A stretch of DNA of 64,000 bases from NCBI RefSeq assembly GCF_009469605.1, contig NZ_SSXU01000007.1, positions 62,001 to 126,000 of the forward strand, given 5' to 3'. Made by a program: the position numbers and the translations under genes. The notes beneath the pieces are model-generated. The model did not search any database. It worked only from the letters and a program-made list of their open reading frames with translations, and had not been told where the DNA came from. Below, in pieces: positions 1-64,000 of this stretch. Numbering within the stretch: position 1 is the stretch's first letter; each line of letters starts with the position of its first letter. This DNA comes from Zoogloea sp. 1C4. Lineage in GTDB: Bacteria; Pseudomonadota; Gammaproteobacteria; Burkholderiales; Rhodocyclaceae.

Positions 1-1
1 C

Positions 2-346
2 CGCTGCATCGGCCCCCATGTGGATTTCCGTTTCCGCGCCTACCACACCGAGGGTAACGCAGGCCCCGCCTGCTATGGCGTGATCCAGCTCCTTGGTGAC
101 GACCAGGATCTCACTCAGGCTCACATCAGCCGCATCATTGCCGTGCTGCGCCGAGAAGTCGGGCGCGAACCCGGCGTGAAGGTCCGCCAGTTTGTAGACC
201 GGAAGGAAACCCACGACCGCCGCGTCGGCGCAAAGTATCGGCGCAGCGAACGCCGGGCGGGCGACCGCCGCTCTACCGGCAACGCCGCGCTGATCTATCG
301 TCTTGACAGCGCGGCGGGCGAGCCCAGCGTTGTCGCGCACGGGTGA
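2..346 (+). CDS. C-terminal part of an unrecognised protein, cut by the window edge
   Basis: The reading frame is open from the first bases of the window and ends in TGA at 344-346, so the gene begins upstream. About 114 residues are visible. They form an apparently soluble domain followed by a very basic Arg-rich stretch (RRSERRAGDRRS, about 20 residues before the final 15). I do not recognise the family. It lies 13 bases upstream of the wzb-like gene in the same direction, so it is probably the preceding gene of the polysaccharide operon. A role in exopolysaccharide control would be guesswork. The internal GTG at position 20 could be mistaken for a start, but the open frame before it argues for a longer protein. 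Confidence 0.55.
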   Translation, partial: RCIGPHVDFRFRAYHTEGNAGPACYGVIQLLGDDQDLTQAHISRIIAVLRREVGREPGVKVRQFVDRKETHDRRVGAKYRRSERRAGDRRSTGNAALIYRLDSAAGEPSVVAHG

Positions 347-359
347 GGGGTAGATAGTC

Positions 360-797
360 TTGTACGACCGCATCCTAGTTGTATGCACGGGCAACATCTG
401 CCGTAGCCCCGTAGCTGAATATCTGCTTCGCGATGCCCTTTTGCGTTCCGGCCGCAAGCCAGAAGTGGCTTCGGCCGGCGTTGGTGCGCTGGTGGGTGAT
501 CCTGCCCACGAAACCGCAACCGCCATGATGGCCGCCAGGGGCATTGATCTTGCGCCGCACCGGGCGCAGCAGGCCGATGTGGCTCTGTGCCGCTGGGCCG
601 AGCTCGTGCTGGTGATGGAAAGCCACCATCGTGAGGCGCTCACCGACATCGATCCCGCTGTTCGCGGCAAGACCTTCCTGCTGGGGCACTGGGGCAAGTT
701 TGAAATCCCCGACCCTTACAGGCGGGCCCAGACCGTATGGGATGAGGCTGTAGGCCTCATCGACCGTGGCGTGACCGAATGGTCCCGGCGACTGTAA
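360..797 (+). CDS. wzb: low-molecular-weight protein-tyrosine phosphatase (Wzb type)
   Basis: The 145-residue protein has the P-loop CTGNICRS at residues 9-16 (Cx5R with nucleophile Cys9 and Arg15). It also has the distal IPDPY motif near residue 117, whose Asp is the general acid in this family. Length is normal for Wzb/Etp/Ptp proteins. In group 1-type capsule and EPS systems this cytoplasmic enzyme dephosphorylates the C-terminal tyrosines of the Wzc kinase. Here it precedes wza and wzc, the classic order. The start is TTG at 360, with GAGGGG about 10 bases upstream; no ATG gives a complete P-loop domain. Confidence 0.93.
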   Translation: MYDRILVVCTGNICRSPVAEYLLRDALLRSGRKPEVASAGVGALVGDPAHETATAMMAARGIDLAPHRAQQADVALCRWAELVLVMESHHREALTDIDPAVRGKTFLLGHWGKFEIPDPYRRAQTVWDEAVGLIDRGVTEWSRRL

Positions 798-903
798 GGC
801 CAATCTCAACTATCGTGTCCAATGTGTGTCTTGTGCCCTATGACGTTAACAGGGCTCAACTATCATTCGGGGTACTGTTCAAACACAATCAGTCAGGGCA
901 TCC

Positions 904-2121
904 ATGATCACTATTCCTGATGGAGCATTCGCTCCCTCCATGCCTGCCAAGTCGCGTATTGCCAGCAGCCTGCTGCTGGCTGTTGTGTGCGCGAGTCTGG
1001 GCGCATGTGCCGTTGTTCCCGGTGACAAGGCCTATGGCCTGCGTGACCAGCAATCGTCCATCAAGCTCCCGGTGCGGCAATCAGAAGCCGCCGAGCCTGC
1101 GCCCGAGAACGTCAGCATTAAGCCCATCACGGCTGAGCTGATCATCGAGCAAATGAAGCTCGCCGCCGCTGAACGCCCGACGGCCACCTCCACAAATATG
1201 AACGGCCGCGCCCCCAAGGGTAGTGTGATGCCCCCCGCGCCCGACTACAAGGTGGCTCCGGGCGATGTGCTCACTATCATCGTTTGGGATCACCCTGAGC
1301 TCACCACCCCTGCCGGCCAATATCGTGCGGCTGACCAAGCCGGCACGGTAGTCAACGAAGATGGCACCATTTACTACCCTTATGTGGGTACGCTGCAGGT
1401 GACTGGCAAGACCACCCGCCAGATCCGCGACATGCTGGTTCGTAGCCTTGCCAAGTACATTGAAAAAGTCCAGCTAGATGTGCGGGTTGCAGCCTTCCGC
1501 AGCCAGCGCGTTTACGTCGTTGGCGAAGTGACCAAGCCCGGCTTGCTGCCCATCACCGATGTACCCATGACTGTGCTGGAGGCCGTCAACCAGGCCGGCG
1601 GCTTTGGCCCTGAGGCCGATCACAGCCGCGTGCTTCTTACTCGCAAGGGGACGACGTACCGCGTGGATATCCAGGCCATGTACGAAAACGGCGCCACCGA
1701 GCAGAACGCTCTGCTCGAGACCGGCGACATCCTCAATGTGCAGGATCGTAGCTTCAACAAGATCTTTGTGCTGGGTGCAGTGCAGAAGCCGGGTTCACTG
1801 GTCATGACCAAGAAGCGCTCCACCCTGGCCGAGGCGTTGGCCGATTCGGGCTACATCGCCCAAGAGCAAGCCAATCCCAAGTGGATCTACGTGATGCGCG
1901 GCGGCAGTGACACACCAGAGCTCTTCCATCTGGACGGCAGCTCTCCCGACGCGATGCTGCTGGCCGACCGCTTCACCCTCAAGCCGCGCGACATCGTTTA
2001 CGTCGACGCTGCCGATGTGGTGCGCTGGAACCGCGTTATCACCAACGTTCTGCCCACGGCGCAGACGCTTAACCAGACGAGTGCGGCTCGCTACCCGCTC
2101 TTCGGCGGCCGCCAACCGTAA
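904..2121 (+). CDS. wza: outer-membrane polysaccharide export lipoprotein Wza
   Basis: The 405-residue protein begins with a hydrophobic signal sequence ending in a lipobox (SLGAC, Cys35). It is therefore an outer-membrane lipoprotein. A polysaccharide export (Poly_export) domain follows, beginning DYKVAPGDVLTI near residue 113, then SLBB-type repeats (VYVVGEVTKPG near residue 200 and IFVLGAVQKPG near 289). This is the Wza/OPX architecture forming the export channel that works with Wzc. AGGG sits 5 bases before the ATG at 904. A second ATG at 940 would give a more typical signal-peptide length and remains possible. Wzc follows after 209 bases. Confidence 0.93.
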   Translation: MITIPDGAFAPSMPAKSRIASSLLLAVVCASLGACAVVPGDKAYGLRDQQSSIKLPVRQSEAAEPAPENVSIKPITAELIIEQMKLAAAERPTATSTNMNGRAPKGSVMPPAPDYKVAPGDVLTIIVWDHPELTTPAGQYRAADQAGTVVNEDGTIYYPYVGTLQVTGKTTRQIRDMLVRSLAKYIEKVQLDVRVAAFRSQRVYVVGEVTKPGLLPITDVPMTVLEAVNQAGGFGPEADHSRVLLTRKGTTYRVDIQAMYENGATEQNALLETGDILNVQDRSFNKIFVLGAVQKPGSLVMTKKRSTLAEALADSGYIAQEQANPKWIYVMRGGSDTPELFHLDGSSPDAMLLADRFTLKPRDIVYVDAADVVRWNRVITNVLPTAQTLNQTSAARYPLFGGRQP

Positions 2122-2220
2122 GAGTATGACCGCCGCACCCCCGCAAACTTTACTGTTCTTTACTCCCCTCGCAGGGGGTAAATCATGGATTTGCCGACTC
2201 TAGTCCAAGCCCCCCACGCT

Positions 2221-2242
2221 CCCTCCCTTGACAAGGGGAGGG
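2221..2242. other. inverted repeat in the wza-wzc intergenic region
   Basis: A 10-base arm CCCTCCCTTG is separated by one base from a near-perfect complement (CAAGGGGAGGG, one extra G). It lies in the 209-bp gap between wza and wzc. A smaller CCCCT/AGGGG pair occurs about 45 bases upstream. There is no T-run, so the element may be an mRNA processing or stability hairpin and not an intrinsic terminator. Confidence 0.5.
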
Positions 2243-2330
2243 CCGAGGAGGAAGTTGCCGCAGCTCAAGCAAGCCCCGGTACTCGCACAAATCCCGACCC
2301 TGACCCGCATTAGCCCATACCCACTCGACC

Positions 2331-4565
2331 ATGGAAAACGAATCCCTAAAACCCAAGGCCCCCGTGCCCGGTCAGCAAATAGCTACTGGAGCTGAAGAAG
2401 AGCAAGGTCTTGCCATCGGCGAAATCGTCGCCGTGGTCATGGAGCATCGATGGCTTATCGCTATCGTGACTTCCATTGCTGTCCTCATGGGTGTCGCCTG
2501 GACGATGGTCTCTAAACCCGTATATAAGGCCGATGCCTTGTTGCAGGTCGAAGAAAAGGGTGGCGGAGGCATGTCGGCTGCCCTCAAGGATCTCGAACCT
2601 CTACTGGGTGATAACACCACTGTTGCGGCTGAGCAGGAAATTCTTACCTCCCGCATGGTGCTGGGCCGGGTCATTCATCGCCTTAAGCTGGATATCGAGG
2701 TCCAGCCCACGCATTTACCGCTCATCGGCTCTGTCATTGCCCGACGTTATAAAGGTGACGACCCCAACAGTCCGCTGTTTGGTCTATCCAGTTACGCTTG
2801 GGGCGGGGAAGCGCTGCAAGTGGACGCACTCGACGTTCCTTCTAGCTCCGAAGATAAACCGCTGATCCTTACCGCCGAAGAAAATGACGGCTTCGAGCTT
2901 TTCGATGAGGGGGAGGGCAGTATTGTCAAAGGGAAGGTTGGTATCCGCGCGACTGCCGGAAAATTCTCGATCTTCGTGTCAAAAATGAGCGCGCGTCCGG
3001 GCACCCGGTTCGTGCTAATCAGAAGATCTATGGAGTCCGCAGTTGATCGACTTCGCAAAGAGTTTACGGTTAAAGAGCGCGGAAAGAAATCAGGCATCCT
3101 TGAGGTGGGCCTCACCGGTTCGGACAAGGACAGGATCGGTGTCATCCTTGATGACATACTTAAAACGTATGTGCGCCAGAACGTGGAGCGCCGCTCCGCC
3201 GAAGCGGAAAATACCCTCAAATTCCTTGAGACCCAGCTTCCAGCTCTTAAGCGTGAAATGGATGCCGCCGAGGTTGCTTATAACGCCTATCGACAGAGCA
3301 GAGGTTCCCTGGACCTGAATCTAGAAACCCAAAGCGTGTTGCAATCCCTCGTTGAGGTCGATAACCAGATTGTCGCCCTAAAGCAGGAGCGTGACGAACT
3401 GCGCCAGAGCTTCACCGCCGAACATCCCCGTGTCCAAGCAGTGGACCAGCGGCTTCAACGGCTCCGCGAGCGCCGAAATCAATTCGACGCCGACGTTAAC
3501 AAACTGCCCGATACCCAGCAGAAGGTGCTGCGTCTTGCCCGGGATGTCGAAGTTTCCACTACTCTCTACACCAATCTCGTCAATACCGCTCAGCAGCTCA
3601 AGGTTTCCAAGGCAGGTACAGTGGGTGATGTGCGGGTCATCGATGCGGCAGCAGTATTTAGGCAACCAGTAGGTATCCAAACCCCAGCTAAACTTGCTAT
3701 CACAGCTTTGCTCGGATTCATCATTAGCCTCATCAGTATCTGGGCGAAGCGCTCCCTCCGTGTGGTGATTGAAGACCCAGAGGTTATCGAAGCAAAGCTG
3801 GGTCTACCTGTTTACGCCACGGTCCCGCACAGCGAAGATGAGGTGAAGATTTTCTCTCACGCCCGAAAGGCAAAGGGTGCTAGCGAACTTTTGGCCGTGA
3901 TGAAACCTGAAGACGACGCCATTGAGAGCTTGCGCGGTCTGCGCACCACGATCCATTTTGCGATGATGGATGCCACCCACAATTCAATCCTGATCACAGG
4001 CTCTAGCCCTGGTCTTGGCAAGAGTTTCCTTTCCAAGAACCTGGGTGCCGTGCTGGCGCAAGCGGGGTCAAGGATTGTCATCATCGACGCTGACTTGCGT
4101 AGGGGGCATATCAACAAAGAGTTTGGTCTACGCCGCGAGGTGGGGGTTTCTGAATATGTGGCTGGAACTGCCGTGCTCGAAGACATTGTCAAACCGACTT
4201 CGGTGCCCAACCTGTGGGTCGTTACGACCGGGCAGATTCCCCCCAATCCTTCTGAGTTGCTGATGCATCTTCGATTCGAGCAAATGCTAGCGCAATTGGG
4301 GGAGCAGTTTGATACGCTGATTATCGATGCGCCTCCGATTCTTGCTGTTTCGGATGCTGCAATCATAGGACGGCACGCAGGCGCAACATTGATGGTAGCG
4401 CGGTCCGGCTGCCACCCGGTTGCAGAGCTTGAGCAAGCGGTAAAGCGCCTTAACCATGCCGGTGTTCAGGTCAAAGGCTTCGTGTTCAACGATCTGAACA
4501 CCGATCGCCAGCGCTATAGATACGGGTATAAAGGTTATGTCTACCGATATTCCTACCGCAACTAA
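2331..4565 (+). CDS. wzc: polysaccharide copolymerase / BY-kinase Wzc
   Basis: The 744-residue inner-membrane protein has an N-terminal Wzz-type chain-length domain with a first membrane segment at about 41-62. A periplasmic coiled-coil region follows, with a second membrane segment at about 452-472. The cytoplasmic kinase has a Walker A motif (GSSPGLGKS, about 553-563), Walker A' (IVIIDADLRRG, about 581-591) and Walker B (LIIDAPP, about 662-668). The last 16 residues hold six tyrosines (RYRYGYKGYVYRYSYRN), the autophosphorylation cluster of the family. It controls chain length and export together with Wza and Wzb. Some autokinases split these modules into two proteins; this one is a full fusion. 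Confidence 0.95.
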   Translation: MENESLKPKAPVPGQQIATGAEEEQGLAIGEIVAVVMEHRWLIAIVTSIAVLMGVAWTMVSKPVYKADALLQVEEKGGGGMSAALKDLEPLLGDNTTVAAEQEILTSRMVLGRVIHRLKLDIEVQPTHLPLIGSVIARRYKGDDPNSPLFGLSSYAWGGEALQVDALDVPSSSEDKPLILTAEENDGFELFDEGEGSIVKGKVGIRATAGKFSIFVSKMSARPGTRFVLIRRSMESAVDRLRKEFTVKERGKKSGILEVGLTGSDKDRIGVILDDILKTYVRQNVERRSAEAENTLKFLETQLPALKREMDAAEVAYNAYRQSRGSLDLNLETQSVLQSLVEVDNQIVALKQERDELRQSFTAEHPRVQAVDQRLQRLRERRNQFDADVNKLPDTQQKVLRLARDVEVSTTLYTNLVNTAQQLKVSKAGTVGDVRVIDAAAVFRQPVGIQTPAKLAITALLGFIISLISIWAKRSLRVVIEDPEVIEAKLGLPVYATVPHSEDEVKIFSHARKAKGASELLAVMKPEDDAIESLRGLRTTIHFAMMDATHNSILITGSSPGLGKSFLSKNLGAVLAQAGSRIVIIDADLRRGHINKEFGLRREVGVSEYVAGTAVLEDIVKPTSVPNLWVVTTGQIPPNPSELLMHLRFEQMLAQLGEQFDTLIIDAPPILAVSDAAIIGRHAGATLMVARSGCHPVAELEQAVKRLNHAGVQVKGFVFNDLNTDRQRYRYGYKGYVYRYSYRN

Positions 4566-4601
4566 TTGACCTTAGAGCAGAAACTTTCGATCGGAATTTT
4601 T

Positions 4602-5624
4602 ATGAGTGATATTGTTTGTTCCCTTTTGGCGGGGAAAGAGTATAAATGGGTCGTAACCGGCGCGGCTGGCTTTATTGGCAGCAATCTTGTGAAGTCCCTT
4701 CTTGGGGCTAATCAGTATGTAATTGGCTTGGATAACTTTTCAACAGGTCACAAGACCAATCTAGAGCAGATCAAGTCTTTAGTGACCGCGGAGCAATGGA
4801 GCAGGTATGCATTCATTGAAGGTGATATACGTGATTCGGAAGTTTGTAGACGGGTCTGCAGAGGAGCAGATTTCATACTTCACCAAGCTGCTTTAGGGAG
4901 CGTGCCGCGCTCTATAGCTGATCCGATCACTTCAAATGAATCAAATGTATCCGGATACTTGAATATGTTGGTCGCAGCAAAAGACGCGGATGTAAAGCGT
5001 TTTGTTTATGCGGCGAGCAGTTCTACTTACGGAGATCACCCCGCTCTGCCGAAGGTTGAAGAGCGAATTGGCATGCCGTTATCGCCCTACGCTGTGACGA
5101 AATATGTGAATGAACTTTATGCGCACGTCTTTGAGCGGTGCTACGGCGTGAAATCCATAGGTTTGCGTTACTTCAATGTTTTTGGACCACGTCAAGATCC
5201 GGACGGCGTCTACGCCGCTGTTATTCCTAAGTGGGCGGCCGCCATGATTAAGGGGCAGTCCATTTATATTAATGGTGATGGCGAGACAAGTAGGGACTTT
5301 TGTTATATCGATAACGTTGTTCAGGCTAATATTCGTGCGGCTTTGGCGGATGTAAATAAATTTTCGGAGCGAGTCTTTAATGTTGCCGTCGGCCAGCGGA
5401 CAACTTTGAACGAATTGTATCGAGAGATCGCGAGTTCGCTACGAGATCTTGGACAAAGTTTTTCAGATCAGGAGCCTGTCTATCGAGATTTCCGTGAGGG
5501 AGATGTTCGCCACTCACTGGCGAGTATCGAGCGAGCTGAGCGATGCTTGGAGTACAAGCCTTCACATACTTTGCGTGAAGGTTTAAAAACCGCGATGCGC
5601 TGGTACGTCGATAATCTCAAATAA
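4602..5624 (+). CDS. UDP-N-acetylhexosamine 4-epimerase (TviC/WbpP-like SDR)
   Basis: An extended short-chain dehydrogenase of about 340 residues. It has the NAD-binding TGAAGFIG at residues 19-26, the Ser-rich active-site strand (AASSSTYGD, near 137-145) and the catalytic YAVTK (Tyr163, Lys167). The sequence resembles TviC/WbpP, which interconvert UDP-GlcNAc(A) and UDP-GalNAc(A), more than GalE. The start was placed at ATG 4602, behind a weak GGA. A TTG at 4566 directly after wzc would add 12 non-homologous residues. Its natural partner is the UDP-GlcNAc dehydrogenase at 17612-18892 at the other end of the locus. Together they would give UDP-GalNAcA. Confidence 0.85.
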
Positions 5625-5653
5625 TTGTTGGCGGTGATCGCGGAGGCTGACAA

Positions 5654-6841
5654 GTGAATAAAATGCTTCACTCATCTTTGGCGTCGATTTTTTCTATTGC
5701 TAACGCTGCAACCAGGGGGTGGCGAACAACAAAGAAATTCATCGTTATTGAAAGCGACGACTGGGGAAGCATTCGAACGTCAAGTGCCAATGCGCATGCG
5801 AGTTTGAAAAGCCTAGGCTATCAAATGGACGCCTCGCCTTATTGTTTTGACGCGCTAGAAACACGAGACGATTTAGACCGGCTGTACGAGGTTTTGCACA
5901 GTGTTCGTGACTTGACGGGCCGTCCAGCGTGTATGACCGCCAACATGGTTCTAGAGAATCCCGATTTTAATAAGATTCGCTTAGCTGAATATCAGAGATA
6001 TTATTCAGAGAGTGTTATTGAAACATTGATGCGTAGGGATGGATCAGAAGAGGTCATAACGCGATGGGCTCCAAGCTACAACCAGATGTCGTTCATTCCG
6101 CAATTCCATGCAAAAGAGCATGTCAGATGGTGGGAGTGGATGGATGCGCTTAATTCAGGGTCTAAAGAAGCGCTAGAAACGTTTTCGTTTGGCATGTGCG
6201 GCGTCCCCCATGCTGCATCCCAGGAAAAACTTTCCTTCTATCGACACGTTTACATTGATCCCGCGGTAGCGGCGCTAAAAGGAATTGATCTTGAAAAATC
6301 TGTTCTAGATGGCGCCCACGCATTTCAAAGAATATTTGGTTATGTTTCCCAAAGCGCTATTGCACCAAATTACACGTGGTCGCCTTTAATAGAGAGAGCT
6401 TGGCATCGTTGCGGGATTGAATACATTCAAGGTGCGCGAGTTCAACTTGTTCCTCAAGGTGAGACAGTTTATAAGGCTTCACATTATTTAGGTGAGGTTA
6501 ATTCGAACGGTCAAACATATCTCATGAGGAATTGTTGGTTTGAGCCGGCAGACGGAGGCATGGGGAAAGATCCTGTTGAAATGTGCTTGGCACAAATCAA
6601 GCGCGCTTTTTTTTTCAGGCGCCCAGCAGTAATTTGCTCACACCGTGTTAACTATGTAGGATCGATTAGCCAAGAGTACGCCAAAAAAAATAGGCAGTCA
6701 CTTTTAAGGCTGCTTTTGGCGATTAAGAAAAAATGGCCCGATGTTACTTTTATTTCAACCCCTGAGCTTGGTTGGATGATAAAAAATCATATTGATTCTA
6801 GTGATGGTGACTTGTTTAAACGGGCGGTTTGCAGTATCTGA
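5654..6841 (+). CDS. polysaccharide deacetylase-like protein of O-antigen/capsule loci
   Basis: The 395-residue cytosolic-looking protein carries ESDDWGS at residues 33-39. This corresponds to the TxDD metal-binding motif of NodB-type carbohydrate deacetylases. QFHAKEH near 150-156 could supply the metal-binding histidines, and ICSHRVNY occurs near residue 332. Similar proteins are scattered in polysaccharide clusters of Bacteroidetes and Proteobacteria and are annotated as polysaccharide (de)acetylases, but I know of no biochemical proof. GTG at 5654 lies 7 bases after GGAGG; ATG 5663 is the alternative. The gene is AT-rich like its neighbours. It may deacetylate an amino sugar of the repeat unit. 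Confidence 0.6.
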   Translation: MNKMLHSSLASIFSIANAATRGWRTTKKFIVIESDDWGSIRTSSANAHASLKSLGYQMDASPYCFDALETRDDLDRLYEVLHSVRDLTGRPACMTANMVLENPDFNKIRLAEYQRYYSESVIETLMRRDGSEEVITRWAPSYNQMSFIPQFHAKEHVRWWEWMDALNSGSKEALETFSFGMCGVPHAASQEKLSFYRHVYIDPAVAALKGIDLEKSVLDGAHAFQRIFGYVSQSAIAPNYTWSPLIERAWHRCGIEYIQGARVQLVPQGETVYKASHYLGEVNSNGQTYLMRNCWFEPADGGMGKDPVEMCLAQIKRAFFFRRPAVICSHRVNYVGSISQEYAKKNRQSLLRLLLAIKKKWPDVTFISTPELGWMIKNHIDSSDGDLFKRAVCSI

Positions 6842-6846
6842 GCGCG

Positions 6847-8121
6847 ATGTATAACTCATTTCAGAAATTATTAGGCAGTGCCTTTGTTCGAAGTGTAGCG
6901 ATAGTTGGTATGGGGGGCATTGGCGCTCAAGCCATTGCGCTATTATTTTCCCCGATCCTTACTCGCATGTTCGGACCTGATGAAATGGGAGCCCTTAGCC
7001 TCTTCGTTTCATTAACGGCACTTGGCGGGCAGATTGGAACACTTTCTTACCATAATGCGGTGCCCTTGGCAAAAAGCGATGGTGAGATGTTGGCATTGGT
7101 TAAGTTGTGCCAGAGAGGGGCTCAGGTTTTCTCACTTCTCAGCGCGATGATCCTTGTGTTTGCTTTTTTTTTTCAAGGCGCGTTTTCAGGATTTTCAGGA
7201 CGATTTCAGGACTACTGGGCTTTACCTGTAGCCATATATATCATTGCGGAATGCAATGCGAGTAATGCCTTGCTCATTGTCAAGGGAGCATTTAGAGCTT
7301 CGTCGATTGCAACAGTTCTGCAGTCATTATTTAATGGTTTTTTTTCCGTGCTTGCTGGTCTCGCACTTGGGTCCGCTCAGGCATTAATCCTAGCGAATGT
7401 TCTCTCTCACGTAGGTCGGTATTACTTTCTTAGTAAGGCTAAAGATGGCGTCTGTTCAGCGTTGGCGTTAGATGGAGAGGTTCCTTCATTGAGGAGTGTA
7501 GCGCGAGAACATAAAGGGTTTCTTTTATACCGAGCGCCTCAGGAAATTATTAACGCGGTGGCCGCAAATATTCCGATACTGTTTTTAGGCTACCAGTATG
7601 GAGTTGAGGCCGTTGGATATTATGGACTGGCCATGCGCGTACTCGCCGTGCCCTCGACCGTGATAGGTCAAGCCGTAGGTCCAGTTTTTTATCCGAAAAT
7701 TTCTAAAGCAATATTAGAAAAGCGGGATGCAACCCGACTTATTACAACTCTTACGATAGCCCTAGGCCTGGCCGGCTCAGTACCTTACGGACTGATTGTT
7801 ATCTTTGGTGAGAGTATTTTCGAGTTTGTGTTTGGTCCTTTCTGGGTACAGGGCGGAGAATACGCACGTTGGCTCGCTTTATGGTGTTGGTGTGGTTTGA
7901 TGAATGTGGCTGCCATGAGAGCAATTCCCGCATTAAATTTGCACAAGCACTTTCTTTTTATTGAGCTGATAGGTCTCCTGCTTCGAGTTCTAGTTTTGTT
8001 GTCAGGGCGCACGTTAGGGCTAACCTCTGTGCAGATAGTGGCTTTTCTCTCAGGGATCGGATGTTTGATTAATTGTTTTTTGATTGTCCTAGTGCTTATT
8101 TGCTCGAGGAAAGCAGAATGA
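6847..8121 (+). CDS. wzx: Wzx-type lipid-linked oligosaccharide flippase
   Basis: About 424 residues, strongly hydrophobic, with some 12 predicted membrane segments and the N-terminal pattern of polysaccharide transporters (GGIGAQAIALLFSPILTRMF, about residues 18-37). Members flip undecaprenyl-diphosphate-linked repeat units to the periplasmic face for Wzy polymerisation. The upstream gene ends at 6841, and ATG 6847 is the most likely start. A TTG at 6829 would overlap that gene. The 3' end overlaps the next ATG by four bases (ATGA), so the two are translationally coupled. The family is recognised from hydropathy, length and context, since Wzx sequences diverge strongly. Confidence 0.82.
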   Translation: MYNSFQKLLGSAFVRSVAIVGMGGIGAQAIALLFSPILTRMFGPDEMGALSLFVSLTALGGQIGTLSYHNAVPLAKSDGEMLALVKLCQRGAQVFSLLSAMILVFAFFFQGAFSGFSGRFQDYWALPVAIYIIAECNASNALLIVKGAFRASSIATVLQSLFNGFFSVLAGLALGSAQALILANVLSHVGRYYFLSKAKDGVCSALALDGEVPSLRSVAREHKGFLLYRAPQEIINAVAANIPILFLGYQYGVEAVGYYGLAMRVLAVPSTVIGQAVGPVFYPKISKAILEKRDATRLITTLTIALGLAGSVPYGLIVIFGESIFEFVFGPFWVQGGEYARWLALWCWCGLMNVAAMRAIPALNLHKHFLFIELIGLLLRVLVLLSGRTLGLTSVQIVAFLSGIGCLINCFLIVLVLICSRKAE

Positions 8122-9143
8122 GAGTTGCTATTCACCAACGGGAAGGCAGTTTTAGTCGAGGCTGGGTGCATCGGCTGAGGGAGTTGGGAGTCGATTTTGA
8201 TTATGTTAGCGCTTACGATAATGACGTAATTTCGAAACTGCAGAACTTCGATGGCTTTTTATGGCACTGGCACCAGGGGGACTATCGAGATCATTTGATT
8301 GCAAAACCCCTGCTAGACGCGTTGGGGCGAGCGGGTAAGAAGGTTTATCCAAGAATCGAGACGTCGCTCTACTTTGATGACAAGCTTGCGCAGAAGTATT
8401 TGCTGGAAGCCATTGGGGCTCCCCTTGTACCAAGTTACGTGTTCGTTGATTTTGATAAAGCCATCGAGTGGGCTCGTAACACGGACTACCCAAAAGTGTT
8501 CAAGTTGAGAGGAGGAGCTGGCTCACTGAATGTGAAAGTAGTTAAAAATCTCCATGAATCATCTGCACTGATTAAGCGTTGCTTCTCGAGAGGTTTTCCG
8601 CTTTTAGATCGAGTCGAGTCACTTAAAGATGCGATATGGCGCTGGCGTCGAGATCGGTCCTTAGACGCATTATGGTTAGTGGCAAAGAGAACGCCTAGGT
8701 TGTGGATTCGCTCTAAGCGCGAAAGACTACTGCCCCGGCAGCTGGGGTACGCGTATTTTCAGGATTTTGTTCCTAATGCGGCGTATGACGATAGAGCGGT
8801 CGTGATCGGCAACCGCTGCTTTTGTATCCGTCGACATTGTCGTCCTGGCGATTTCCGTGCCTCAGGCAGTGGGTTAGTACAATTCGACAAAGAGATTTTT
8901 CCGGCTGAAATGATTAGATCCGCGTTTAGTGTCGCGGACGCAATTCAGTCACAGTCGCTCGCTCTAGATTATGTCTATAGAGATGGTGTTCCGTTGCTGA
9001 TCGAGACGAGCTATGGCTTTACGGCTGATGTCTACTATTCGTGTCAAGGGTTCTGGACCAGAGATCTTGAGTGGCACGATTTGCCTGTTAATCCAGAGGC
9101 TTTTATCGTAGATGATTTCATCAGCCATCTAGAAACGAAATAG
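8118..9143 (+). CDS. ATP-grasp family protein
   Basis: A 341-residue soluble protein whose central part follows the ATP-grasp plan. It has an N-terminal lobe, then VFKLRGGAGSLNVKVVKN (about residues 134-151) as the ATP-binding glycine-rich strand, and a C-terminal acidic metal-binding strand (LLIETSYGF, near 295-303). ATP-grasp enzymes join a carboxylate to an amine or thiol through an acyl-phosphate. In polysaccharide loci they are often suspected of amidating uronic acids or adding amino acids, and this locus is predicted to make a uronic acid. The substrate here is unknown. The start overlaps the flippase stop (ATGA) and follows GAGGAAA. Confidence 0.6.
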   Translation: MRVAIHQREGSFSRGWVHRLRELGVDFDYVSAYDNDVISKLQNFDGFLWHWHQGDYRDHLIAKPLLDALGRAGKKVYPRIETSLYFDDKLAQKYLLEAIGAPLVPSYVFVDFDKAIEWARNTDYPKVFKLRGGAGSLNVKVVKNLHESSALIKRCFSRGFPLLDRVESLKDAIWRWRRDRSLDALWLVAKRTPRLWIRSKRERLLPRQLGYAYFQDFVPNAAYDDRAVVIGNRCFCIRRHCRPGDFRASGSGLVQFDKEIFPAEMIRSAFSVADAIQSQSLALDYVYRDGVPLLIETSYGFTADVYYSCQGFWTRDLEWHDLPVNPEAFIVDDFISHLETK

Positions 9144-9164
9144 TAAAAGAGCGGTTGGTTGTAT

Positions 9165-9661
9165 ATGTCTATTTACTGCAAACATATCATATTTTGCTAT
9201 CGGCTCTGTAGGCATCTAGACAAAATTCATGCCGATAGTGTGATCTGCCGAAAAGTCCTAAGAGTGATAATTTTCATGCTCTATTTTTCTATGGATCTTT
9301 GGCAAAAATCTTGTATGGAGCTTTCTTGCCCTACAAAGCCACTATCGGTAATCGAGTTAATTTTGTGCACTCTTTGCATGGTATCTTTATATCTCAATCC
9401 GCGGTTATTGGAGACGATTGTATCATATTGCATCACGTAACCATTGGGTCTGATGTTCCGATCGATGGTCGATCTAATACTAGTAAGGCGCCGGTGATTG
9501 GTAATATAGTTTTTATTGGCTGCAATACTTCTATTATTGGTATGGTTGAGGTTGGCGATGATTCAAGGATTGGGGCAGGCGTTACTCTTGCTAACAAAAT
9601 AATAAAGCCCAAATCTACGGTCGTGAGTTCGTCCAATAGGGTTATTGTCAGAGATGAATAG
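9165..9661 (+). pseudogene. serine-acetyltransferase-like (left-handed beta-helix) gene with a -1 frameshift
   Basis: The N-terminal part (from ATG 9165) and the C-terminal part (AFLPYKATIG... then hexapeptide repeats such as AVIGDDCIILHHVTIGS and PVIGNIVFIGCNTSIIG) lie in different frames. Together they resemble a CysE-like O-acetyltransferase of about 165 residues. The switch maps to an A5 run at 9304-9308. One extra A would read W-Q-K-I-L-Y-G and join the halves exactly as family members read (typical form: IxYGxFIPYKAxIG). The cause may be a genuine loss-of-function deletion, slippage at the A-tract, or a sequencing error. If active, the product would O-acetylate a sugar. Its 3' end overlaps the next glycosyltransferase by 8 bases. 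Confidence 0.7.
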
Positions 9662-10760
9662 CATTAATCGTAAGAACAAGACAGTCGTTCAGTGTATTGC
9701 CAGCTTGGGTGGAGGAGGCGCTGAACGGCAGGTCGTAATTCTTTGCAATGAGCTTGCCAAATTGGGGTGGACAGTGCACCTCGTTGTGCTTGAGTATGGG
9801 CAGAATCTTGCGAGTCTTGATCGGGAACACGTGACGCTCCATAGGCTGATTGTGTCCAGTAACTATGATTTGTCGATGGTAAGTAGAATTCGGAAGATCA
9901 TATTAGATGTCAATGCTGATGTAGTGCAGACCTGGCTGCCATTAATGGATATCGCAGGAGGCATTGCGGCACTGACAACTCGTCGACCATGGATTCTCAC
10001 TGAGCGGACATCGCAAAGCGCATATTCGAAGAGTAATGCCCGGATTTTTGTAAGGCGAATTTTGGGTCGCTTTGCGAATGCAATCGTAGCAAACTCCAGT
10101 GGTGGCATTGCCTATTGGAATGTTGTCCCTAGGCTGGTTGAGCGGTGTAAGGTAATTCCGAATGCAATACCGTTCGACAAGATCGAAGAGGCGCCTCCAG
10201 AAGACGACGGCTTGTTCCGTCGGTCGGATGATTGTAAATTGATTTTATATGTTGGAAGACTTATCCCTTCAAAGAATCTACATAACCTGCTGACGGCGTT
10301 TTCGCGTGTGCTAGAACAAGACAACAGTGTTTTGATCTTGTGTGGTGAAGGGCCGGAAAAGCCCGCACTAGAGTCTTTAGCGAAAGATTTGAAAATTTTC
10401 GAGCGCGTTCGTTTCTTGGGCTATGTGAGTAACGCATATGGATGGATGAAGTCTGCTGATGTTCTTGTAATGCCTAGCAGGTACGAAGGAATGCCGAACT
10501 CACTTATTGAAGCGGCCGCTGTTGGTTGCAGAATCTGCCTTTCCGATATTGATGCCCATCGCGAAATTCTCGGTCCAAAATCAGGTTATTTCTTTGACTG
10601 TGATGATGTTATAGGGATGTCGGCTGCACTTCACGCGGCACTGCAAGATACAACACATAATGTATCTATAGTAGATAATGCAAAAAAAGATGTGGCCATG
10701 CTCAGCGCTCCCGAAGTTGGTAAAAGATACGAAGAACTTCTTTCAAAAGTTAGCACCTGA
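9654..10760 (+). CDS. family 4 glycosyltransferase
   Basis: The 368-residue protein has a GT-B fold. The N-terminal domain begins ASLGGGGAERQ (typical nucleotide-sugar GT4 loop). The C-terminal domain has LILYVGRLIPSKN near residue 200 and the EX7E motif in RYEGMPNSLIEAAAVG (about 279-294). It is predicted to add one sugar to the lipid-linked repeat unit at the cytoplasmic membrane face. The donor cannot be told from sequence. ATG 9654 overlaps the end of the acetyltransferase-like gene by 8 bases. Composition is AT-rich like the rest of the insert. Confidence 0.85.
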   Translation: MNSINRKNKTVVQCIASLGGGGAERQVVILCNELAKLGWTVHLVVLEYGQNLASLDREHVTLHRLIVSSNYDLSMVSRIRKIILDVNADVVQTWLPLMDIAGGIAALTTRRPWILTERTSQSAYSKSNARIFVRRILGRFANAIVANSSGGIAYWNVVPRLVERCKVIPNAIPFDKIEEAPPEDDGLFRRSDDCKLILYVGRLIPSKNLHNLLTAFSRVLEQDNSVLILCGEGPEKPALESLAKDLKIFERVRFLGYVSNAYGWMKSADVLVMPSRYEGMPNSLIEAAAVGCRICLSDIDAHREILGPKSGYFFDCDDVIGMSAALHAALQDTTHNVSIVDNAKKDVAMLSAPEVGKRYEELLSKVST

Positions 10761-10782
10761 TATAACTGGGTAGGTACTGAAA

Positions 10783-12096
10783 ATGAATGCCGACTCAAGA
10801 TCCGTGAAGCCGTTTGTTCTGTTTTTTCTCTTGTTGAGTTTTTTTGGACCATACTACCCTGGTACGAGCTTTCGTCTCGATCAGATCATCGGTTGGATTT
10901 ATATTTGTGCATTATTCGTACTTCCACTATTTGCGGGTGGTGTATTTAGAATTGAAAGACAGTACGAGACTAAAGTCTTTGCTTTAGGTGTTGGAATGCT
11001 TTTGTTTGTTTTGTTCAGAATATTCGTTGATCTATCAAATCTAAGTGGAGCCTTGCAATTGGCTAACCAGTTTTCATTAATTGTATTCGGCTGCGCCCTT
11101 TATTATTTTCATCGGGTTTATCTGTCTATTGAATGGCGTTCGTTCGTTATTGCTTTCTTGTTGGTCTCTATTTTTATCAACGCGTATGCAATTTATCAGT
11201 TTGCAGACACTGATTCGCCATTTGTCACTCTAGTCTTTGATTATTATGGCGGTAAAGAAGAGGGGCGCTATGAGGATTTCAGAACGCTAGCAGAATTGAG
11301 TGTTCGAGGTGGAGGGAGGTTTACGTCAATTTTTTCGGGCATGCATTCCTTGGGTATTTACAATCTACTTACCTTGTCGGTTTGCGTCGGAGCTGCCGTA
11401 TCAAAAAAAGAATTTCCGCGTCATTTTTATATCGTCACCTTCGCGTTGGCACTTTCCATTGTTGGCGGTGTTCTTTCGACGAGCAAAACATACTATTTTG
11501 GCGCACTAATTATTTTGATAATTAATTTTGCAACTGTTGGTTTGAAGCTTACAAAATTTCATTTGTATGCTTTTCTTGTCATTGGCGCAGCCGCTTTTTT
11601 AGTCATATTTCTAGCCGAAGACCTGCCGATGGTGTCAAGACCGTTCTTGCTCCTTTTTGGCGACAGCGGGCACGGTGTTTCTGACATTTTTTCTAGTCGA
11701 TTTGGTGCGTCTGACACTACAGGCTATTTTGATAATGTAGTTGATGTAACAAGTCAATTCTCGACGTGGGTTCTTGGATTCGGTGATCAAGCATTTGATT
11801 ACAAATATGCGGATTTCGAATATCGGCAGATATTGCTGGTGGGTGGAGCGGGGTTGTTGATGCTGTTTTATGGATTTTGTGTCTACATCACATATTTAAA
11901 TTATTTGTCTATCAGAACGGGAAGTCCGTTTTCGCGTCCTTTTTTGGGTTTGTCTATTGCATTCCTAATCGCTGGAGTCGGTATGCCCGTTCATTTACAG
12001 GCGCGGATAATACCGTTGTGGGTTCTGCTTAATCTTCTTCTTGCTTCCCCAGTTTCAATGGCTCTAAAGAAGACAAATTCAACTCTGAGAGGTTAG
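10783..12096 (+). CDS. wzy: candidate O-antigen/capsule polymerase (Wzy-like)
   Basis: The 437-residue polytopic membrane protein has about 10-12 hydrophobic segments. It has a large hydrophilic loop (about residues 285-345, containing SSRFGASDTTGY) flanked by membrane spans. This is the layout of Wzy/O-antigen ligase-like proteins. The short STSKTYYFG element near residue 232 resembles the conserved Ser/Arg region of the Wzy_C family. It is the only such protein in the locus, so it is the best Wzy candidate. The ATG at 10783 follows the preceding stop by 22 bases. The assignment rests on topology and context. Confidence 0.72.
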   Translation: MNADSRSVKPFVLFFLLLSFFGPYYPGTSFRLDQIIGWIYICALFVLPLFAGGVFRIERQYETKVFALGVGMLLFVLFRIFVDLSNLSGALQLANQFSLIVFGCALYYFHRVYLSIEWRSFVIAFLLVSIFINAYAIYQFADTDSPFVTLVFDYYGGKEEGRYEDFRTLAELSVRGGGRFTSIFSGMHSLGIYNLLTLSVCVGAAVSKKEFPRHFYIVTFALALSIVGGVLSTSKTYYFGALIILIINFATVGLKLTKFHLYAFLVIGAAAFLVIFLAEDLPMVSRPFLLLFGDSGHGVSDIFSSRFGASDTTGYFDNVVDVTSQFSTWVLGFGDQAFDYKYADFEYRQILLVGGAGLLMLFYGFCVYITYLNYLSIRTGSPFSRPFLGLSIAFLIAGVGMPVHLQARIIPLWVLLNLLLASPVSMALKKTNSTLRG

Positions 12097-12206
12097 TCGG
12101 AGGTAATTTGTCATAGATCATTTTAATTTGATCTGAAATTTGCTGTCCGCTTTTTGGGATGAAAGCGCTTATTTAGTTATTATCATCGTTTTCTAGAAAG
12201 ATTTGA

Positions 12207-13373
12207 ATGGACTTGAAATCTATCAATGTTGGTGTTGATGCCACCAATCTTAGACGGGGTGGGGGAGTTACCCATATTGTCGAGCTGTTATCTGCTCTGG
12301 ATGGAAAGCCTTCAGGTGTTAACAAAGTCGTTGTATTTTGCGGTAGCCAGTTAGCCAAGAAATTGCCGACCAACAATTGGATTGACATAATAACTCCGGC
12401 TGCGCTCGATAGAGGTTTTCTGCATCGACTTATTTGGCAGAAAACACAACTGTCAAAATCAGTGAAGAAAGCTGGCTGTAATGTTCTTTTTGTTCCTGGG
12501 GGCGTTTTTTCTACGTCATTCAGTCCAGTCGTAACTATGAGTAGAAACTTGCTGCCATTCGAGTTTCGAGAGCTTAGCCGTTATGGTGTTTCGTGGATGG
12601 CTGTTAAGTTGCTGTTGCTACGTCTTTTACAGTCTAGGAGTATTCGGAAGGCGAATGGAGTAATCTTTTTGACCGAATATGCTCGCAAAACTGTTGGTGC
12701 TGTAGTGAAATCGATGGATGGAATGGTGGAAATTATTCCTCACGGGATGAATTCACGGTTTGATTTTTCGCCGAAATCTCAATTTAATGTTGAAAACTAT
12801 TCTGATAGAAGTCCATATAAAATTATCTATGTTTCGATTGTAGAGCCTTATAAGCATCAATGGAATGTGGTGGAGGCTGTGGCAAGAATACGGCAAGAAG
12901 GAATCCCCGTATTCCTCGATCTCGTTGGGCCAGCTTATAGTCCGTCGCTTCAGAAACTTAATAGGGTAATTGAAGAATTAGATCCGGCGGGTGAGTGGGT
13001 TAAGTATCACGGTGCCGTTGATTATAATGAGTTGAATCAATTTTATGCGAATGCGGATTTGGGTGTCTTTGCTTCAAGTTGTGAAAACATGCCAAATATT
13101 CTCGTTGAAACAATGGCTTCAGGATTGCCTGTCGCCTGCTCGAACAGGGGGCCGATGCGAGAGATCTTGGGTGATTCGGGGCTTTATTTCGATCCAGAGA
13201 ATATTTCTGATATTACATCGTGCCTACGCACATATCTGTGTGACGCTGAATTGAGAGCCGAGAAGGCCAAGTCGAGTTATCAGGACTCTAAACGGTATTC
13301 ATGGGAGCTTTGCGCCAAACGTACTTTTCAATTTTTATGTAAAGTAACCGAATCACGTGGGAATAAAGGTTGA
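12207..13373 (+). CDS. family 4 glycosyltransferase
   Basis: The 388-residue GT-B protein begins VGVDATNLRRGGGVTHI, a common opening of mannosyl/rhamnosyl-type GT4 enzymes. It has YVSIVEPYKHQW near 208-219 in the nucleotide-binding domain and an EX7E motif in SCENMPNILVETMASG (about 290-305). It follows a 110-bp gap after wzy that contains only AT-rich sequence and a small GATCA/TGATC inverted repeat. Its stop TGA overlaps the next start (TGATG). It probably transfers one repeat-unit sugar; donor and acceptor are unknown. Confidence 0.85.
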   Translation: MDLKSINVGVDATNLRRGGGVTHIVELLSALDGKPSGVNKVVVFCGSQLAKKLPTNNWIDIITPAALDRGFLHRLIWQKTQLSKSVKKAGCNVLFVPGGVFSTSFSPVVTMSRNLLPFEFRELSRYGVSWMAVKLLLLRLLQSRSIRKANGVIFLTEYARKTVGAVVKSMDGMVEIIPHGMNSRFDFSPKSQFNVENYSDRSPYKIIYVSIVEPYKHQWNVVEAVARIRQEGIPVFLDLVGPAYSPSLQKLNRVIEELDPAGEWVKYHGAVDYNELNQFYANADLGVFASSCENMPNILVETMASGLPVACSNRGPMREILGDSGLYFDPENISDITSCLRTYLCDAELRAEKAKSSYQDSKRYSWELCAKRTFQFLCKVTESRGNKG

Positions 13374-14263
13374 TGATGACTAAGGGTATTAGGGTACTTG
13401 TTCTTGGTGCCACGGGCATGCTCGGAAATGCGGTTTTACGTTGTTTTTCTGAGTTAAGTGGCTGTGTTGTTTTTGGAACCTCGCGGTCAGATCGAGTTTC
13501 GTCGTTTTTAGATGCAGATCTTAGGAATTATATTATAACGAGCATTGATGTCAGTAAGTTTGATGATATTTGCCGTGCTTTCGATGTGGCTAAGCCGACA
13601 GTGGTTATCAACTGTATTGGGCTTGTCAAACAGCTTGACGCATCAGAGGATGTTCTGACGGCAGTTCCACTTAATGCCTTGTTGCCGCATCAGTTGGCGC
13701 GTTTGTGTTCTATGGTTGGTGCACGGCTTGTTCATATCAGTACCGACTGTGTTTTTTCCGGCGCGGCTGGTTCGTATTGCGAAACTGACTTTCCTGATGC
13801 GAATGATGTTTATGGGCGTACTAAGTTTTTGGGAGAGGTTGATTATCCCAATGCAATTACATTACGCACTTCGATAATCGGTCGGGAGCTTTCAGGAAGC
13901 CGTAGCCTTTTGTGTTGGTTTTTGTCTCAAAAAGGCCGGGTTAATGGGTACACAGAGGCAGTTTTTTCAGGTTTGCCTACGGATGAGTTGGCGAGGGTGA
14001 TTCGTGATGTTGTACTCCCTAGGGCTGATTTGCGCGGTTTATTTCATGTCGCTGCGAAGCCAATCGACAAATATACGCTTTTGAAGCTTGTTGCAGATGT
14101 TTTTAAATTGAGTGTGGAAATTGTTCCTAACTCGGATGTAAAGGTCGATCGCTCATTGAGTGCGGATAAGTTTAAGGCGATTACTGGTTATGTTGCACCG
14201 GATTGGTCTGTATTAATTAAAAATATGTATGAAAGACAGTGGTCGGGAGGTTTTCATGTTTAA
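13373..14263 (+). CDS. RmlD-like SDR reductase (predicted UDP-4-keto-6-deoxy-L-HexNAc reductase)
   Basis: About 296 residues. It has the Rossmann motif GATGMLG (about residues 12-18), STDCVFSG near 124 and YGRTKFLGE (catalytic Tyr/Lys) near 145-153. These are the features of the dTDP-4-dehydrorhamnose reductase (RmlD) family. It lies immediately before FnlA- and FnlC-type enzymes, with 8-base overlaps. In UDP-L-FucNAc pathways the middle enzyme is the larger, cupin-bearing CapF/FnlB. An RmlD-type protein in this position instead resembles WbvR of the UDP-L-RhaNAc/UDP-L-QuiNAc route in Vibrio cholerae O37. ATG 13376 is an alternative start. It is the last gene with AT-rich composition. Confidence 0.75.
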   Translation: MMTKGIRVLVLGATGMLGNAVLRCFSELSGCVVFGTSRSDRVSSFLDADLRNYIITSIDVSKFDDICRAFDVAKPTVVINCIGLVKQLDASEDVLTAVPLNALLPHQLARLCSMVGARLVHISTDCVFSGAAGSYCETDFPDANDVYGRTKFLGEVDYPNAITLRTSIIGRELSGSRSLLCWFLSQKGRVNGYTEAVFSGLPTDELARVIRDVVLPRADLRGLFHVAAKPIDKYTLLKLVADVFKLSVEIVPNSDVKVDRSLSADKFKAITGYVAPDWSVLIKNMYERQWSGGFHV

Positions 14264-15266
14264 CGGTAAAGTTTTGATGATCACCGGTGGTACCGGCTCA
14301 TTTGGTAGTGCGGTGCTTAACCGCTTCCTTAAGACGGACGTTCGTGAGATTCGCATCTTCAGCCGTGATGAGAAGAAGCAGGAAGATATGCGGATTGCCT
14401 ACAATAATCCGAAGTTGAAGTTTTATATTGGAGATGTTCGCAACTACGATAGTATTTTTGAGGCGACCAAGGGGGTGGATTATATTTTCCACGCAGCAGC
14501 TTTGAAGCAGGTGCCTTCTTGCGAGTTTTACCCAATGGAGGCGGTGCGCACAAATGTCTTGGGTGCCGAGAACGTATTGAATGCTGCGGTGGCAAATTGC
14601 GTGAAGCGTGTTGTTGTGCTGAGTACAGACAAAGCCGTTTACCCGATCAATGCCATGGGATTGTCCAAGGCAATGATGGAGAAGTTGATGGTTGCCAAGT
14701 CCCGCATGCGGGGCGAGGGTGAGACGGTAATGTGCGCGACGCGCTACGGGAACGTGATGGCATCCCGCGGTTCAGTTATCCCCCTGTTCATCTCGCAGAT
14801 CAAGGATGGCAAGCCTCTTACGGTCACCGACCCGACGATGACCCGCTTCCTCATGTCGCTTGAGGACTCCGTGGATCTGGTGCTGCATGCTTTCGAGCAT
14901 GCAACGCAAGGTGATATCTTCATTCAGAAGGCGCCGGCATCGACAGTTGAGGACTTAGCAAAAGCGTTGAATGGGCTTTTCGGCAGCGAAGCCCCGGTCA
15001 AGATCATTGGTACTCGCCACGGCGAAAAGCTCTACGAATCACTTGTTTCCCGTGAGGAAATGGCCAAAGCTGAAGACATGGGGCGTTATTACCGGATCCC
15101 GGCCGATAATCGGGATCTCAACTACAACAAGTACTTCGTCGAGGGCGAAACCAAGATCTCGGAGTTCGATGATTACACCTCTCACAACACCGAACGGCTT
15201 GATGTCGATGGTGTGAAGAAGCTCCTGTTGACGCTGGCTTACATCCGGGAGGAGCTCGATGCTTAA
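14256..15266 (+). CDS. fnlA: UDP-GlcNAc 4,6-dehydratase/5-epimerase (FnlA/CapE/WbvB type)
   Basis: The 336-residue cytoplasmic SDR has TGGTGSFG at residues 10-17 and STDKAVYPINAMGLSK near 121-136. The usual YxxxK is MxxxK (MGLSK), the hallmark of the inverting FlaA1/CapE dehydratases. It converts UDP-GlcNAc to a UDP-4-keto-6-deoxy-L-hexosamine, the first step toward UDP-L-FucNAc or UDP-L-QuiNAc. ATG 14256 follows GGGAGG at an ideal distance. The upstream in-frame ATG 14229 lies inside the reductase gene and adds non-family residues. Composition shifts back to GC-rich within this gene. It overlaps both neighbours by 8 bases. Confidence 0.92.
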   Translation: MFNGKVLMITGGTGSFGSAVLNRFLKTDVREIRIFSRDEKKQEDMRIAYNNPKLKFYIGDVRNYDSIFEATKGVDYIFHAAALKQVPSCEFYPMEAVRTNVLGAENVLNAAVANCVKRVVVLSTDKAVYPINAMGLSKAMMEKLMVAKSRMRGEGETVMCATRYGNVMASRGSVIPLFISQIKDGKPLTVTDPTMTRFLMSLEDSVDLVLHAFEHATQGDIFIQKAPASTVEDLAKALNGLFGSEAPVKIIGTRHGEKLYESLVSREEMAKAEDMGRYYRIPADNRDLNYNKYFVEGETKISEFDDYTSHNTERLDVDGVKKLLLTLAYIREELDA

Positions 15267-16383
15267 GGTCATGACGATCGTCGGTACGCGTCCCGAGCTG
15301 ATCAAAATGAGCCGCGTGATTGCAGAACTTGACCGTCACACGGAGCATCTCGTGGTGCACACCGGGCAGAACTACGATTACGAACTTAATCAGGTTTTTT
15401 TCGAAGATCTCGGTATCCGCAAGCCGGATTATTTTTTGGAGGCTGCGGGCTTTAATGCTGCCCAGACGATTGCACAAGTCGTCGCCAAGAGCGACGAACT
15501 CTTCGAGGAGGAGAGGCCTGATGCCGTCATGCTTTATGGGGATACCAATTCGTGTCTGGCGATTCTCTCGGCGAAACGCCGCAAGATTCCGGTCTTTCAT
15601 ATGGAGGCTGGGAATCGTTGTTTCGACCAGCGCGTGCCTGAAGAACTGAATCGAAAGGTTCTGGATCATCTCTCGGATATCAACATGGTGCTCACCGAGC
15701 ACGCTCGGCGCTATCTGCTCGCCGAGGGGATCCGGCCTGAGACGATTATCAAAACGGGCTCTCATATGCGGGAGGTCCTCGATCATTACATGCCGAGGAT
15801 TCTCGAGTCGGATGTGTTGTCGAGGCTTGGCTTGAAGGCGGGTGAGTATTTCATCGTTAGCGCACACCGGGAAGAAAATGTTGACTCGCCGGAGGCTCTT
15901 GGCGATTTGCTCGATTCACTGAACGCCTTGGTGGAAGAATACGGCTTTCCGGTTATCGTTTCGACTCACCCGAGAACTCGGAATAGGCTCGCAGATATCG
16001 TGGATACGACACTCAGCGACAAAATCGTTTTCAGTAAGCCTTTCGGTTTTCACGACTACATCTACCTTCAGATGAAAGCCTGCTGTGTGTTGTCCGATAG
16101 CGGAACCATCACGGAAGAGGCGTCGTTACTCAATCTGCCGGCTGTTACTATCCGTAATGCTCACGAACGCCCTGAGGGCATGGACGTCGGCACTCTCGTC
16201 ATGAGTGGCCTGAAGCGTGAGCGCGTCCTGCAGGCTGTGAATACAGTGGTCACTCAGTTTGCCGAGGGGCAACCTTCTGTGCTGCCGGTGGCAGATTATG
16301 AGAATCCGCATGTGTCGACCCAAATTGTGCGGATTGTCTTGAGTTACGTTGACTACATCAACCGCACTGTCTGGTCCAAGTGA
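15259..16383 (+). CDS. fnlC: UDP-N-acetylhexosamine 2-epimerase (FnlC/WbvD type)
   Basis: The 374-residue protein starts with IVGTRPELIKMS, the signature of non-hydrolysing UDP-GlcNAc 2-epimerases (WecB fold). It has HTGQNYDYELN near residues 34-44, FHMEAGNRCFDQRVPEE near 114-130 and SDSGTITEEASLLN near 281-294. In the pathway it inverts C2 of the reduced UDP-6-deoxy-L-hexosamine to give the final L-sugar donor. GAGGAG precedes ATG 15259 and it overlaps fnlA by 8 bases. Its similarity is to the FnlC/WbjD branch by context, while WecB itself would make UDP-ManNAc. Confidence 0.9.
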   Translation: MLKVMTIVGTRPELIKMSRVIAELDRHTEHLVVHTGQNYDYELNQVFFEDLGIRKPDYFLEAAGFNAAQTIAQVVAKSDELFEEERPDAVMLYGDTNSCLAILSAKRRKIPVFHMEAGNRCFDQRVPEELNRKVLDHLSDINMVLTEHARRYLLAEGIRPETIIKTGSHMREVLDHYMPRILESDVLSRLGLKAGEYFIVSAHREENVDSPEALGDLLDSLNALVEEYGFPVIVSTHPRTRNRLADIVDTTLSDKIVFSKPFGFHDYIYLQMKACCVLSDSGTITEEASLLNLPAVTIRNAHERPEGMDVGTLVMSGLKRERVLQAVNTVVTQFAEGQPSVLPVADYENPHVSTQIVRIVLSYVDYINRTVWSK

Positions 16384-16390
16384 GGTCTTT

Positions 16391-17581
16391 GTGCGAATAG
16401 CATTGGTTGCGGATTCTTATCCGCCGCTCCGTACTTCGGGTGCCGTTCAACTTCGAGATCTGTCGCAGGAGTTCAAGCGGCAGGGGCATGATGTAAGTGT
16501 TCTTGTGCCGTCATCTGACCTGCAGACAAGTTGGGCGCTTGAAGATCTCGATGGGGTGCAGGTGCTCCGCGTGGCAGCGCTCCCGACCAAAGATATCGGC
16601 TACGTGCGGAGAACCCTTGGCGAGGTGATGCTTTCGACAATGATGCTTCGGGGCCTCCGCAGAAGCCCTTTGGCTAACGTCGTCTGGGACGCTGTTGTCT
16701 GGTATTCGCCTACGATTTTCTTGGGGCAGCTTGTAGGTGCTTTAAAGCGGCAGAGCGGGGCCAGAAGCTATCTGATCCTGCGTGATGTATTCCCTGAATG
16801 GGCTGTAGACATGGGGCTTCTTAAGAAAGGCCTCATATACAGCTTCTTCAAGTTCTTTGAGCGCTTGCAGTATTCCGTGGCGGATGTTATTGGCGTTCAG
16901 TCGTCTTCAAACTTGGGGTATCTCGCTGAGTGGGCCCAGCATCCGGGGCGGCGTCTTGAAGTACTGCAGAACTGGCTTGCGCCCGCCAGCGATGTGGGGT
17001 GTTCCATTTCTGTTAACGACGGACCTCTGGCGGGCAGGCGCATTGTTGCGTACGCTGGGAATATGGGGGTCGCACAAGGAATGGATATGGTCGTCAGCCT
17101 TGCTTCGAGGCTCAAGCACAGGAAAGACATTGGATTTGTGCTTGTGGGTCGGGGGAGTGACGTCGCACGCCTGAAAGCACTTGCCGCCGAGCAAGCACTC
17201 GATAACGTTGCTTTTCATGATGAGATTGATCCGAAGGAAATACCAGGCCTGCTTGCTCAAGTGCATGTGGGTTTGGTAATGCTCGATCCAAGGCACAAGA
17301 CGCATAACGTGCCGGGAAAGTTCATTACCTACATGCAAGCTGGTTTGCCAGTTCTTGCCCGGATCAATGAAGGTAACGACTTGGCCAAGCTCATCTCTGA
17401 GGAGCGGGTGGGGCAAGCCTACGTTGGTAGTTCACTTGATGATTTTTGCTCTGCCGCGGTTGCAGTCTGTGACGCGCAGGACAAGGATGAAATGGCGGTC
17501 CGTGCGCGTGCATTGTCAGACCGTCTCTATTCATCGAAGGCCGCTGTTCAGCAGATCGCAGCTGCATTGAGGGCCTTTTAA
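16391..17581 (+). CDS. wbuB: WbuB-type glycosyltransferase (6-deoxy-L-hexosamine transferase)
   Basis: The 396-residue GT4 protein begins VRIALVADSYPPLRTSGAV. It carries ILRDVFPEWAVDMGLLKKG near residues 134-152, the characteristic run of the WbuB family, and a C-terminal domain with YAGNMGVAQGMD. In E. coli O26 wbuB follows fnlA-fnlB-fnlC and is the predicted L-FucNAc transferase, which matches the order here. GTG 16391 follows GAGG at 5-8 bases, just past the fnlC stop. An in-frame ATG at 16349 would overlap fnlC by 35 bases and is less likely. The matching WbuC-type cupin lies 20 kb away at 37508. Confidence 0.87.
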   Translation: MRIALVADSYPPLRTSGAVQLRDLSQEFKRQGHDVSVLVPSSDLQTSWALEDLDGVQVLRVAALPTKDIGYVRRTLGEVMLSTMMLRGLRRSPLANVVWDAVVWYSPTIFLGQLVGALKRQSGARSYLILRDVFPEWAVDMGLLKKGLIYSFFKFFERLQYSVADVIGVQSSSNLGYLAEWAQHPGRRLEVLQNWLAPASDVGCSISVNDGPLAGRRIVAYAGNMGVAQGMDMVVSLASRLKHRKDIGFVLVGRGSDVARLKALAAEQALDNVAFHDEIDPKEIPGLLAQVHVGLVMLDPRHKTHNVPGKFITYMQAGLPVLARINEGNDLAKLISEERVGQAYVGSSLDDFCSAAVAVCDAQDKDEMAVRARALSDRLYSSKAAVQQIAAALRAF

Positions 17582-17611
17582 TTACTTTTTTGTATCTCTG
17601 GAGTTTTACGC

Positions 17612-18892
<1,281 letters not shown>

Positions 18893-18907
18893 TGATGTTC
18901 TAAGGGT

Positions 18908-18944
18908 GCAGAAGGGCAGCCTGTGGGCTGCCTTTCTGCTTTTT
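18908..18944 (+). terminator. intrinsic terminator after tviB
   Basis: A 14-bp stem (arms 18908-18921 and 18926-18939, one G-T pair) with a TGTG loop is followed by five T. It starts 16 bases after the tviB stop and closes the polysaccharide operon. Confidence 0.9.
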
Positions 18945-19061
18945 GGAACTGGCACGAATTGGTTGAGTTCGTGAGGCAACGGTTGCCTCACGGCGTGAAT
19001 CGCAAGTACGCGCGCCCTGCCTTTTGGGGGCGTTTCGAAGGCGGTCATCCCAGGCAGGGTT

Positions 19062-19598
19062 TGTCGGACTGAAGTCCGACCTACAGGGTGTCGCGGGGGT
19101 GTGGGTTGGCGCCCTTCCGATCTGTAGGCCGGACTTCAGTCCGACACGCGGAGCGTGATCTGGGCGGTGCTGTTGGAATGGAGTTCGACGAGCAGGGATG
19201 GGACGGTTGGCATGGCGGGCGGCTTTGGCTGCACGTTTTCCTTTTGGGGCACCGGGCAGGTCTGCGTGTGTGTTCCGTGGCGATGGTGTCGGACTGAAGT
19301 CCGACCTACAGGGCATCGCGGGTGTGCGGGTTGGTGCCCTTCCGATCTGTAGGTCGGACTTCAGTCCGACACGCGGAGCGTGATCTGGGCCGTGCCGTTG
19401 GAATGGAGTTCGACGAGCAGGGATGGGGCGGTTAGCTTGGCGGGCGGCTTTGGCTGCCCGTTTTTCTTTTGGGGCGCCGGGCCGGTCTGCGTGGATGTTC
19501 CGTGGCGATGGTGTCGGACTGAAGTCCGACCTACAGGGTGTCGCGGGGGTGTGGTTGGTGCCCTTCCGATCTGTAGGTCGGACTTCAGTCCGACATTC
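19062..19598. repeat. 225-bp tandem repeat carrying paired REP palindromes (array A)
   Basis: Six copies of a 24-base GTAG-footed palindrome (arms GTCGGACT and AGTCCGAC around two bases) occur at 19062, 19123, 19287, 19348, 19512 and 19572, alternating in orientation. Equivalent copies are exactly 225 bases apart (19062, 19287, 19512). The array is thus about 2.4 copies of one 225-bp unit, including a spacer of about 140 bp that is itself repeated. It fills the gap between two convergent genes. The rest of 18945-19061 shows no gene or element I can name. The spacers are related to those of array B. Confidence 0.92.
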
Positions 19599-19618
19599 GT
19601 TCTACCTTGGCCGTCGGA

Positions 19619-20299
19619 TCAGCCGCCTGCGGTGATGCTCACCACGTCGCTCCATTCGCCAACCCGGTTGTCTTTCACTCGGTAGATGGCCTTGTATTGC
19701 CACGTGACCGGTGTGGCGGGAAGGGGGGCGTTGTCGGGTACGCGGGTGGAGTTGGCGATGGTGAGGAAACCGAAGCCCTTTTCATCGCTGCGATCCACCC
19801 AGATCTCGATGGCGTCGGCGTCGCCCTTGGGCCACTGGATGCTGGGCTGGCCGGCTTTTTTGGAGATGTCGAGGATGGGTTTGGCGCCGTCGGTATCGAC
19901 GATCTGTGCGGCGCCGATGATGTTGAGCTCCCTGCCGATGTCGTCGGAGTAGTTCTTGGCGGCCTTGATGCGGGCCACCAGGCTGGTGAGGCGCGGGATG
20001 ATGCCGTGGGGGACGGCCGGGGCCGCTGGGGGCAGGTTTGCCACGTGCGGATACGCGGCGGTGCCCTCGCCGCCGTCGCGCTGCAGGTTCTTGTAAGCGG
20101 TCCAGCGCTTGGCGGTGGCCTGTACAGATTCAAGCGACGACAGGGTATAGCTGAATGAGGCGGCGTCGGCTTCAAGTTGCTTGATGTGTGATTCGCCGAG
20201 TTCGAGAGTGTTAGCCAGGGCCGGCAAGTGGGCGGCGAGGTGTTCGAGCAGCGCTGCGCGGCCGGCGTCATCGTTGGGCAGGTAGTAGTTCTTGGGCAT
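19619..20299 (-). CDS. unrecognised protein with a C-terminal fibronectin-III-like strand region
   Basis: The 226-residue protein begins MPKNYYLPNDDAG. Its N-terminal half looks helical. Its C-terminal half, after an Ala/Pro linker near residue 85, ends in WQYKAIYRVKDNRVGEWSDV, a pattern like the last strands of an Fn3 domain. No signal peptide is visible. Proteins of this general shape, with an Fn3-like tail, occur in several phyla as uncharacterised families. GGAGGAG lies 7 bases before the ATG at 20299, so this start is well supported. The frame stays open far upstream through the 21-bp repeat array, but that is a by-product of the array. Function is unknown. Confidence 0.75.
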   Translation of the reverse strand: MPKNYYLPNDDAGRAALLEHLAAHLPALANTLELGESHIKQLEADAASFSYTLSSLESVQATAKRWTAYKNLQRDGGEGTAAYPHVANLPPAAPAVPHGIIPRLTSLVARIKAAKNYSDDIGRELNIIGAAQIVDTDGAKPILDISKKAGQPSIQWPKGDADAIEIWVDRSDEKGFGFLTIANSTRVPDNAPLPATPVTWQYKAIYRVKDNRVGEWSDVVSITAGG

Positions 20300-20340
20300 G
20301 GTGCTTCTCCTCCGATTGCTTGTGGGTGGGTGGGTGATTG

Positions 20341-20814
20341 CTACGCGGCCGGAAGGCCGAAAACCGCTGAAAACCCGCGCCAGTAAAGGCTTTGCAGTAA
20401 TTTGCGGGTTTTGGGAGAGGCGTCCGGCAATGATTGCAGGACGACCTGGAATGATTGCAGGACGTCCTGCTGCTTTGGCCGGATGTCCTTGGGCTGCAGC
20501 CGGACGTCCATGAGTGATGGCCGGATGTCCGGCTGCGGCTGCCGGATGTGCTGCAAGGATGGCCGGATGTCCGTGAGCGCTTGCCGGACGTCCGGCAGCG
20601 CTGGCGGGATGTCCGTGGAGAATTGCCGGATGTCCGTGGATTGCTGCAGGACGTCCTGCAAAGGCTGCAGGATGTCCTGCAATGATTGCCGGGCGCGCGG
20701 CCAGCACGGCGGCACGTGCGGCGGTTTGGGCGGGAGCGGATGGGAACGCTGCGGCTTGTGGTGGAAGGTCTGAACCATCGTCTGCGTGCTTCGGCTGGCG
20801 TTGGCTGCGACCAT
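20341..20814 (-). CDS. possible heptad-repeat protein encoded by the 21-bp array
   Basis: This 157-residue frame reads the 21-bp array as heptads of the form xLxDIRx/xLQDVLQ (for example SLQDILQ, PLQDVLQ, QSTDIRQ, ALTDIRP), which could form an amphipathic helix or coil. It ends 41 bases before the start of the 226-residue gene on the same strand, so the two could be an operon. Because 21 is a multiple of three, other frames across the array are open too. The frame is favoured only by its hydrophobic spacing and by synteny. There is no clear ribosome binding site, and coding status is uncertain. Confidence 0.3.
   Translation of the reverse strand: MVAANASRSTQTMVQTFHHKPQRSHPLPPKPPHVPPCWPRARQSLQDILQPLQDVLQQSTDIRQFSTDIPPALPDVRQALTDIRPSLQHIRQPQPDIRPSLMDVRLQPKDIRPKQQDVLQSFQVVLQSLPDASPKTRKLLQSLYWRGFSAVFGLPAA
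20419..20698. repeat. 21-bp tandem repeat array with a GGAYGTCC core
   Basis: The core GGATGTCC/GGACGTCC recurs at exact 21-base steps. Starts are 20439, 20460, 20481, 20502, 20523, 20544, 20565, 20586, 20607, 20628, 20649 and 20670, with degenerate units at each end (about 20419 and 20691). Units differ between cores, with variants such as TTGCCGGA and TGCAGGAC, so the array is old or under selection for the core and the period. It occupies most of the gap between the 226-residue gene and the nuclease gene. The remainder, 20699-20958, holds no other element I recognise. Confidence 0.93.
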
Positions 20815-20958
20815 TGGTCGCTGTGCCGCAGCGTGCTCGAGCTGATCGACTCGCTATAAATTGGCGGCGATGATAAGTGGAAGTTGAAATGATGTATACG
20901 TAAACAGCATAGCTGAGATGATTTTTTCGTCTGCTCTTCCCGTTGATCCGTACAGCGG

Positions 20959-20966
20959 TATAGAAT
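20959..20966 (+). promoter_or_regulatory. -10-like TATAGAAT just before the MBL nuclease gene
   Basis: TATAGAAT ends 8 bases before the ATG at 20975. No convincing -35 hexamer is seen at the right distance. If it is used, transcription would start almost at the ATG and the message would be leaderless, which fits the lack of a Shine-Dalgarno sequence. Confidence 0.45.
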
Positions 20967-20974
20967 CCCCGGCC

Positions 20975-22399
20975 ATGCATGCGAACATCATTCATCACGG
21001 CGCCCTGCATGGGGTCACCGGCTCTTGTCATCAGCTCTTCATCGACGACACCCACAGCCTGCTGATCGACTGCGGGCTGTTCCAGGGGGCCGAGACTTCG
21101 CCCGATGGCGGTTCGGCCAGCGACAGGCTGGAGATTCCGTTTCCGGTGGATGCCGTGCGGGCGCTGGTGGTCACCCATGTGCACATCGATCACGTGGGGC
21201 GGATTCCGTGGCTGCTGGCGGCGGGGTTCAAGGGGCCGATCTATTGCAGCGAGCCTTCGGCGCGGCTGCTGCCGGTGGTGCTGGCCGATGCCTTTGCGGT
21301 GGGGGTGACGCGGGACGCCCGGCTGGTGGAGCGTTACCTGCGGATGGTGGAGGCGCGCATCCGCCCGGTGCCCTGGAATACATGGCAGACGGTTTTCGAG
21401 GGGCCGGATGGCAGTTGTGGCATTCGCCTGCAGCGGGCCGGGCACATTCTCGGGTCGGCCTATGTGGAGTGCGATCTCGTGCGCCCCGGGGCGCGGCGGA
21501 CCCGGGTGGTGTTCTCGGGGGATCTGGGGGCGCCCCACGCACCGATGCTGCCGGCGCCGCGCTCGCCATTGACGGCGGATGTGGTGGTGCTGGAGAGCAC
21601 CTATGGCGATCGCCTCCATGAAGACCGCAAGGCCCGCCGGGAGCGCCTCCAGCGAGTGGTCGAGAAGGCGCTGGATAACGGCGGCACGGTGATCGTGCCG
21701 GCCTTCAGCATCGGCCGCACGCAAGAGCTGTTGTATGAATTCGAGGACATCCTCTACCGCGAACAGCGCCAGCCCGGGCCCCATGCCGGGCGCTGGGCAA
21801 AGCTGCCGATCTATCTGGATTCACCCCTCGCCGGGCGTTTCACCCGGCTCTACCGTGAGCTGCAACCCTACTGGAACGACGAGGCCCTGGCCCGGGTGCG
21901 GGCTGGGCGCAAGCCGCTGGCCTTCGACCAGCTGGTGGCCATCGACGAGCATGCCGACCACGAAGCCAACGTGCGCAGGCTTGCCCGCAGCGGCGAGCCC
22001 GCCATCGTGATCGCCGCCAGCGGCATGTGCGCCGGTGGGCGGGTGATGGGTTATCTCAAGGCCATGCTCCACGATGCGCGTCACGACGTGCTGTTCGTGG
22101 GCTACCAGGCCCGCGGCACGCCAGGCCACGCGATCCAGACCTGGGGGCCGAAGGGCGGTTATGTGGATATCGACGGCGAGCGCATCGACATCCGCGCCGG
22201 CATCCATTCCGTCTCCGGCTATTCCGCCCACGCGGATCAGGCCGGGCTGGTGCGCTTCGTCACCGGCATGCGCCACTGGCCGAAGGAGGTCCGCCTGATC
22301 CACGGCGACGACGAGGCCCGTGCTGCCCTGCGCCACGCCATCGAATCCGCCACCGCGGGGCAGGTGAAGGTGTCGAACGGCGGAGAAGAAGCCCTGTAG
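20975..22399 (+). CDS. metallo-beta-lactamase/beta-CASP-fold RNA-processing nuclease
   Basis: The 474-residue protein has GEVTGSCH-like ALHGVTGSCHQLF near residue 9. It has the zinc ligand motif HVHIDH near 67-72, LESTYGDR near 206-213, a beta-CASP domain with PAFSIGRTQELLYE, and a C-terminal GYSAHADQ. This is the layout of bacterial exonucleases related to the CPSF73/YSH1 group. The final motif is present, so the active site looks complete. The substrate is presumably RNA. ATG 20975 gives the family N-terminus, and an upstream ATG at 20918 adds 19 unrelated residues. The TAG stop (22397-22399) lies inside the first REP copy of array B. Confidence 0.88.
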   Translation: MHANIIHHGALHGVTGSCHQLFIDDTHSLLIDCGLFQGAETSPDGGSASDRLEIPFPVDAVRALVVTHVHIDHVGRIPWLLAAGFKGPIYCSEPSARLLPVVLADAFAVGVTRDARLVERYLRMVEARIRPVPWNTWQTVFEGPDGSCGIRLQRAGHILGSAYVECDLVRPGARRTRVVFSGDLGAPHAPMLPAPRSPLTADVVVLESTYGDRLHEDRKARRERLQRVVEKALDNGGTVIVPAFSIGRTQELLYEFEDILYREQRQPGPHAGRWAKLPIYLDSPLAGRFTRLYRELQPYWNDEALARVRAGRKPLAFDQLVAIDEHADHEANVRRLARSGEPAIVIAASGMCAGGRVMGYLKAMLHDARHDVLFVGYQARGTPGHAIQTWGPKGGYVDIDGERIDIRAGIHSVSGYSAHADQAGLVRFVTGMRHWPKEVRLIHGDDEARAALRHAIESATAGQVKVSNGGEEAL

Positions 22400-22747
22400 G
22401 TCGGACTTCAGTCCGACACCAGGTGCTTGATTGGGCCGTGCTGTCGGACTGAAGTCCGACCTACAGGGGTTTTGCGGGTGTGCGGGTTGAAGGCCCACCG
22501 ATCTGTAGGTCGGACTTTAGTCCGACACCGGGTGCTTGATTTGGGCCGTGCTGTCGGACTGAAGTCCGACCTACAGGGGTTTCGCGGGTATGTGGGTTGA
22601 AGCCCCACCGATCTGTAGGTCGGACTTTAGTCCGACACCGGGTGCTTGATTTGGGCCGTGCTGTCGGACTGAAGTCCGACCTACAGGGGTTTTGCGGGTA
22701 TGCGGGTTGAAGCCTCACCGATCTGTAGGTCGGACTTTAGTCCGACA
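22395..22747. repeat. REP/BIME array B, left part (seven copies)
   Basis: 24-base GTAG-footed palindromes start at 22395, 22442, 22504, 22552, 22614, 22662 and 22724, alternating in orientation. Linkers alternate between about 38 bases (GTAG feet facing) and about 24 bases (hairpin heads facing), giving a 109-110-bp period. The centre is TTC in the first tgtagg-type copy and TTT in the others, so the two orientations form distinct subtypes, as in other BIMEs. Stem arms are GTCGGACT and AGTCCGAC. The array runs from the nuclease stop codon to the RAYT gene. Confidence 0.95.
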
Positions 22748-22801
22748 GAACACACCAGCAGGCCGTATTGAATCGCAGGACGGGCAATCTCAACCGGGCG
22801 T

Positions 22802-23248
22802 ATGTCTTATTCCGATCTTCGCAAGGGCCGGGTTTCGGTGGTGGGGCAGGTCTATCTGCTGACGACCGTCACCCATGACCGCCGCCCGTGGTTTGGGGAT
22901 TTCCGGGCCGGGTGTGCGGTGGCGAGGGTGATTCACGATCTGGCTTTGGGGTATCCGGGCCTGTCGCTGGCGTGGGTGGTGATGCCGGATCACGTGCACT
23001 GGCTGGTGCAGCTCCCGGAAGGGCTGACTCTGGGCTCATTGATGCGGCGCCTCAAGGGGCGCAGCGCGCTGGCGCTCAATGACGGCACGGGCGGGGGCAG
23101 GGTGTGGGCGCCGGCCTACCACGACCGCGCCCTGCGGCGGGAGGACGATGTACGCGCCGCCGCCCGTTACCTCGTCGCCAACCCCGTCCGCGCGGGGATT
23201 GTCGATCGGGTGGGGGATTATCCGTTGTGGGATGCGGTCTGGCTGTGA
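22802..23248 (+). CDS. REP-associated tyrosine transposase (RAYT, TnpA-REP)
   Basis: The 148-residue Y1/HUH protein has a VVMPDHVHWLVQ motif, with HxH at His64 and His66 for the metal. The candidate nucleophile is Tyr123, in ARYLVANPVRAGIV. Length and motif order match the RAYT clade of IS200/IS605-like transposases, which bind and cleave REP hairpins next to a GTAG/GGAG tetranucleotide. The gene is flanked on both sides by such hairpins. It occupies the position of one of the 24-base spacers, whose right part (GGGTGCTTGATTTGGGCC) survives at about 23271-23288. Promoter and RBS are weak. Confidence 0.95.
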   Translation: MSYSDLRKGRVSVVGQVYLLTTVTHDRRPWFGDFRAGCAVARVIHDLALGYPGLSLAWVVMPDHVHWLVQLPEGLTLGSLMRRLKGRSALALNDGTGGGRVWAPAYHDRALRREDDVRAAARYLVANPVRAGIVDRVGDYPLWDAVWL

Positions 23249-23292
23249 GGGGGCGTTTGGGTCTGGTACGGGGTGCTTGATTTGGGCCGTGC

Positions 23293-23816
23293 TGTCGGAC
23301 TGAAGTCCGACCTACAGGGGCGTCGCGGGTATGTGGGTTGCAGCCTCACCGATCTGTAGGTCGGACTTTAGTCCGACACCGGGTGCTTGATTTGGGCCGC
23401 GCTGTCGGACTGAAGTCCGACCTACAGGGGCTTCGCGGGTGTGTGGGTTGCAGCCCCACCGATCTGTAGGTCGGACTTTAGTCCGACACCGGGTGTGTGA
23501 TTTGGGCCGCGCTGTCGGACTGAAGTCCGACCTACAGGGGTTTCGCGGGTGTGTGGGTTGAAGCCTCACCGATCTGTAGGTCGGACTTTAGTCCGACACC
23601 GGGAGCTTGATTGGGCCGTGCTGTCGGACTGAAGTCCGACCTACAGGGGTTTCGCGGGTGTGTGGGTTGAAGCCTCACCGATCTGTAGGTCGGACTTTAG
23701 TCCGACACCGGGTGCTTGATTGGGCCGTGCTGTCGGACTGAAGTCCGACCTACAGGGGTTTCGCGGGTTTGTGGGTTGCAGCCCCACCGATCTGTAGGTC
23801 GGACTTTAGTCCGACA
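23293..23816. repeat. REP/BIME array B, right part (ten copies)
   Basis: Copies start at 23293, 23355, 23403, 23465, 23513, 23575, 23622, 23684, 23731 and 23793, alternating in orientation with the same 38/24-base linkers as the left part. All tgtagg-type copies here have the TTT centre. The last copy ends 9 bases before the stop of the minus-strand gene at 23826. Nothing else is seen in 23249-23825 apart from the spacer remnant next to the RAYT gene. Confidence 0.95.
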
Positions 23817-23825
23817 TGAACTGGC

Positions 23826-25028
23826 TTAGCGGCGCTTGCCGACCACGTCGTCCACTTCGGTGAGGAGCGGCGACGGGGTGGTGAGGAGGGTGTCGAGCTG
23901 CTTGCGGTCGGCGGCGATCACGTTTTCGATGTTGTCCGGGGTGAGCTGGATGCCGAACCTGCCATCGGCGTCGGGTGCGCCCATCACCCGGGCGATCACC
24001 TTGTCGCCCAGGGCGCGCTTGAAGTGGCCGGCTTCCCAGAAATACTGGAGGTGGGTCTTGCGGTCGCCCGGGGCGGGGATGGCTTCGAGGGTTTCGGGGC
24101 CGATGCCGCTGAAATCCCATACCTCGACGCCCGGATGGCGGGCGGCGATGGCGACGACCATGCGCTTCCAGTCGTTGAAGAGATCGGCGAGGCCGAGCCT
24201 GGCCTGCATCAGGCGGATTTCGGCGTGGTAGGGGTAGATCACCAGCCGGGCCTTGCCGCCGCTCGTCTGGATGCCGGCGAGGAGGGCGTCGAGGGCCTGC
24301 TGGTCGATGGATTGCCCCTCGGCGGGCTGGATGGCCTTGGCCTTGCGGCCCCAGTTGCGGGCGTTCTCGTCGGCGCGCTGGCGGAACAGGATGTAGTGGC
24401 CGCTGTTGTCCACCTCGGCGATGTAGTTGTCCAGCGGGTTGAAGCCGCGCTCGGTGAGGGTGGCGGCGTAGCGGGCGCGCTGCAGGGCGGCCGTCTTGGC
24501 GGAATCCCGCAGGCCGGTGATGGAGAACACGGTTTCGGCCAGCACCTTGCCGTCGATCTGCGGTGGGGTGTCGAGGGGCGGCAGCGGGGCGGCCTTGGTG
24601 GAGCCGAGGAAGTCGTAGAACTCGACGCCGATGAGGGCGACCTTGGGCGTGCAGCCGGCGGCCTGCAGCCAGCCAAACTGGCGCTGCGCCATGCTCACCG
24701 CCGAGCCGGGGATGGAATGGTTGAAGGCCGACAGGCCCTGGGCGGCAAAGGCCGGGTGCTCGGGATCGAAGCCGATCTCGGCGCGGGAATTGCCGAAGAT
24801 GCCGGCGCTGGGGCACAGCCGGCGGGCGGCCTGCCAGCGGGTGAGCTCCCGGTGGTGGTCGAGATAGGGCTTGGTGGCGCTGAGGCCGGCGATCCGCGGC
24901 GACCCGAAGATGCCCAGCGGGTCGATGAAGACATTGATGGCGCCCACCAGCGCGACGCAGGCGACGAGGGTTGCCAGCATCCAGCGCAGGTAGCTGGCCC
25001 AGGAGAAGGGAGTCGTCGGGGAAGCCAT
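23826..25028 (-). CDS. membrane-anchored SGNH/AlgX-like protein paired with an MBOAT
   Basis: The 400-residue protein has one N-terminal membrane segment (about residues 10-33) and a periplasmic domain. GNSRAEIGFDP lies near residue 76 in the position of the SGNH nucleophile block, and FWEAGHFK lies near 336, where the family usually has the catalytic Asp-x-x-His. The AlgX/AlgJ-type partner receives acetyl groups from an MBOAT protein and transfers them to polysaccharide. Its ATG overlaps the MBOAT stop by one base (TGATG), supporting a working pair. The Asp of the dyad is not obvious, so catalysis should be regarded as unproven. Confidence 0.7.
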   Translation of the reverse strand: MASPTTPFSWASYLRWMLATLVACVALVGAINVFIDPLGIFGSPRIAGLSATKPYLDHHRELTRWQAARRLCPSAGIFGNSRAEIGFDPEHPAFAAQGLSAFNHSIPGSAVSMAQRQFGWLQAAGCTPKVALIGVEFYDFLGSTKAAPLPPLDTPPQIDGKVLAETVFSITGLRDSAKTAALQRARYAATLTERGFNPLDNYIAEVDNSGHYILFRQRADENARNWGRKAKAIQPAEGQSIDQQALDALLAGIQTSGGKARLVIYPYHAEIRLMQARLGLADLFNDWKRMVVAIAARHPGVEVWDFSGIGPETLEAIPAPGDRKTHLQYFWEAGHFKRALGDKVIARVMGAPDADGRFGIQLTPDNIENVIAADRKQLDTLLTTPSPLLTEVDDVVGKRR

Positions 25029-26572
25029 CAGAACTGGAAGTACAGGAATTCGGTGGGGCGGGACAGGGCCAGCACGCCCAGCGCGAACAGCAGGCCGATG
25101 GCGAGCGCGCTGCGCCGGCTGGGCTGCCAGGCCAGGCGACGGGCCACGGGTTGGGCGTGGCGGCTGTCTTCGGGCAGGGCGGGGTCGAAGCGGCCCATGA
25201 TCTCTTGCGTGTTGGGAGCGAAGAAGGCCACCAGCGCGCCGACGATCACCCAGGCCCAGGTCTCGACGAAGGCCGCGCCGCCACCGAGGCTCACGCCGAT
25301 GCCGAGGCCATCCACCACGCCCTTGAGCGGGCCGAGGCGGGACAGGATGGGCTCGGGCAGGCTGGCGCCAAACTGGCCGAGCATGCCGGCGATGAGCTTG
25401 TTGGCGGTGGCCAGATCCGGCGCGCGGAAGTAAACCCACGCAAACACCACGCACAGGAAGGTGAGGGCAACCCCCAGAAAACGCCCCAGGCCGGCCGGCA
25501 GATGCACCGGCACCCGGCGGCAGACGTCCTGCCAGGCATGATTGACCACCAGGAAGCCGCCGTGGAGCGCGCCCCAGATCACGAAGTTCCAGCCAGCGCC
25601 GTGCCACAGGCCGCCCAGCACCATGGTGGTGAGCAGGTTGAAATGGCGGCGGAAGCGCCCGTGGCGGTTGCCTCCCAGGGGAATGTAAAGGTAGTCGCGC
25701 AGGAAGCGCGAGAGCGTCATGTGCCAGCGGCGCCAGAACTCGGTGATGTTGCGCGACTTGTAGGGCGAGTTGAAGTTGAGCGGCAGGCGCACGCCGAACA
25801 TCCGCGACAGGCCGATGGCCATGTCGGAATAACCCGAGAAGTCGAAGTACAGCTGGAAGGTGTAGGCCAGCGCGCCGCCCCAGGCATTGAACAGGGTGAG
25901 GGCGTCGGCATTCGGGGCGAAGACAGGGGCGGCGTAGTCGGCGAGGCTGTCGGCGATCAGCACCTTCTTGGCGAGGCCGATGGCGAAGATGGTGAGGCCG
26001 ATGGCGAAGTTGGCGGCGTGAGGGCGGTAATTACGGTCCTCGTCGAACTGCGGCATCATCTCCTTGTGGTGCAGCACCGGGCCCGCGATGAGGTGCGGGA
26101 AGTAGGTGACGAACAGCACGTAGTAGATGAAGCGGTATTCGGTGACCTTGCCGGCGTAGGCGTCGGCGAGGAAGGCGATCTGGGTGAAGGTGAAGAACGA
26201 GATCCCGATGGGCAGGATGATCCCGAGGATCGGCCAGTCGGTGCCCAGCAGGGCGTTGGCGCTGGAGAGGAAGAAGTCGGCGTACTTGTAGTAGCCCAGC
26301 AGCACCAGATTGACGATCACCGCCAGGGTGAGCACCCGGCGCCCCTCGGCGGTGCCGGCGCGGCGGGCGATGTAGCCGCCGGCCAGGTAGTTGGCGCAGA
26401 TCGAGGCGAGCAGCAGGGCCAGGTAGCGGTAATCCCACCAGGCGTAGAAGAACAGCGAGCTGGCGGCCAGCCAGGCCGCGCCGGCCTGTTTGCCGATGCG
26501 GCCCAGAATGAAGAAGCCGAGCAGCGTGACCGGCAGGTAGGCCAGCAGGAAGGAATACGAATTGAACAGCAT
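25028..26572 (-). CDS. MBOAT-family O-acyltransferase (AlgI-like)
   Basis: The 514-residue polytopic inner-membrane protein has PIGISFFTFTQIAFLAD near residue 120 and YFDFSGYSDMAIGLSRMFG near 241-259. It has NFNSPYKSRNITEFWRRWH near 264-282 and the catalytic histidine region GGLWHGAGWNFVIWGALHG near 318-337. These are diagnostic of the AlgI/DltB branch. It passes an acyl group, usually acetyl, from the cytoplasm to a periplasmic acceptor. The partner is the coupled SGNH-like gene downstream. It may acetylate an exopolysaccharide, possibly that of the 1-19 kb locus, but no linkage is shown. Confidence 0.93.
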   Translation of the reverse strand: MLFNSYSFLLAYLPVTLLGFFILGRIGKQAGAAWLAASSLFFYAWWDYRYLALLLASICANYLAGGYIARRAGTAEGRRVLTLAVIVNLVLLGYYKYADFFLSSANALLGTDWPILGIILPIGISFFTFTQIAFLADAYAGKVTEYRFIYYVLFVTYFPHLIAGPVLHHKEMMPQFDEDRNYRPHAANFAIGLTIFAIGLAKKVLIADSLADYAAPVFAPNADALTLFNAWGGALAYTFQLYFDFSGYSDMAIGLSRMFGVRLPLNFNSPYKSRNITEFWRRWHMTLSRFLRDYLYIPLGGNRHGRFRRHFNLLTTMVLGGLWHGAGWNFVIWGALHGGFLVVNHAWQDVCRRVPVHLPAGLGRFLGVALTFLCVVFAWVYFRAPDLATANKLIAGMLGQFGASLPEPILSRLGPLKGVVDGLGIGVSLGGGAAFVETWAWVIVGALVAFFAPNTQEIMGRFDPALPEDSRHAQPVARRLAWQPSRRSALAIGLLFALGVLALSRPTEFLYFQF

Positions 26573-26675
26573 GCGTGCGTGGGGGGCGGTGCCGCGCCCT
26601 TGAGTCGACCGGGCGCAGCTTATCCGCTTTGAGTGCCCCGCGCTGTGGCGGAAGGTTGCGGGGTGAAAGATATGT

Positions 26676-26700
26676 CACGGCGCCGGGTGCCGGCGCCGTG
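26676..26700 (-). terminator. perfect 11-bp GC-rich hairpin after parA
   Basis: Arms CACGGCGCCGG (26676-26686) and its complement (26690-26700) enclose a 3-base loop, three bases past the parA stop on the minus strand. It is followed by only a short T-rich run (ATCTTT), so it is a likely but not textbook terminator. Confidence 0.65.
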
Positions 26701-26703
26701 AAA

Positions 26704-27471
26704 TCACCGGCGCAGCTCGGCGTGCAGGGCGCTGAATTCCTGGGCCAGCTTGTGCTTCGGGTCGAGGTGGATCATCGGCTTGGCCTGCTCGTGGCTTTCG
26801 CGGATCTTGATCGAGCTGGACAGGTAGGTCTTGAAGATCGGCAGGCCTTCGTCGATGAGCTCCTGCACCAGCTTTTGCGGCAGGCTGGCGCGGGGCTGGA
26901 ACTGATTGACGACGATGCCTTCAACTTCCAGATCGCGGTTGTGGTCGGCCTTGATCTCCTGAACGTTCTCGAGCAGCGCGTAGAGCGCCCGGCGCGAGAA
27001 GTCGTCGCAGTCGAAGGGGATCAGGCACAGCCGGGTGGCGATGAGCGCCGAGCGGGTGAAGAAGTTGAGGGCCGGCGGGGTGTCGATGAACACCGCGTCG
27101 AAGTCGTCGGCGAGCTCATCGAGCGCGTCGCGCAGCTTGAAGATCTTGTAGCGGGATTCGAGCTTGCCCTGGAGCTCTTCGAGATCCGGGTGGGACGGCA
27201 GGATCGACAGGTTGGCGAAGGGCGTCGGCTGGACGAACTCGGCGGTCTTCTTGGGGTTGAACTTGAAGTTCAACGTTTGCTCGAAGAGCCCGGCGATGGT
27301 GTCGTCGGCGTTCTCGGCGCCGTTGCCGAGCAGATAGTGGGTGGAGTTGCCCTGCGGGTCCAGATCCACCACCAGCGTGCGCAGGCCGTTGGCGGCGCTG
27401 ATCGCCGCGAGGTTGCAGGTGATGGTGGATTTGCCCACGCCGCCCTTCTGGTTGAACACCACTCGTCGCAT
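26704..27471 (-). CDS. ParA-family ATPase without a ParB partner
   Basis: The 255-residue protein begins MRRVVFNQKGGVGKST, with a deviant Walker A at residues 9-16. Walker A' follows (LVVDLDPQGNST near 33-44), then FIDTPPALNFFTR near 121-133. This is a ParA/Soj/MinD-type positioning ATPase. No ParB, parS-like repeat or partner protein adjoins it. Its neighbour is the MBOAT gene. ATG 27471 follows GGAAGAG at 5 bases; a longer frame from 27531 adds 20 unrelated residues. The cargo it positions is unknown. Confidence 0.88.
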   Translation of the reverse strand: MRRVVFNQKGGVGKSTITCNLAAISAANGLRTLVVDLDPQGNSTHYLLGNGAENADDTIAGLFEQTLNFKFNPKKTAEFVQPTPFANLSILPSHPDLEELQGKLESRYKIFKLRDALDELADDFDAVFIDTPPALNFFTRSALIATRLCLIPFDCDDFSRRALYALLENVQEIKADHNRDLEVEGIVVNQFQPRASLPQKLVQELIDEGLPIFKTYLSSSIKIRESHEQAKPMIHLDPKHKLAQEFSALHAELRR

Positions 27472-27811
27472 CGTCTCTTCCCTCTGATCTTTGGTGCCAG
27501 TGTTATGACTGGGCGCGATTGTGCCACGCAATGCGGGTCCGCCCTAATTACGAGGGGTGCGAAAATGCGCCTCGTCGGTTAAACTCGCCCGACAAGAATA
27601 ATCTGCAGTCTTCGTCGCCCCCTCCCGGCGGCGGAACTCCGGCCAGGCGCAGGCGTCAATCGCACCCGGCCGTCAGACCATGCAAATGCCCACTTCGGGG
27701 CATCCAAGACGCTTACAGACTTCCGTGTGCAGCAGGGTTAGCGCTCCTTGCCCGCTTGGCCGTTTGCCTTGCGGGGAGGGGTCGGACCATTTTTTTTGGT
27801 AGAGATAGAAC
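27472..27811. other. 340-bp divergent intergenic region (parA / maeB)
   Basis: It must hold the promoters of both divergent genes. A T8 run at about 27790-27797 lies 15 bases before the maeB ATG, after a G/C-rich stretch that can fold imperfectly. I see no gene, no convincing -35/-10 pair and no known riboswitch pattern. Confidence 0.5.
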
Positions 27812-30100
<2,289 letters not shown>

Positions 30101-30115
30101 TCCCGCGCGCTCCGT

Positions 30116-30155
30116 CCCCCGGCGGGCATGGCCTTTTGCGCATGCCCGCCGGGGG
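30116..30155. terminator. perfect 15-bp hairpin after maeB
   Basis: Arms 30116-30130 and 30141-30155 (CCCCCGGCGGGCATG and its complement) enclose a 10-base loop, 15 bases after the maeB stop. The stem is very stable but lacks a T-run. It probably ends or protects the maeB transcript. Confidence 0.7.
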
Positions 30156-30175
30156 CGGCGGACGCTCACCTCCGG

Positions 30176-30181
30176 TACAAT
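30176..30181 (+). promoter_or_regulatory. -10-like TACAAT before the quinone oxidoreductase gene
   Basis: TACAAT (4 or 5 of 6 consensus bases, depending on weighting) lies 31 bases before the ATG at 30213. No good -35 is visible 16-18 bases upstream. Confidence 0.35.
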
Positions 30182-30212
30182 CGTGGCCCACGATGTCCTG
30201 CGAGGTGACGCC

Positions 30213-31187
30213 ATGACTCATCTGATCCGTTTCGACCGCATCGGCGGCCCCGACGTCCTGCAATGGGTCGAGGCCGACCTGCCGCCGCCAGCTGCCGGCG
30301 AAGTCCGCATCCGCCACGAGGCGGTCGGCGTCAATTACATCGATACCTATCACCGCTCCGGGCTTTACCCGCTGACGCTGCCGTCCGGCCTCGGCCAGGA
30401 AGCGGCGGGCGTCGTCGAAGCCGTCGGCGAGGGTGTGGTGGAGTTCGTGCCCGGCGACCGGGTTGCCTACGTGGGCGGCCCCCTCGGGGCGTATTCCGAA
30501 AGCCGCAACATCGCGGCCAGCCTGCTGGTCAATCTGCCCGACAGCCTGAGCTTCGAGCAGGGCGCGGCGATGATGATGCAGGGGCTCACCGCCCAGTACC
30601 TGCTGCGTCGCACCTACCGGGTCCAGCCCGGCGATACCATCCTGATCCACGCCGCCGCGGGTGGAGTGGGGCTGATCGTCTGCCAGTGGGCCAAGGCCCT
30701 GGGCGCCACGGTGATCGGCACCGTAAGCTCGGACGCCAAGGCCGAGATCGCCCGGCAGCATGGCTGCGATCACACGATTATTTACACCCGCGAATCGGTT
30801 TCGGGCCGCGTCCGTGAAATTACCGCGGGCGAAGGCGTGCCGGTGGTTTACGATTCCATCGGCAAGGACACGTTCATGGATTCCCTGGCCTGCCTGCGGC
30901 CGCTGGGGGTGATGGTCACCTTCGGCAATGCCTCGGGCCCGGTGCCGGCTTTCGAGCCCGCGCTGCTCGCCAGGATGGGCTCCCTGTTCCTGACGCGTCC
31001 GACCCTGTTCCACTACATCGCCCGGCGCGAGGATCTGCTGGCGATGTCCGATGAACTGTTCGACGTGGTGGCCTCCGGTCAGGTCCGCCTGTCGATCAAC
31101 CAGCGCTATCCGCTCAAGGATGCCGCCGTCGCCCACCGCGAACTCGAGGCCCGGCGCACCACCGGCTCGACCGTCCTGCTTCCGTGA
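30213..31187 (+). CDS. qorA: zinc-independent quinone oxidoreductase (Qor)
   Basis: The 324-residue medium-chain dehydrogenase/reductase has the GroES-like N-terminal domain (VGVNYIDTYHRSGLYP near 37-52). Its Rossmann domain carries HAAAGGVGLIVCQWAKALGA near 146-165. It lacks the cysteines for structural zinc, as in NADPH:quinone reductase. It reduces quinones with one- or two-electron transfer in the cytoplasm. ATG 30213 follows GAGGTGAC; an in-frame start at 30183 would lack an RBS. The stop overlaps or abuts the small secreted-protein gene downstream. Confidence 0.92.
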   Translation: MTHLIRFDRIGGPDVLQWVEADLPPPAAGEVRIRHEAVGVNYIDTYHRSGLYPLTLPSGLGQEAAGVVEAVGEGVVEFVPGDRVAYVGGPLGAYSESRNIAASLLVNLPDSLSFEQGAAMMMQGLTAQYLLRRTYRVQPGDTILIHAAAGGVGLIVCQWAKALGATVIGTVSSDAKAEIARQHGCDHTIIYTRESVSGRVREITAGEGVPVVYDSIGKDTFMDSLACLRPLGVMVTFGNASGPVPAFEPALLARMGSLFLTRPTLFHYIARREDLLAMSDELFDVVASGQVRLSINQRYPLKDAAVAHRELEARRTTGSTVLLP

Positions 31188-31189
31188 TC

Positions 31190-31579
31190 ATGAAATCCGC
31201 AATTCCGCTTTCTGCTTCTGCCGTCCTGGCCCTGTTCCTGTCCCTTCCGCTGGCTCCGGCCAGCGCTGCGCCGCCGGCTCCGCCGACCGCCGCGGTGCTG
31301 ACGCCGGGCCAGGTGGCCTTCATGCAGGCCGAAACCCGGCGCATCGAGGAGGCCTTCATCCAGAAGGTGATGAGCATCACCGGCGCCAGCCACGATCAGG
31401 TGGTGCGCGCGATCCCCGCCAAGGGCCGCCTCACCGACCGTCTGGCGCGGATCTACAACTCGCTGGAACGTGACCTGAAGGCGCCGCTCACCGATGAGCA
31501 GCAGGCGCTGATCTTCGCCGCCGAGGGCGAGCGCAAGCAGGCGCTGAAGGATCTGCCGGCCCAGGCGGCGGGCCGCTGA
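31190..31579 (+). CDS. small exported protein of unknown function
   Basis: The 129-residue protein has a clear Sec signal peptide (KSAIPLSASAVLALFLSLPL, then an APASA-type cleavage site near residue 24). A Pro/Ala linker and a helical mature part of about 95 residues follow. It is probably periplasmic. It follows qorA by two bases from ATG 31190. A GTG at 31184 overlapping the qorA stop (GTGA) is an equally plausible coupled start. I do not recognise a family, and any link with quinone chemistry is only contextual. Confidence 0.75.
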   Translation: MKSAIPLSASAVLALFLSLPLAPASAAPPAPPTAAVLTPGQVAFMQAETRRIEEAFIQKVMSITGASHDQVVRAIPAKGRLTDRLARIYNSLERDLKAPLTDEQQALIFAAEGERKQALKDLPAQAAGR

Positions 31580-31586
31580 AAGGGAC

Positions 31587-31604
31587 GCGGGCCGCCCGGC
31601 CCGC
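31587..31604. terminator. hairpin between convergent genes
   Basis: GCGGGCC and its complement (31587-31593 and 31598-31604) around GCCC lie exactly in the 25-bp gap between two convergent genes. There is no T-run. A bidirectional transcript end is plausible. Confidence 0.5.
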
Positions 31605-32648
31605 TCAGAACAGCTCGATGTCGTTGTCGGGCTTGTCGCGCACGGCGACCTTGCCCGCGCGGAGGGCCGCTTCGTAGCTGGCGATCTGGTTGCGGCCGTT
31701 TTCCTTGGCCACGTACAGCGCCTCGTCGGCCCGGCCGACGATCTCCGGGATGGTGTCGGATGCGCTGATGTGGGTGTAGCCGGCGCTCACCGTGACCTGC
31801 CCGACCTGCGGGAAAACGTAGTTCTCGACGGCGGTGCGGAAGCGTTCGAGGGCTGTGCGCACCTCGTCTTCCGACATCGCGCGCAGGGTGACGACGAACT
31901 CCTCGCCGCCAAAACGGAACAGCTTGTCCTGGTGACGGAAGCTCTCACGCATGATGCGGGCGAGGAGGATCAGCACCTCGTCGCCGTACAGGTGGCCGAA
32001 GTGATCGTTGATGCGCTTGAAGTGGTCTACGTCGACCACCGCCAGCCAGTGGTTGCCGTCTTCCTGCTGGCGCCGGCGACGGACGGCGGCCGGATCGTTT
32101 TCGGCGGCCTGCATCGCGGCCATGCCGGCGAGGATCTTCGACAGGCTCTCGTCGAAGGTCTTGCGGTTGAGCATCCCGGTGAGGGTGTCCCGCTCGCTGT
32201 AGTCCAGCAGGCTCAGGTAGTTGCGGTAGAGCCCCAGGAAACCTTCGGCGGTGCCCAGGTCGTCTTCCGAGAGCGGGCGGTCGCAGGAGACTTCGAGCAC
32301 GCCCAGCACGCGCCGGTCGACGCTGATCGGAAAACAGTGGATGTAGGCGCCGGTTTCCTTGAGCTCCCGTCGCACGATCTGCGAGTTCTCGACGCAGGCG
32401 AGGATCTCCGGCCGGGTGCCGATGGGCTGGGGGTCGTCGATCTCGGCTTCGGTCGCGTAGCGAACCCCGTCGCTGCCTACGTGGGTGACCTGTTCGAGGG
32501 CGCGGGCATCGCCATCCCCGACGATCTTGTGAAGATTGACCTCGCGGGCCTTGACCAGCTCGAACAACGCTGACGCGACGCCTAGCTCAAGCAAGGCCCT
32601 GTCTCGATGTTGGGTGATGGATTCGACGTGCTTGAGGACGTGGATCAT
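31605..32648 (-). CDS. diguanylate cyclase with N-terminal GAF-like sensor domain
   Basis: The 347-residue cytosolic protein has a sensor region resembling GAF (about 1-150) and a GGDEF domain (about 155-330). The active-site motif is intact (RFGGEEFV near 242-249). An inhibitory I-site RHQD lies five residues upstream, as in PleD. It should make cyclic di-GMP from two GTP, with product inhibition. c-di-GMP typically controls exopolysaccharide and motility, but nothing here ties it to the 1-19 kb locus. ATG 32648 is used. No transmembrane segment is seen. Confidence 0.9.
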   Translation of the reverse strand: MIHVLKHVESITQHRDRALLELGVASALFELVKAREVNLHKIVGDGDARALEQVTHVGSDGVRYATEAEIDDPQPIGTRPEILACVENSQIVRRELKETGAYIHCFPISVDRRVLGVLEVSCDRPLSEDDLGTAEGFLGLYRNYLSLLDYSERDTLTGMLNRKTFDESLSKILAGMAAMQAAENDPAAVRRRRQQEDGNHWLAVVDVDHFKRINDHFGHLYGDEVLILLARIMRESFRHQDKLFRFGGEEFVVTLRAMSEDEVRTALERFRTAVENYVFPQVGQVTVSAGYTHISASDTIPEIVGRADEALYVAKENGRNQIASYEAALRAGKVAVRDKPDNDIELF

Positions 32649-32780
32649 GGTGCCCGGTGCGACATTATTGGCTTTTTGTGGTCACATTTTCGCGATTCTA
32701 CCTGTACTTGGCAGTGCAGCGGAGCCTGGATGCCGCAGGGCGGCTGCAGGGCCACGGGCGGTCGCGCCGAGAAGTCGGGA

Positions 32781-32807
32781 TTGCGTCGTCGCCCGGCTGC
32801 GTATAAT
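32781..32807 (+). promoter_or_regulatory. candidate promoter of the rhomboid gene
   Basis: A perfect -10 TATAAT at 32802-32807 is preceded by TTGCGT at 32781-32786, with a short 15-base spacer. It lies 30 bases before the proposed TTG start and downstream of the divergent cyclase gene. Confidence 0.55.
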
Positions 32808-32837
32808 CCGGGCTTCCCTCTGCAATTTCCTTCCCTC

Positions 32838-33959
32838 TTGAACTACGACACTTTCATCAACGTTCTGTTCTCCCGGGTGCCCCGGGCCGACGTGACCCGT
32901 GCGCTGGTGGTGATCAATTCGGTCGTCTTTGCGGCGCTGGCAATCGCGGCGGTGAATCCCATGCAGATCCCGCCCGATCTGCTGATCCGGTTTGGCGGCA
33001 ACTTCGCCCCGCTGGTCCAGCAGGGTGAGGGGTGGCGCTTCTTCACCGCGCTCTTCCTGCACGGCGGGCTGCTCCACGTGGGGCTCAACATGCTGGCGCT
33101 GCACCAGGCCGGGCAGGTGGTCGAGCGGCTGTTCGGGCGGTGGGGCTTCCTGACCATCTACGTGATCGCCGGCCTGCTGGGCAATGCGGCCAGCCTGTGG
33201 TGGAAGCCGGGCCCGGTGAGCGTCGGCGCGTCCGGGGCGATCTTCGGCGTGTATGGTGCGCTGCTGGCCTACCTGCTGCGTCAGCGGGGGTCGGTGCCCA
33301 CCGAGGTGTTCCGCGAGATGCGCTCGGGTACCCTGGGCTTCATCGGTTATTCGCTGTTTGCCGGCTTCTCGATTCCGGGCATCGACAACGCCGCCCACCT
33401 GGGCGGCCTGGTGGGCGGGCTGCTGCTGGGCGCGGCCTTTGCCGAGCCGCTGGTGTCGCCGAAGCCGGTGCGCTGGCTTGCGCCCCAGGTGCTGGGCGGG
33501 CTGCTGCTGGCGGCGGCGCTGGGCAGCTGGCTGTGGAAGGAGTCGCCCCAGGTGGTGCGCAATTTCGAGATCGGTTCGGCCTACCAGCAGACGATCCGCC
33601 AGTTTGCCCTCGAAGAGCAGGAGCTCCTGCGCGAGCAGGCCGCGCTGATGGACGCCATGCGCCAGAAGCGGATCACCGAAGCGGCGGCCCTCGACAAGCT
33701 GGAGCACGACTTCATCCCCCGCTGGGACCGGGCCATCACCGCCCTGTCGTGGCGCGAGGCGCCGGACGACTACGAATGGCAGCGGGACGAGCTGGTGCAT
33801 TACGCCACCACCCGCCGCGACGCCCTGAAGGCGCTGGCCCAGGCCATCGAAACCCATCAGGCGGTGTGGATCGAGCGTTCGCGCACCCTGCAGGTGCAGG
33901 CCGACAACATCCTGCTGCAGATGCGCCTGCGCAAGTCGGTGGAGGCCGCCGGCCGCTAG
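32838..33959 (+). CDS. rhomboid-family intramembrane serine protease with a long C-terminal extension
   Basis: About 373 residues. The membrane domain has HGGLLHVGLNM near residue 76, the nucleophile motif GASGAIFG (Ser132) and the catalytic histidine in NAAHLGGLVGG (His187). It therefore cleaves membrane proteins in the lipid bilayer. After the last membrane segment (about 215-235) there is a soluble, charged helical region of about 130 residues with no recognised family. The start is uncertain: TTG 32838 lies 30 bases after a TATAAT box, but no Shine-Dalgarno is seen. Later GTGs, at about 32877 and 32892, are alternatives. Confidence 0.85.
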   Translation: MNYDTFINVLFSRVPRADVTRALVVINSVVFAALAIAAVNPMQIPPDLLIRFGGNFAPLVQQGEGWRFFTALFLHGGLLHVGLNMLALHQAGQVVERLFGRWGFLTIYVIAGLLGNAASLWWKPGPVSVGASGAIFGVYGALLAYLLRQRGSVPTEVFREMRSGTLGFIGYSLFAGFSIPGIDNAAHLGGLVGGLLLGAAFAEPLVSPKPVRWLAPQVLGGLLLAAALGSWLWKESPQVVRNFEIGSAYQQTIRQFALEEQELLREQAALMDAMRQKRITEAAALDKLEHDFIPRWDRAITALSWREAPDDYEWQRDELVHYATTRRDALKALAQAIETHQAVWIERSRTLQVQADNILLQMRLRKSVEAAGR

Positions 33960-34004
33960 TCGGGAAATCTCGCCACGGGGGTCAACCGGCGGCCGGCCGG
34001 AAGG

Positions 34005-34010
34005 TAAAAT
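34005..34010 (+). promoter_or_regulatory. -10-like TAAAAT 6 bases before dnaE
   Basis: TAAAAT ends 6 bases before the dnaE ATG, so the transcript would start at or near the ATG. No consensus -35 is seen. The alternative is that dnaE is read from the rhomboid promoter. Confidence 0.4.
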
Positions 34011-34016
34011 CCCGGG

Positions 34017-37507
<3,491 letters not shown>

Positions 37508-37511
<4 letters not shown>

Positions 37512-37987
37512 GCAACTGTTTTCTCGACGCCAGCCTCCTTGACGAGCTGGTCGCCAAGGCCCGTTCGGTGCCGCGCCTGCGCAGCCACCACAACCTCCAC
37601 CTCGAATCCACCGAGCCGGCCCACCGCCTGCTGGTGGCGATCGAGCCGGATTCGTACGTGCGGCCCCATTGTCACCTCGATCCCAACAAGTCCGAGACCA
37701 TCATCCCGCTGCGCGGGCGGCTCGGGGCGCTGGTGTTCGATGGGGAGGGCAAGGTGCTGGAGGCGCGGGTGATCGCGCCAGAGGCCGGCGCGTTCGGCTT
37801 TCACGTGCCGGCCGGGGTGTTCCACAGCATCGTGGCGCTGGAGAGCGGCACGGTGTTCATCGAGATCAAGGCCGGCCCCTACGCGGTGCCGGTGGCGGCC
37901 GAATGGGGCCAGTGGGCGCCGGCCGAGGGCGAGCCGGGCGTTGCCGGCTACCTGGCCGAGATGAAGCGCGCCTTTACAGCGGTCTGA
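37508..37987 (+). CDS. wbuC: WbuC-family cupin-fold metalloprotein
   Basis: The 159-residue protein has a cupin barrel. The metal-binding block is YVRPHCHLDPNKSETIIPL near residues 56-74 and the second histidine block is HVPAGVFHSIVALE near 98-111. This is the WbuC family, first named from the E. coli O26 O-antigen cluster, where it follows the fnlA-fnlB-fnlC-wbuB genes. Those genes' relatives lie 20 kb upstream here, while this copy is coupled to dnaE (ATGA overlap). Its activity is unknown. Its 3' end overlaps the convergent gene by 14 bases. Confidence 0.85.
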
Positions 37988-40469
37988 TCGGCGTGGCCGG
38001 CAGGCTGCCGGCCTCAAGCAGCCCCGTCACCGCGTCGGCCGGCAGGGGCGGGCTGAACAGATAGCCCTGGGCGGCGGAGCAGCCTTCGCGGAGCAGGAAG
38101 GCCATCTGCTCGGGGGTTTCCGTGCCTTCGGCGATCACCTCCAGGTGCAGGCTATGGCCGAGCTGGATGATCGCCCGCACGATGGTGGCGTCTTCCGGGT
38201 CGTCGGTCAGATCCCGCACGAAGCTCTGGTCCACCTTCAGCCGGTCCACCGGGAAGCGCTTGAGATAGGCCAGACTCGAATAGCCGGTGCCGAAGTCGTC
38301 GATCGACAGGCGCACCCCCAGCGCCTTGAGCCGCGCGAGGGTGGCGGATACATCCGGGCCGGACTGCATCAGCAGGGATTCGGTGAGCTCCAGTTCGAGC
38401 CAGCGGCCGTCGAGCCCGCTTGCAGCTAGCGCGGCGGCCACGCTCGCCACGATGTCGCTGCGGCGGAACTGCAGCGCCGACAGATTCACCGCCACCGGCA
38501 TCGGCGGAAAGCCTGCATCCTGCCAGGCGACGGCCTGGCGGCAGGCGGTGCCGAGCACCCATTCGCCGATCGGCACGATCAGCCCGCATTCTTCGGCCAG
38601 GGGGATGAAACGTGCCGGCGAGATGCCCCCCATCACGCCGCTGAACCAGCGCAGCAGCGCCTCCACGCCGATGATCCGGCCGCTCATCAGGTCAACCTGC
38701 GGCTGGTAGAAGAGCTGGAATTCCTCCTGGGCCAGGGCGTGGCGCAGGCCATTTTCGAGGTGCAGGCGCTCCAGGGCGTTGACGTTCATCGCCTCGTCGA
38801 AGAAGCGGTAGGTGTTCCGGCCGCTCTCCTTGGCGTGGTACATGGCGGTGTCGGCGTTCTTCATCAGCAGCTCGACGCTGTTGCCATCCTCGGGGTAGAG
38901 GGCGATGCCGATGGAGAACGAGGTGCCGAGCTGCTGCCCGTCCACGTCGAATGGCGGGCCGAGCAGGTCGAGGATCTTCTCGGCCACCCGCGCCGCGTCG
39001 TCGGGCACGTCCACGTCGGTGAGCACGATCAGGAACTCGTCGCCCCCCTGGCGGCTCACCGTGTCGGTCTCGCGCACGCAGCTGGTGAGGCGCTGGGCGA
39101 CACCCTGCAGCAGGCGGTCCCCGATCATGTGGCCGAGGGAGTCGTTGATCGTCTTGAAGCGGTCGAGATCGAGGAACATCAGCGCGATGCGCTTGCCGTG
39201 ACGGGTGGCGCTGGCCAGGGCCTGATCGAGGCGGTCGCGCAGCAGAGTTCGGTTGGGCAGGCCGGTGAGCGGGTCGTGCTGGGCCAGGAAGGCGATGCGC
39301 GCTTCCGAGGCCTTGCGCTCGGTGATGTCGGACAGCACCGCCACGTAGTGGGTGACCCGTCCGGTCTTGTTGCGAACGGCGCTGATCGACAGGGACGAGG
39401 GATAGAAGGTGCCGTTCTTGCGCCGGTCGTGGATCTCGCCCTGCCAGAAGCCCATGATGTTGATGTCCCGCCACATGGCTTCGTAGAAGGCCTTGTCGTG
39501 GTGGCCGGAGCACAGCAGGTGGGGCGTCTGGCCGATGGCTTCCTCCGCGGTGTAGCCGGTGACGTCGGTGAAGGCCCGGTTGACGGACAGGATGCGCTCG
39601 TCGGCGTCGGTGACGATGATCGCCTCGACGCTGTTCTGGAACACCGTCCAGGCGAGGCGCGATTGTTCTTCGTGGGTACGGCGCACGGTGATGTCGGCGA
39701 TGGTGGTCACCACGCCGCGTACCGGGGCGGCGGGATCATCGTCCTCGAAGAGCGGCACCGCGTTGCTCCACAGCCAGCGCCGGCTGCCGTCGGAGCGGTC
39801 GATGCCGAGTATGCCGGCCTGGGGCAGGCCCGAGCGCAGGGCGCGGGCCGACGGGGTGTTGTTGGGCTCGAGCGGCGTGCCGTCCTCGTCGAGGTAGGTG
39901 ATGAGCGTCTCCAAGGCGCTCCAGTCGTGGAGCTGGTCGGAGGACAGGCCCAGGATCTCGCAGGCGGCGACGTTGTGGGCGAGGAGCCTTCCGCTGGCAT
40001 CGCGCATGACCACGCCTTCGCCCATCGACGCGAGGAGGGTGCCCAGGCGGGTTTCCCGCTCGCGCAGTTCGGCTTCGGTGTTGCGCCGGTCGGTGATGTC
40101 GAGGCAGGAGCCGATGTAGCCGACGAATTCGCCGTCGGCGTCGAAGATCGGCCGGCCGGTGTCGATGATCCAGCGGTATTCGCCGTCGTGGCGGCGCAGG
40201 CGGTATTCCATCTCGAAGGGCGTGCGGACCGCGAAGTGCTCGAGATAGGTGCTGACGCAGCGGTCGAAATCCTCGGGGTGGACGCCGGTGGTCCAGCCGT
40301 CGCCGAACTCCTGTTCAAAGCTGCGGCCGGTGAAATTGAGCCAGGTCTGGTTGAAGTAGTTGCACTTTGCGTTCAGGCCGGATCGCCAGATCAGCGCGGG
40401 CAGGTGGTCGAACAGGGACATGGAGTTGTCCCGGTTGACTGCCGGTTGAGTGAGCAAGGGCGTGGGCAC
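37974..40469 (-). CDS. multi-PAS GGDEF-EAL cyclic-di-GMP signalling protein
   Basis: The 831-residue cytoplasmic protein has three PAS/PAC domains (about 15-135, 140-260 and 262-390). A GGDEF domain follows (about 395-560; RQGGDEFL intact near 472), then an EAL domain (about 575-820). The EAL domain has GVEALLRW, ELTES, DDFGTGYSS, KVDQSF and AEGTET, the full set of metal and catalytic residues. Both synthesis and hydrolysis of c-di-GMP are therefore possible; in most such proteins one activity dominates. The start is GTG 40469; ATG 40421 starts directly at the first PAS domain. No membrane segments are present. Confidence 0.92.
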   Translation of the reverse strand: MPTPLLTQPAVNRDNSMSLFDHLPALIWRSGLNAKCNYFNQTWLNFTGRSFEQEFGDGWTTGVHPEDFDRCVSTYLEHFAVRTPFEMEYRLRRHDGEYRWIIDTGRPIFDADGEFVGYIGSCLDITDRRNTEAELRERETRLGTLLASMGEGVVMRDASGRLLAHNVAACEILGLSSDQLHDWSALETLITYLDEDGTPLEPNNTPSARALRSGLPQAGILGIDRSDGSRRWLWSNAVPLFEDDDPAAPVRGVVTTIADITVRRTHEEQSRLAWTVFQNSVEAIIVTDADERILSVNRAFTDVTGYTAEEAIGQTPHLLCSGHHDKAFYEAMWRDINIMGFWQGEIHDRRKNGTFYPSSLSISAVRNKTGRVTHYVAVLSDITERKASEARIAFLAQHDPLTGLPNRTLLRDRLDQALASATRHGKRIALMFLDLDRFKTINDSLGHMIGDRLLQGVAQRLTSCVRETDTVSRQGGDEFLIVLTDVDVPDDAARVAEKILDLLGPPFDVDGQQLGTSFSIGIALYPEDGNSVELLMKNADTAMYHAKESGRNTYRFFDEAMNVNALERLHLENGLRHALAQEEFQLFYQPQVDLMSGRIIGVEALLRWFSGVMGGISPARFIPLAEECGLIVPIGEWVLGTACRQAVAWQDAGFPPMPVAVNLSALQFRRSDIVASVAAALAASGLDGRWLELELTESLLMQSGPDVSATLARLKALGVRLSIDDFGTGYSSLAYLKRFPVDRLKVDQSFVRDLTDDPEDATIVRAIIQLGHSLHLEVIAEGTETPEQMAFLLREGCSAAQGYLFSPPLPADAVTGLLEAGSLPATPIRPL

Positions 40470-40561
40470 GGTCTGTACGGTGTCGATAGGGTTCGTCGAG
40501 CAAAAGGGCGAATACTTGCCATCTGCATTCTAGAACCATTTCGGCACGAGACGGCCAGGCT

Positions 40562-40855
40562 TTAGTACGTTGTTTCCCGTATGAAAGTGGTGTGGGTCGG
40601 TGGGGCGGCTGGCGTGTCGTCCACGTGGCTGACCCGCGCCGCCGGCGGGCCCCGGCGCGACCATTCGATGAGCGCCTCGACTGCGTCGGCCGGACCGGCG
40701 ACGAGGGCCTCGACGGTGCCATCGCTGCGGTTGCGCACCCAGCCGGTGAGCCCCAGCCGGGTGGCCTGCGCCTGCAGGGCATTGCGGTAGCCCACGCCCT
40801 GCACCACGCCGTGGATGCGCAGGAGGAGGGCGGTGGGCTCAGAGGTTGTCTTCAT
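40562..40855 (-). CDS. acyP: acylphosphatase
   Basis: The 97-residue protein has both family signatures: [14 protein letters not shown] (about 12-25, with the phosphate-binding Arg) and [14 protein letters not shown] (about 37-50, with the catalytic Asn). It hydrolyses carboxyl-phosphate mixed anhydrides. It starts at ATG 40855, overlapping the sulP gene's 3' end by 17 bases, so the two are coupled. A longer frame from 40942 lies wholly inside sulP and is a shadow. Confidence 0.92.
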
Positions 40856-42524
40856 CGATGAACCGCGGCAGCAGGTCGCGCGAGCGGGCAAGGGCGCTGT
40901 AGATGTCGCCGCAGATGTTGTTGGGGCCGATCTCGTCCACAAAGCCCGAACGGGTGATGAGGGATTCCGGCTGGGGGTTGAGGTTGCACAGGAGCAGCGC
41001 GCAACCGCGCTTGTGGAGGTTCTTGCTGAGGCTCTCGAGCCCCTCCAGGCCGGTGGTGTCGAGGCTGACCAGGTGGTTGAGTTCGAGGATCACCACCTCC
41101 GGATGGCGCTGTTTGGGGTCGAGCAGGGTTTCGAGCTTGTTGATGGCGCCGAAGAACAGCGTGCCGTAGATCGAGTAGGCCACGACCCGGGGCGAGCCGT
41201 CCGGGTACAGGAAGCCCGGCAGCATCGACAGCTCGGCCAGCGGCAGGCGCTCGATGCGGGTGAGGTTGGACATCCGGTAGATGAAGAACAGGGCGGCCAG
41301 CACCATGCCCAGCTCGACCGCCAGGGTGAGATCGAACAGCACCGTGGTGAAGAAGGTGGTGAGCAGCGTGGTGCGGTAGGTGAGCGAGAAACGGCGCAGG
41401 CCGCGGAACTCGTGCCATTCGCCCATGTTGACGGCGACCACCACGACGATGGCCGAGAGGGTGGCCAGCGGAATGTCGGTGGCGAAGGGCGCGAGCACCA
41501 GCACCACCGCCAGCAGCACCAGGGCGTGGACCATCCCGGCGATAGGGCTGCGTCCGCCGGTGCGCACGTTGGTGGCGGTGCGGGCGATGGCGCCGGTGGC
41601 GGCAAATCCGCCGAACAGCGGCGCGGCCAGGTTGGCGATGCCCTGGGCGATGAGTTCCTGGTTGGGGTCGTGGCGATCCTCGATGGTGGCGTCGGCCACC
41701 CGGGCCGACAGCAGGGATTCGATGGCGCCAAGGAGCGCGATGGTGAGCGCCGGGGAGATCAGCTTGCCGAGGGTTTCGAGGGACAGCGCCGGTAGCGCAA
41801 AGCCGGGCAGTTGCTGGGGAATCCCGTTGAAGCGGCTGCCGATGGTCTCGACCGGAAACTGGAACAGGGCGTTGGCGACGGTGGCAAGCACCAGGACGCC
41901 CAGCGGCCCCGGCAGCCGGGCCAGGGGCTTGAAGCGCCGGGCGAGGCCGTTCCACGACAGCAGTACGATGATCGAGGCGACCGACAGGGAGACGGTGGGG
42001 ATGTCGACGGTGTCCAGGTGGGTGATGAGCGCCTTCATCTTGCCGAAGAATTCGCCGGGCAGATGGTCGATCTTGAGGCCCAGGAAATCCTTGATCTGGG
42101 CGAGGAAGATCACCACCGCGATGCCGTTGGTGAAGCCGACCACCACGGTTTTGGGGATGAAGCGGATCAGGCTGCCCAGACGGAAGGCGCCCATCGCCAC
42201 CAGCATGGCGCCGGCCAGCATGGTGGCGACGAGGAGGTTCTGCACCCCGTATTCGACGACGATGCCGTAGATGATCGGGATGAAGGCGCCGGTGGGGCCG
42301 CCGATCTGCACCCGGGAGCCGCCCAGGGCGGAGATGAGGAAGCCGGCGACGATGGCCGTCCAGATGCCGGCGGTGGGGGTCATGCCGGAGGCGATGGCGA
42401 AGGCCATGGCCAGGGGCAGGGCGAGGACGCCGACGGTCAGGCCGGCGGAGACGTCACGGCCGAACTGGGCCTTGTCGTAGCCCGGCAGGGTGTCGAGGAG
42501 CTTGGGGTGGAAGGAAATCTTCAT
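40839..42524 (-). CDS. SulP-family anion transporter with STAS domain
   Basis: The 561-residue protein has an SLC26/SulP transmembrane region of about 10-14 segments, with [19 protein letters not shown] near residues 38-56 and [17 protein letters not shown] near 73-89. A C-terminal cytoplasmic STAS domain (about 440-550) contains [18 protein letters not shown]. Members carry sulfate, bicarbonate or dicarboxylates, and sequence alone does not tell which. The coupled acylphosphatase downstream offers no clear substrate clue. Confidence 0.92.
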
Positions 42525-42724
42525 GGGGCCTCCGCAATTGAGGGGTGAGACGGGATGCGTTGGTGCACGCAGTTTGCGGAGGCGGTGAGCCCGGGCCGGT
42601 ACGGTGCTGGATGATCCAGCGCTTGCGGGCGCTCAGGGTGCCGTCGGGACGGCTGGCGGACTGGCCGTGGGCGGCCGCCAGGAGAACGTTGGAAGGATCC
42701 GTGGTTGTCCTGGCGGGCATGGGG

Positions 42725-43006
42725 TCAGGAGTACTTGGCGTCGTTGGCGGCCTGGTTCTGGCGGGAGGTCGCGTGCATGACCTCCACCAGCATCTTGACC
42801 GCCGCGACGAACAGCAGCGCGCCACCGATCAGGACGCACGCCCAGGCGTGCATCGCGCTGGCGGGAAAGCCCGGCAGGATCGTGGCGCGCCCTTCCATCA
42901 GCCAGGCGGCGCCGATGGCGAGGATCAGCACGCCGATGAGGTCGAGCAGCGCCCAGCCCCAGAAGGCGAGGGTAAGGCGCGGAAGCGGAGAACGGTTGGC
43001 TTGCAT
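42725..43006 (-). CDS. small two-helix membrane protein of unknown function
   Basis: The 93-residue protein has two hydrophobic helices (about 13-35 and 53-72). A short loop lies between them and a polar C-terminus follows. It sits between metG and sulP on the same strand, 50 bases after metG. I do not recognise it. A clear ATG, codon bias and two well-formed helices support it as real. The 200 bases between it and sulP show no gene. Confidence 0.65.
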   Translation of the reverse strand: MQANRSPLPRLTLAFWGWALLDLIGVLILAIGAAWLMEGRATILPGFPASAMHAWACVLIGGALLFVAAVKMLVEVMHATSRQNQAANDAKYS

Positions 43007-43056
43007 GGATACAAAAATTTAGAAGTGCTGGCTGACAGGCGGCTTACGTCGGGCTG

Positions 43057-45219
43057 TCACTTGACCCGCATGCCGGGCTGGGCGCCGGCGTCGGGGGACA
43101 GGATGAACAGGCCCGGGGCGTCGCCGGTGGTGTCGGAGGCGGCCAGCACCATGCCTTCGGACATGCCGAACTTCATCTTGCGCGGCGCGAGGTTGGCGAC
43201 CATCACCGTGAGGCGGCCGACCAGGGTGGCCGGGTCGTAGGCGCTCTTGATGCCGGCAAACACCTGACGGGGTTTCTCCTCGCCGATGTCCAGCTGCAGG
43301 CGCAGCAGCTTGGCGGCGCCTTCGACGTGCTCGGCGGAGACGATCTTGGCGATGCGCAGGTCGACCTTGCCGAAGTCGTCGATGGAGATGAAGGGCTCGA
43401 ACGCGTCGGCGCTGGCGGCTTCGGTGGCGGCGGTGTGGGCCTGGTGCTGGGCGTGGCGCTGCTCGGAGTGTTTGGCCTTGGCGTCCTTGGCTTCGGCGGC
43501 CGGCTTGGTGTCGGCGGCGGGGGCGAGGGATTCGCGGTTGGCTTCGAGCAGGGCGTCCACCTGCTTGCGCTCGATGCGGGTCATGAGGTGGCTGTAGGCG
43601 TTGATGGTGTGGCCGGCAGGCAGCGGGGCGAGCAGGTTGTTCCAGGTGAGCGCTTCGATGTTGAGGAAGGTCTCGACCTGGCCGGCGAGGGTCGGCAGCA
43701 CGGGCTTGAGCAGGCCGGTGAGGGCCTTGAAGATGTTGATGGCGGTGGTGCACACCACGTGCAGGCGGGCGTCCTGGCCTTCCTGCTTGGCGAGCTCCCA
43801 CGGTTTGTTGTCGTTGACGTAGCCGTTGGCGAGATCGGCGAACTCCATGATCTTGCGCAGGGCGCGGCTGTAGTCGCGGGTTTCGAACGCGGCGGTGACT
43901 TCGTCGATGTTCCAGTCGAGGGCGAGGGCCTCGTCGTGGGCGGCGAGCTTGCCGTCGAAGCGCTTGGCGATGAAGCCGGCGCAGCGGCTGGCGATGTTGA
44001 CGAACTTGCCGACCAGATCGGAATTGACCTTGGCGATCATGTCGTCGAGGTTGAGATCCACGTCTTCCATCGTGCCGTTGGACTTGCCGGCGAAGTAGTA
44101 GCGCAGCCACTCGGGGTTGAGCTTCTGTTCGGTGTAGCTGCGGGCGGTGATGAAGGTGCCGCGGCTCTTGCTCATCTTGGCGCCGTCGACGGTGAGGAAG
44201 CCGTTGACGCACAGCTGGGTGGGCGTGCGGTAGCCGGCGAAGTGCAGCATCGCGGGCCAGAAGAGCGCGTGGAAGTACAGGATGTCCTTGCCGATGAAGT
44301 GGATCATCTCGGTGCCGGTGGCGGCAGCCGGGCCGGCTTCGGTGAAGGCGGCCACGTCGATGTCGGCGTTGCGGGCGGCGAGGTTCCTGAAGCTGGCGAA
44401 GTAGCCGATCGGCGCGTCCAGCCAGACGTAGAAGTACTTGCCCGGCGCGCCGGGGATCTCGAAGCCGAAGTAGGGCGCGTCGCGGGAGATGTCCCAGTCG
44501 GAGAGCTTGTTCTCGCCGGCTTCGCCGAGCCATTCCTTCATCTTGTTGGCAGCCTCGGACTGCAGGCGGCGGGCGCCGTCGGGCGTGGTGCCCTGGGTCC
44601 AGTCACGCAGGAACTCGACGGCCTTCGGGTCGGAGAGACGGAAGAAGTAGTGCTCGGAGGTCTTCAGCACCGGCTTGGCGCCGGAGACGGCGGAGTAGGG
44701 GTTCTTGAGCTCGGTGGGCGCGTAGGCGGCGCCGCAGGCCTCACAGTTGTCGCCGTACTGATCGGCCGCGCCGCACTTGGGGCACTCGCCCTTGATGAAG
44801 CGGTCCGGCAGGAACATTTCCTTCACCGGATCGTAGAACTGCTCGATGGCGCGGGTGTCGATGAGCTTGGCGCCGTCGCGCAGGCGGGTGTAGATGTCTT
44901 CCGCGTACCAGCGGTTTTCGTCGCTGTGGGTGGAGTGGTAGTTGTCGAAGGCCACGCCGAAATCGCGGAAATCCCGGCTATGCTCGCCATGCACGCGGTT
45001 GATGAGCTGCTCGGGCGTCAGGCCTTCCTTTTCGGCGCGCAGCATGACCGGCGTGCCGTGGGTGTCGTCCGCGCAGACGTAATGCACCGTGTTGCCACGC
45101 ATGCGCTGGTAGCGCACCCAGATGTCGGCCTGGATGTAGCCCACCAGATGGCCGAGGTGGATGTCGCCGTTGGCGTAGGGCAGGGCGTTGGTGACGAGGA
45201 TCTTGCGCGGGGAGCTCAT
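43057..45219 (-). CDS. metG: methionyl-tRNA synthetase
   Basis: The 720-residue class I synthetase has the HIGH-type motif HLGH at residues 21-24 and a zinc knuckle ([18 protein letters not shown] near 146-163). It has KMSKS near 346-350 and a C-terminal EMAP/Trbp111-like tRNA-binding domain (about 615-720) for dimerisation. An Ala/Lys-rich linker near 560-610 separates the catalytic part from that domain. ATG 45219 gives the family start ([15 protein letters not shown]). A frame from 45303 adds 28 non-homologous residues. Confidence 0.97.
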
Positions 45220-45356
45220 GGGTGGGCCTGGAACATAATTGTTGTGAACCCCGCATTTTAGCAAAGGCGGAGGCCCCACGGCCGGCTCCGGCGCCTGCGG
45301 CACGGCAGGCCCGCGCCCTTACCGTAGAGCGGCGTTTCAAGTAAACTCAATTACTG

Positions 45357-45369
45357 GAGTAAATTACTC
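45357..45369. promoter_or_regulatory. 13-bp near-palindrome in the metG-apbC gap
   Basis: GAGTAAATTACTC is palindromic apart from its centre. It lies in the 195-bp divergent gap, 46 bases before the apbC ATG. It could be an operator or a chance AT-rich element; I know no regulator for it. Confidence 0.25.
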
Positions 45370-45414
45370 GGGTTTGAATGCGCCGTCTGGCGTCTTTCCT
45401 GCTTTCATTGCACC

Positions 45415-46545
45415 ATGTTCTCCTTTTTTCGCCGTTCGCCGGCCCCTGACACCATGAGCCTCACCGATCAAAGCGTCCTCGACAGCCTCCGGCAGTATGC
45501 CGACCCCAATACCGGCAAGGATTACGTTTCGAGCCGTGCCGTGAAGAACCTGCGCGTCAGCGGTGCCGACGTGTCCTTCGACATCGAACTGGGCTACCCG
45601 GCCCAGACCCAGATCGACACCATCCGCCAGGCGGTGATCGCCCAGGTGAAATCGGTGCCGGGCGTGGGCAACGTGAGCGCCAACGTGTTCAGCCGGATCG
45701 TGGCCCACGCGGTGCAGCAGGGCGTGAAGCTGCTGCCGGGCGTGAAGAACATCATCGCGGTGGCGTCCGGCAAGGGCGGCGTGGGCAAGAGCACCACGGC
45801 GGTCAACCTGGCCCTGGCGCTGGTGGCCGAGGGTGCCAAGGTGGGCATGCTGGATGCCGACATCTACGGCCCGTCGCAGCCCCAGATGCTGGGCATCGGT
45901 GGCGAGCGCCCCGAATCCCACGACGGCAAGACCATGGAGCCCCTCGAGGCCCACGGCCTGCAGGTGATGTCGATCGGCTTCCTGGTGGATGTGGAGACCC
46001 CGATGGTGTGGCGTGGCCCGATGGCCACCCAGGCCCTCAACCAGCTCCTCAAGGAAACCAACTGGCGTGATCTGGATTACCTCGTGATCGACATGCCGCC
46101 GGGCACCGGCGACATCCAGCTGACGCTCTCGCAGACCGTGCCGGTGACCGGTGCGGTAATCGTCACGACGCCCCAGGATATTGCCTTGCTCGACGCCCGC
46201 AAGGGCCTCAAGATGTTCGAGAAGGTCGGCGTGCCCATCATCGGCATCGTGGAAAACATGAGCATCCACATCTGTTCGAAGTGCGGTCACGAAGAGCACA
46301 TCTTCGGCACCGGTGGTGGCGAAACCATGTGCAAGGACTACGGCGTGCCTTTCTTGGGCGCGCTGCCGCTGGACATCCAGATCCGTCAGGAAGTGGATAG
46401 CGGCGTGCCGACCGTGGTGGCCGACCCGAATGGCCGGGTGGCCGAAATCTACAAGGGCATCGCCCGCAAGGTGGCCATCACCATCGCCGAACGGGCGAAG
46501 GACATGAGCCACAAGTTCCCGAACATCGTGGTGCAGAATACGTGA
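45415..46545 (+). CDS. apbC: Mrp/ApbC iron-sulfur cluster carrier ATPase
   Basis: The 376-residue protein has an N-terminal MIP18/DUF59-type domain (about 20-100). A P-loop domain follows, with ASGKGGVGKSTT near 118-129, LDADIYGPSQP near 146-156 and DMPPGTGD near 224-231. The cluster-binding CSKCGH motif is near 287-292. Mrp/ApbC proteins deliver Fe-S clusters to targets. The ATG at 45454 (MSLTDQSVLDSL) matches the usual family start better than 45415, which adds 13 residues; neither has a strong RBS. The stop overlaps the next GTG (GTGA). Confidence 0.95.
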   Translation: MFSFFRRSPAPDTMSLTDQSVLDSLRQYADPNTGKDYVSSRAVKNLRVSGADVSFDIELGYPAQTQIDTIRQAVIAQVKSVPGVGNVSANVFSRIVAHAVQQGVKLLPGVKNIIAVASGKGGVGKSTTAVNLALALVAEGAKVGMLDADIYGPSQPQMLGIGGERPESHDGKTMEPLEAHGLQVMSIGFLVDVETPMVWRGPMATQALNQLLKETNWRDLDYLVIDMPPGTGDIQLTLSQTVPVTGAVIVTTPQDIALLDARKGLKMFEKVGVPIIGIVENMSIHICSKCGHEEHIFGTGGGETMCKDYGVPFLGALPLDIQIRQEVDSGVPTVVADPNGRVAEIYKGIARKVAITIAERAKDMSHKFPNIVVQNT

Positions 46546-46730
46546 ACAAATTCAATGTCGTGATGCGCGCAGCCCTGGTGGCCGCGCTTGCCACCAGCCT
46601 GTCCGGCTGTGTGGTGGGTACCGTGGTCGGCACCGCCGTGGATGTGGGCGTCGAAGTCGTGAAGGTGCCCTTCAAGGTCGGCAAGGGCATCTACGACGTC
46701 GTGAAGGACGACGAGCCGAAGGACAAGTAG
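46542..46730 (+). CDS. very small lipoprotein, NF038104-like
   Basis: The 62-residue product has a signal peptide ending in a lipobox (SLSGC, Cys23). A Val/Gly-rich stretch (VVGTVVGTAVDVGVEVVKVP) and a charged tail DDEPKDK follow. This pattern matches the NF038104-type small lipoproteins seen in proteobacteria, whose function is unknown. GTG 46542 overlaps the apbC stop by four bases, so translation is coupled. A GC-rich hairpin follows 38 bases later. Confidence 0.8.
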   Translation: MNKFNVVMRAALVAALATSLSGCVVGTVVGTAVDVGVEVVKVPFKVGKGIYDVVKDDEPKDK

Positions 46731-46767
46731 CCCAACTGAGCGGGCGCTTCTTCCGGGGGCTTTCGGG

Positions 46768-46795
46768 GTGACGGCGGTCTGATGGCCGCCGTCAC
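46768..46795 (+). terminator. 10-bp hairpin after the apbC operon
   Basis: GTGACGGCGG (46768-46777) and its exact complement (46786-46795) enclose 8 bases. No T-run follows, though the stem is very GC-rich. A transcript end or processing site is likely. Confidence 0.55.
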
Positions 46796-46859
46796 GCATT
46801 TGGCCGAAATTTCGTGCGCGTGGATGTAGAATGCGCATTTTTGTGCAGGGACAGCCAGC

Positions 46860-47429
46860 GTGAGCATCAAGTCGGACAAGTGGATTCGCCGCATGGCGGA
46901 AGGCGATGCGAAGATGATCGAACCCTTTGCCCCCGAGCTGGTGCGCCAGAACGAAGGTGGCAAGATCGTCTCCTACGGCACCTCGAGCTACGGCTACGAT
47001 GTTCGCGTGGCCAACGAATTCAAGATCTTCACCAACATCAACTCCACGATCGTCGATCCGAAAAACTTCGACGAGCGCAACTTCGTGGATTTCACCGGTG
47101 ACGTGTGCATCATCCCGCCGAACTCCTTCGCGCTGGCCCGCACGGTTGAATACTTCCGCATCCCGCGCAGCGTGCTCACTGTGTGCCTGGGCAAATCCAC
47201 CTACGCGCGCTGCGGGATCATCGTCAATGTGACGCCCCTCGAGCCCGAGTGGGAAGGCCACGTGACGCTGGAGTTCTCCAACACCACGCCGCTGCCGGCC
47301 AAGATTTACGCCAACGAAGGCGTGGCCCAGATGCTGTTCTTCGAGTCTGACGAAACCTGCGCCACCTCCTACAAGGATCGCGGCGGTAAATATCTGGGTC
47401 AGACTGGCGTCACCCTGCCGAAAATCTGA
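46860..47429 (+). CDS. dcd: dCTP deaminase
   Basis: The 189-residue enzyme has SSYGYDVR near residues 42-49, the active-site block [10 protein letters not shown] near 111-120 and [14 protein letters not shown] near 128-141. The last block contains the catalytic glutamate. It deaminates dCTP to dUTP for thymidylate synthesis and acts as a trimer. It starts with GTG at 46860, 28 bases after a -10-like TAGAAT (46827-46832). Its function connects with ThyA, 3.5 kb downstream. Confidence 0.95.
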
Positions 47430-47457
47430 AATACTTGTCAGCTACACTTTGAACATC

Positions 47458-47490
47458 GGGCGGACCATGCGCAGGCACGCGGGTCCGCCC
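47458..47490 (+). terminator. hairpin between dcd and the decarboxylase gene
   Basis: GGGCGGACC (47458-47466) pairs with GGTCCGCCC (47482-47490) across a 15-base loop. AAAACTTTTT follows. It may end the dcd transcript or be a structured leader of the next gene. Confidence 0.55.
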
Positions 47491-47542
47491 AAAACTTTTT
47501 GTTGATCTGCCCGGGCTCAAACCGGGCACCGAGGAGTCGAGC

Positions 47543-49786
47543 ATGCGCTTCAATTTTCCGGTCATCGTCATCGACGAGGACTTCCGTTCGGAAAACACGT
47601 CCGGGCTGGGCATCCGCGCCCTGGCGGAAGCCATCGAGAAGGAAGGCCTGCAGGTGCTGGGCGTCACCAGCTACGGCGACATGTCGTCCTTCGCCCAGCA
47701 GCAGAGCCGCGGCTCGGCCTTCATCCTGTCGATCGACGACGAAGAGTTTTCCTCGCCCGAGGCGGCCGAAAAGGCCATCGCCGATCTGCGCGCCTTCGTG
47801 AGCGAGATCCGGATGCGCAACGCCGACATCCCGATCTTCCTGCACGGCGAGACCCGCACCTCGCGCCACATCCCCAACGACGTGCTGCGCGAGCTCCACG
47901 GCTTCATCCACATGTACGAGGACACGCCGGAGTTCATCGCCCGCAACGTGGTGCGCGAAGCCAAGGCCTACCTCGAATCCCTGCCGCCGCCATTCTTCCG
48001 CGCGCTCACCCACTACGCGTCGGATGGCTCGTACTCGTGGCACTGCCCGGGTCACTCCGGCGGTGTGGCCTTCCTCAAGTCGCCCGTCGGCCAGATGTTC
48101 CACCAGTTCTTCGGCGAGAACATGCTGCGCGCCGACGTGTGCAACGCGGTGGAAGAACTCGGCCAGCTGCTCGACCACACCGGCCCGGTGGCGGCTTCCG
48201 AGCGCAACGCCGCGCGCATCTTCAACTGCGATCACCTGTACTTCGTCACCAACGGCACGTCCACGTCCAACAAGATCGTCTGGCACTCCACCGTGGCGCC
48301 GGGTGACATCGTGGTGGTGGACCGCAACTGCCACAAGTCGGTGCTCCACGCGATCATGATGACCGGCGCGATCCCGGTCTTCCTGATGCCGACCCGCAAC
48401 AACTTCGGCATCATCGGCCCGATCCCGCGCTCCGAGTTCAACTGGGAAAGCATCCAGAAGAAGATCGACGCCAACCCCTTCATTGCCGACAAGACCGCCA
48501 AGCCGCGGGTGCTCACCATCACCCAGTCCACCTACGACGGCGTGCTCTACAACGTCGAGGCCATCAAGGACGAGCTGGACGGCAAGATCGACACCCTGCA
48601 CTTCGACGAAGCCTGGCTGCCCCACGCGGCTTTTCACGACTTCTACGGCGACTACCACGCCATCGGCGCCGATCGCCCGCGCTGCAAGGAGTCGATGATC
48701 TTCTCGACCCAGTCGACCCACAAGCTGCTGGCAGGCCTGTCGCAGGCGTCGCAGATCCTCGTGCAGGACGCCGAGAACAGCCACCTCGACCGGGATGTGT
48801 TCAACGAGGCTTACCTCATGCACACCTCCACCAGCCCCCAGTACGCGATCATCGCGTCCTGCGACGTGGCTGCGGCGATGATGGAAGAGCCCGGCGGCAC
48901 CGCGCTGGTCGAGGAGTCGATCGCCGAAGCCCTCGACTTCCGCCGCGCCATGCGCAAGGTGGATGAAGAATGGGGCGCCGACTGGTGGTTCAAGGTGTGG
49001 GGCCCGGACGACCTGTCGGAAGAAGGCATCGAAGAGCGCGAAGCCTGGATGCTCAACCCGGGCGACCGCTGGCACGGCTTCGGCAACCTCGCCGAAGGCT
49101 TCAACATGCTCGACCCGATCAAGGCTACGATCATCACCCCGGGCCTCGACGTGGACGGCGAGTTCGCCGAGCGCGGCATCCCGGCGGCCATCGTCACCAA
49201 GTATCTGGCCGAGCACGGCGTGATCGTCGAGAAGTGCGGCCTGTACTCCTTCTTCATCATGTTCACCATCGGCATCACCAAGGGCCGCTGGAACAGCATG
49301 GTGACCGAGCTGCAGCAGTTCAAGGACGACTACGACAAGAACCAGCCCCTCTGGAAGGTGCTGCCCGAGTTCGTCCAGAAGAACCCACGCTACGAGCGCG
49401 TCGGCCTGCGCGACCTGTGCCGCGACATTCACGCGGTGTATCGCGCCAACGACGTCGCCCGCCTGACCACCGAGATGTACCTGTCGGACATGATCCCGGC
49501 CATGAAGCCGGCGGACGCCTTCGCCAAGATGGCCCACCGCAACATCGAGCGCGTCGCCATCGACGAGCTCGAGGGTCGTGTCACCAGCGTGCTGCTCACG
49601 CCCTATCCGCCGGGCATCCCCCTGCTGATCCCGGGCGAGCGCTTCAACAAGACGGTGGTGCGCTACCTGCAGTTCGCCCGCGAGTTCAACGAACGCTTCC
49701 CGGGCTTCGAGACCGACGTGCACGGCCTCGTGAAGGAAGTGAAGGATGGGCGCATCTACTACTACGTGGATTGCGTGCGGGACTGA
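47543..49786 (+). CDS. PLP-dependent basic amino-acid decarboxylase (Orn/Lys/Arg, fold type I)
   Basis: The 747-residue enzyme has an N-terminal receiver-like wing domain (about 1-130). The catalytic domain has HCPGHSGGVAF near 172-182, HFDEAWLPHAAF near 353-364 and the PLP lysine in STQSTHKLLAG (Lys394). A C-terminal domain completes the AdiA/CadA/SpeC architecture. Lysine, ornithine or arginine could be the substrate, and sequence alone does not decide. GAGGAG lies 6 bases before ATG 47543. It is followed by a strong terminator. No antiporter gene is adjacent, so a biosynthetic polyamine role is more likely than acid resistance. Confidence 0.93.
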   Translation: MRFNFPVIVIDEDFRSENTSGLGIRALAEAIEKEGLQVLGVTSYGDMSSFAQQQSRGSAFILSIDDEEFSSPEAAEKAIADLRAFVSEIRMRNADIPIFLHGETRTSRHIPNDVLRELHGFIHMYEDTPEFIARNVVREAKAYLESLPPPFFRALTHYASDGSYSWHCPGHSGGVAFLKSPVGQMFHQFFGENMLRADVCNAVEELGQLLDHTGPVAASERNAARIFNCDHLYFVTNGTSTSNKIVWHSTVAPGDIVVVDRNCHKSVLHAIMMTGAIPVFLMPTRNNFGIIGPIPRSEFNWESIQKKIDANPFIADKTAKPRVLTITQSTYDGVLYNVEAIKDELDGKIDTLHFDEAWLPHAAFHDFYGDYHAIGADRPRCKESMIFSTQSTHKLLAGLSQASQILVQDAENSHLDRDVFNEAYLMHTSTSPQYAIIASCDVAAAMMEEPGGTALVEESIAEALDFRRAMRKVDEEWGADWWFKVWGPDDLSEEGIEEREAWMLNPGDRWHGFGNLAEGFNMLDPIKATIITPGLDVDGEFAERGIPAAIVTKYLAEHGVIVEKCGLYSFFIMFTIGITKGRWNSMVTELQQFKDDYDKNQPLWKVLPEFVQKNPRYERVGLRDLCRDIHAVYRANDVARLTTEMYLSDMIPAMKPADAFAKMAHRNIERVAIDELEGRVTSVLLTPYPPGIPLLIPGERFNKTVVRYLQFAREFNERFPGFETDVHGLVKEVKDGRIYYYVDCVRD

Positions 49787-49805
49787 GCATCCTCGCCGTC
49801 AAAAC

Positions 49806-49836
49806 AAAAAACGCCGCGGATTTCGCGGCGTTTTTT
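49806..49836. terminator. bidirectional intrinsic terminator
   Basis: An A-run, then CGCCGCG (49812-49818), a 5-base loop, CGCGGCG (49824-49830) and six T. It lies in the 75-bp gap between the convergent decarboxylase and folA genes and can work in both directions. Confidence 0.93.
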
Positions 49837-49860
49837 GTTGAACCCCGGGCCACGCAGGAT

Positions 49861-50358
49861 CTATCTGCGTTCGTAGGTCACAAACGCAAACTTGAGGCCC
49901 GACGCGGCGACCTGCGGGTTGCGCTGAGCTTCGCGCCAGTCGTCCGTGGCCAATTCCGGAAAAAACGCATCGCCGGCAAAATCCGCATCGATCTCGGTGA
50001 GGTAGAGCCGGTCGGCGATGGGCAAGGCCTGGCGGTAGAGCTCGGCGCCGCCCATCACGAAGACGATGTCGGTGTCTCCGGCGGCTGTGAGCGCGTCGGG
50101 CAGGCTGCCCACCACGGTGGCGCCATCGGCCGGGTAGGCCGCGTTGCGGCTCACCACGATGTTCACCCGCCCGGGCAGGGGGCGGAAGGCGTCGGGCAGG
50201 GATTCCCAGGTCTTGCGGCCCATGATGACCGGCTTGCCGCGGGTGGTCTCGCGGAAGAACTTCATGTCTTCCGGCAGGTGCCAGGGCATGCGGTTGTCGA
50301 TGCCGATCACGCGGTCACGGGCGTGGGCGGCGATCAGGGCGAGAACGGGTTTGCTCAC
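49861..50358 (-). CDS. folA: dihydrofolate reductase
   Basis: The 165-residue enzyme starts VLALIAAHARDRVIGIDNRM, with the substrate-binding MPWHLPEDMKFFR near 24-36. It has the NADPH-binding MGRKTWESL near 46-54 and VFVMGGAELYRQAL near 98-111. It reduces dihydrofolate, which ThyA (immediately upstream in the operon) produces. GTG 50358 lies 9 bases after AGGAAGG. An ATG at 50442 overlapping the thyA stop (ATGA) would add 28 low-complexity residues encoded by inverted repeats. I consider that less likely. Confidence 0.95.
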   Translation of the reverse strand: MSKPVLALIAAHARDRVIGIDNRMPWHLPEDMKFFRETTRGKPVIMGRKTWESLPDAFRPLPGRVNIVVSRNAAYPADGATVVGSLPDALTAAGDTDIVFVMGGAELYRQALPIADRLYLTEIDADFAGDAFFPELATDDWREAQRNPQVAASGLKFAFVTYERR

Positions 50359-50387
50359 TGGACGACCTTCCTGCCGCTGCGCGGCAT

Positions 50388-50441
50388 CCTCCCCAGGGGA
50401 GGAGTGAGCACTTCCTTCGGGCGGCCGGGCGGAAGTGCTCA
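50388..50441. other. two adjacent inverted repeats between thyA and folA
   Basis: CCTCCCC-A-GGGGAGG (50388-50402) and an 11-base pair TGAGCACTTCC/GGAAGTGCTCA (50405-50415 and 50431-50441) are perfect. The second includes the thyA stop codon. In mRNA they would form strong hairpins between the two coding regions. They may set the relative expression of folA, or be small mobile-like palindromes. Confidence 0.6.
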
Positions 50442-51233
50442 TACGGCCACCGGTGCGGAAATGTGGGGGTGCGGGTCGTAGCCTTCGAGGACAAAGTCGT
50501 CGATCGTGAAGGCGAAGATGTCCTTCACGTCCGGGTTGATGCGCATTGTTGGCAGGGCGCGGGGCTCGCGGGAGAGCTGGAGTTGGGTCTGCTCCAGGTG
50601 ATTCACGTAGAGATGGCAGTCACCGCCGGTCCATACGAAATCGCCCAGCTCGTAGCCGCACACCTGCGCCACCATCATCGTGAGCAGCGCATAGCTGGCG
50701 ATGTTGAAGGGCACGCCCAGGAAGATGTCGGCGCTGCGCTGGTAGAGCTGGCAGCTCAGCTTGCCGCCGGCCACGTAGAACTGGAACAGCGCGTGGCAGG
50801 GCGGCAGGGCCATGCCCTCGATTTCGCCCGGGTTCCAGGCCGACACGATGTGGCGGCGTGAGTCCGGGTTCTTCTTGAGGGCCTCGATGAGCTGGGCGAT
50901 CTGGTCGATGCTGCGCCCGTCCGCGGTTTCCCAACGGCGCCACTGCTTGCCGTACACCGGGCCGAGCTCGCCGTTCTCGTCGGCCCACTCGTCCCAGATC
51001 GAGACCTTGTTGTCCTTCAGGTACTGGATGTTGGTGTCGCCGCGCAGGAACCACAGCAGCTCGTGGATGATCGAACGGGTGTGGAGCTTCTTGGTGGTGA
51101 GCAGCGGAAAGCCTTCGGCGAGATCGAAACGCATCTGCCAGCCGAAGACCGAAAGGGTGCCGGTGCCGGTGCGGTCGTCCTTGCGGTGGCCGCGTTCCGC
51201 CACGTGGCGCATGAGTTCGAGGTACTGGCGCAT
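50439..51233 (-). CDS. thyA: thymidylate synthase
   Basis: The 264-residue enzyme matches E. coli ThyA in length and residue numbering. It has the folate/dUMP site [11 protein letters not shown] near 21-31 and the nucleophile in [13 protein letters not shown] (Cys146). It also has [19 protein letters not shown] near 166-184 and GDCHLYVNH near 203-211. It methylates dUMP to dTMP using methylene-tetrahydrofolate. folA follows on the same strand. ATG 51233 gives the standard family start MRQYLELM. Confidence 0.98.
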
Positions 51234-51352
51234 GAAGGCTGGAGGCTGAATCGAGAGGACGCGATTTTACCGGTTTAGGGCGTGCCCGCGTATCCGTACT
51301 TGCCCGCCGGGGTTTCGTCGGCAAGCGTGACGAAAAACACCTTTGTGCTAAC

Positions 51353-52876
51353 ATGGTTGATCGTGAAAAAACGTTTCGGATCATTGGTCCGAAGAGGCGC
51401 AGAGACACCCACATGGCAATCGGTTCAGCGGTTCAACACTCCCATCCGCTCATGCAGCAGGACACGCTGAGCCGGATTCTGAACGACGTTGCCACCAGTG
51501 CCGCGCCCACGGCCATTGTCGAGCTGATCCGCTGGCTGGATTCCTTCCATTTCGAGGGTGAAGTCCCCCTCAACCAGCTTGCGCGCCTTGTCGCCATTCT
51601 CGACGAGGCCGCCCAGCCCCAGCTGCGCCAGGCCTCCGGGCTGTACCTTTCCAATGTGTTCGGCTCGCGCAGCGTGCGCTACAAGGCGTTGGGGCGGGAT
51701 TTCTACGCCAGCCTTGGGCGCGCCTACGATCTCGTCCTGAACGGCCTCGCCACCGATTTCACCATCGACGACGCCGATCCGATGCGGGTCGAGGTGTTGC
51801 TGCGGGCGGTGCGCGCTGCCGCCGGCGAGATGAAGTGGGTCGCCTTCGATTACCAGGAACTCGCCCCGGAAGTCTGGCAGCGGGCCATCGTCGCCTACCG
51901 CGCGGCCGGCCAGTACGGTGCGCTCAACACGCCGATCAACGTCCGCGAAGGGCGCGAGACGCGCTCGACGGTGAGCCGCGAATTCATCCGGCTGGTGGCG
52001 ATGCAGTGCGCCAGCCTCGACCAGCTCTCGCCCGACCGCATCGAGGCGACCGACAAGCTGGTGCGTTATCTCCAGCATTCCCTGGCGCTGACCAGCGAGC
52101 CGCGCGGCGGCGGCCAGTTCTTCCTCGATCTGGAAAGTCTCTCGGCCCCCCAGCGCTGCCTCGCGGTGCCCGAGGACGTGCCTTCCACGATCCGCTATTT
52201 CCGCCCCGCCGACGCGGTGGTGATGCTCGGCGAGCTACGCCAGACGGTCGCCGACGGGGGGCTCGGGCCGCTTTTTGCGGGCATCGGTGTGCCGTCGGTG
52301 AGCGGGGCGATCCGCCATCTTTCGCGTCAGTGGGGGCCGGTGCCGCCCATGCGCCAGTATCGCCGCCACCCGGTGCGCGGTGCGCTGGCGCTGGCCACCG
52401 GGCTGGGTTTCATCCGCTCGCAGATCTCCGGCGAAGCCCAGATGCGGCCGGCGGCAGCCTGGGCGCTGCGGGACGCCAGCCGCAATGGTTTCGGGGTGAT
52501 CTCCGGGGCCTTCGACCCCGACGTGTGCCGGGTGGGCGCGCTGGTGGGCGCCCATGTGGGCGAAACAGGGCGCTGGGTGCTGGCGCTGGTGCGCCGTGTC
52601 CGATCCGACATCGAAGGCGGCGCGGCGGTTGGGCTGCAGACCATCTCCAGCGAGCCTTATCCGGCGCTGCTCGATGACGGGGCCCGAAGCTGGAGCGGTA
52701 TCCTGTGCGATCCGGTGGTGCGCGGCCGTGCGGTGCGCATCGTCTGCGAGCCTGGCGCCATGCGCTCGCCGCGGCCGGTGTTCGCCAAGGTGGCGGGGCG
52801 TACGGTCAAGCTGCAGCCGGGCACGGTGCTGGTCAGCGGTCCGGGCTACCAGATCGTCAGCTGCAATGTTGCCTGA
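51353..52876 (+). CDS. 507-residue protein of unknown function
   Basis: A GC-rich, codon-biased frame with no signal peptide or membrane segment. The first 300 residues look alpha-helical (for example LNQLARLVAILDEAAQPQLR). The last 110 (about 395-507) look beta-rich, in the manner of a PilZ- or barrel-type domain, but no diagnostic motif is present. I do not recognise the family. Starts at 51353, 51413 (MAIGSAV) or 51452 are possible, and none has a strong RBS. It is divergent from thyA and precedes the leu leader region. Confidence 0.7.
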   Translation: MVDREKTFRIIGPKRRRDTHMAIGSAVQHSHPLMQQDTLSRILNDVATSAAPTAIVELIRWLDSFHFEGEVPLNQLARLVAILDEAAQPQLRQASGLYLSNVFGSRSVRYKALGRDFYASLGRAYDLVLNGLATDFTIDDADPMRVEVLLRAVRAAAGEMKWVAFDYQELAPEVWQRAIVAYRAAGQYGALNTPINVREGRETRSTVSREFIRLVAMQCASLDQLSPDRIEATDKLVRYLQHSLALTSEPRGGGQFFLDLESLSAPQRCLAVPEDVPSTIRYFRPADAVVMLGELRQTVADGGLGPLFAGIGVPSVSGAIRHLSRQWGPVPPMRQYRRHPVRGALALATGLGFIRSQISGEAQMRPAAAWALRDASRNGFGVISGAFDPDVCRVGALVGAHVGETGRWVLALVRRVRSDIEGGAAVGLQTISSEPYPALLDDGARSWSGILCDPVVRGRAVRIVCEPGAMRSPRPVFAKVAGRTVKLQPGTVLVSGPGYQIVSCNVA

Positions 52877-52920
52877 CGTCGACATAGCAACAGGCTATCG
52901 AATGAATTGGATCAGGATGT

Positions 52921-52949
52921 TTGACGGCCGCCGGCGCGGCTGTTAAGTT
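52921..52949 (+). promoter_or_regulatory. candidate promoter for the leuA leader
   Basis: TTGACG (52921-52926) and TAAGTT (52944-52949) are 17 bases apart. The -35 is close to consensus but the -10 matches only at three positions. If used, transcription would start close to the leader ATG at 52957. Confidence 0.35.
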
Positions 52950-52956
52950 ATCGTCC

Positions 52957-53028
52957 ATGACCTCCGCGCAACAGACCAATCTCTTCTCCCTACTGGCCCT
53001 CTCCGGGCTGGGTCTGCTGCTGCCCTAA
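52957..53028 (+). CDS. leuL: leucine-rich leader peptide upstream of leuA
   Basis: An ATG-to-TAA frame of 23 codons with eight leucines at residues 9, 12, 13, 15, 18 and 20-22. The codons include one rare CTA and a CTG-CTG-CTG run just before the stop. Leucine-dense short frames ahead of leucine biosynthesis genes are the hallmark of ribosome-mediated attenuation: stalling at Leu codons when charged tRNA-Leu is scarce relieves termination. A small GCCC/GGGC hairpin spans the stop. No Shine-Dalgarno is seen. I could not identify the matching terminator/antiterminator with confidence. Confidence 0.75.
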   Translation: MTSAQQTNLFSLLALSGLGLLLP

Positions 53029-53123
53029 CGGGCACATCTTTTCTCCCCCTTCCTGTTGTCGTACCCCGTCGCCCTTTAACAGGCGAATTGCGTCTTCGCA
53101 CGCGTTTTGAACGGAGTTTCACC

Positions 53124-53270
53124 ATGTCCACCCTCGATCTGTCCCTGCTGTCCCTACGACTGCGCCCCGGTTGCCAGGCCACGAGCCCGCGGCAGTCTGG
53201 CAGCCCCATGCCCGCATCCGAACACCCGAACCGTTTCCGACGAAAGCAAAGGACAAGACCATCATGTTGA
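53124..53270 (+). CDS. second leucine-rich upstream ORF overlapping the leuA start
   Basis: This frame has 48 codons and a good Shine-Dalgarno (CGGAG, 7 bases before ATG 53124). It starts [13 protein letters not shown], with six leucines in the first 13 residues including one CTA, and continues as a basic, Pro-rich tail. Its TGA (53268-53270) lies just past the leuA ATG at 53264, a 7-base overlap in another frame. Translation of this frame would therefore bear directly on leuA initiation. It may be a second leucine-sensing leader or a coupling ORF; it does not look like a functional protein. Confidence 0.55.
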
Positions 53271-54952
53271 AGAATCCGCAAACCAAGTACTCCGCCTTCC
53301 CCCCGGTCGCCCTCGCCGACCGCCAGTGGCCCAGCCGCACGATCACTCATCCGCCGATCTGGATGAGCACCGATCTCCGTGACGGCAATCAGGCCCTCTT
53401 CGAACCGATGAATGCCGCCCGCAAGTTGCAGATGTTCCGCAAACTCGTGGCGATCGGCTTCAAGGAAATCGAAGTCGCTTTCCCTTCCGCCTCCCAGACC
53501 GATTTCGACTTCGTCCGCCAGCTCATCGAGCAGGGCGAGATTCCCGGCGACGTGACCATCGAGGTCTTGAGCCAGGCCCGCGAGCACCTCATCCGCCGCA
53601 CGATGGAATCCCTCAAGGGTGCCCGCCGGGCCATCGTCCACATCTACAACGCCACCTCGCCGGTGTTCCGCGAGACGGTGTTCGGGATGAGCAAGGGTGA
53701 GGTCAAGGCGCTTGCCGTCGAGAGCGTCACCCTCGTCAAGCAGCTCGCTGCCGAGCAGCCGGAGACCGAGTTCGTCCTCGAGTACAGCCCGGAAACCTTC
53801 ACCGCCACCGAACTCGACTTTGCGAAGGAAGTCTGCGACGCCGTGGTTGCCGCCTGGGATCCGAAGCCGGGCGAGAAGGTGATCATCAACCTCCCGTCCA
53901 CCGTGGAGGTCGGCTCGCCCAACTTCTACGCCGACCAGATCGAGTGGATGCACCGCAATCTCGCCCGCCGCGAGCAGATCATCCTCAGCGTACATCCCCA
54001 CAACGACCGCGGCACCGCGGTGGCGGCCGCCGAGCTTGCCCAGCTTGCCGGCGCCGACCGTGTGGAGGGCTGCCTCTTCGGCAACGGCGAGCGCACCGGC
54101 AACGTGGATCTCGTGACCCTCGCCCTCAACATGTACACCCAGGGCATCCATCCGGGCCTCGATTTCTCTGACATCAACGACATCGCCCGCGTTGCCGAGG
54201 AATGCACCCAGTTGCCGATCCACCCGCGCCACCCGTACGTGGGCGATCTCGTCTTCACGGCTTTCTCGGGTTCGCACCAGGACGCGATCAAGAAGGGGCT
54301 CGAGGTGCAGCAGCCGGGCGCCCAATGGACGGTGCCGTACATGCCCATCGACCCCCATGACGTGGGCCGCACCTACGATTCGGTGATCCGCGTTAACAGC
54401 CAGTCGGGCAAGGGCGGCGTGGCGCATTTGCTCCAGGCCCACTACGGCCTCGTGATGCCGCGGCGGATGCAGGTGGAGTTCAGCGCCGCCGTGCAGCGCC
54501 TCACCGACGAGACCGGCCAGGAAGTGGACGCCCATCAGTTGTGGACGCTCTTCGGCCGTGAATACCTCGAAGCCGACGCACCGATCAGCTACGTGGCCCA
54601 TCACCTCTTCGAGGCCGGCAGCCGTCAGGGCATTCGCATCGAGGCCGAGGTGAATGGCCGGGTGGTGGAGTTCGTTGGCGAGGGCAACGGCCCGGTGGAA
54701 GCGGCCGTGGCGGCCATCGGCGCGCCGATCCGCGTGCAGAGCTTCGAGGAGCGCTCGATGGGCGAGGGTGCCGACGCGGCAGCCATGTGCATCGTCGAGG
54801 TGGCGACGGAAGGCGTTGCCGGCAGCCGCTTCGGGGCGGGCATGCACCGCAACACCGTGACGGCATCGGTACGGGCGATCATCAGCGCGGCCAACCGCGC
54901 CGGGGCGCAGGTGTCGGCGGTCGCGGAGGATGCGGAAGGCTGCGCTGCCTGA
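53264..54952 (+). CDS. leuA: 2-isopropylmalate synthase (LeuA type 2)
   Basis: The 562-residue enzyme has [16 protein letters not shown] near residues 33-48 and the metal-binding HPHNDRGTA near 245-253. A C-terminal regulatory (LeuA dimer) domain spans about 430-560, the leucine-feedback region. It condenses acetyl-CoA with 2-ketoisovalerate at the first step of leucine synthesis. ATG 53264 follows AAAGGA at 10 bases. An earlier in-frame start at 53171 would lie within the second leader ORF region and lacks family similarity. Confidence 0.96.
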
Positions 54953-54981
54953 CTTGGCGGATTCAACCGTGGTCTGAAATG

Positions 54982-55011
54982 AAAAACGCCGGGTGTGAGC
55001 CCGGCGTTTTT
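54982..55011. terminator. bidirectional terminator between leuA and metY
   Basis: AAAAACGCCGGG (54982-54993), a 6-base loop, then CCCGGCGTTTTT (55000-55011). It separates the convergent genes leuA and metY and works in both directions. Confidence 0.93.
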
Positions 55012-55031
55012 CTTGGGTGATGCTGAGTCGA

Positions 55032-56315
55032 TCAGACCGCCGCGAGGGACTGGTCCAGATCGGCCAGGATGTCGTCGATGTGCTCGATGCCGATGGACAG
55101 GCGGACCATGTCTTCGGACACGCCAGCCTTCTTCATCTCTTCGGGCGACAGCTGACGGTGGGTGGTGGAGGCCGGGTGGCAGGCCAGGCTCTTGCTGTCG
55201 CCGATGTTCACCAGGCGGGTGACCAGCTTGAGCGCGTCCTGGAAGCGGCCGCCAGCGGCCTTGCCGTCGCCATCGGCGCTCTTCACGCCGAAGTTGAGGA
55301 TGCCCGACGCGCGGCCGCCCATGTACTTCTGGACGAGGGCGTTGTCGGCGTGATCCGGCAGGCCGGCGTAATTCACCCACGCCACCTTGTCGTGGCCCTT
55401 GAGGAATTCGGCCACCTTGAGGGTGTTCTCGCAGATGCGGTCCATGCGCAGGGCCAGGGTTTCGACGCCCTGGAGGATCAGGAAGGCGTTGAACGGGCTG
55501 ATCGCGGCGCCCATATTGCGCAGGGGTACCACGCGGGCGCGGCCGATGAAGGCTGCCGGGCCGAGGGCTTCGGTGTAGACCACGCCGTGGTAGGAGACGT
55601 CCGGCTCGTTCAGGCGGCGGAAGCGCTCCTTGTGCTCGGCCCACGGGAACTTGCCGCTATCGACGATGATGCCGCCAATGGAGGTGCCGTGGCCGCCCAG
55701 GTATTTGGTGAGCGAATGCACCACGATGTCGGCGCCGTGCTCGATCGGGCGGCACAGGTAGGGCGAGGGCACCGTGTTATCCACGATCAGCGGAATGCCG
55801 TGGGCGTGGGCGATGGCGGCCAGGGCCTCGAAGTCGGTGATGTTGCCCAGCGGGTTGCCGACGGATTCGCAGTAGATGGCCTTGGTGCGGGCGTCGATCA
55901 GCGGGGCGAAGGAGGCCGGGTCGCGGTAATCGGCAAAGCGCACCTGGATGCCGATCTGCGGCAGGGTGTGGGCGAACAGGTTGTAGGTGCCGCCGTAGAG
56001 TGTGGAGGCCGAGACGATGTTGTCGCCGGCTTCGGCGATGGTCTGGATCGCGTAGGTGATGGCGGCCATGCCGGAGGCCAGCGCCAGGCCCGCGATGCCG
56101 CCTTCCATCGCCGCCACCCGGGCTTCGAGCACGGCCTGGGTGGGGTTCATGATGCGGGTATAGATGTTGCCGGCCACCTTCAGGTCGAACAGATCGGCAC
56201 CGTGCTGGGTGTCGTCGAAGGCGTAGGAGGTGGTCTGGTAGATCGGTACGGCCACCGCCTTGGTGGTCGGATCCGGGCTGTAGCCACCGTGCACGGCAAG
56301 GGTTTCGAGTTTCAT
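55032..56315 (-). CDS. metY: O-acetylhomoserine sulfhydrylase (MetY)
   Basis: The 427-residue enzyme of the Cys/Met PLP family has [21 protein letters not shown] near 58-78. It has [13 protein letters not shown] near 102-114 and the PLP lysine in [11 protein letters not shown] (Lys204). The length of about 430 is typical for O-acetylhomoserine aminocarboxypropyltransferases and longer than cystathionine synthases. It forms homocysteine or methionine precursors with sulfide. ATG 56315 follows GGGAGA at a fair distance. A longer frame from 56741 overlaps another gene and is not supported. Confidence 0.93.
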
Positions 56316-56516
56316 CTTGATGGGTCTCCCGTTTGTTTTCTGCAGACGAAGGTGAAAAGTGTGGCTAATTGCCGCATCCGGGTTTTCCCGCGGCTTGTTC
56401 CGGGAACTGCCGGGTACATAATCCTTGGCAAGTCGCGATAATACGCAAAGTTGCGCGCCATTCGTCCTTATCTGGGGCAAACGGCAGCGGAACACAATAA
56501 TAAGTGAGGGGACAAG

Positions 56517-56936
56517 ATGGAACTCAAAGGACGCAATGCGACCTGGCTCGAGCTCGCCGTCGCGCCGCTGTGGCGCCTTGGCCAGACCCGGGTCCGGGTG
56601 CATCCGCTGCAGGGTGGCGGGGAGGGCTGTGTCGGCATTACCGTGGATGAACGCTGGCTGTGCGCCAATGACGGTCGCCTGACCGTATTCGGTTGCCGTG
56701 AATCGGCCTCGCGCTTCCTCGACCTGCTGCGCATCGATCACATGGAAGAGGGCGAGCCGTCCGAGCTGCCGGCCGGCTGCGGTTGTGGAGGCGTGCAGTG
56801 CATGCGTCTCGGCACCGCCGGGCTGCGCACCTGTGACGGTCTTGGCAAACCGGCCCGTCGTGCCGACGGCCCCCGGCGCATCGTCATTCAGTCACCGCCC
56901 CGCAAGATTTCGCTCAGAAGCGAGTTCATGCGCTGA
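56517..56936 (+). CDS. unrecognised 139-residue protein with a cysteine cluster
   Basis: A GC-rich frame with a good RBS (AGGGGA, 4 bases before ATG 56517). The N-terminal 85 residues look alpha/beta. A CGCGGVQC element near 88-95 could bind a metal. The C-terminus is basic ([10 protein letters not shown]). I do not recognise it. Its 3' end overlaps the convergent macro-domain gene by 49 bases. It lies about 200 bases from metY and is divergent from it. Confidence 0.6.
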
Positions 56937-57406
56937 TCGAAGGCCATCAGCAGGATTTCCCCCGGGAGTTCCTGCTCGACCTGCACCGCGCGGCAGGTGG
57001 CCACCGCGATCCGCATCGCTTCTTCTGCCGGGTAACCGTAGATACCGCAACTGATCGCGGGGAAGGCGATCGTCCGTACGCCGTGCGCGGCGGCGAGCTT
57101 CAGGCTGTTGCGGTAGCAGGCCGCCAGGAGTTCGGCCTCGCCATGACTGCCACCGCGCCACAGGGGGCCGACGGTGTGGATCACGTAGCGTGCGGGCAGC
57201 CGGAAACCCGGCGTGATGCGCGCCTCGCCCGTCGGGCAGCCGCCCAGGGTGGCGCAGTGGGCGGTGAGTTCCGGCCCGCCCGCCCGGTGGATCGCGCCAT
57301 CCACGCCACCCCCGCCCAGCAGGCTGCTGTTGGCGGCATTCACGATGGCGTCCACTTTCTGTAGTGTGATGTCTCCGACTTTCACCAAAATCCGTCCGTC
57401 GTTCAT
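56888..57406 (-). CDS. macro-domain protein (ADP-ribose/O-acetyl-ADP-ribose processing)
   Basis: The 172-residue protein has [20 protein letters not shown] near residues 18-37, the ADP-ribose loop, and [10 protein letters not shown] near 74-83. [12 protein letters not shown] near 113-124 completes the set. These are the three blocks of YmdB-type macro domains. It likely hydrolyses ADP-ribose esters or O-acetyl-ADP-ribose. ATG 57406 follows GGGAGCATCAGG. A longer frame from 57553 is a shadow. Confidence 0.93.
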
Positions 57407-57546
57407 CCTGATGCTCCCGGGCCGCCGGCAGAAGCTTGCCTGAGTTCCATTGTGCGTGTTTCGAGATGAACCTGCGAGAAGACACCTCTTGCCAGCGGTA
57501 CCTGATCGGGGTGAAAATAATACGGTATTACGCAATAGGGGGCGAA

Positions 57547-58212
57547 GTGGCAAAGCCGAAGGTGGTTACCGTGCTGTCCCAGAAGGGCGGCGCGGGCAAG
57601 TCGACGCTGACGATGCAACTGGCCGGTGGTCTTGCCCGACGGGGCAAGCGCGTGGCGATCATCGATCTCGATCCCCAGGAAACTGCCTCGCGCTGGGCCC
57701 ACGCGGCCGCCGCGGGCGTGCCTTTCCCGGCGGTGGTGATGCAGCTGGCAGCTGGGGCCGATGCCCTGGCCCAGACGATCAAGGCGGCGGGGCGGGAGGC
57801 CGACGTGATCCTACTGGATTGCCCGCCGTCCATCGAACACGCCGCCACGCTGGCGTCGCTGCAGGTGGCGGACGTGGCCCTGGTGCCGGTGGTGCCGAGC
57901 CCGGCGGATCTGTGGTCCACCAAGGGCGTCGAGCGGCTGATCCTGCAGGTTCAGGCGAGCCGCAAGGGCCTGAAGGCGGCGCTGGTGCCCAACCGGGTGC
58001 TGCGCACCAACCTCGCCTGGGACGTGCTCGAGGTGATGCGGGATTTCACCCTCCCGGTGCTGGGCGCGGCCCTCTCCCAACGTAATGCTTTCGCGCAGAG
58101 CGCGGTGGTCGGCGGCACGGTTTATCAGCTGGGCCGGGCCGGCAGCGAGGCTGCGCGTGAAGTGGACAAACTGGTTGTGGAAGTCTTGAAACTGACAGGA
58201 GATAAAACATGA
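57547..58212 (+). CDS. ParA/MinD-family ATPase
   Basis: The 221-residue protein has the deviant Walker [10 protein letters not shown] at residues 12-20, Walker A' AIIDLDPQE near 40-48 and LLDCPPS near 86-92. It is a short ParA of the type that positions cargo on the nucleoid. GTG 57547 follows AGGGG. The ORF could be extended upstream, but the added residues do not match the family. Its stop overlaps the ATG of the Ala/Pro/Lys-rich gene (ATGA), which is therefore the likely partner. Confidence 0.87.
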
Positions 58213-58913
58213 ACACCAAAACCCGGTCGGCGCTGCGTTCGACTTTGCAGCAGGAGAGCGAAGCGCTCGAAACCCGTCTGCCTGACCCGACGCCCGCCGA
58301 GGCGCCGGTAGCGGCTCCGGCTCCGGCTGAGGCTGTCGAGGTGACGCCGGCGGTGGACGCCGTGGCGTCCGAGCCGGCACCGGTGGTCGAGCCCGCTCCG
58401 GTCGCCGAGGCGCCGGTCAAGGCCGAGAAGCCGAAGGCCCCCGCCAAGCCCGCGCCCAAGCCCGCCGCGAAGGCTGCGCCGAAAGCCGTGAAGGCGCCTG
58501 CGAAGGCCGCCAAGCCGGCCGAAGCCGCGGCACCGGTCGAAGCTGCTCCGGCGCCCGCGGCAACGCCGGCACCCGTCGTGGCCAAGAAAGTCGTCAAGCC
58601 GGCCAAGCCGAAGCCCGTGAAGGCGGAGAAGGTCGAGAAGGCGGAAAAGCCCGCCAAGCAGCCCAAGGCCAAGGCTGAAAAGCCCACCAAGGTGGTGCGC
58701 GAGAAGGTCGTGCGTGATTCCTTCTCGATGCCCAAGAGCGAGCACGCCCAGCTCAAGGCGCTGCGCGAGACGCTGGCCAAGGCTGGCCGCATCTGCACCA
58801 AGTCCGAGCTGCTGCGGGCCGGTGTGCAGCTGCTGCTGAAGGAATCCACGGCGAGCACCAAGGCGCTGGTCGAGGGCCTGGTGGTGGTGCCGAAGGGCAA
58901 GGGCGCGAAGTAA
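58209..58913 (+). CDS. Ala/Pro/Lys-rich protein with C-terminal ribbon-helix-helix-like domain; ParA partner candidate
   Basis: The 234-residue product has a 24-residue N-terminal segment. An acidic Pro/Ala region (about 25-70) and a long Lys/Ala/Pro tract (about 71-165, histone-H1-like, many PAK/KPA units) follow. The final ordered domain (about 168-215) contains FSMPKSEHAQLKALRETL and CTKSELLRAGVQLLLKE. That domain reads like a ribbon-helix-helix DNA-binding fold followed by a helix. The arrangement (disordered basic linker, DNA-binding or oligomer domain, coupled ParA) recalls ParA adaptor proteins. Function is unproven. It ends at a strong terminator. Confidence 0.7.
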   Translation: MNTKTRSALRSTLQQESEALETRLPDPTPAEAPVAAPAPAEAVEVTPAVDAVASEPAPVVEPAPVAEAPVKAEKPKAPAKPAPKPAAKAAPKAVKAPAKAAKPAEAAAPVEAAPAPAATPAPVVAKKVVKPAKPKPVKAEKVEKAEKPAKQPKAKAEKPTKVVREKVVRDSFSMPKSEHAQLKALRETLAKAGRICTKSELLRAGVQLLLKESTASTKALVEGLVVVPKGKGAK

Positions 58914-58932
58914 ACCTGCGCTGGATTGTTTC

Positions 58933-58971
58933 AAAAACGGCAACAATGGACGATCCATTGTTGCCGTTTTT
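58933..58971. terminator. long bidirectional terminator
   Basis: A perfect 18-bp stem (58933-58950 and 58954-58971, beginning AAAAACGGCAACAATGGA) with a 3-base loop. Its A and T ends make it work in both directions. It separates the ParA operon from the convergent pabB gene, whose stop lies 4 bases away. Confidence 0.95.
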
Positions 58972-58974
58972 GCG

Positions 58975-60750
58975 TTAACGGGCCTCGTCCACCACAAGCC
59001 GGACCCGCACCAACCCGCGCAGGCCGTTGCCGGCGTAGATCGCCTCGGCGCGTTGCAGGTCGTCCGGGCGGAGCGTCGCCTCCTGCGCCCGGCCTTCCCG
59101 CAGCAGGCGGCGGCGCAGGGTGCCGTTGAGGAGGCCGGCGCTGGCGGGCGGGGTGAGCAGTACGCCGTCCCGTTCGACGAAGAGGTTGCTGCGGGCGCCT
59201 TCAGCCAGCTCGCCGCGTTCGTTGAGGAAGAGCGCGTCGAAGTGGCCAGCGGCCATCACCCGGGCGAGTTCCTGGTCGTACAGGGCGCGGGCGGTGGTCT
59301 TGTGACGCAGCAGCAGGTCGTCGCTGGCGATGGAGTGGGGCGACAGCACCACGGTGGCGTCGGCCGACGGGGCGCCAGCGCTGAGGGGTGCCTGCTCCAG
59401 CGTGAAGTCGCCCTGCTGGCCGAGGGTGACGCGGATGCGCCGGGGCGTGTCGGCTTCGACGCCCGCGAGCAACTGCCGGAAGGCGTCGGGGTCGAAGGCG
59501 AAGCCCAGCTCGGCGGCAGAGGCGGTGAGGCGTTCGAGGTGTTCAGGCAGGAGGGGGAAGCCCGCGCCCGGTTCGAAGCGCAGGGTTTCGATGAGGCGCA
59601 AGCCCTTGGGCAGCCCGGTGAGGAAGCGCGCCTTGAGGTGGCATTCGGCCCACTCGGCGGCCGGCCGGGAGTCGAACACCACGCCGCTGCCGACGTCGAG
59701 GCGCGCTTCGCCGTTGTTCAGCCGCAGGGTGCGGATCGGCACGCTGAAGCGGAAGTCGCCGCCGGGGCGAATCCAGCCCAGAGCGCCGCAGTACAGGCCG
59801 CGGGGCGCGGTTTCCAGCTCGCGGATGATCTCCATGGCGCGGATCTTGGGGGCGCCGGTGATCGACCCGCAGGGGAAGAGCGCCCGGAAGATGGCGGGCA
59901 GGTCGGCGTCCACGGGCTCGGCGACGACGCGGGAGGTCATCTGCCAGACGGTGGGATAGGGCTCGATGCGGCACAGGTCCTCGACCCGCACGCCGCCGGG
60001 CGGTGCAAGGCGGCCCATGTCGTTGCGGATGAGGTCCACGATCATCACGTTCTCGGCGCGGTCCTTGGCGGAGGCGGCGAGGGCGGCGGGGTCGGTGTTC
60101 CGCGGGGCGGTGCCCTTCATCGGCCGGCTGGCGAGGGTGCTGCCGTGGCGTTCGAGGAAGAGCTCGGGCGAGCGGGACAGGATCGCGCCGTCGGCGTGGG
60201 CGATGAAGGCGCCGTAGCGCACCGGCTGGGCCGCGCGCAGGGCCCGGTAGAGGGCGGCGGGGTGGCCGAAGGCGGGTCCGGTGAGCGGGAAGGTGAAGTT
60301 GACCTGATAGCAGTCGCCGGCGGCGATGTAGTCGCGGATGCGTTCGGTGCGGGCGAGGTAATCGGCCTCGGTGATGCCGGGGGTGAGCGTGCCGACGCCG
60401 CCGGGTGCGTCCCCGGCCATTTTGGCGAGCCAGGCATCGACTGCGGCGTCGGAGAGCCATTCGCCGTGGGCGAAGATCCAGCCGGTGACGAGGGCTTCAT
60501 CGCCGGCGGGCAGCAGCGGGCGAAGGCGGGGTTCGATGGCGTAGCCGAGTTCGTAGCGGGCGGCGAGGGCGACCCAGGCGCCATCCTTGGCGGCCTTTTC
60601 GAGGCGGGCGAGGGCGCCGGGCCAGGCGTCGGGATCAGTGCAGCGGATTTCCTCGACGAGGCCGGTGAGCAGCCACGCGCCGGCGGAGCTGGCGTCGAGG
60701 TTGTCGTCGAAGAGGGCGAAGGCGGGCGCGGAGTCGGGGTGGTGCGGCAT
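58975..60750 (-). CDS. pabB: aminodeoxychorismate synthase PabB fused to aminodeoxychorismate lyase PabC
   Basis: The 591-residue fusion has a chorismate-binding PabB part (about 1-360). It contains GDCYQVNFTFPL near 128-139, MKGTAPRNTD near 200-209, DLIRNDMGRL near 229-238 and PCGSITGAPKIRAMEII near 280-296. A PLP aminotransferase-fold lyase part (about 370-591) has LIETLRFEPG and LNERGELAEGARSNLFVE. Together they convert chorismate, with an amidotransferase partner (PabA) not present here, to p-aminobenzoate for folate. ATG 60750 is preferred; the frame from 60843 lacks support. Confidence 0.93.
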   Translation of the reverse strand: MPHHPDSAPAFALFDDNLDASSAGAWLLTGLVEEIRCTDPDAWPGALARLEKAAKDGAWVALAARYELGYAIEPRLRPLLPAGDEALVTGWIFAHGEWLSDAAVDAWLAKMAGDAPGGVGTLTPGITEADYLARTERIRDYIAAGDCYQVNFTFPLTGPAFGHPAALYRALRAAQPVRYGAFIAHADGAILSRSPELFLERHGSTLASRPMKGTAPRNTDPAALAASAKDRAENVMIVDLIRNDMGRLAPPGGVRVEDLCRIEPYPTVWQMTSRVVAEPVDADLPAIFRALFPCGSITGAPKIRAMEIIRELETAPRGLYCGALGWIRPGGDFRFSVPIRTLRLNNGEARLDVGSGVVFDSRPAAEWAECHLKARFLTGLPKGLRLIETLRFEPGAGFPLLPEHLERLTASAAELGFAFDPDAFRQLLAGVEADTPRRIRVTLGQQGDFTLEQAPLSAGAPSADATVVLSPHSIASDDLLLRHKTTARALYDQELARVMAAGHFDALFLNERGELAEGARSNLFVERDGVLLTPPASAGLLNGTLRRRLLREGRAQEATLRPDDLQRAEAIYAGNGLRGLVRVRLVVDEAR

Positions 60751-60983
60751 CGCCGCGGAGTTTACCCGCTCGTCAGCGGTTGGCGTAGAAGAAGGGCTGG
60801 AATTCGGCGTCGCGCAGCTGGGCGGCCTGGGCCTCGGTGTCATCGAGGATGATGCCGAAGTGGCAGGCGTGCGCGGAGGCCAGCCTGGTCAGGGTGGCCC
60901 CGACCCGCCGTTGGTGAGCGGCATGGTCGGGAGGCGTCAGAGAAAGAACCGCCCGCCATGAAGCACTGGCCGGGCGGGGTTGC

Positions 60984-62132
60984 TCACAGCAGCGGGCTGC
61001 CGGAGTGTTCGCCGCGTTCGTACACCACGTGGGCACGGCCGACGAGGAGCGGGTCGAGGGGCCCGATGTGGTCGATGTCTTTGTTGGCGTAGGGCAGCTT
61101 GTGGAGGATGTAGCGCATGGCGTTGAGACGTGCGCGCTTCTTGCAGTCCGACTTGATGACCGTCCAGGGGGCGTCGGCGGTGTCGGTGTGGAAGAACATC
61201 GCCTCCTTGGCCTTGGTGTAGTCCTCCCACTTGTCGAGGGACGCCAGATCGATGGGGCTGAGCTTCCACTGCTTGAGCGGGTGGGCTTCGCGTTCCTTGA
61301 AGCGCCGACGCTGCTCTTCGCGGCTCACCGAGAACCAGAACTTGATGAGATGCACGCCGCTACGCACCAGGTGACGTTCGAACTCGGGCGTCTGGCGCAT
61401 GAATTCGAGGTATTCGTCGGGCGAGCAGAAGCCCATCACGCGCTCGACGCCGGCCCGGTTGTACCAGGAGCGGTCGAACAGGGCGATCTCGCCGGCGGTG
61501 GGCAGGTGCTGGATGTAGCGCTGGAAGTACCACTGGCCGCGTTCGGTGTCGCTGGGCTTTTCAAGCGCCACGACCTTCGCGCCGCGGGGGTTGAGGTGTT
61601 CCATGAAGCGCTTGATGGTGCCGCCCTTGCCGGCGGCGTCGCGGCCTTCGAAGAGGATCACGACGCGCTGGCCGGTTTCCTTGACCCAGGCCTGGAGCTT
61701 GAGGAGCTCGACCTGCAGGCGGTACTTCTGCTTCTCGTACGCCTTGCGGGACATCAGGTTCTTGTAGGGGTAGGCGCCTTCGCGCCAGCCATCGGCGAGC
61801 TCTTCGTCGGGGTGGGACGGCAGCTTCTTGTAGACCGCTTCGTCTTCGGCCAGGAGGGCCTTGCGCAGGACTTCGGCGTCGTCGGGCGAGGCGCCGGCCA
61901 TGATGGCCTGGAGGGTCTCGGCGATGCTGTGGGTGTCGTGCTTGGCGAGGGTGGCGACGATGTCGGCAACGGCGGTGGCCTTGGCGTCACGGGCGGCATC
62001 CACGGCTTCATCGATCACGAACTGCTCGATGGCGGCCGCGGTTTCCTTCGGGGCCACATCGCCGGTTGCGGCACGGCGCGGGGCGGGGCGGGCAGGGCGC
62101 GAGGTGGTCTTGGCGTTTGTTTTTTCAGTCAT
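60984..62132 (-). CDS. ppk2: polyphosphate kinase 2 (PPK2)
   Basis: The 382-residue protein has a roughly 120-residue Ala/Lys-rich helical N-terminal extension and then the PPK2 core. Walker A is FEGRDAAGKGGTIKR near 161-175. FDRSWYNRAGVERVMGF lies near 219-235 and FWFSVSREEQRRRFKER near 266-282, the lid region. It transfers phosphate between polyphosphate and nucleotides (GDP or ADP). ATG 62132 directly follows the TAA of the upstream gene (TAAATG), so the two are coupled. Confidence 0.95.
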   Translation of the reverse strand: MTEKTNAKTTSRPARPAPRRAATGDVAPKETAAAIEQFVIDEAVDAARDAKATAVADIVATLAKHDTHSIAETLQAIMAGASPDDAEVLRKALLAEDEAVYKKLPSHPDEELADGWREGAYPYKNLMSRKAYEKQKYRLQVELLKLQAWVKETGQRVVILFEGRDAAGKGGTIKRFMEHLNPRGAKVVALEKPSDTERGQWYFQRYIQHLPTAGEIALFDRSWYNRAGVERVMGFCSPDEYLEFMRQTPEFERHLVRSGVHLIKFWFSVSREEQRRRFKEREAHPLKQWKLSPIDLASLDKWEDYTKAKEAMFFHTDTADAPWTVIKSDCKKRARLNAMRYILHKLPYANKDIDHIGPLDPLLVGRAHVVYERGEHSGSPLL

Positions 62133-63062
62133 TTACGCTTCCTTTTTCTCCGTTTGTGTCCGTTCTGCGCAGCGCGCGGCGTAGTTGCCGCAGCGCTCGA
62201 TATAGTCTGCGGTGCTCTTGGGCATCGGGGTGCGGGCACGGGTGATGTAGCTCACCAGGTCGCGGCCCTGCTGGACGAGCAGGCGGCCGTCGGTCACGAG
62301 GTGCTGGTCCTCACTGTTGCTGGGCATCTCGGCGGCGTTGAAGTGGGCGCAGAGGCGCTCGCCGGCGGTCACGAAGCTGGTCCAGATGTCGAAGATGTCC
62401 GGGTCGGTACGCAGGGTTTCGGTCTTGATGTGGGCAGCCTTGGCGAAGGTGCGCACGTGGGGGGCGATGCCCCGGAAACAGGGCAGCGGGTCGAAGTATT
62501 CGACCATGGCGTTGGCGATCAGGTCGATGTCGCGCAGGGTGAGGGCGATCTTGACGTAACGGCTCTCGTAGAAATCTTCGAGGGGGATCGAGAAGGCCTT
62601 GAAGGGCTCGCCCCACAGCTCGTCGATGCCCTCTTCGCCGGAGCGGTGCAGCACCAGCCGGCCGAGGCCGAGGGCTTCCTGCAGACATCGGCCGCATTCG
62701 CGCATCAGGGCGTTGTCGGACTGGATCTCGATGCCGACGCTCTGCAGCTCGACGAGCTTGGTGAAGATGTCGGCCGCGCGGTTGAACAGCGCACCGGCGA
62801 GCATGGCGCCTTTCACGCGGCGGCGGTCGGTGTCGGGTTCGTCCTCGTAGCTCTTGCGGGCTTCGTTGAGGCGGCTGCCAGGGATGTTGAGCCCGTGCTC
62901 GACATGGTTGAAGAGTCGCCGGGTCAGCGCGCCGATGAGCTTGCGCTTGGCCTGGAGCGTGTCTTCGGGAACGGCGTAGGTCTTGACCCAATAGCCGGAA
63001 TAGAAGACGCGTTCCCTACCGTCGATGACCAGGCGGGAGCCTTCCGGAATGTCGTCGTCCAT
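62133..63062 (-). CDS. unrecognised 309-residue protein encoded with ppk2
   Basis: A soluble, mostly helical protein with no signal peptide. Notable stretches are LFNRAADIFTKLVELQSVGIEIQSD near 92-116 and EPFKAFSIPLEDFYESRYVKIAL near 152-174. It also has a Cys-containing C-terminal part and the charged tail RTQTEKKEA. The stop codon abuts the ppk2 ATG, implying co-translation and possibly a polyphosphate-related job. I do not recognise a family. ATG 63062 is the start. Confidence 0.75.
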   Translation of the reverse strand: MDDDIPEGSRLVIDGRERVFYSGYWVKTYAVPEDTLQAKRKLIGALTRRLFNHVEHGLNIPGSRLNEARKSYEDEPDTDRRRVKGAMLAGALFNRAADIFTKLVELQSVGIEIQSDNALMRECGRCLQEALGLGRLVLHRSGEEGIDELWGEPFKAFSIPLEDFYESRYVKIALTLRDIDLIANAMVEYFDPLPCFRGIAPHVRTFAKAAHIKTETLRTDPDIFDIWTSFVTAGERLCAHFNAAEMPSNSEDQHLVTDGRLLVQQGRDLVSYITRARTPMPKSTADYIERCGNYAARCAERTQTEKKEA

Positions 63063-63194
63063 GGTTCGTTGTTGGCTGCATTTCGATTACGGGAATTTGA
63101 AATTCTGCACCAGAATCGGCGTCTGCTGGCGCTCTGGCGCGAGAATTTCACGGGCCTGCCAAGGTGGCAGGCGCGCTATGACAACGTGGCAGGC

Positions 63195-64000
63195 TCAGAC
63201 CAGTCCGTCGAGCACCTGGACCTGCACGGTGTCGCCTTCGGCCACGTTGCCCTGGGCGGGGCCGAGGACGATGAAGCAGTTGGCGTCGGCCATCGAGCTG
63301 AGGATGCCCGAGCCCTGGGCCGGGGTGCTCTTCACCTGCCAGCCGGTGTCGCCCTGGAACAGCACGCCGCGGATGAATTCGGTGCGGCCGGGCTGCTTGC
63401 GGATCGGGGTGACGCAGGGCACCGGCAGCAGGGGCGGTTCGGGGATCGGGTCGATGCCCGCGAGACGCATCAGCGCGGGGCGGGCGAACTGGTAGAAGGT
63501 GACCATCACCGCCACCGGGTTGCCGGGCAGGCCGAACAGCCAGGCGGCGCCATCGTTGCCGCCGATGCGCCCGAAGGCCATCGGCCGGCCGGGTTTCATG
63601 GCGATCTTCCAGAACAGCACTTCGCCCAGGCGGGCCATCACCTCGCGGGTGAAATCCGCCTCGCCCACCGACACGCCGCCGCTGGTGATGACCGCGTCGG
63701 CAATGCCGGCGGCTTCGCGCAGGGTGGTTTCGAGGGCGTCGGGGTCGTCGCGGATGACGCCGATGTCGATGATGTCGAAGCCCAGGCGGCTCAGCATGCC
63801 GAAGATCGTGTAGCGGTTGCTGTCGTAGATCTGGCCCGGGGCGGCCGGGGTGCCGATGGTGGCGATCTCGTTGCCGGTGGAGAAGAAGGCTACGCGTAGG
63901 CGGCGGCGCACGGCCACCTCGCCGATGCCCAGCGAGGCCACGAGGCCCAGCTCGGCGGGGCGGATGAGGCGCCCGGCGGGCAGGGCCGGGAGGCCGGCGC
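63195..64000 (-). CDS. moeA: molybdopterin molybdotransferase MoeA, C-terminal part
   Basis: The frame is open to the window edge, so the N-terminus lies beyond it; about 268 residues are visible. They contain VAFFSTGNEI, QIYDSNRYTIFGML, VITSGGVSVGEADF (the MoCF/MogA-type motif), KPGRPMAFG and WLFGLPGNPVAVMV, all MoeA features. The C-terminal beta domain with FIRGVLFQG is also present. MoeA inserts molybdate into adenylated molybdopterin. The 132-bp gap before the polyphosphate operon shows no gene. Confidence 0.95.
   Translation of the reverse strand, partial: AGLPALPAGRLIRPAELGLVASLGIGEVAVRRRLRVAFFSTGNEIATIGTPAAPGQIYDSNRYTIFGMLSRLGFDIIDIGVIRDDPDALETTLREAAGIADAVITSGGVSVGEADFTREVMARLGEVLFWKIAMKPGRPMAFGRIGGNDGAAWLFGLPGNPVAVMVTFYQFARPALMRLAGIDPIPEPPLLPVPCVTPIRKQPGRTEFIRGVLFQGDTGWQVKSTPAQGSGILSSMADANCFIVLGPAQGNVAEGDTVQVQVLDGLV

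Follow-up and report, generated by a model that had tools for sequence, protein, structure and literature searches.

A RAYT gene within a long tandem array of REP hairpins in Zoogloea sp. 1C4

A 64,000-nucleotide stretch of the Zoogloea sp. 1C4 genome (contig NZ_SSXU01000007.1, positions 62,001 to 126,000; hereafter the window) holds a RAYT gene surrounded by repeated palindromes, which raises the question of whether gene and hairpins form one system and how the gene came to lie among the repeats. We consider the locus very probably a REPtron, in which a domesticated Y1 HUH transposase, present once and apparently inherited vertically, stands beside its own REP hairpins, the array being the product of a second process, tandem duplication.

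The array and the gene that it surrounds

Seventeen GTAG-footed copies of GTCGGACTTYAGTCCGAC occupy window positions 22396-23815 in units of about 110 bp, around the intact RAYT gene (Table 1). An exact search for the 18-nt palindrome found exactly 17 copies at 22400-23815, with no mismatch and each with a GTAG foot. The count, alternating orientation and Y1 HUH gene given by an earlier sequence-only reading of this DNA are confirmed. Each palindrome is an exact GTCGGACTTTAGTCCGAC or GTCGGACTTCAGTCCGAC, and GTAG lies on the outer side of each inverted pair. The array unit consists of a REP> arm (22 nt), a spacer (25-26 nt), a <REP arm (22 nt) and a linker (40 nt), with a period of 109-110; the 38- and 24-base linkers and spacers of the earlier reading differ only in that two more bases were counted with each palindrome. 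There are eight units, seven complete and the fourth holding the RAYT gene, and a lone REP> closes the array. Pairwise, the eight units (109-110 bp, the fourth counted without the gene) differ at 3-12 aligned positions, and neighbouring complete units are 0.92-0.97 identical, a range that sets aside the comparisons with the RAYT unit and the array end (0.51 and 0.55). A T insertion in the spacer is common to units 2-6, around the gene, and absent in units 1, 7 and 8.

Table 1. Positions in the window of the array, the RAYT gene and a second array
Feature	Position	Strand	Remarks
REPIN unit 1	22396..22464		TTC centre in both arms; 25-nt spacer; GTAG foot, first of the array, contains the stop codon of the upstream beta-CASP gene
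REPIN unit 2	22505..22574		Left arm TTT, right arm TTC; 26-nt spacer; one-hairpin fold
REPIN unit 3	22615..22684		
Lone REP> arm	22725..22746	+	55 nt upstream of the RAYT start codon
RAYT (TnpA-REP) gene	22802..23248	+	148 aa; HUH motif H64-V-H66; Tyr123 at the catalytic position
RAYT tail, stop codon to spacer	23249..23267	+	Weak candidate for a decayed REP arm that overlaps the stop codon
Complete 26-nt spacer (23268-23293) and <REP arm (23294-23315)	23268..23315		Spacer 25/26 identical to the array spacer
REPIN unit 5	23356..23425		
REPIN unit 6	23466..23535		
REPIN unit 7	23576..23644		25-nt spacer
REPIN unit 8	23685..23753		25-nt spacer
Terminal lone REP>, array end	23794..23815	+	
Second BIME array	19063..19594		6 REPs; period about 225; similar linker

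Two convergent ORFs, a beta-CASP gene (20918-22399, + strand) and an opposite-strand ORF ending at 23826, border the array, which takes up the whole space between them. When folded as DNA, a single REP arm gives a 7-bp hairpin, whereas the whole REPIN of unit 2 pairs up as a single long one (z -8.8 and -9.0 for the two strands). Four terminator-like sites lie on the + strand of the locus against 1.5 in shuffled sequence, and searches of the locus gave no sigma-70 promoter match and no Rfam match. In the second array, as read by eye, a related spacer is followed by a decayed arm. The second array is apparently older.

The RAYT reading frame is intact. Its product matches PF01797 (1.7e-8) and the TnpArep of PDB entry 4er8 (6.1e-10), scores 137.6 bits with NF047646 (REP_Tyr_transpos), a curated RAYT model whose cut-off is 80, and falls below the cut-off of the IS200 model NF033573 (27.3, cut-off 55). 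H64, H66 and Y123 are invariant across 14 aligned RAYTs, as befits a Y1 HUH domain with its tyrosine in the C-terminal half, and from the 4er8 alignment and general knowledge of the family we take Tyr123 to be the catalytic tyrosine. The genome holds one copy of the gene (100% match), the only other Y1 match being 29% identical, and by these searches the RAYT is single-copy and seems to behave like a housekeeping gene. The one copy, the NF033573 score and a partly conserved neighbourhood speak against an IS200/IS605 insertion sequence. Seventeen plasmid records carry distant RAYTs, none of them at 60% identity or above. With short perfect palindromes and no C-terminal tail, the system is group-3-like among RAYT/TnpA-REP genes.

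REPs and RAYT lineages in the genome and the genus

At up to two mismatches, the 22-mer REP matches the 5.02-Mb genome 192 times (97 on the + and 95 on the - strand; none for the reversed control), with 23 matches inside the window, against none in 100 shuffles, and 169 outside it, figures that rule out a chance origin of the array. The copies elsewhere, whose absence would have counted against the sequence-only reading, are thus present, and the NF047646 score, the 192 copies and 56 exact REPINs genome-wide bear out its pairing of a RAYT with cognate REPs in a tandem array. As in a REPtron, GTAG-footed palindromes stand on both sides of the gene and recur many times elsewhere in the genome. 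In 43 fetched loci of this genome (G000; 290,549 bases including the window; REPs taken at up to three mismatches), 175 REPs comprise 69 REPINs (138 REPs in inverted pairs) and 37 unpaired copies; the spacer measures 24-27 nt in 53 of the 69 pairs and the feet point outward, as in REPINs. These REPs avoid genes, 56 of the 175 midpoints falling within greedy ORFs that cover 84.6% of the bases.

Grouped by a 400-bp rule, the REPs form 12 singlets, 44 doublets and 16 larger clusters, among which the two halves of the RAYT array (7 and 10) hold the most REPs. Duplication of a REPIN plus flank recurs, since other clusters hold similar neighbours (at least one neighbouring pair at least 0.70 identical) at other periods, namely 128, 154, 167-168, 189, 195 and 225. 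Further clusters, with pair identity below 0.70, may be chance neighbours. The linker of the RAYT array has one further copy on contig C53, where a decayed arm and a spacer-like stretch adjoin it, and recurs in diverged form in the second array of the window; a unit larger than the REPIN was therefore copied elsewhere, and duplication was not only local. The REP centre is CTTCA in 148 of the 175 copies and CTTTA in 21, of which 15 lie on the + strand, 19 in clusters of at least three and 8 in the RAYT array. TTC and TTT centres had earlier been taken for REP subtypes; the TTT centres look instead like one mutation carried by unit duplication, and so mark duplication history.

Class-1 REPs occur in 8 of 23 congeneric genomes and exceed 10 copies only in G190 (398), G000 (192) and G214 (23), which are the three genomes with class-1 RAYTs (66% identical to that of the window); these three RAYTs form one clade (support 99/97). 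The foot is GTGG at 87 of the 100 class-1 REP places listed for G190. Class-2 REPs (GGGCGACT/GGGCGAAT, one mismatch) occur in 22 of the 23 genomes, with at least 100 copies in six (G207 740, G205 197, G200 191, G164 187, G211 133 and G214 104). A RAYT was found in four of these six (in G205 as a partial match), and none at E<=1e-15 in G164 or G211; REPs can therefore persist without a detected RAYT. To judge from these comparisons, REP class co-segregates with RAYT lineage, and the occurrence of other RAYTs with other REPs is the known 'orthoswitch'.

That REP class follows RAYT lineage, and that the RAYT has intact catalytic residues and an open frame, argues against the view that the REPs are kept for a host function (at mRNA 3' ends, in termination, or in gyrase or nucleoid binding) with the RAYT as a decaying passenger. 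The intergenic bias of the REPs, the filling of the whole gap between convergent ORFs and the terminator-like sites would be consistent with such a function, which we nonetheless regard as quite improbable.

The gene order beta-CASP-RAYT-(..)-ParA is found in both the window and G200, beta-CASP-RAYT in G207 and RAYT-(..)-ParA in G190 and G214. No beta-CASP gene was found beside the RAYT of G190 or G214, and the 14 kb of G207 sequence fetched yielded no ParA; what the congeners have in common is therefore only parts of the neighbourhood; in G205 the partial RAYT lies upstream, not downstream, of the beta-CASP gene. In the RAYT tree the in-genus lineages do not form one clade, the position of G207 being unresolved and the class-2 clade having support of 83/92. 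Because the tree lacks a single in-genus clade, descent at one locus with a class switch is likely only, with replacement by another RAYT as the alternative. Since parts of the neighbourhood recur in four congeners (G200, G207, G190 and G214), the gene looks older at the locus than the array; it does not appear to be a recent arrival.

To the left of the RAYT stands a REP> arm, and to its right a complete spacer and then a <REP arm. Because the whole 26-nt spacer survives beside it, the gene lies at a REP/spacer junction and replaced nothing, which corrects the earlier claim that it occupies the exact place of one spacer with a remnant alongside. In the sister RAYT lineage, a lone REP> stands 47 nt (G190) and 62 nt (G214) before the ATG, and both class-1 loci have a full REPIN after the gene, in G190 overlapping the frame end. 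At the class-2 loci (that of G200 and the two in G214) a full REPIN stands on either side of the RAYT, at 17-20 nt on the upstream and 19-22 nt on the downstream side. For all seven RAYT loci measured, of nine found in the genus, the distance from the end of the closest REP to the ATG is 17-113 nt. The loci measured in relatives hold REP arrangements other than this array, so that this check, like that on copies elsewhere, did not refute the sequence-only reading.

Could the gene have inserted into one REPIN of an existing tandem array, between left arm and spacer? The left arm before the gene, the complete spacer and right arm after it, the same linker on both sides and the T insertion that marks the units around it would all agree with such a newcomer, but the neighbourhood parts common to four congeners make the gene seem older than the array, and G190 and G214 already have the lone upstream REP> and the complete downstream REPIN; we think this insertion unlikely. 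The same precise junction at the REP/spacer border, with the full spacer surviving, would also fit a MITE-like origin in which REPINs are internally deleted RAYT elements, REP>-RAYT-spacer-<REP minus the gene being exactly a REPIN. However, the array spacer seems to belong, as one variant, to a spacer family found across the genome, and the sister and class-2 loci measured have the gene flanked by REPINs or single arms and not inside one REPIN, leaving this origin very improbable.

The simplest layout of the common ancestor would be REPIN-RAYT-REPIN. Because the sister loci combine a lone upstream REP with a complete downstream REPIN, the layout in the window probably descends from two damaged REPINs, of which the half-units would be remnants. 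The RAYT tail reads weakly as a decayed REP arm (empirical P 0.019 in global and 0.87 in local alignment) and gave no signal as a remnant of other units (P 0.79 against linkers, 0.83 against units). The RAYT lead gave P 0.03 against array units, with two strands and several targets tried, and no signal as a right-arm remnant (P 0.95).

To the observed gene, hairpins, dispersed population, tandem units and co-segregation with RAYT lineage, analogy with biochemically studied RAYTs would add enzyme activity and mobility; the cause of duplication is likewise conjectural. On the preferred REPtron reading, the RAYT would bind single-stranded REP (GTAG foot and hairpin) and cut at a CT/CA dinucleotide near it through linkage to Tyr123, and REPINs (REP>-spacer-<REP) would thereby be copied or moved to other intergenic places. 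Locally, a REPIN with its 40-nt flank would have been duplicated head to tail into eight units by slippage or unequal recombination, to which nicking at the feet may have contributed; at the gene, an ancestral REPIN-RAYT-REPIN would have lost its inner arms before units were amplified on both sides. For the suggestion of a live or recently active REP factory, the intact gene and nearly invariant arms speak only indirectly, and the gene itself seems old at the locus.

A spacer core in different REP classes

Spacers of different REP classes of the genus contain a GTTGATCAAC-like core. TTGATCA was first noted in spacers of two REP classes (G000 and G200), then counted, and a motif-free test followed. 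By eye, the spacer reads as about 7 nt, the GTTGATCAAC-like core and 6-8 nt. The spacer sets comprise the first member of each tandem cluster with a spacer of 18-28 nt, which retained 46 of the 69 REPINs in the loci for G000, 15 of 50 for G200 (34 were left out for spacers outside 18-28 nt), 7 of 16 for G207, 10 of 19 for G190, and 3 of 3 and 4 of 5 for classes 1 and 2 of G214; the G164 set is 28 spacers found by a pattern search.

At up to two mismatches, TTGATCAA was found in 17/46 spacers of G000, 15/15 of G200, 13/28 of G164, 2/7 of G207 and 4/4 of G214 class 2, and in 0/10 of G190 and 0/3 of G214 class 1, against 0.05-1.7 expected from shuffles; the G000 and G200 counts are not independent of the choice of core, because it was first seen there, and part of the G200 set and the G164 set were fetched later. 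A weight matrix trained on 22 G000 spacers of 25 nt alone and then applied to the other sets gave z of 9.2 for G200, 7.1 for G164, 4.0 for G207, 4.4 for G214 class 2, 3.6 for G190 and -0.9 for G214 class 1. With the four end columns removed, the values were 11.5, 7.8, 3.6 and 5.7 for the first four sets, and 0.9 and -1.4 for G190 and G214 class 1.

From these weight-matrix scores and core counts across classes, spacers of different REP classes in the genus are very likely related by descent. On the same scores, the spacers of G000 are more clearly related to those of class 2 than to those of its RAYT sisters (G190 and G214 class 1, weak or none), which argues against a simple history in which the spacer follows the RAYT. 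Outside the genus, 27 of 102 RAYT loci gave REPINs by the detector used, and the core was found in 3 of 61 spacers against 3.0 expected; all 28 spacers of 18-30 nt gave z of -0.1, or 2.0 (P 0.03) with the end columns removed, using an earlier weight matrix trained before the rule-based spacer sets. The core is not clearly a general REPIN feature outside the genus, where a slight general tendency is possible.

The inner part of the hairpins may thus be older than their ends. A tentative reading, to which we give less than even weight, is that REPINs of the genus are modular, an old spacer being kept while divergence of the RAYT was accompanied by exchange of arms (TCGGACT, GGGCGACT, GGGCGAAT) and foot (GTAG, GTGG), so that a class switch would re-arm existing REPINs. 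A same-site search of 43 G000 loci against 42 loci of G200, G164 and G207 gave 13 locus pairs with a shared ORF of at least 60%, for which we claim no enrichment because both sets were chosen for having REPs. Four of the 13 pairs were inspected and yielded five intergenic places where both species have a REP or REPIN (L085/L292, L093/L286 twice, L099/L299 and L091/L283). In-place arm exchange was not seen at these five, where spacers and flanks were not alignable beyond isolated short matches, as judged by eye except at L085/L292.

The common core is possibly new. We found no report of spacers common to different REP classes in the parts of the REP/RAYT literature consulted, including accessible text of PMC8266576, PMC3116915, PMC3686654, PMC3733652, PMC8049555 and PMC6006769, most subscription papers lying outside this scope; in the text seen, PMC8049555 describes the spacer of REPINs as 'short and highly diverse'.

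Relation to known REPtrons

The locus is an ordinary REPtron, if a well-formed one, whose gene is surrounded by a long array, and its kind is already known. Set against E. coli BIME arrays, including BIME-2, it has a different REP type and RAYT group. In the sections consulted, PMC8266576, PMC3116915 and PMC3686654 describe the same REPtron architecture. The likeness to E. coli lies in head-to-tail REP pairs with linkers between them, as in the BIME definition given in PMC8266576. Like the group 3 TnpA-REP REPtrons of Stenotrophomonas and Marinomonas treated there, the locus has a single-copy Y1 HUH gene, flanking GTAG-footed short perfect palindromes and many genomic copies, and Marinomonas REPs likewise concentrate near the gene; the REP sequence is another one here, an eight-unit tandem array surrounds the gene, and the enzyme is a predicted one.

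With the REPINs of Pseudomonas fluorescens SBW25, as described in the parts of PMC3116915 consulted, it shares inverted REP pairs at fixed spacing and tandem repeats of a REPIN plus flank. SBW25 has a REPIN cluster beside each of its three RAYTs, whereas here the RAYT lies inside a cluster of 17 REPs. Ordered REPIN clusters reported for SBW25 reach at most four REPINs and one REP, and tandem REP arrays at most 12 REPs. The REP orthogroups and 'orthoswitch' of PMC3686654, as far as its text was seen, are alike in that syntenic RAYTs of related species go with different REP classes and that REP abundance tracks RAYT presence, with exceptions. Here, by contrast, REPIN spacers of different classes were compared and a core found in common; the words 'spacer', 'linker' and 'loop' are absent from the main text of PMC3686654 as consulted, where the mechanism of the 'orthoswitch' is merely speculated on.

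It is the genus comparison that deserves follow-up, above all the spacer relation, its most interesting loose end. One genus offers a natural series of RAYT lineages, several of which occupy one partly conserved neighbourhood, and these go with different hairpin classes and two foot motifs. Two questions thereby become testable, namely which residues of the RAYT recognise foot and arm and by what route a REP population switches class. Should the shared spacer reflect real descent, REPIN lineages would be traceable through a class switch, and if the modular reading is true, it would offer a concrete route for the unexplained 'orthoswitch', the re-arming of REPINs as against their replacement by new elements.

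Other repeats

Just upstream of the beta-CASP gene lies a minisatellite with periods of 21, 42 and 63 nt and GGATGTCC/GGACGTCC-like units. Elsewhere in the same genome, a different intergenic repeat, of GTTTCAGCGCCTGAAAC / GAAACG-like units, was seen by eye to adjoin REPs at loci L085 and L092, and dense short GCAAGGC/GCCTTGC-rich repeats, also noted by eye, fill an intergenic stretch of L093.

Coordinates of genes and repeats
Feature	Location	Position
Minisatellite	window	20429-20692
beta-CASP gene	window	20918-22399 (+)
Intergenic repeat	L085, contig C48	~2030-2240
Intergenic repeat	L092, contig C53	
GCAAGGC/GCCTTGC-rich stretch	L093, contig C54	~1800-2340
Second Y1 transposase-like gene	L032, contig C64	183653-184072

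REPIN spacers and further Y1 genes

REPINs at loci L156, L164-L167 and L169 have spacers of 41-43 nt. Those of L164, L166 and L167 seem to contain two GATC-centred cores, as though the 25-nt spacer were present twice over. Besides the RAYT, the genome of the window has one more Y1 transposase-like gene (L032), which shares 29% identity with it. G011, a genome of the same family, holds an independent RAYT (L126/L050) within an array of 17 palindromes with a period of ~140-151 and two unlike arms, GCCGGCTTCAGCCGGC versus TGCGGCTGAAGCCGCA.

Gene ends at REPs

The reading frame for the beta-CASP metallo-hydrolase ends at a stop codon that falls within the first REP of the RAYT array, in its GTAG foot, and alignment with full-length orthologues from within the genus stops at residue 488-490 of 493 in 11 of 13. 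Likewise, the sister RAYT frame of the congener G190 extends into its downstream REP. Because the beta-CASP stop codon lies in the foot and most orthologues align short of the end, the REP may have rewritten the last codons of this gene.
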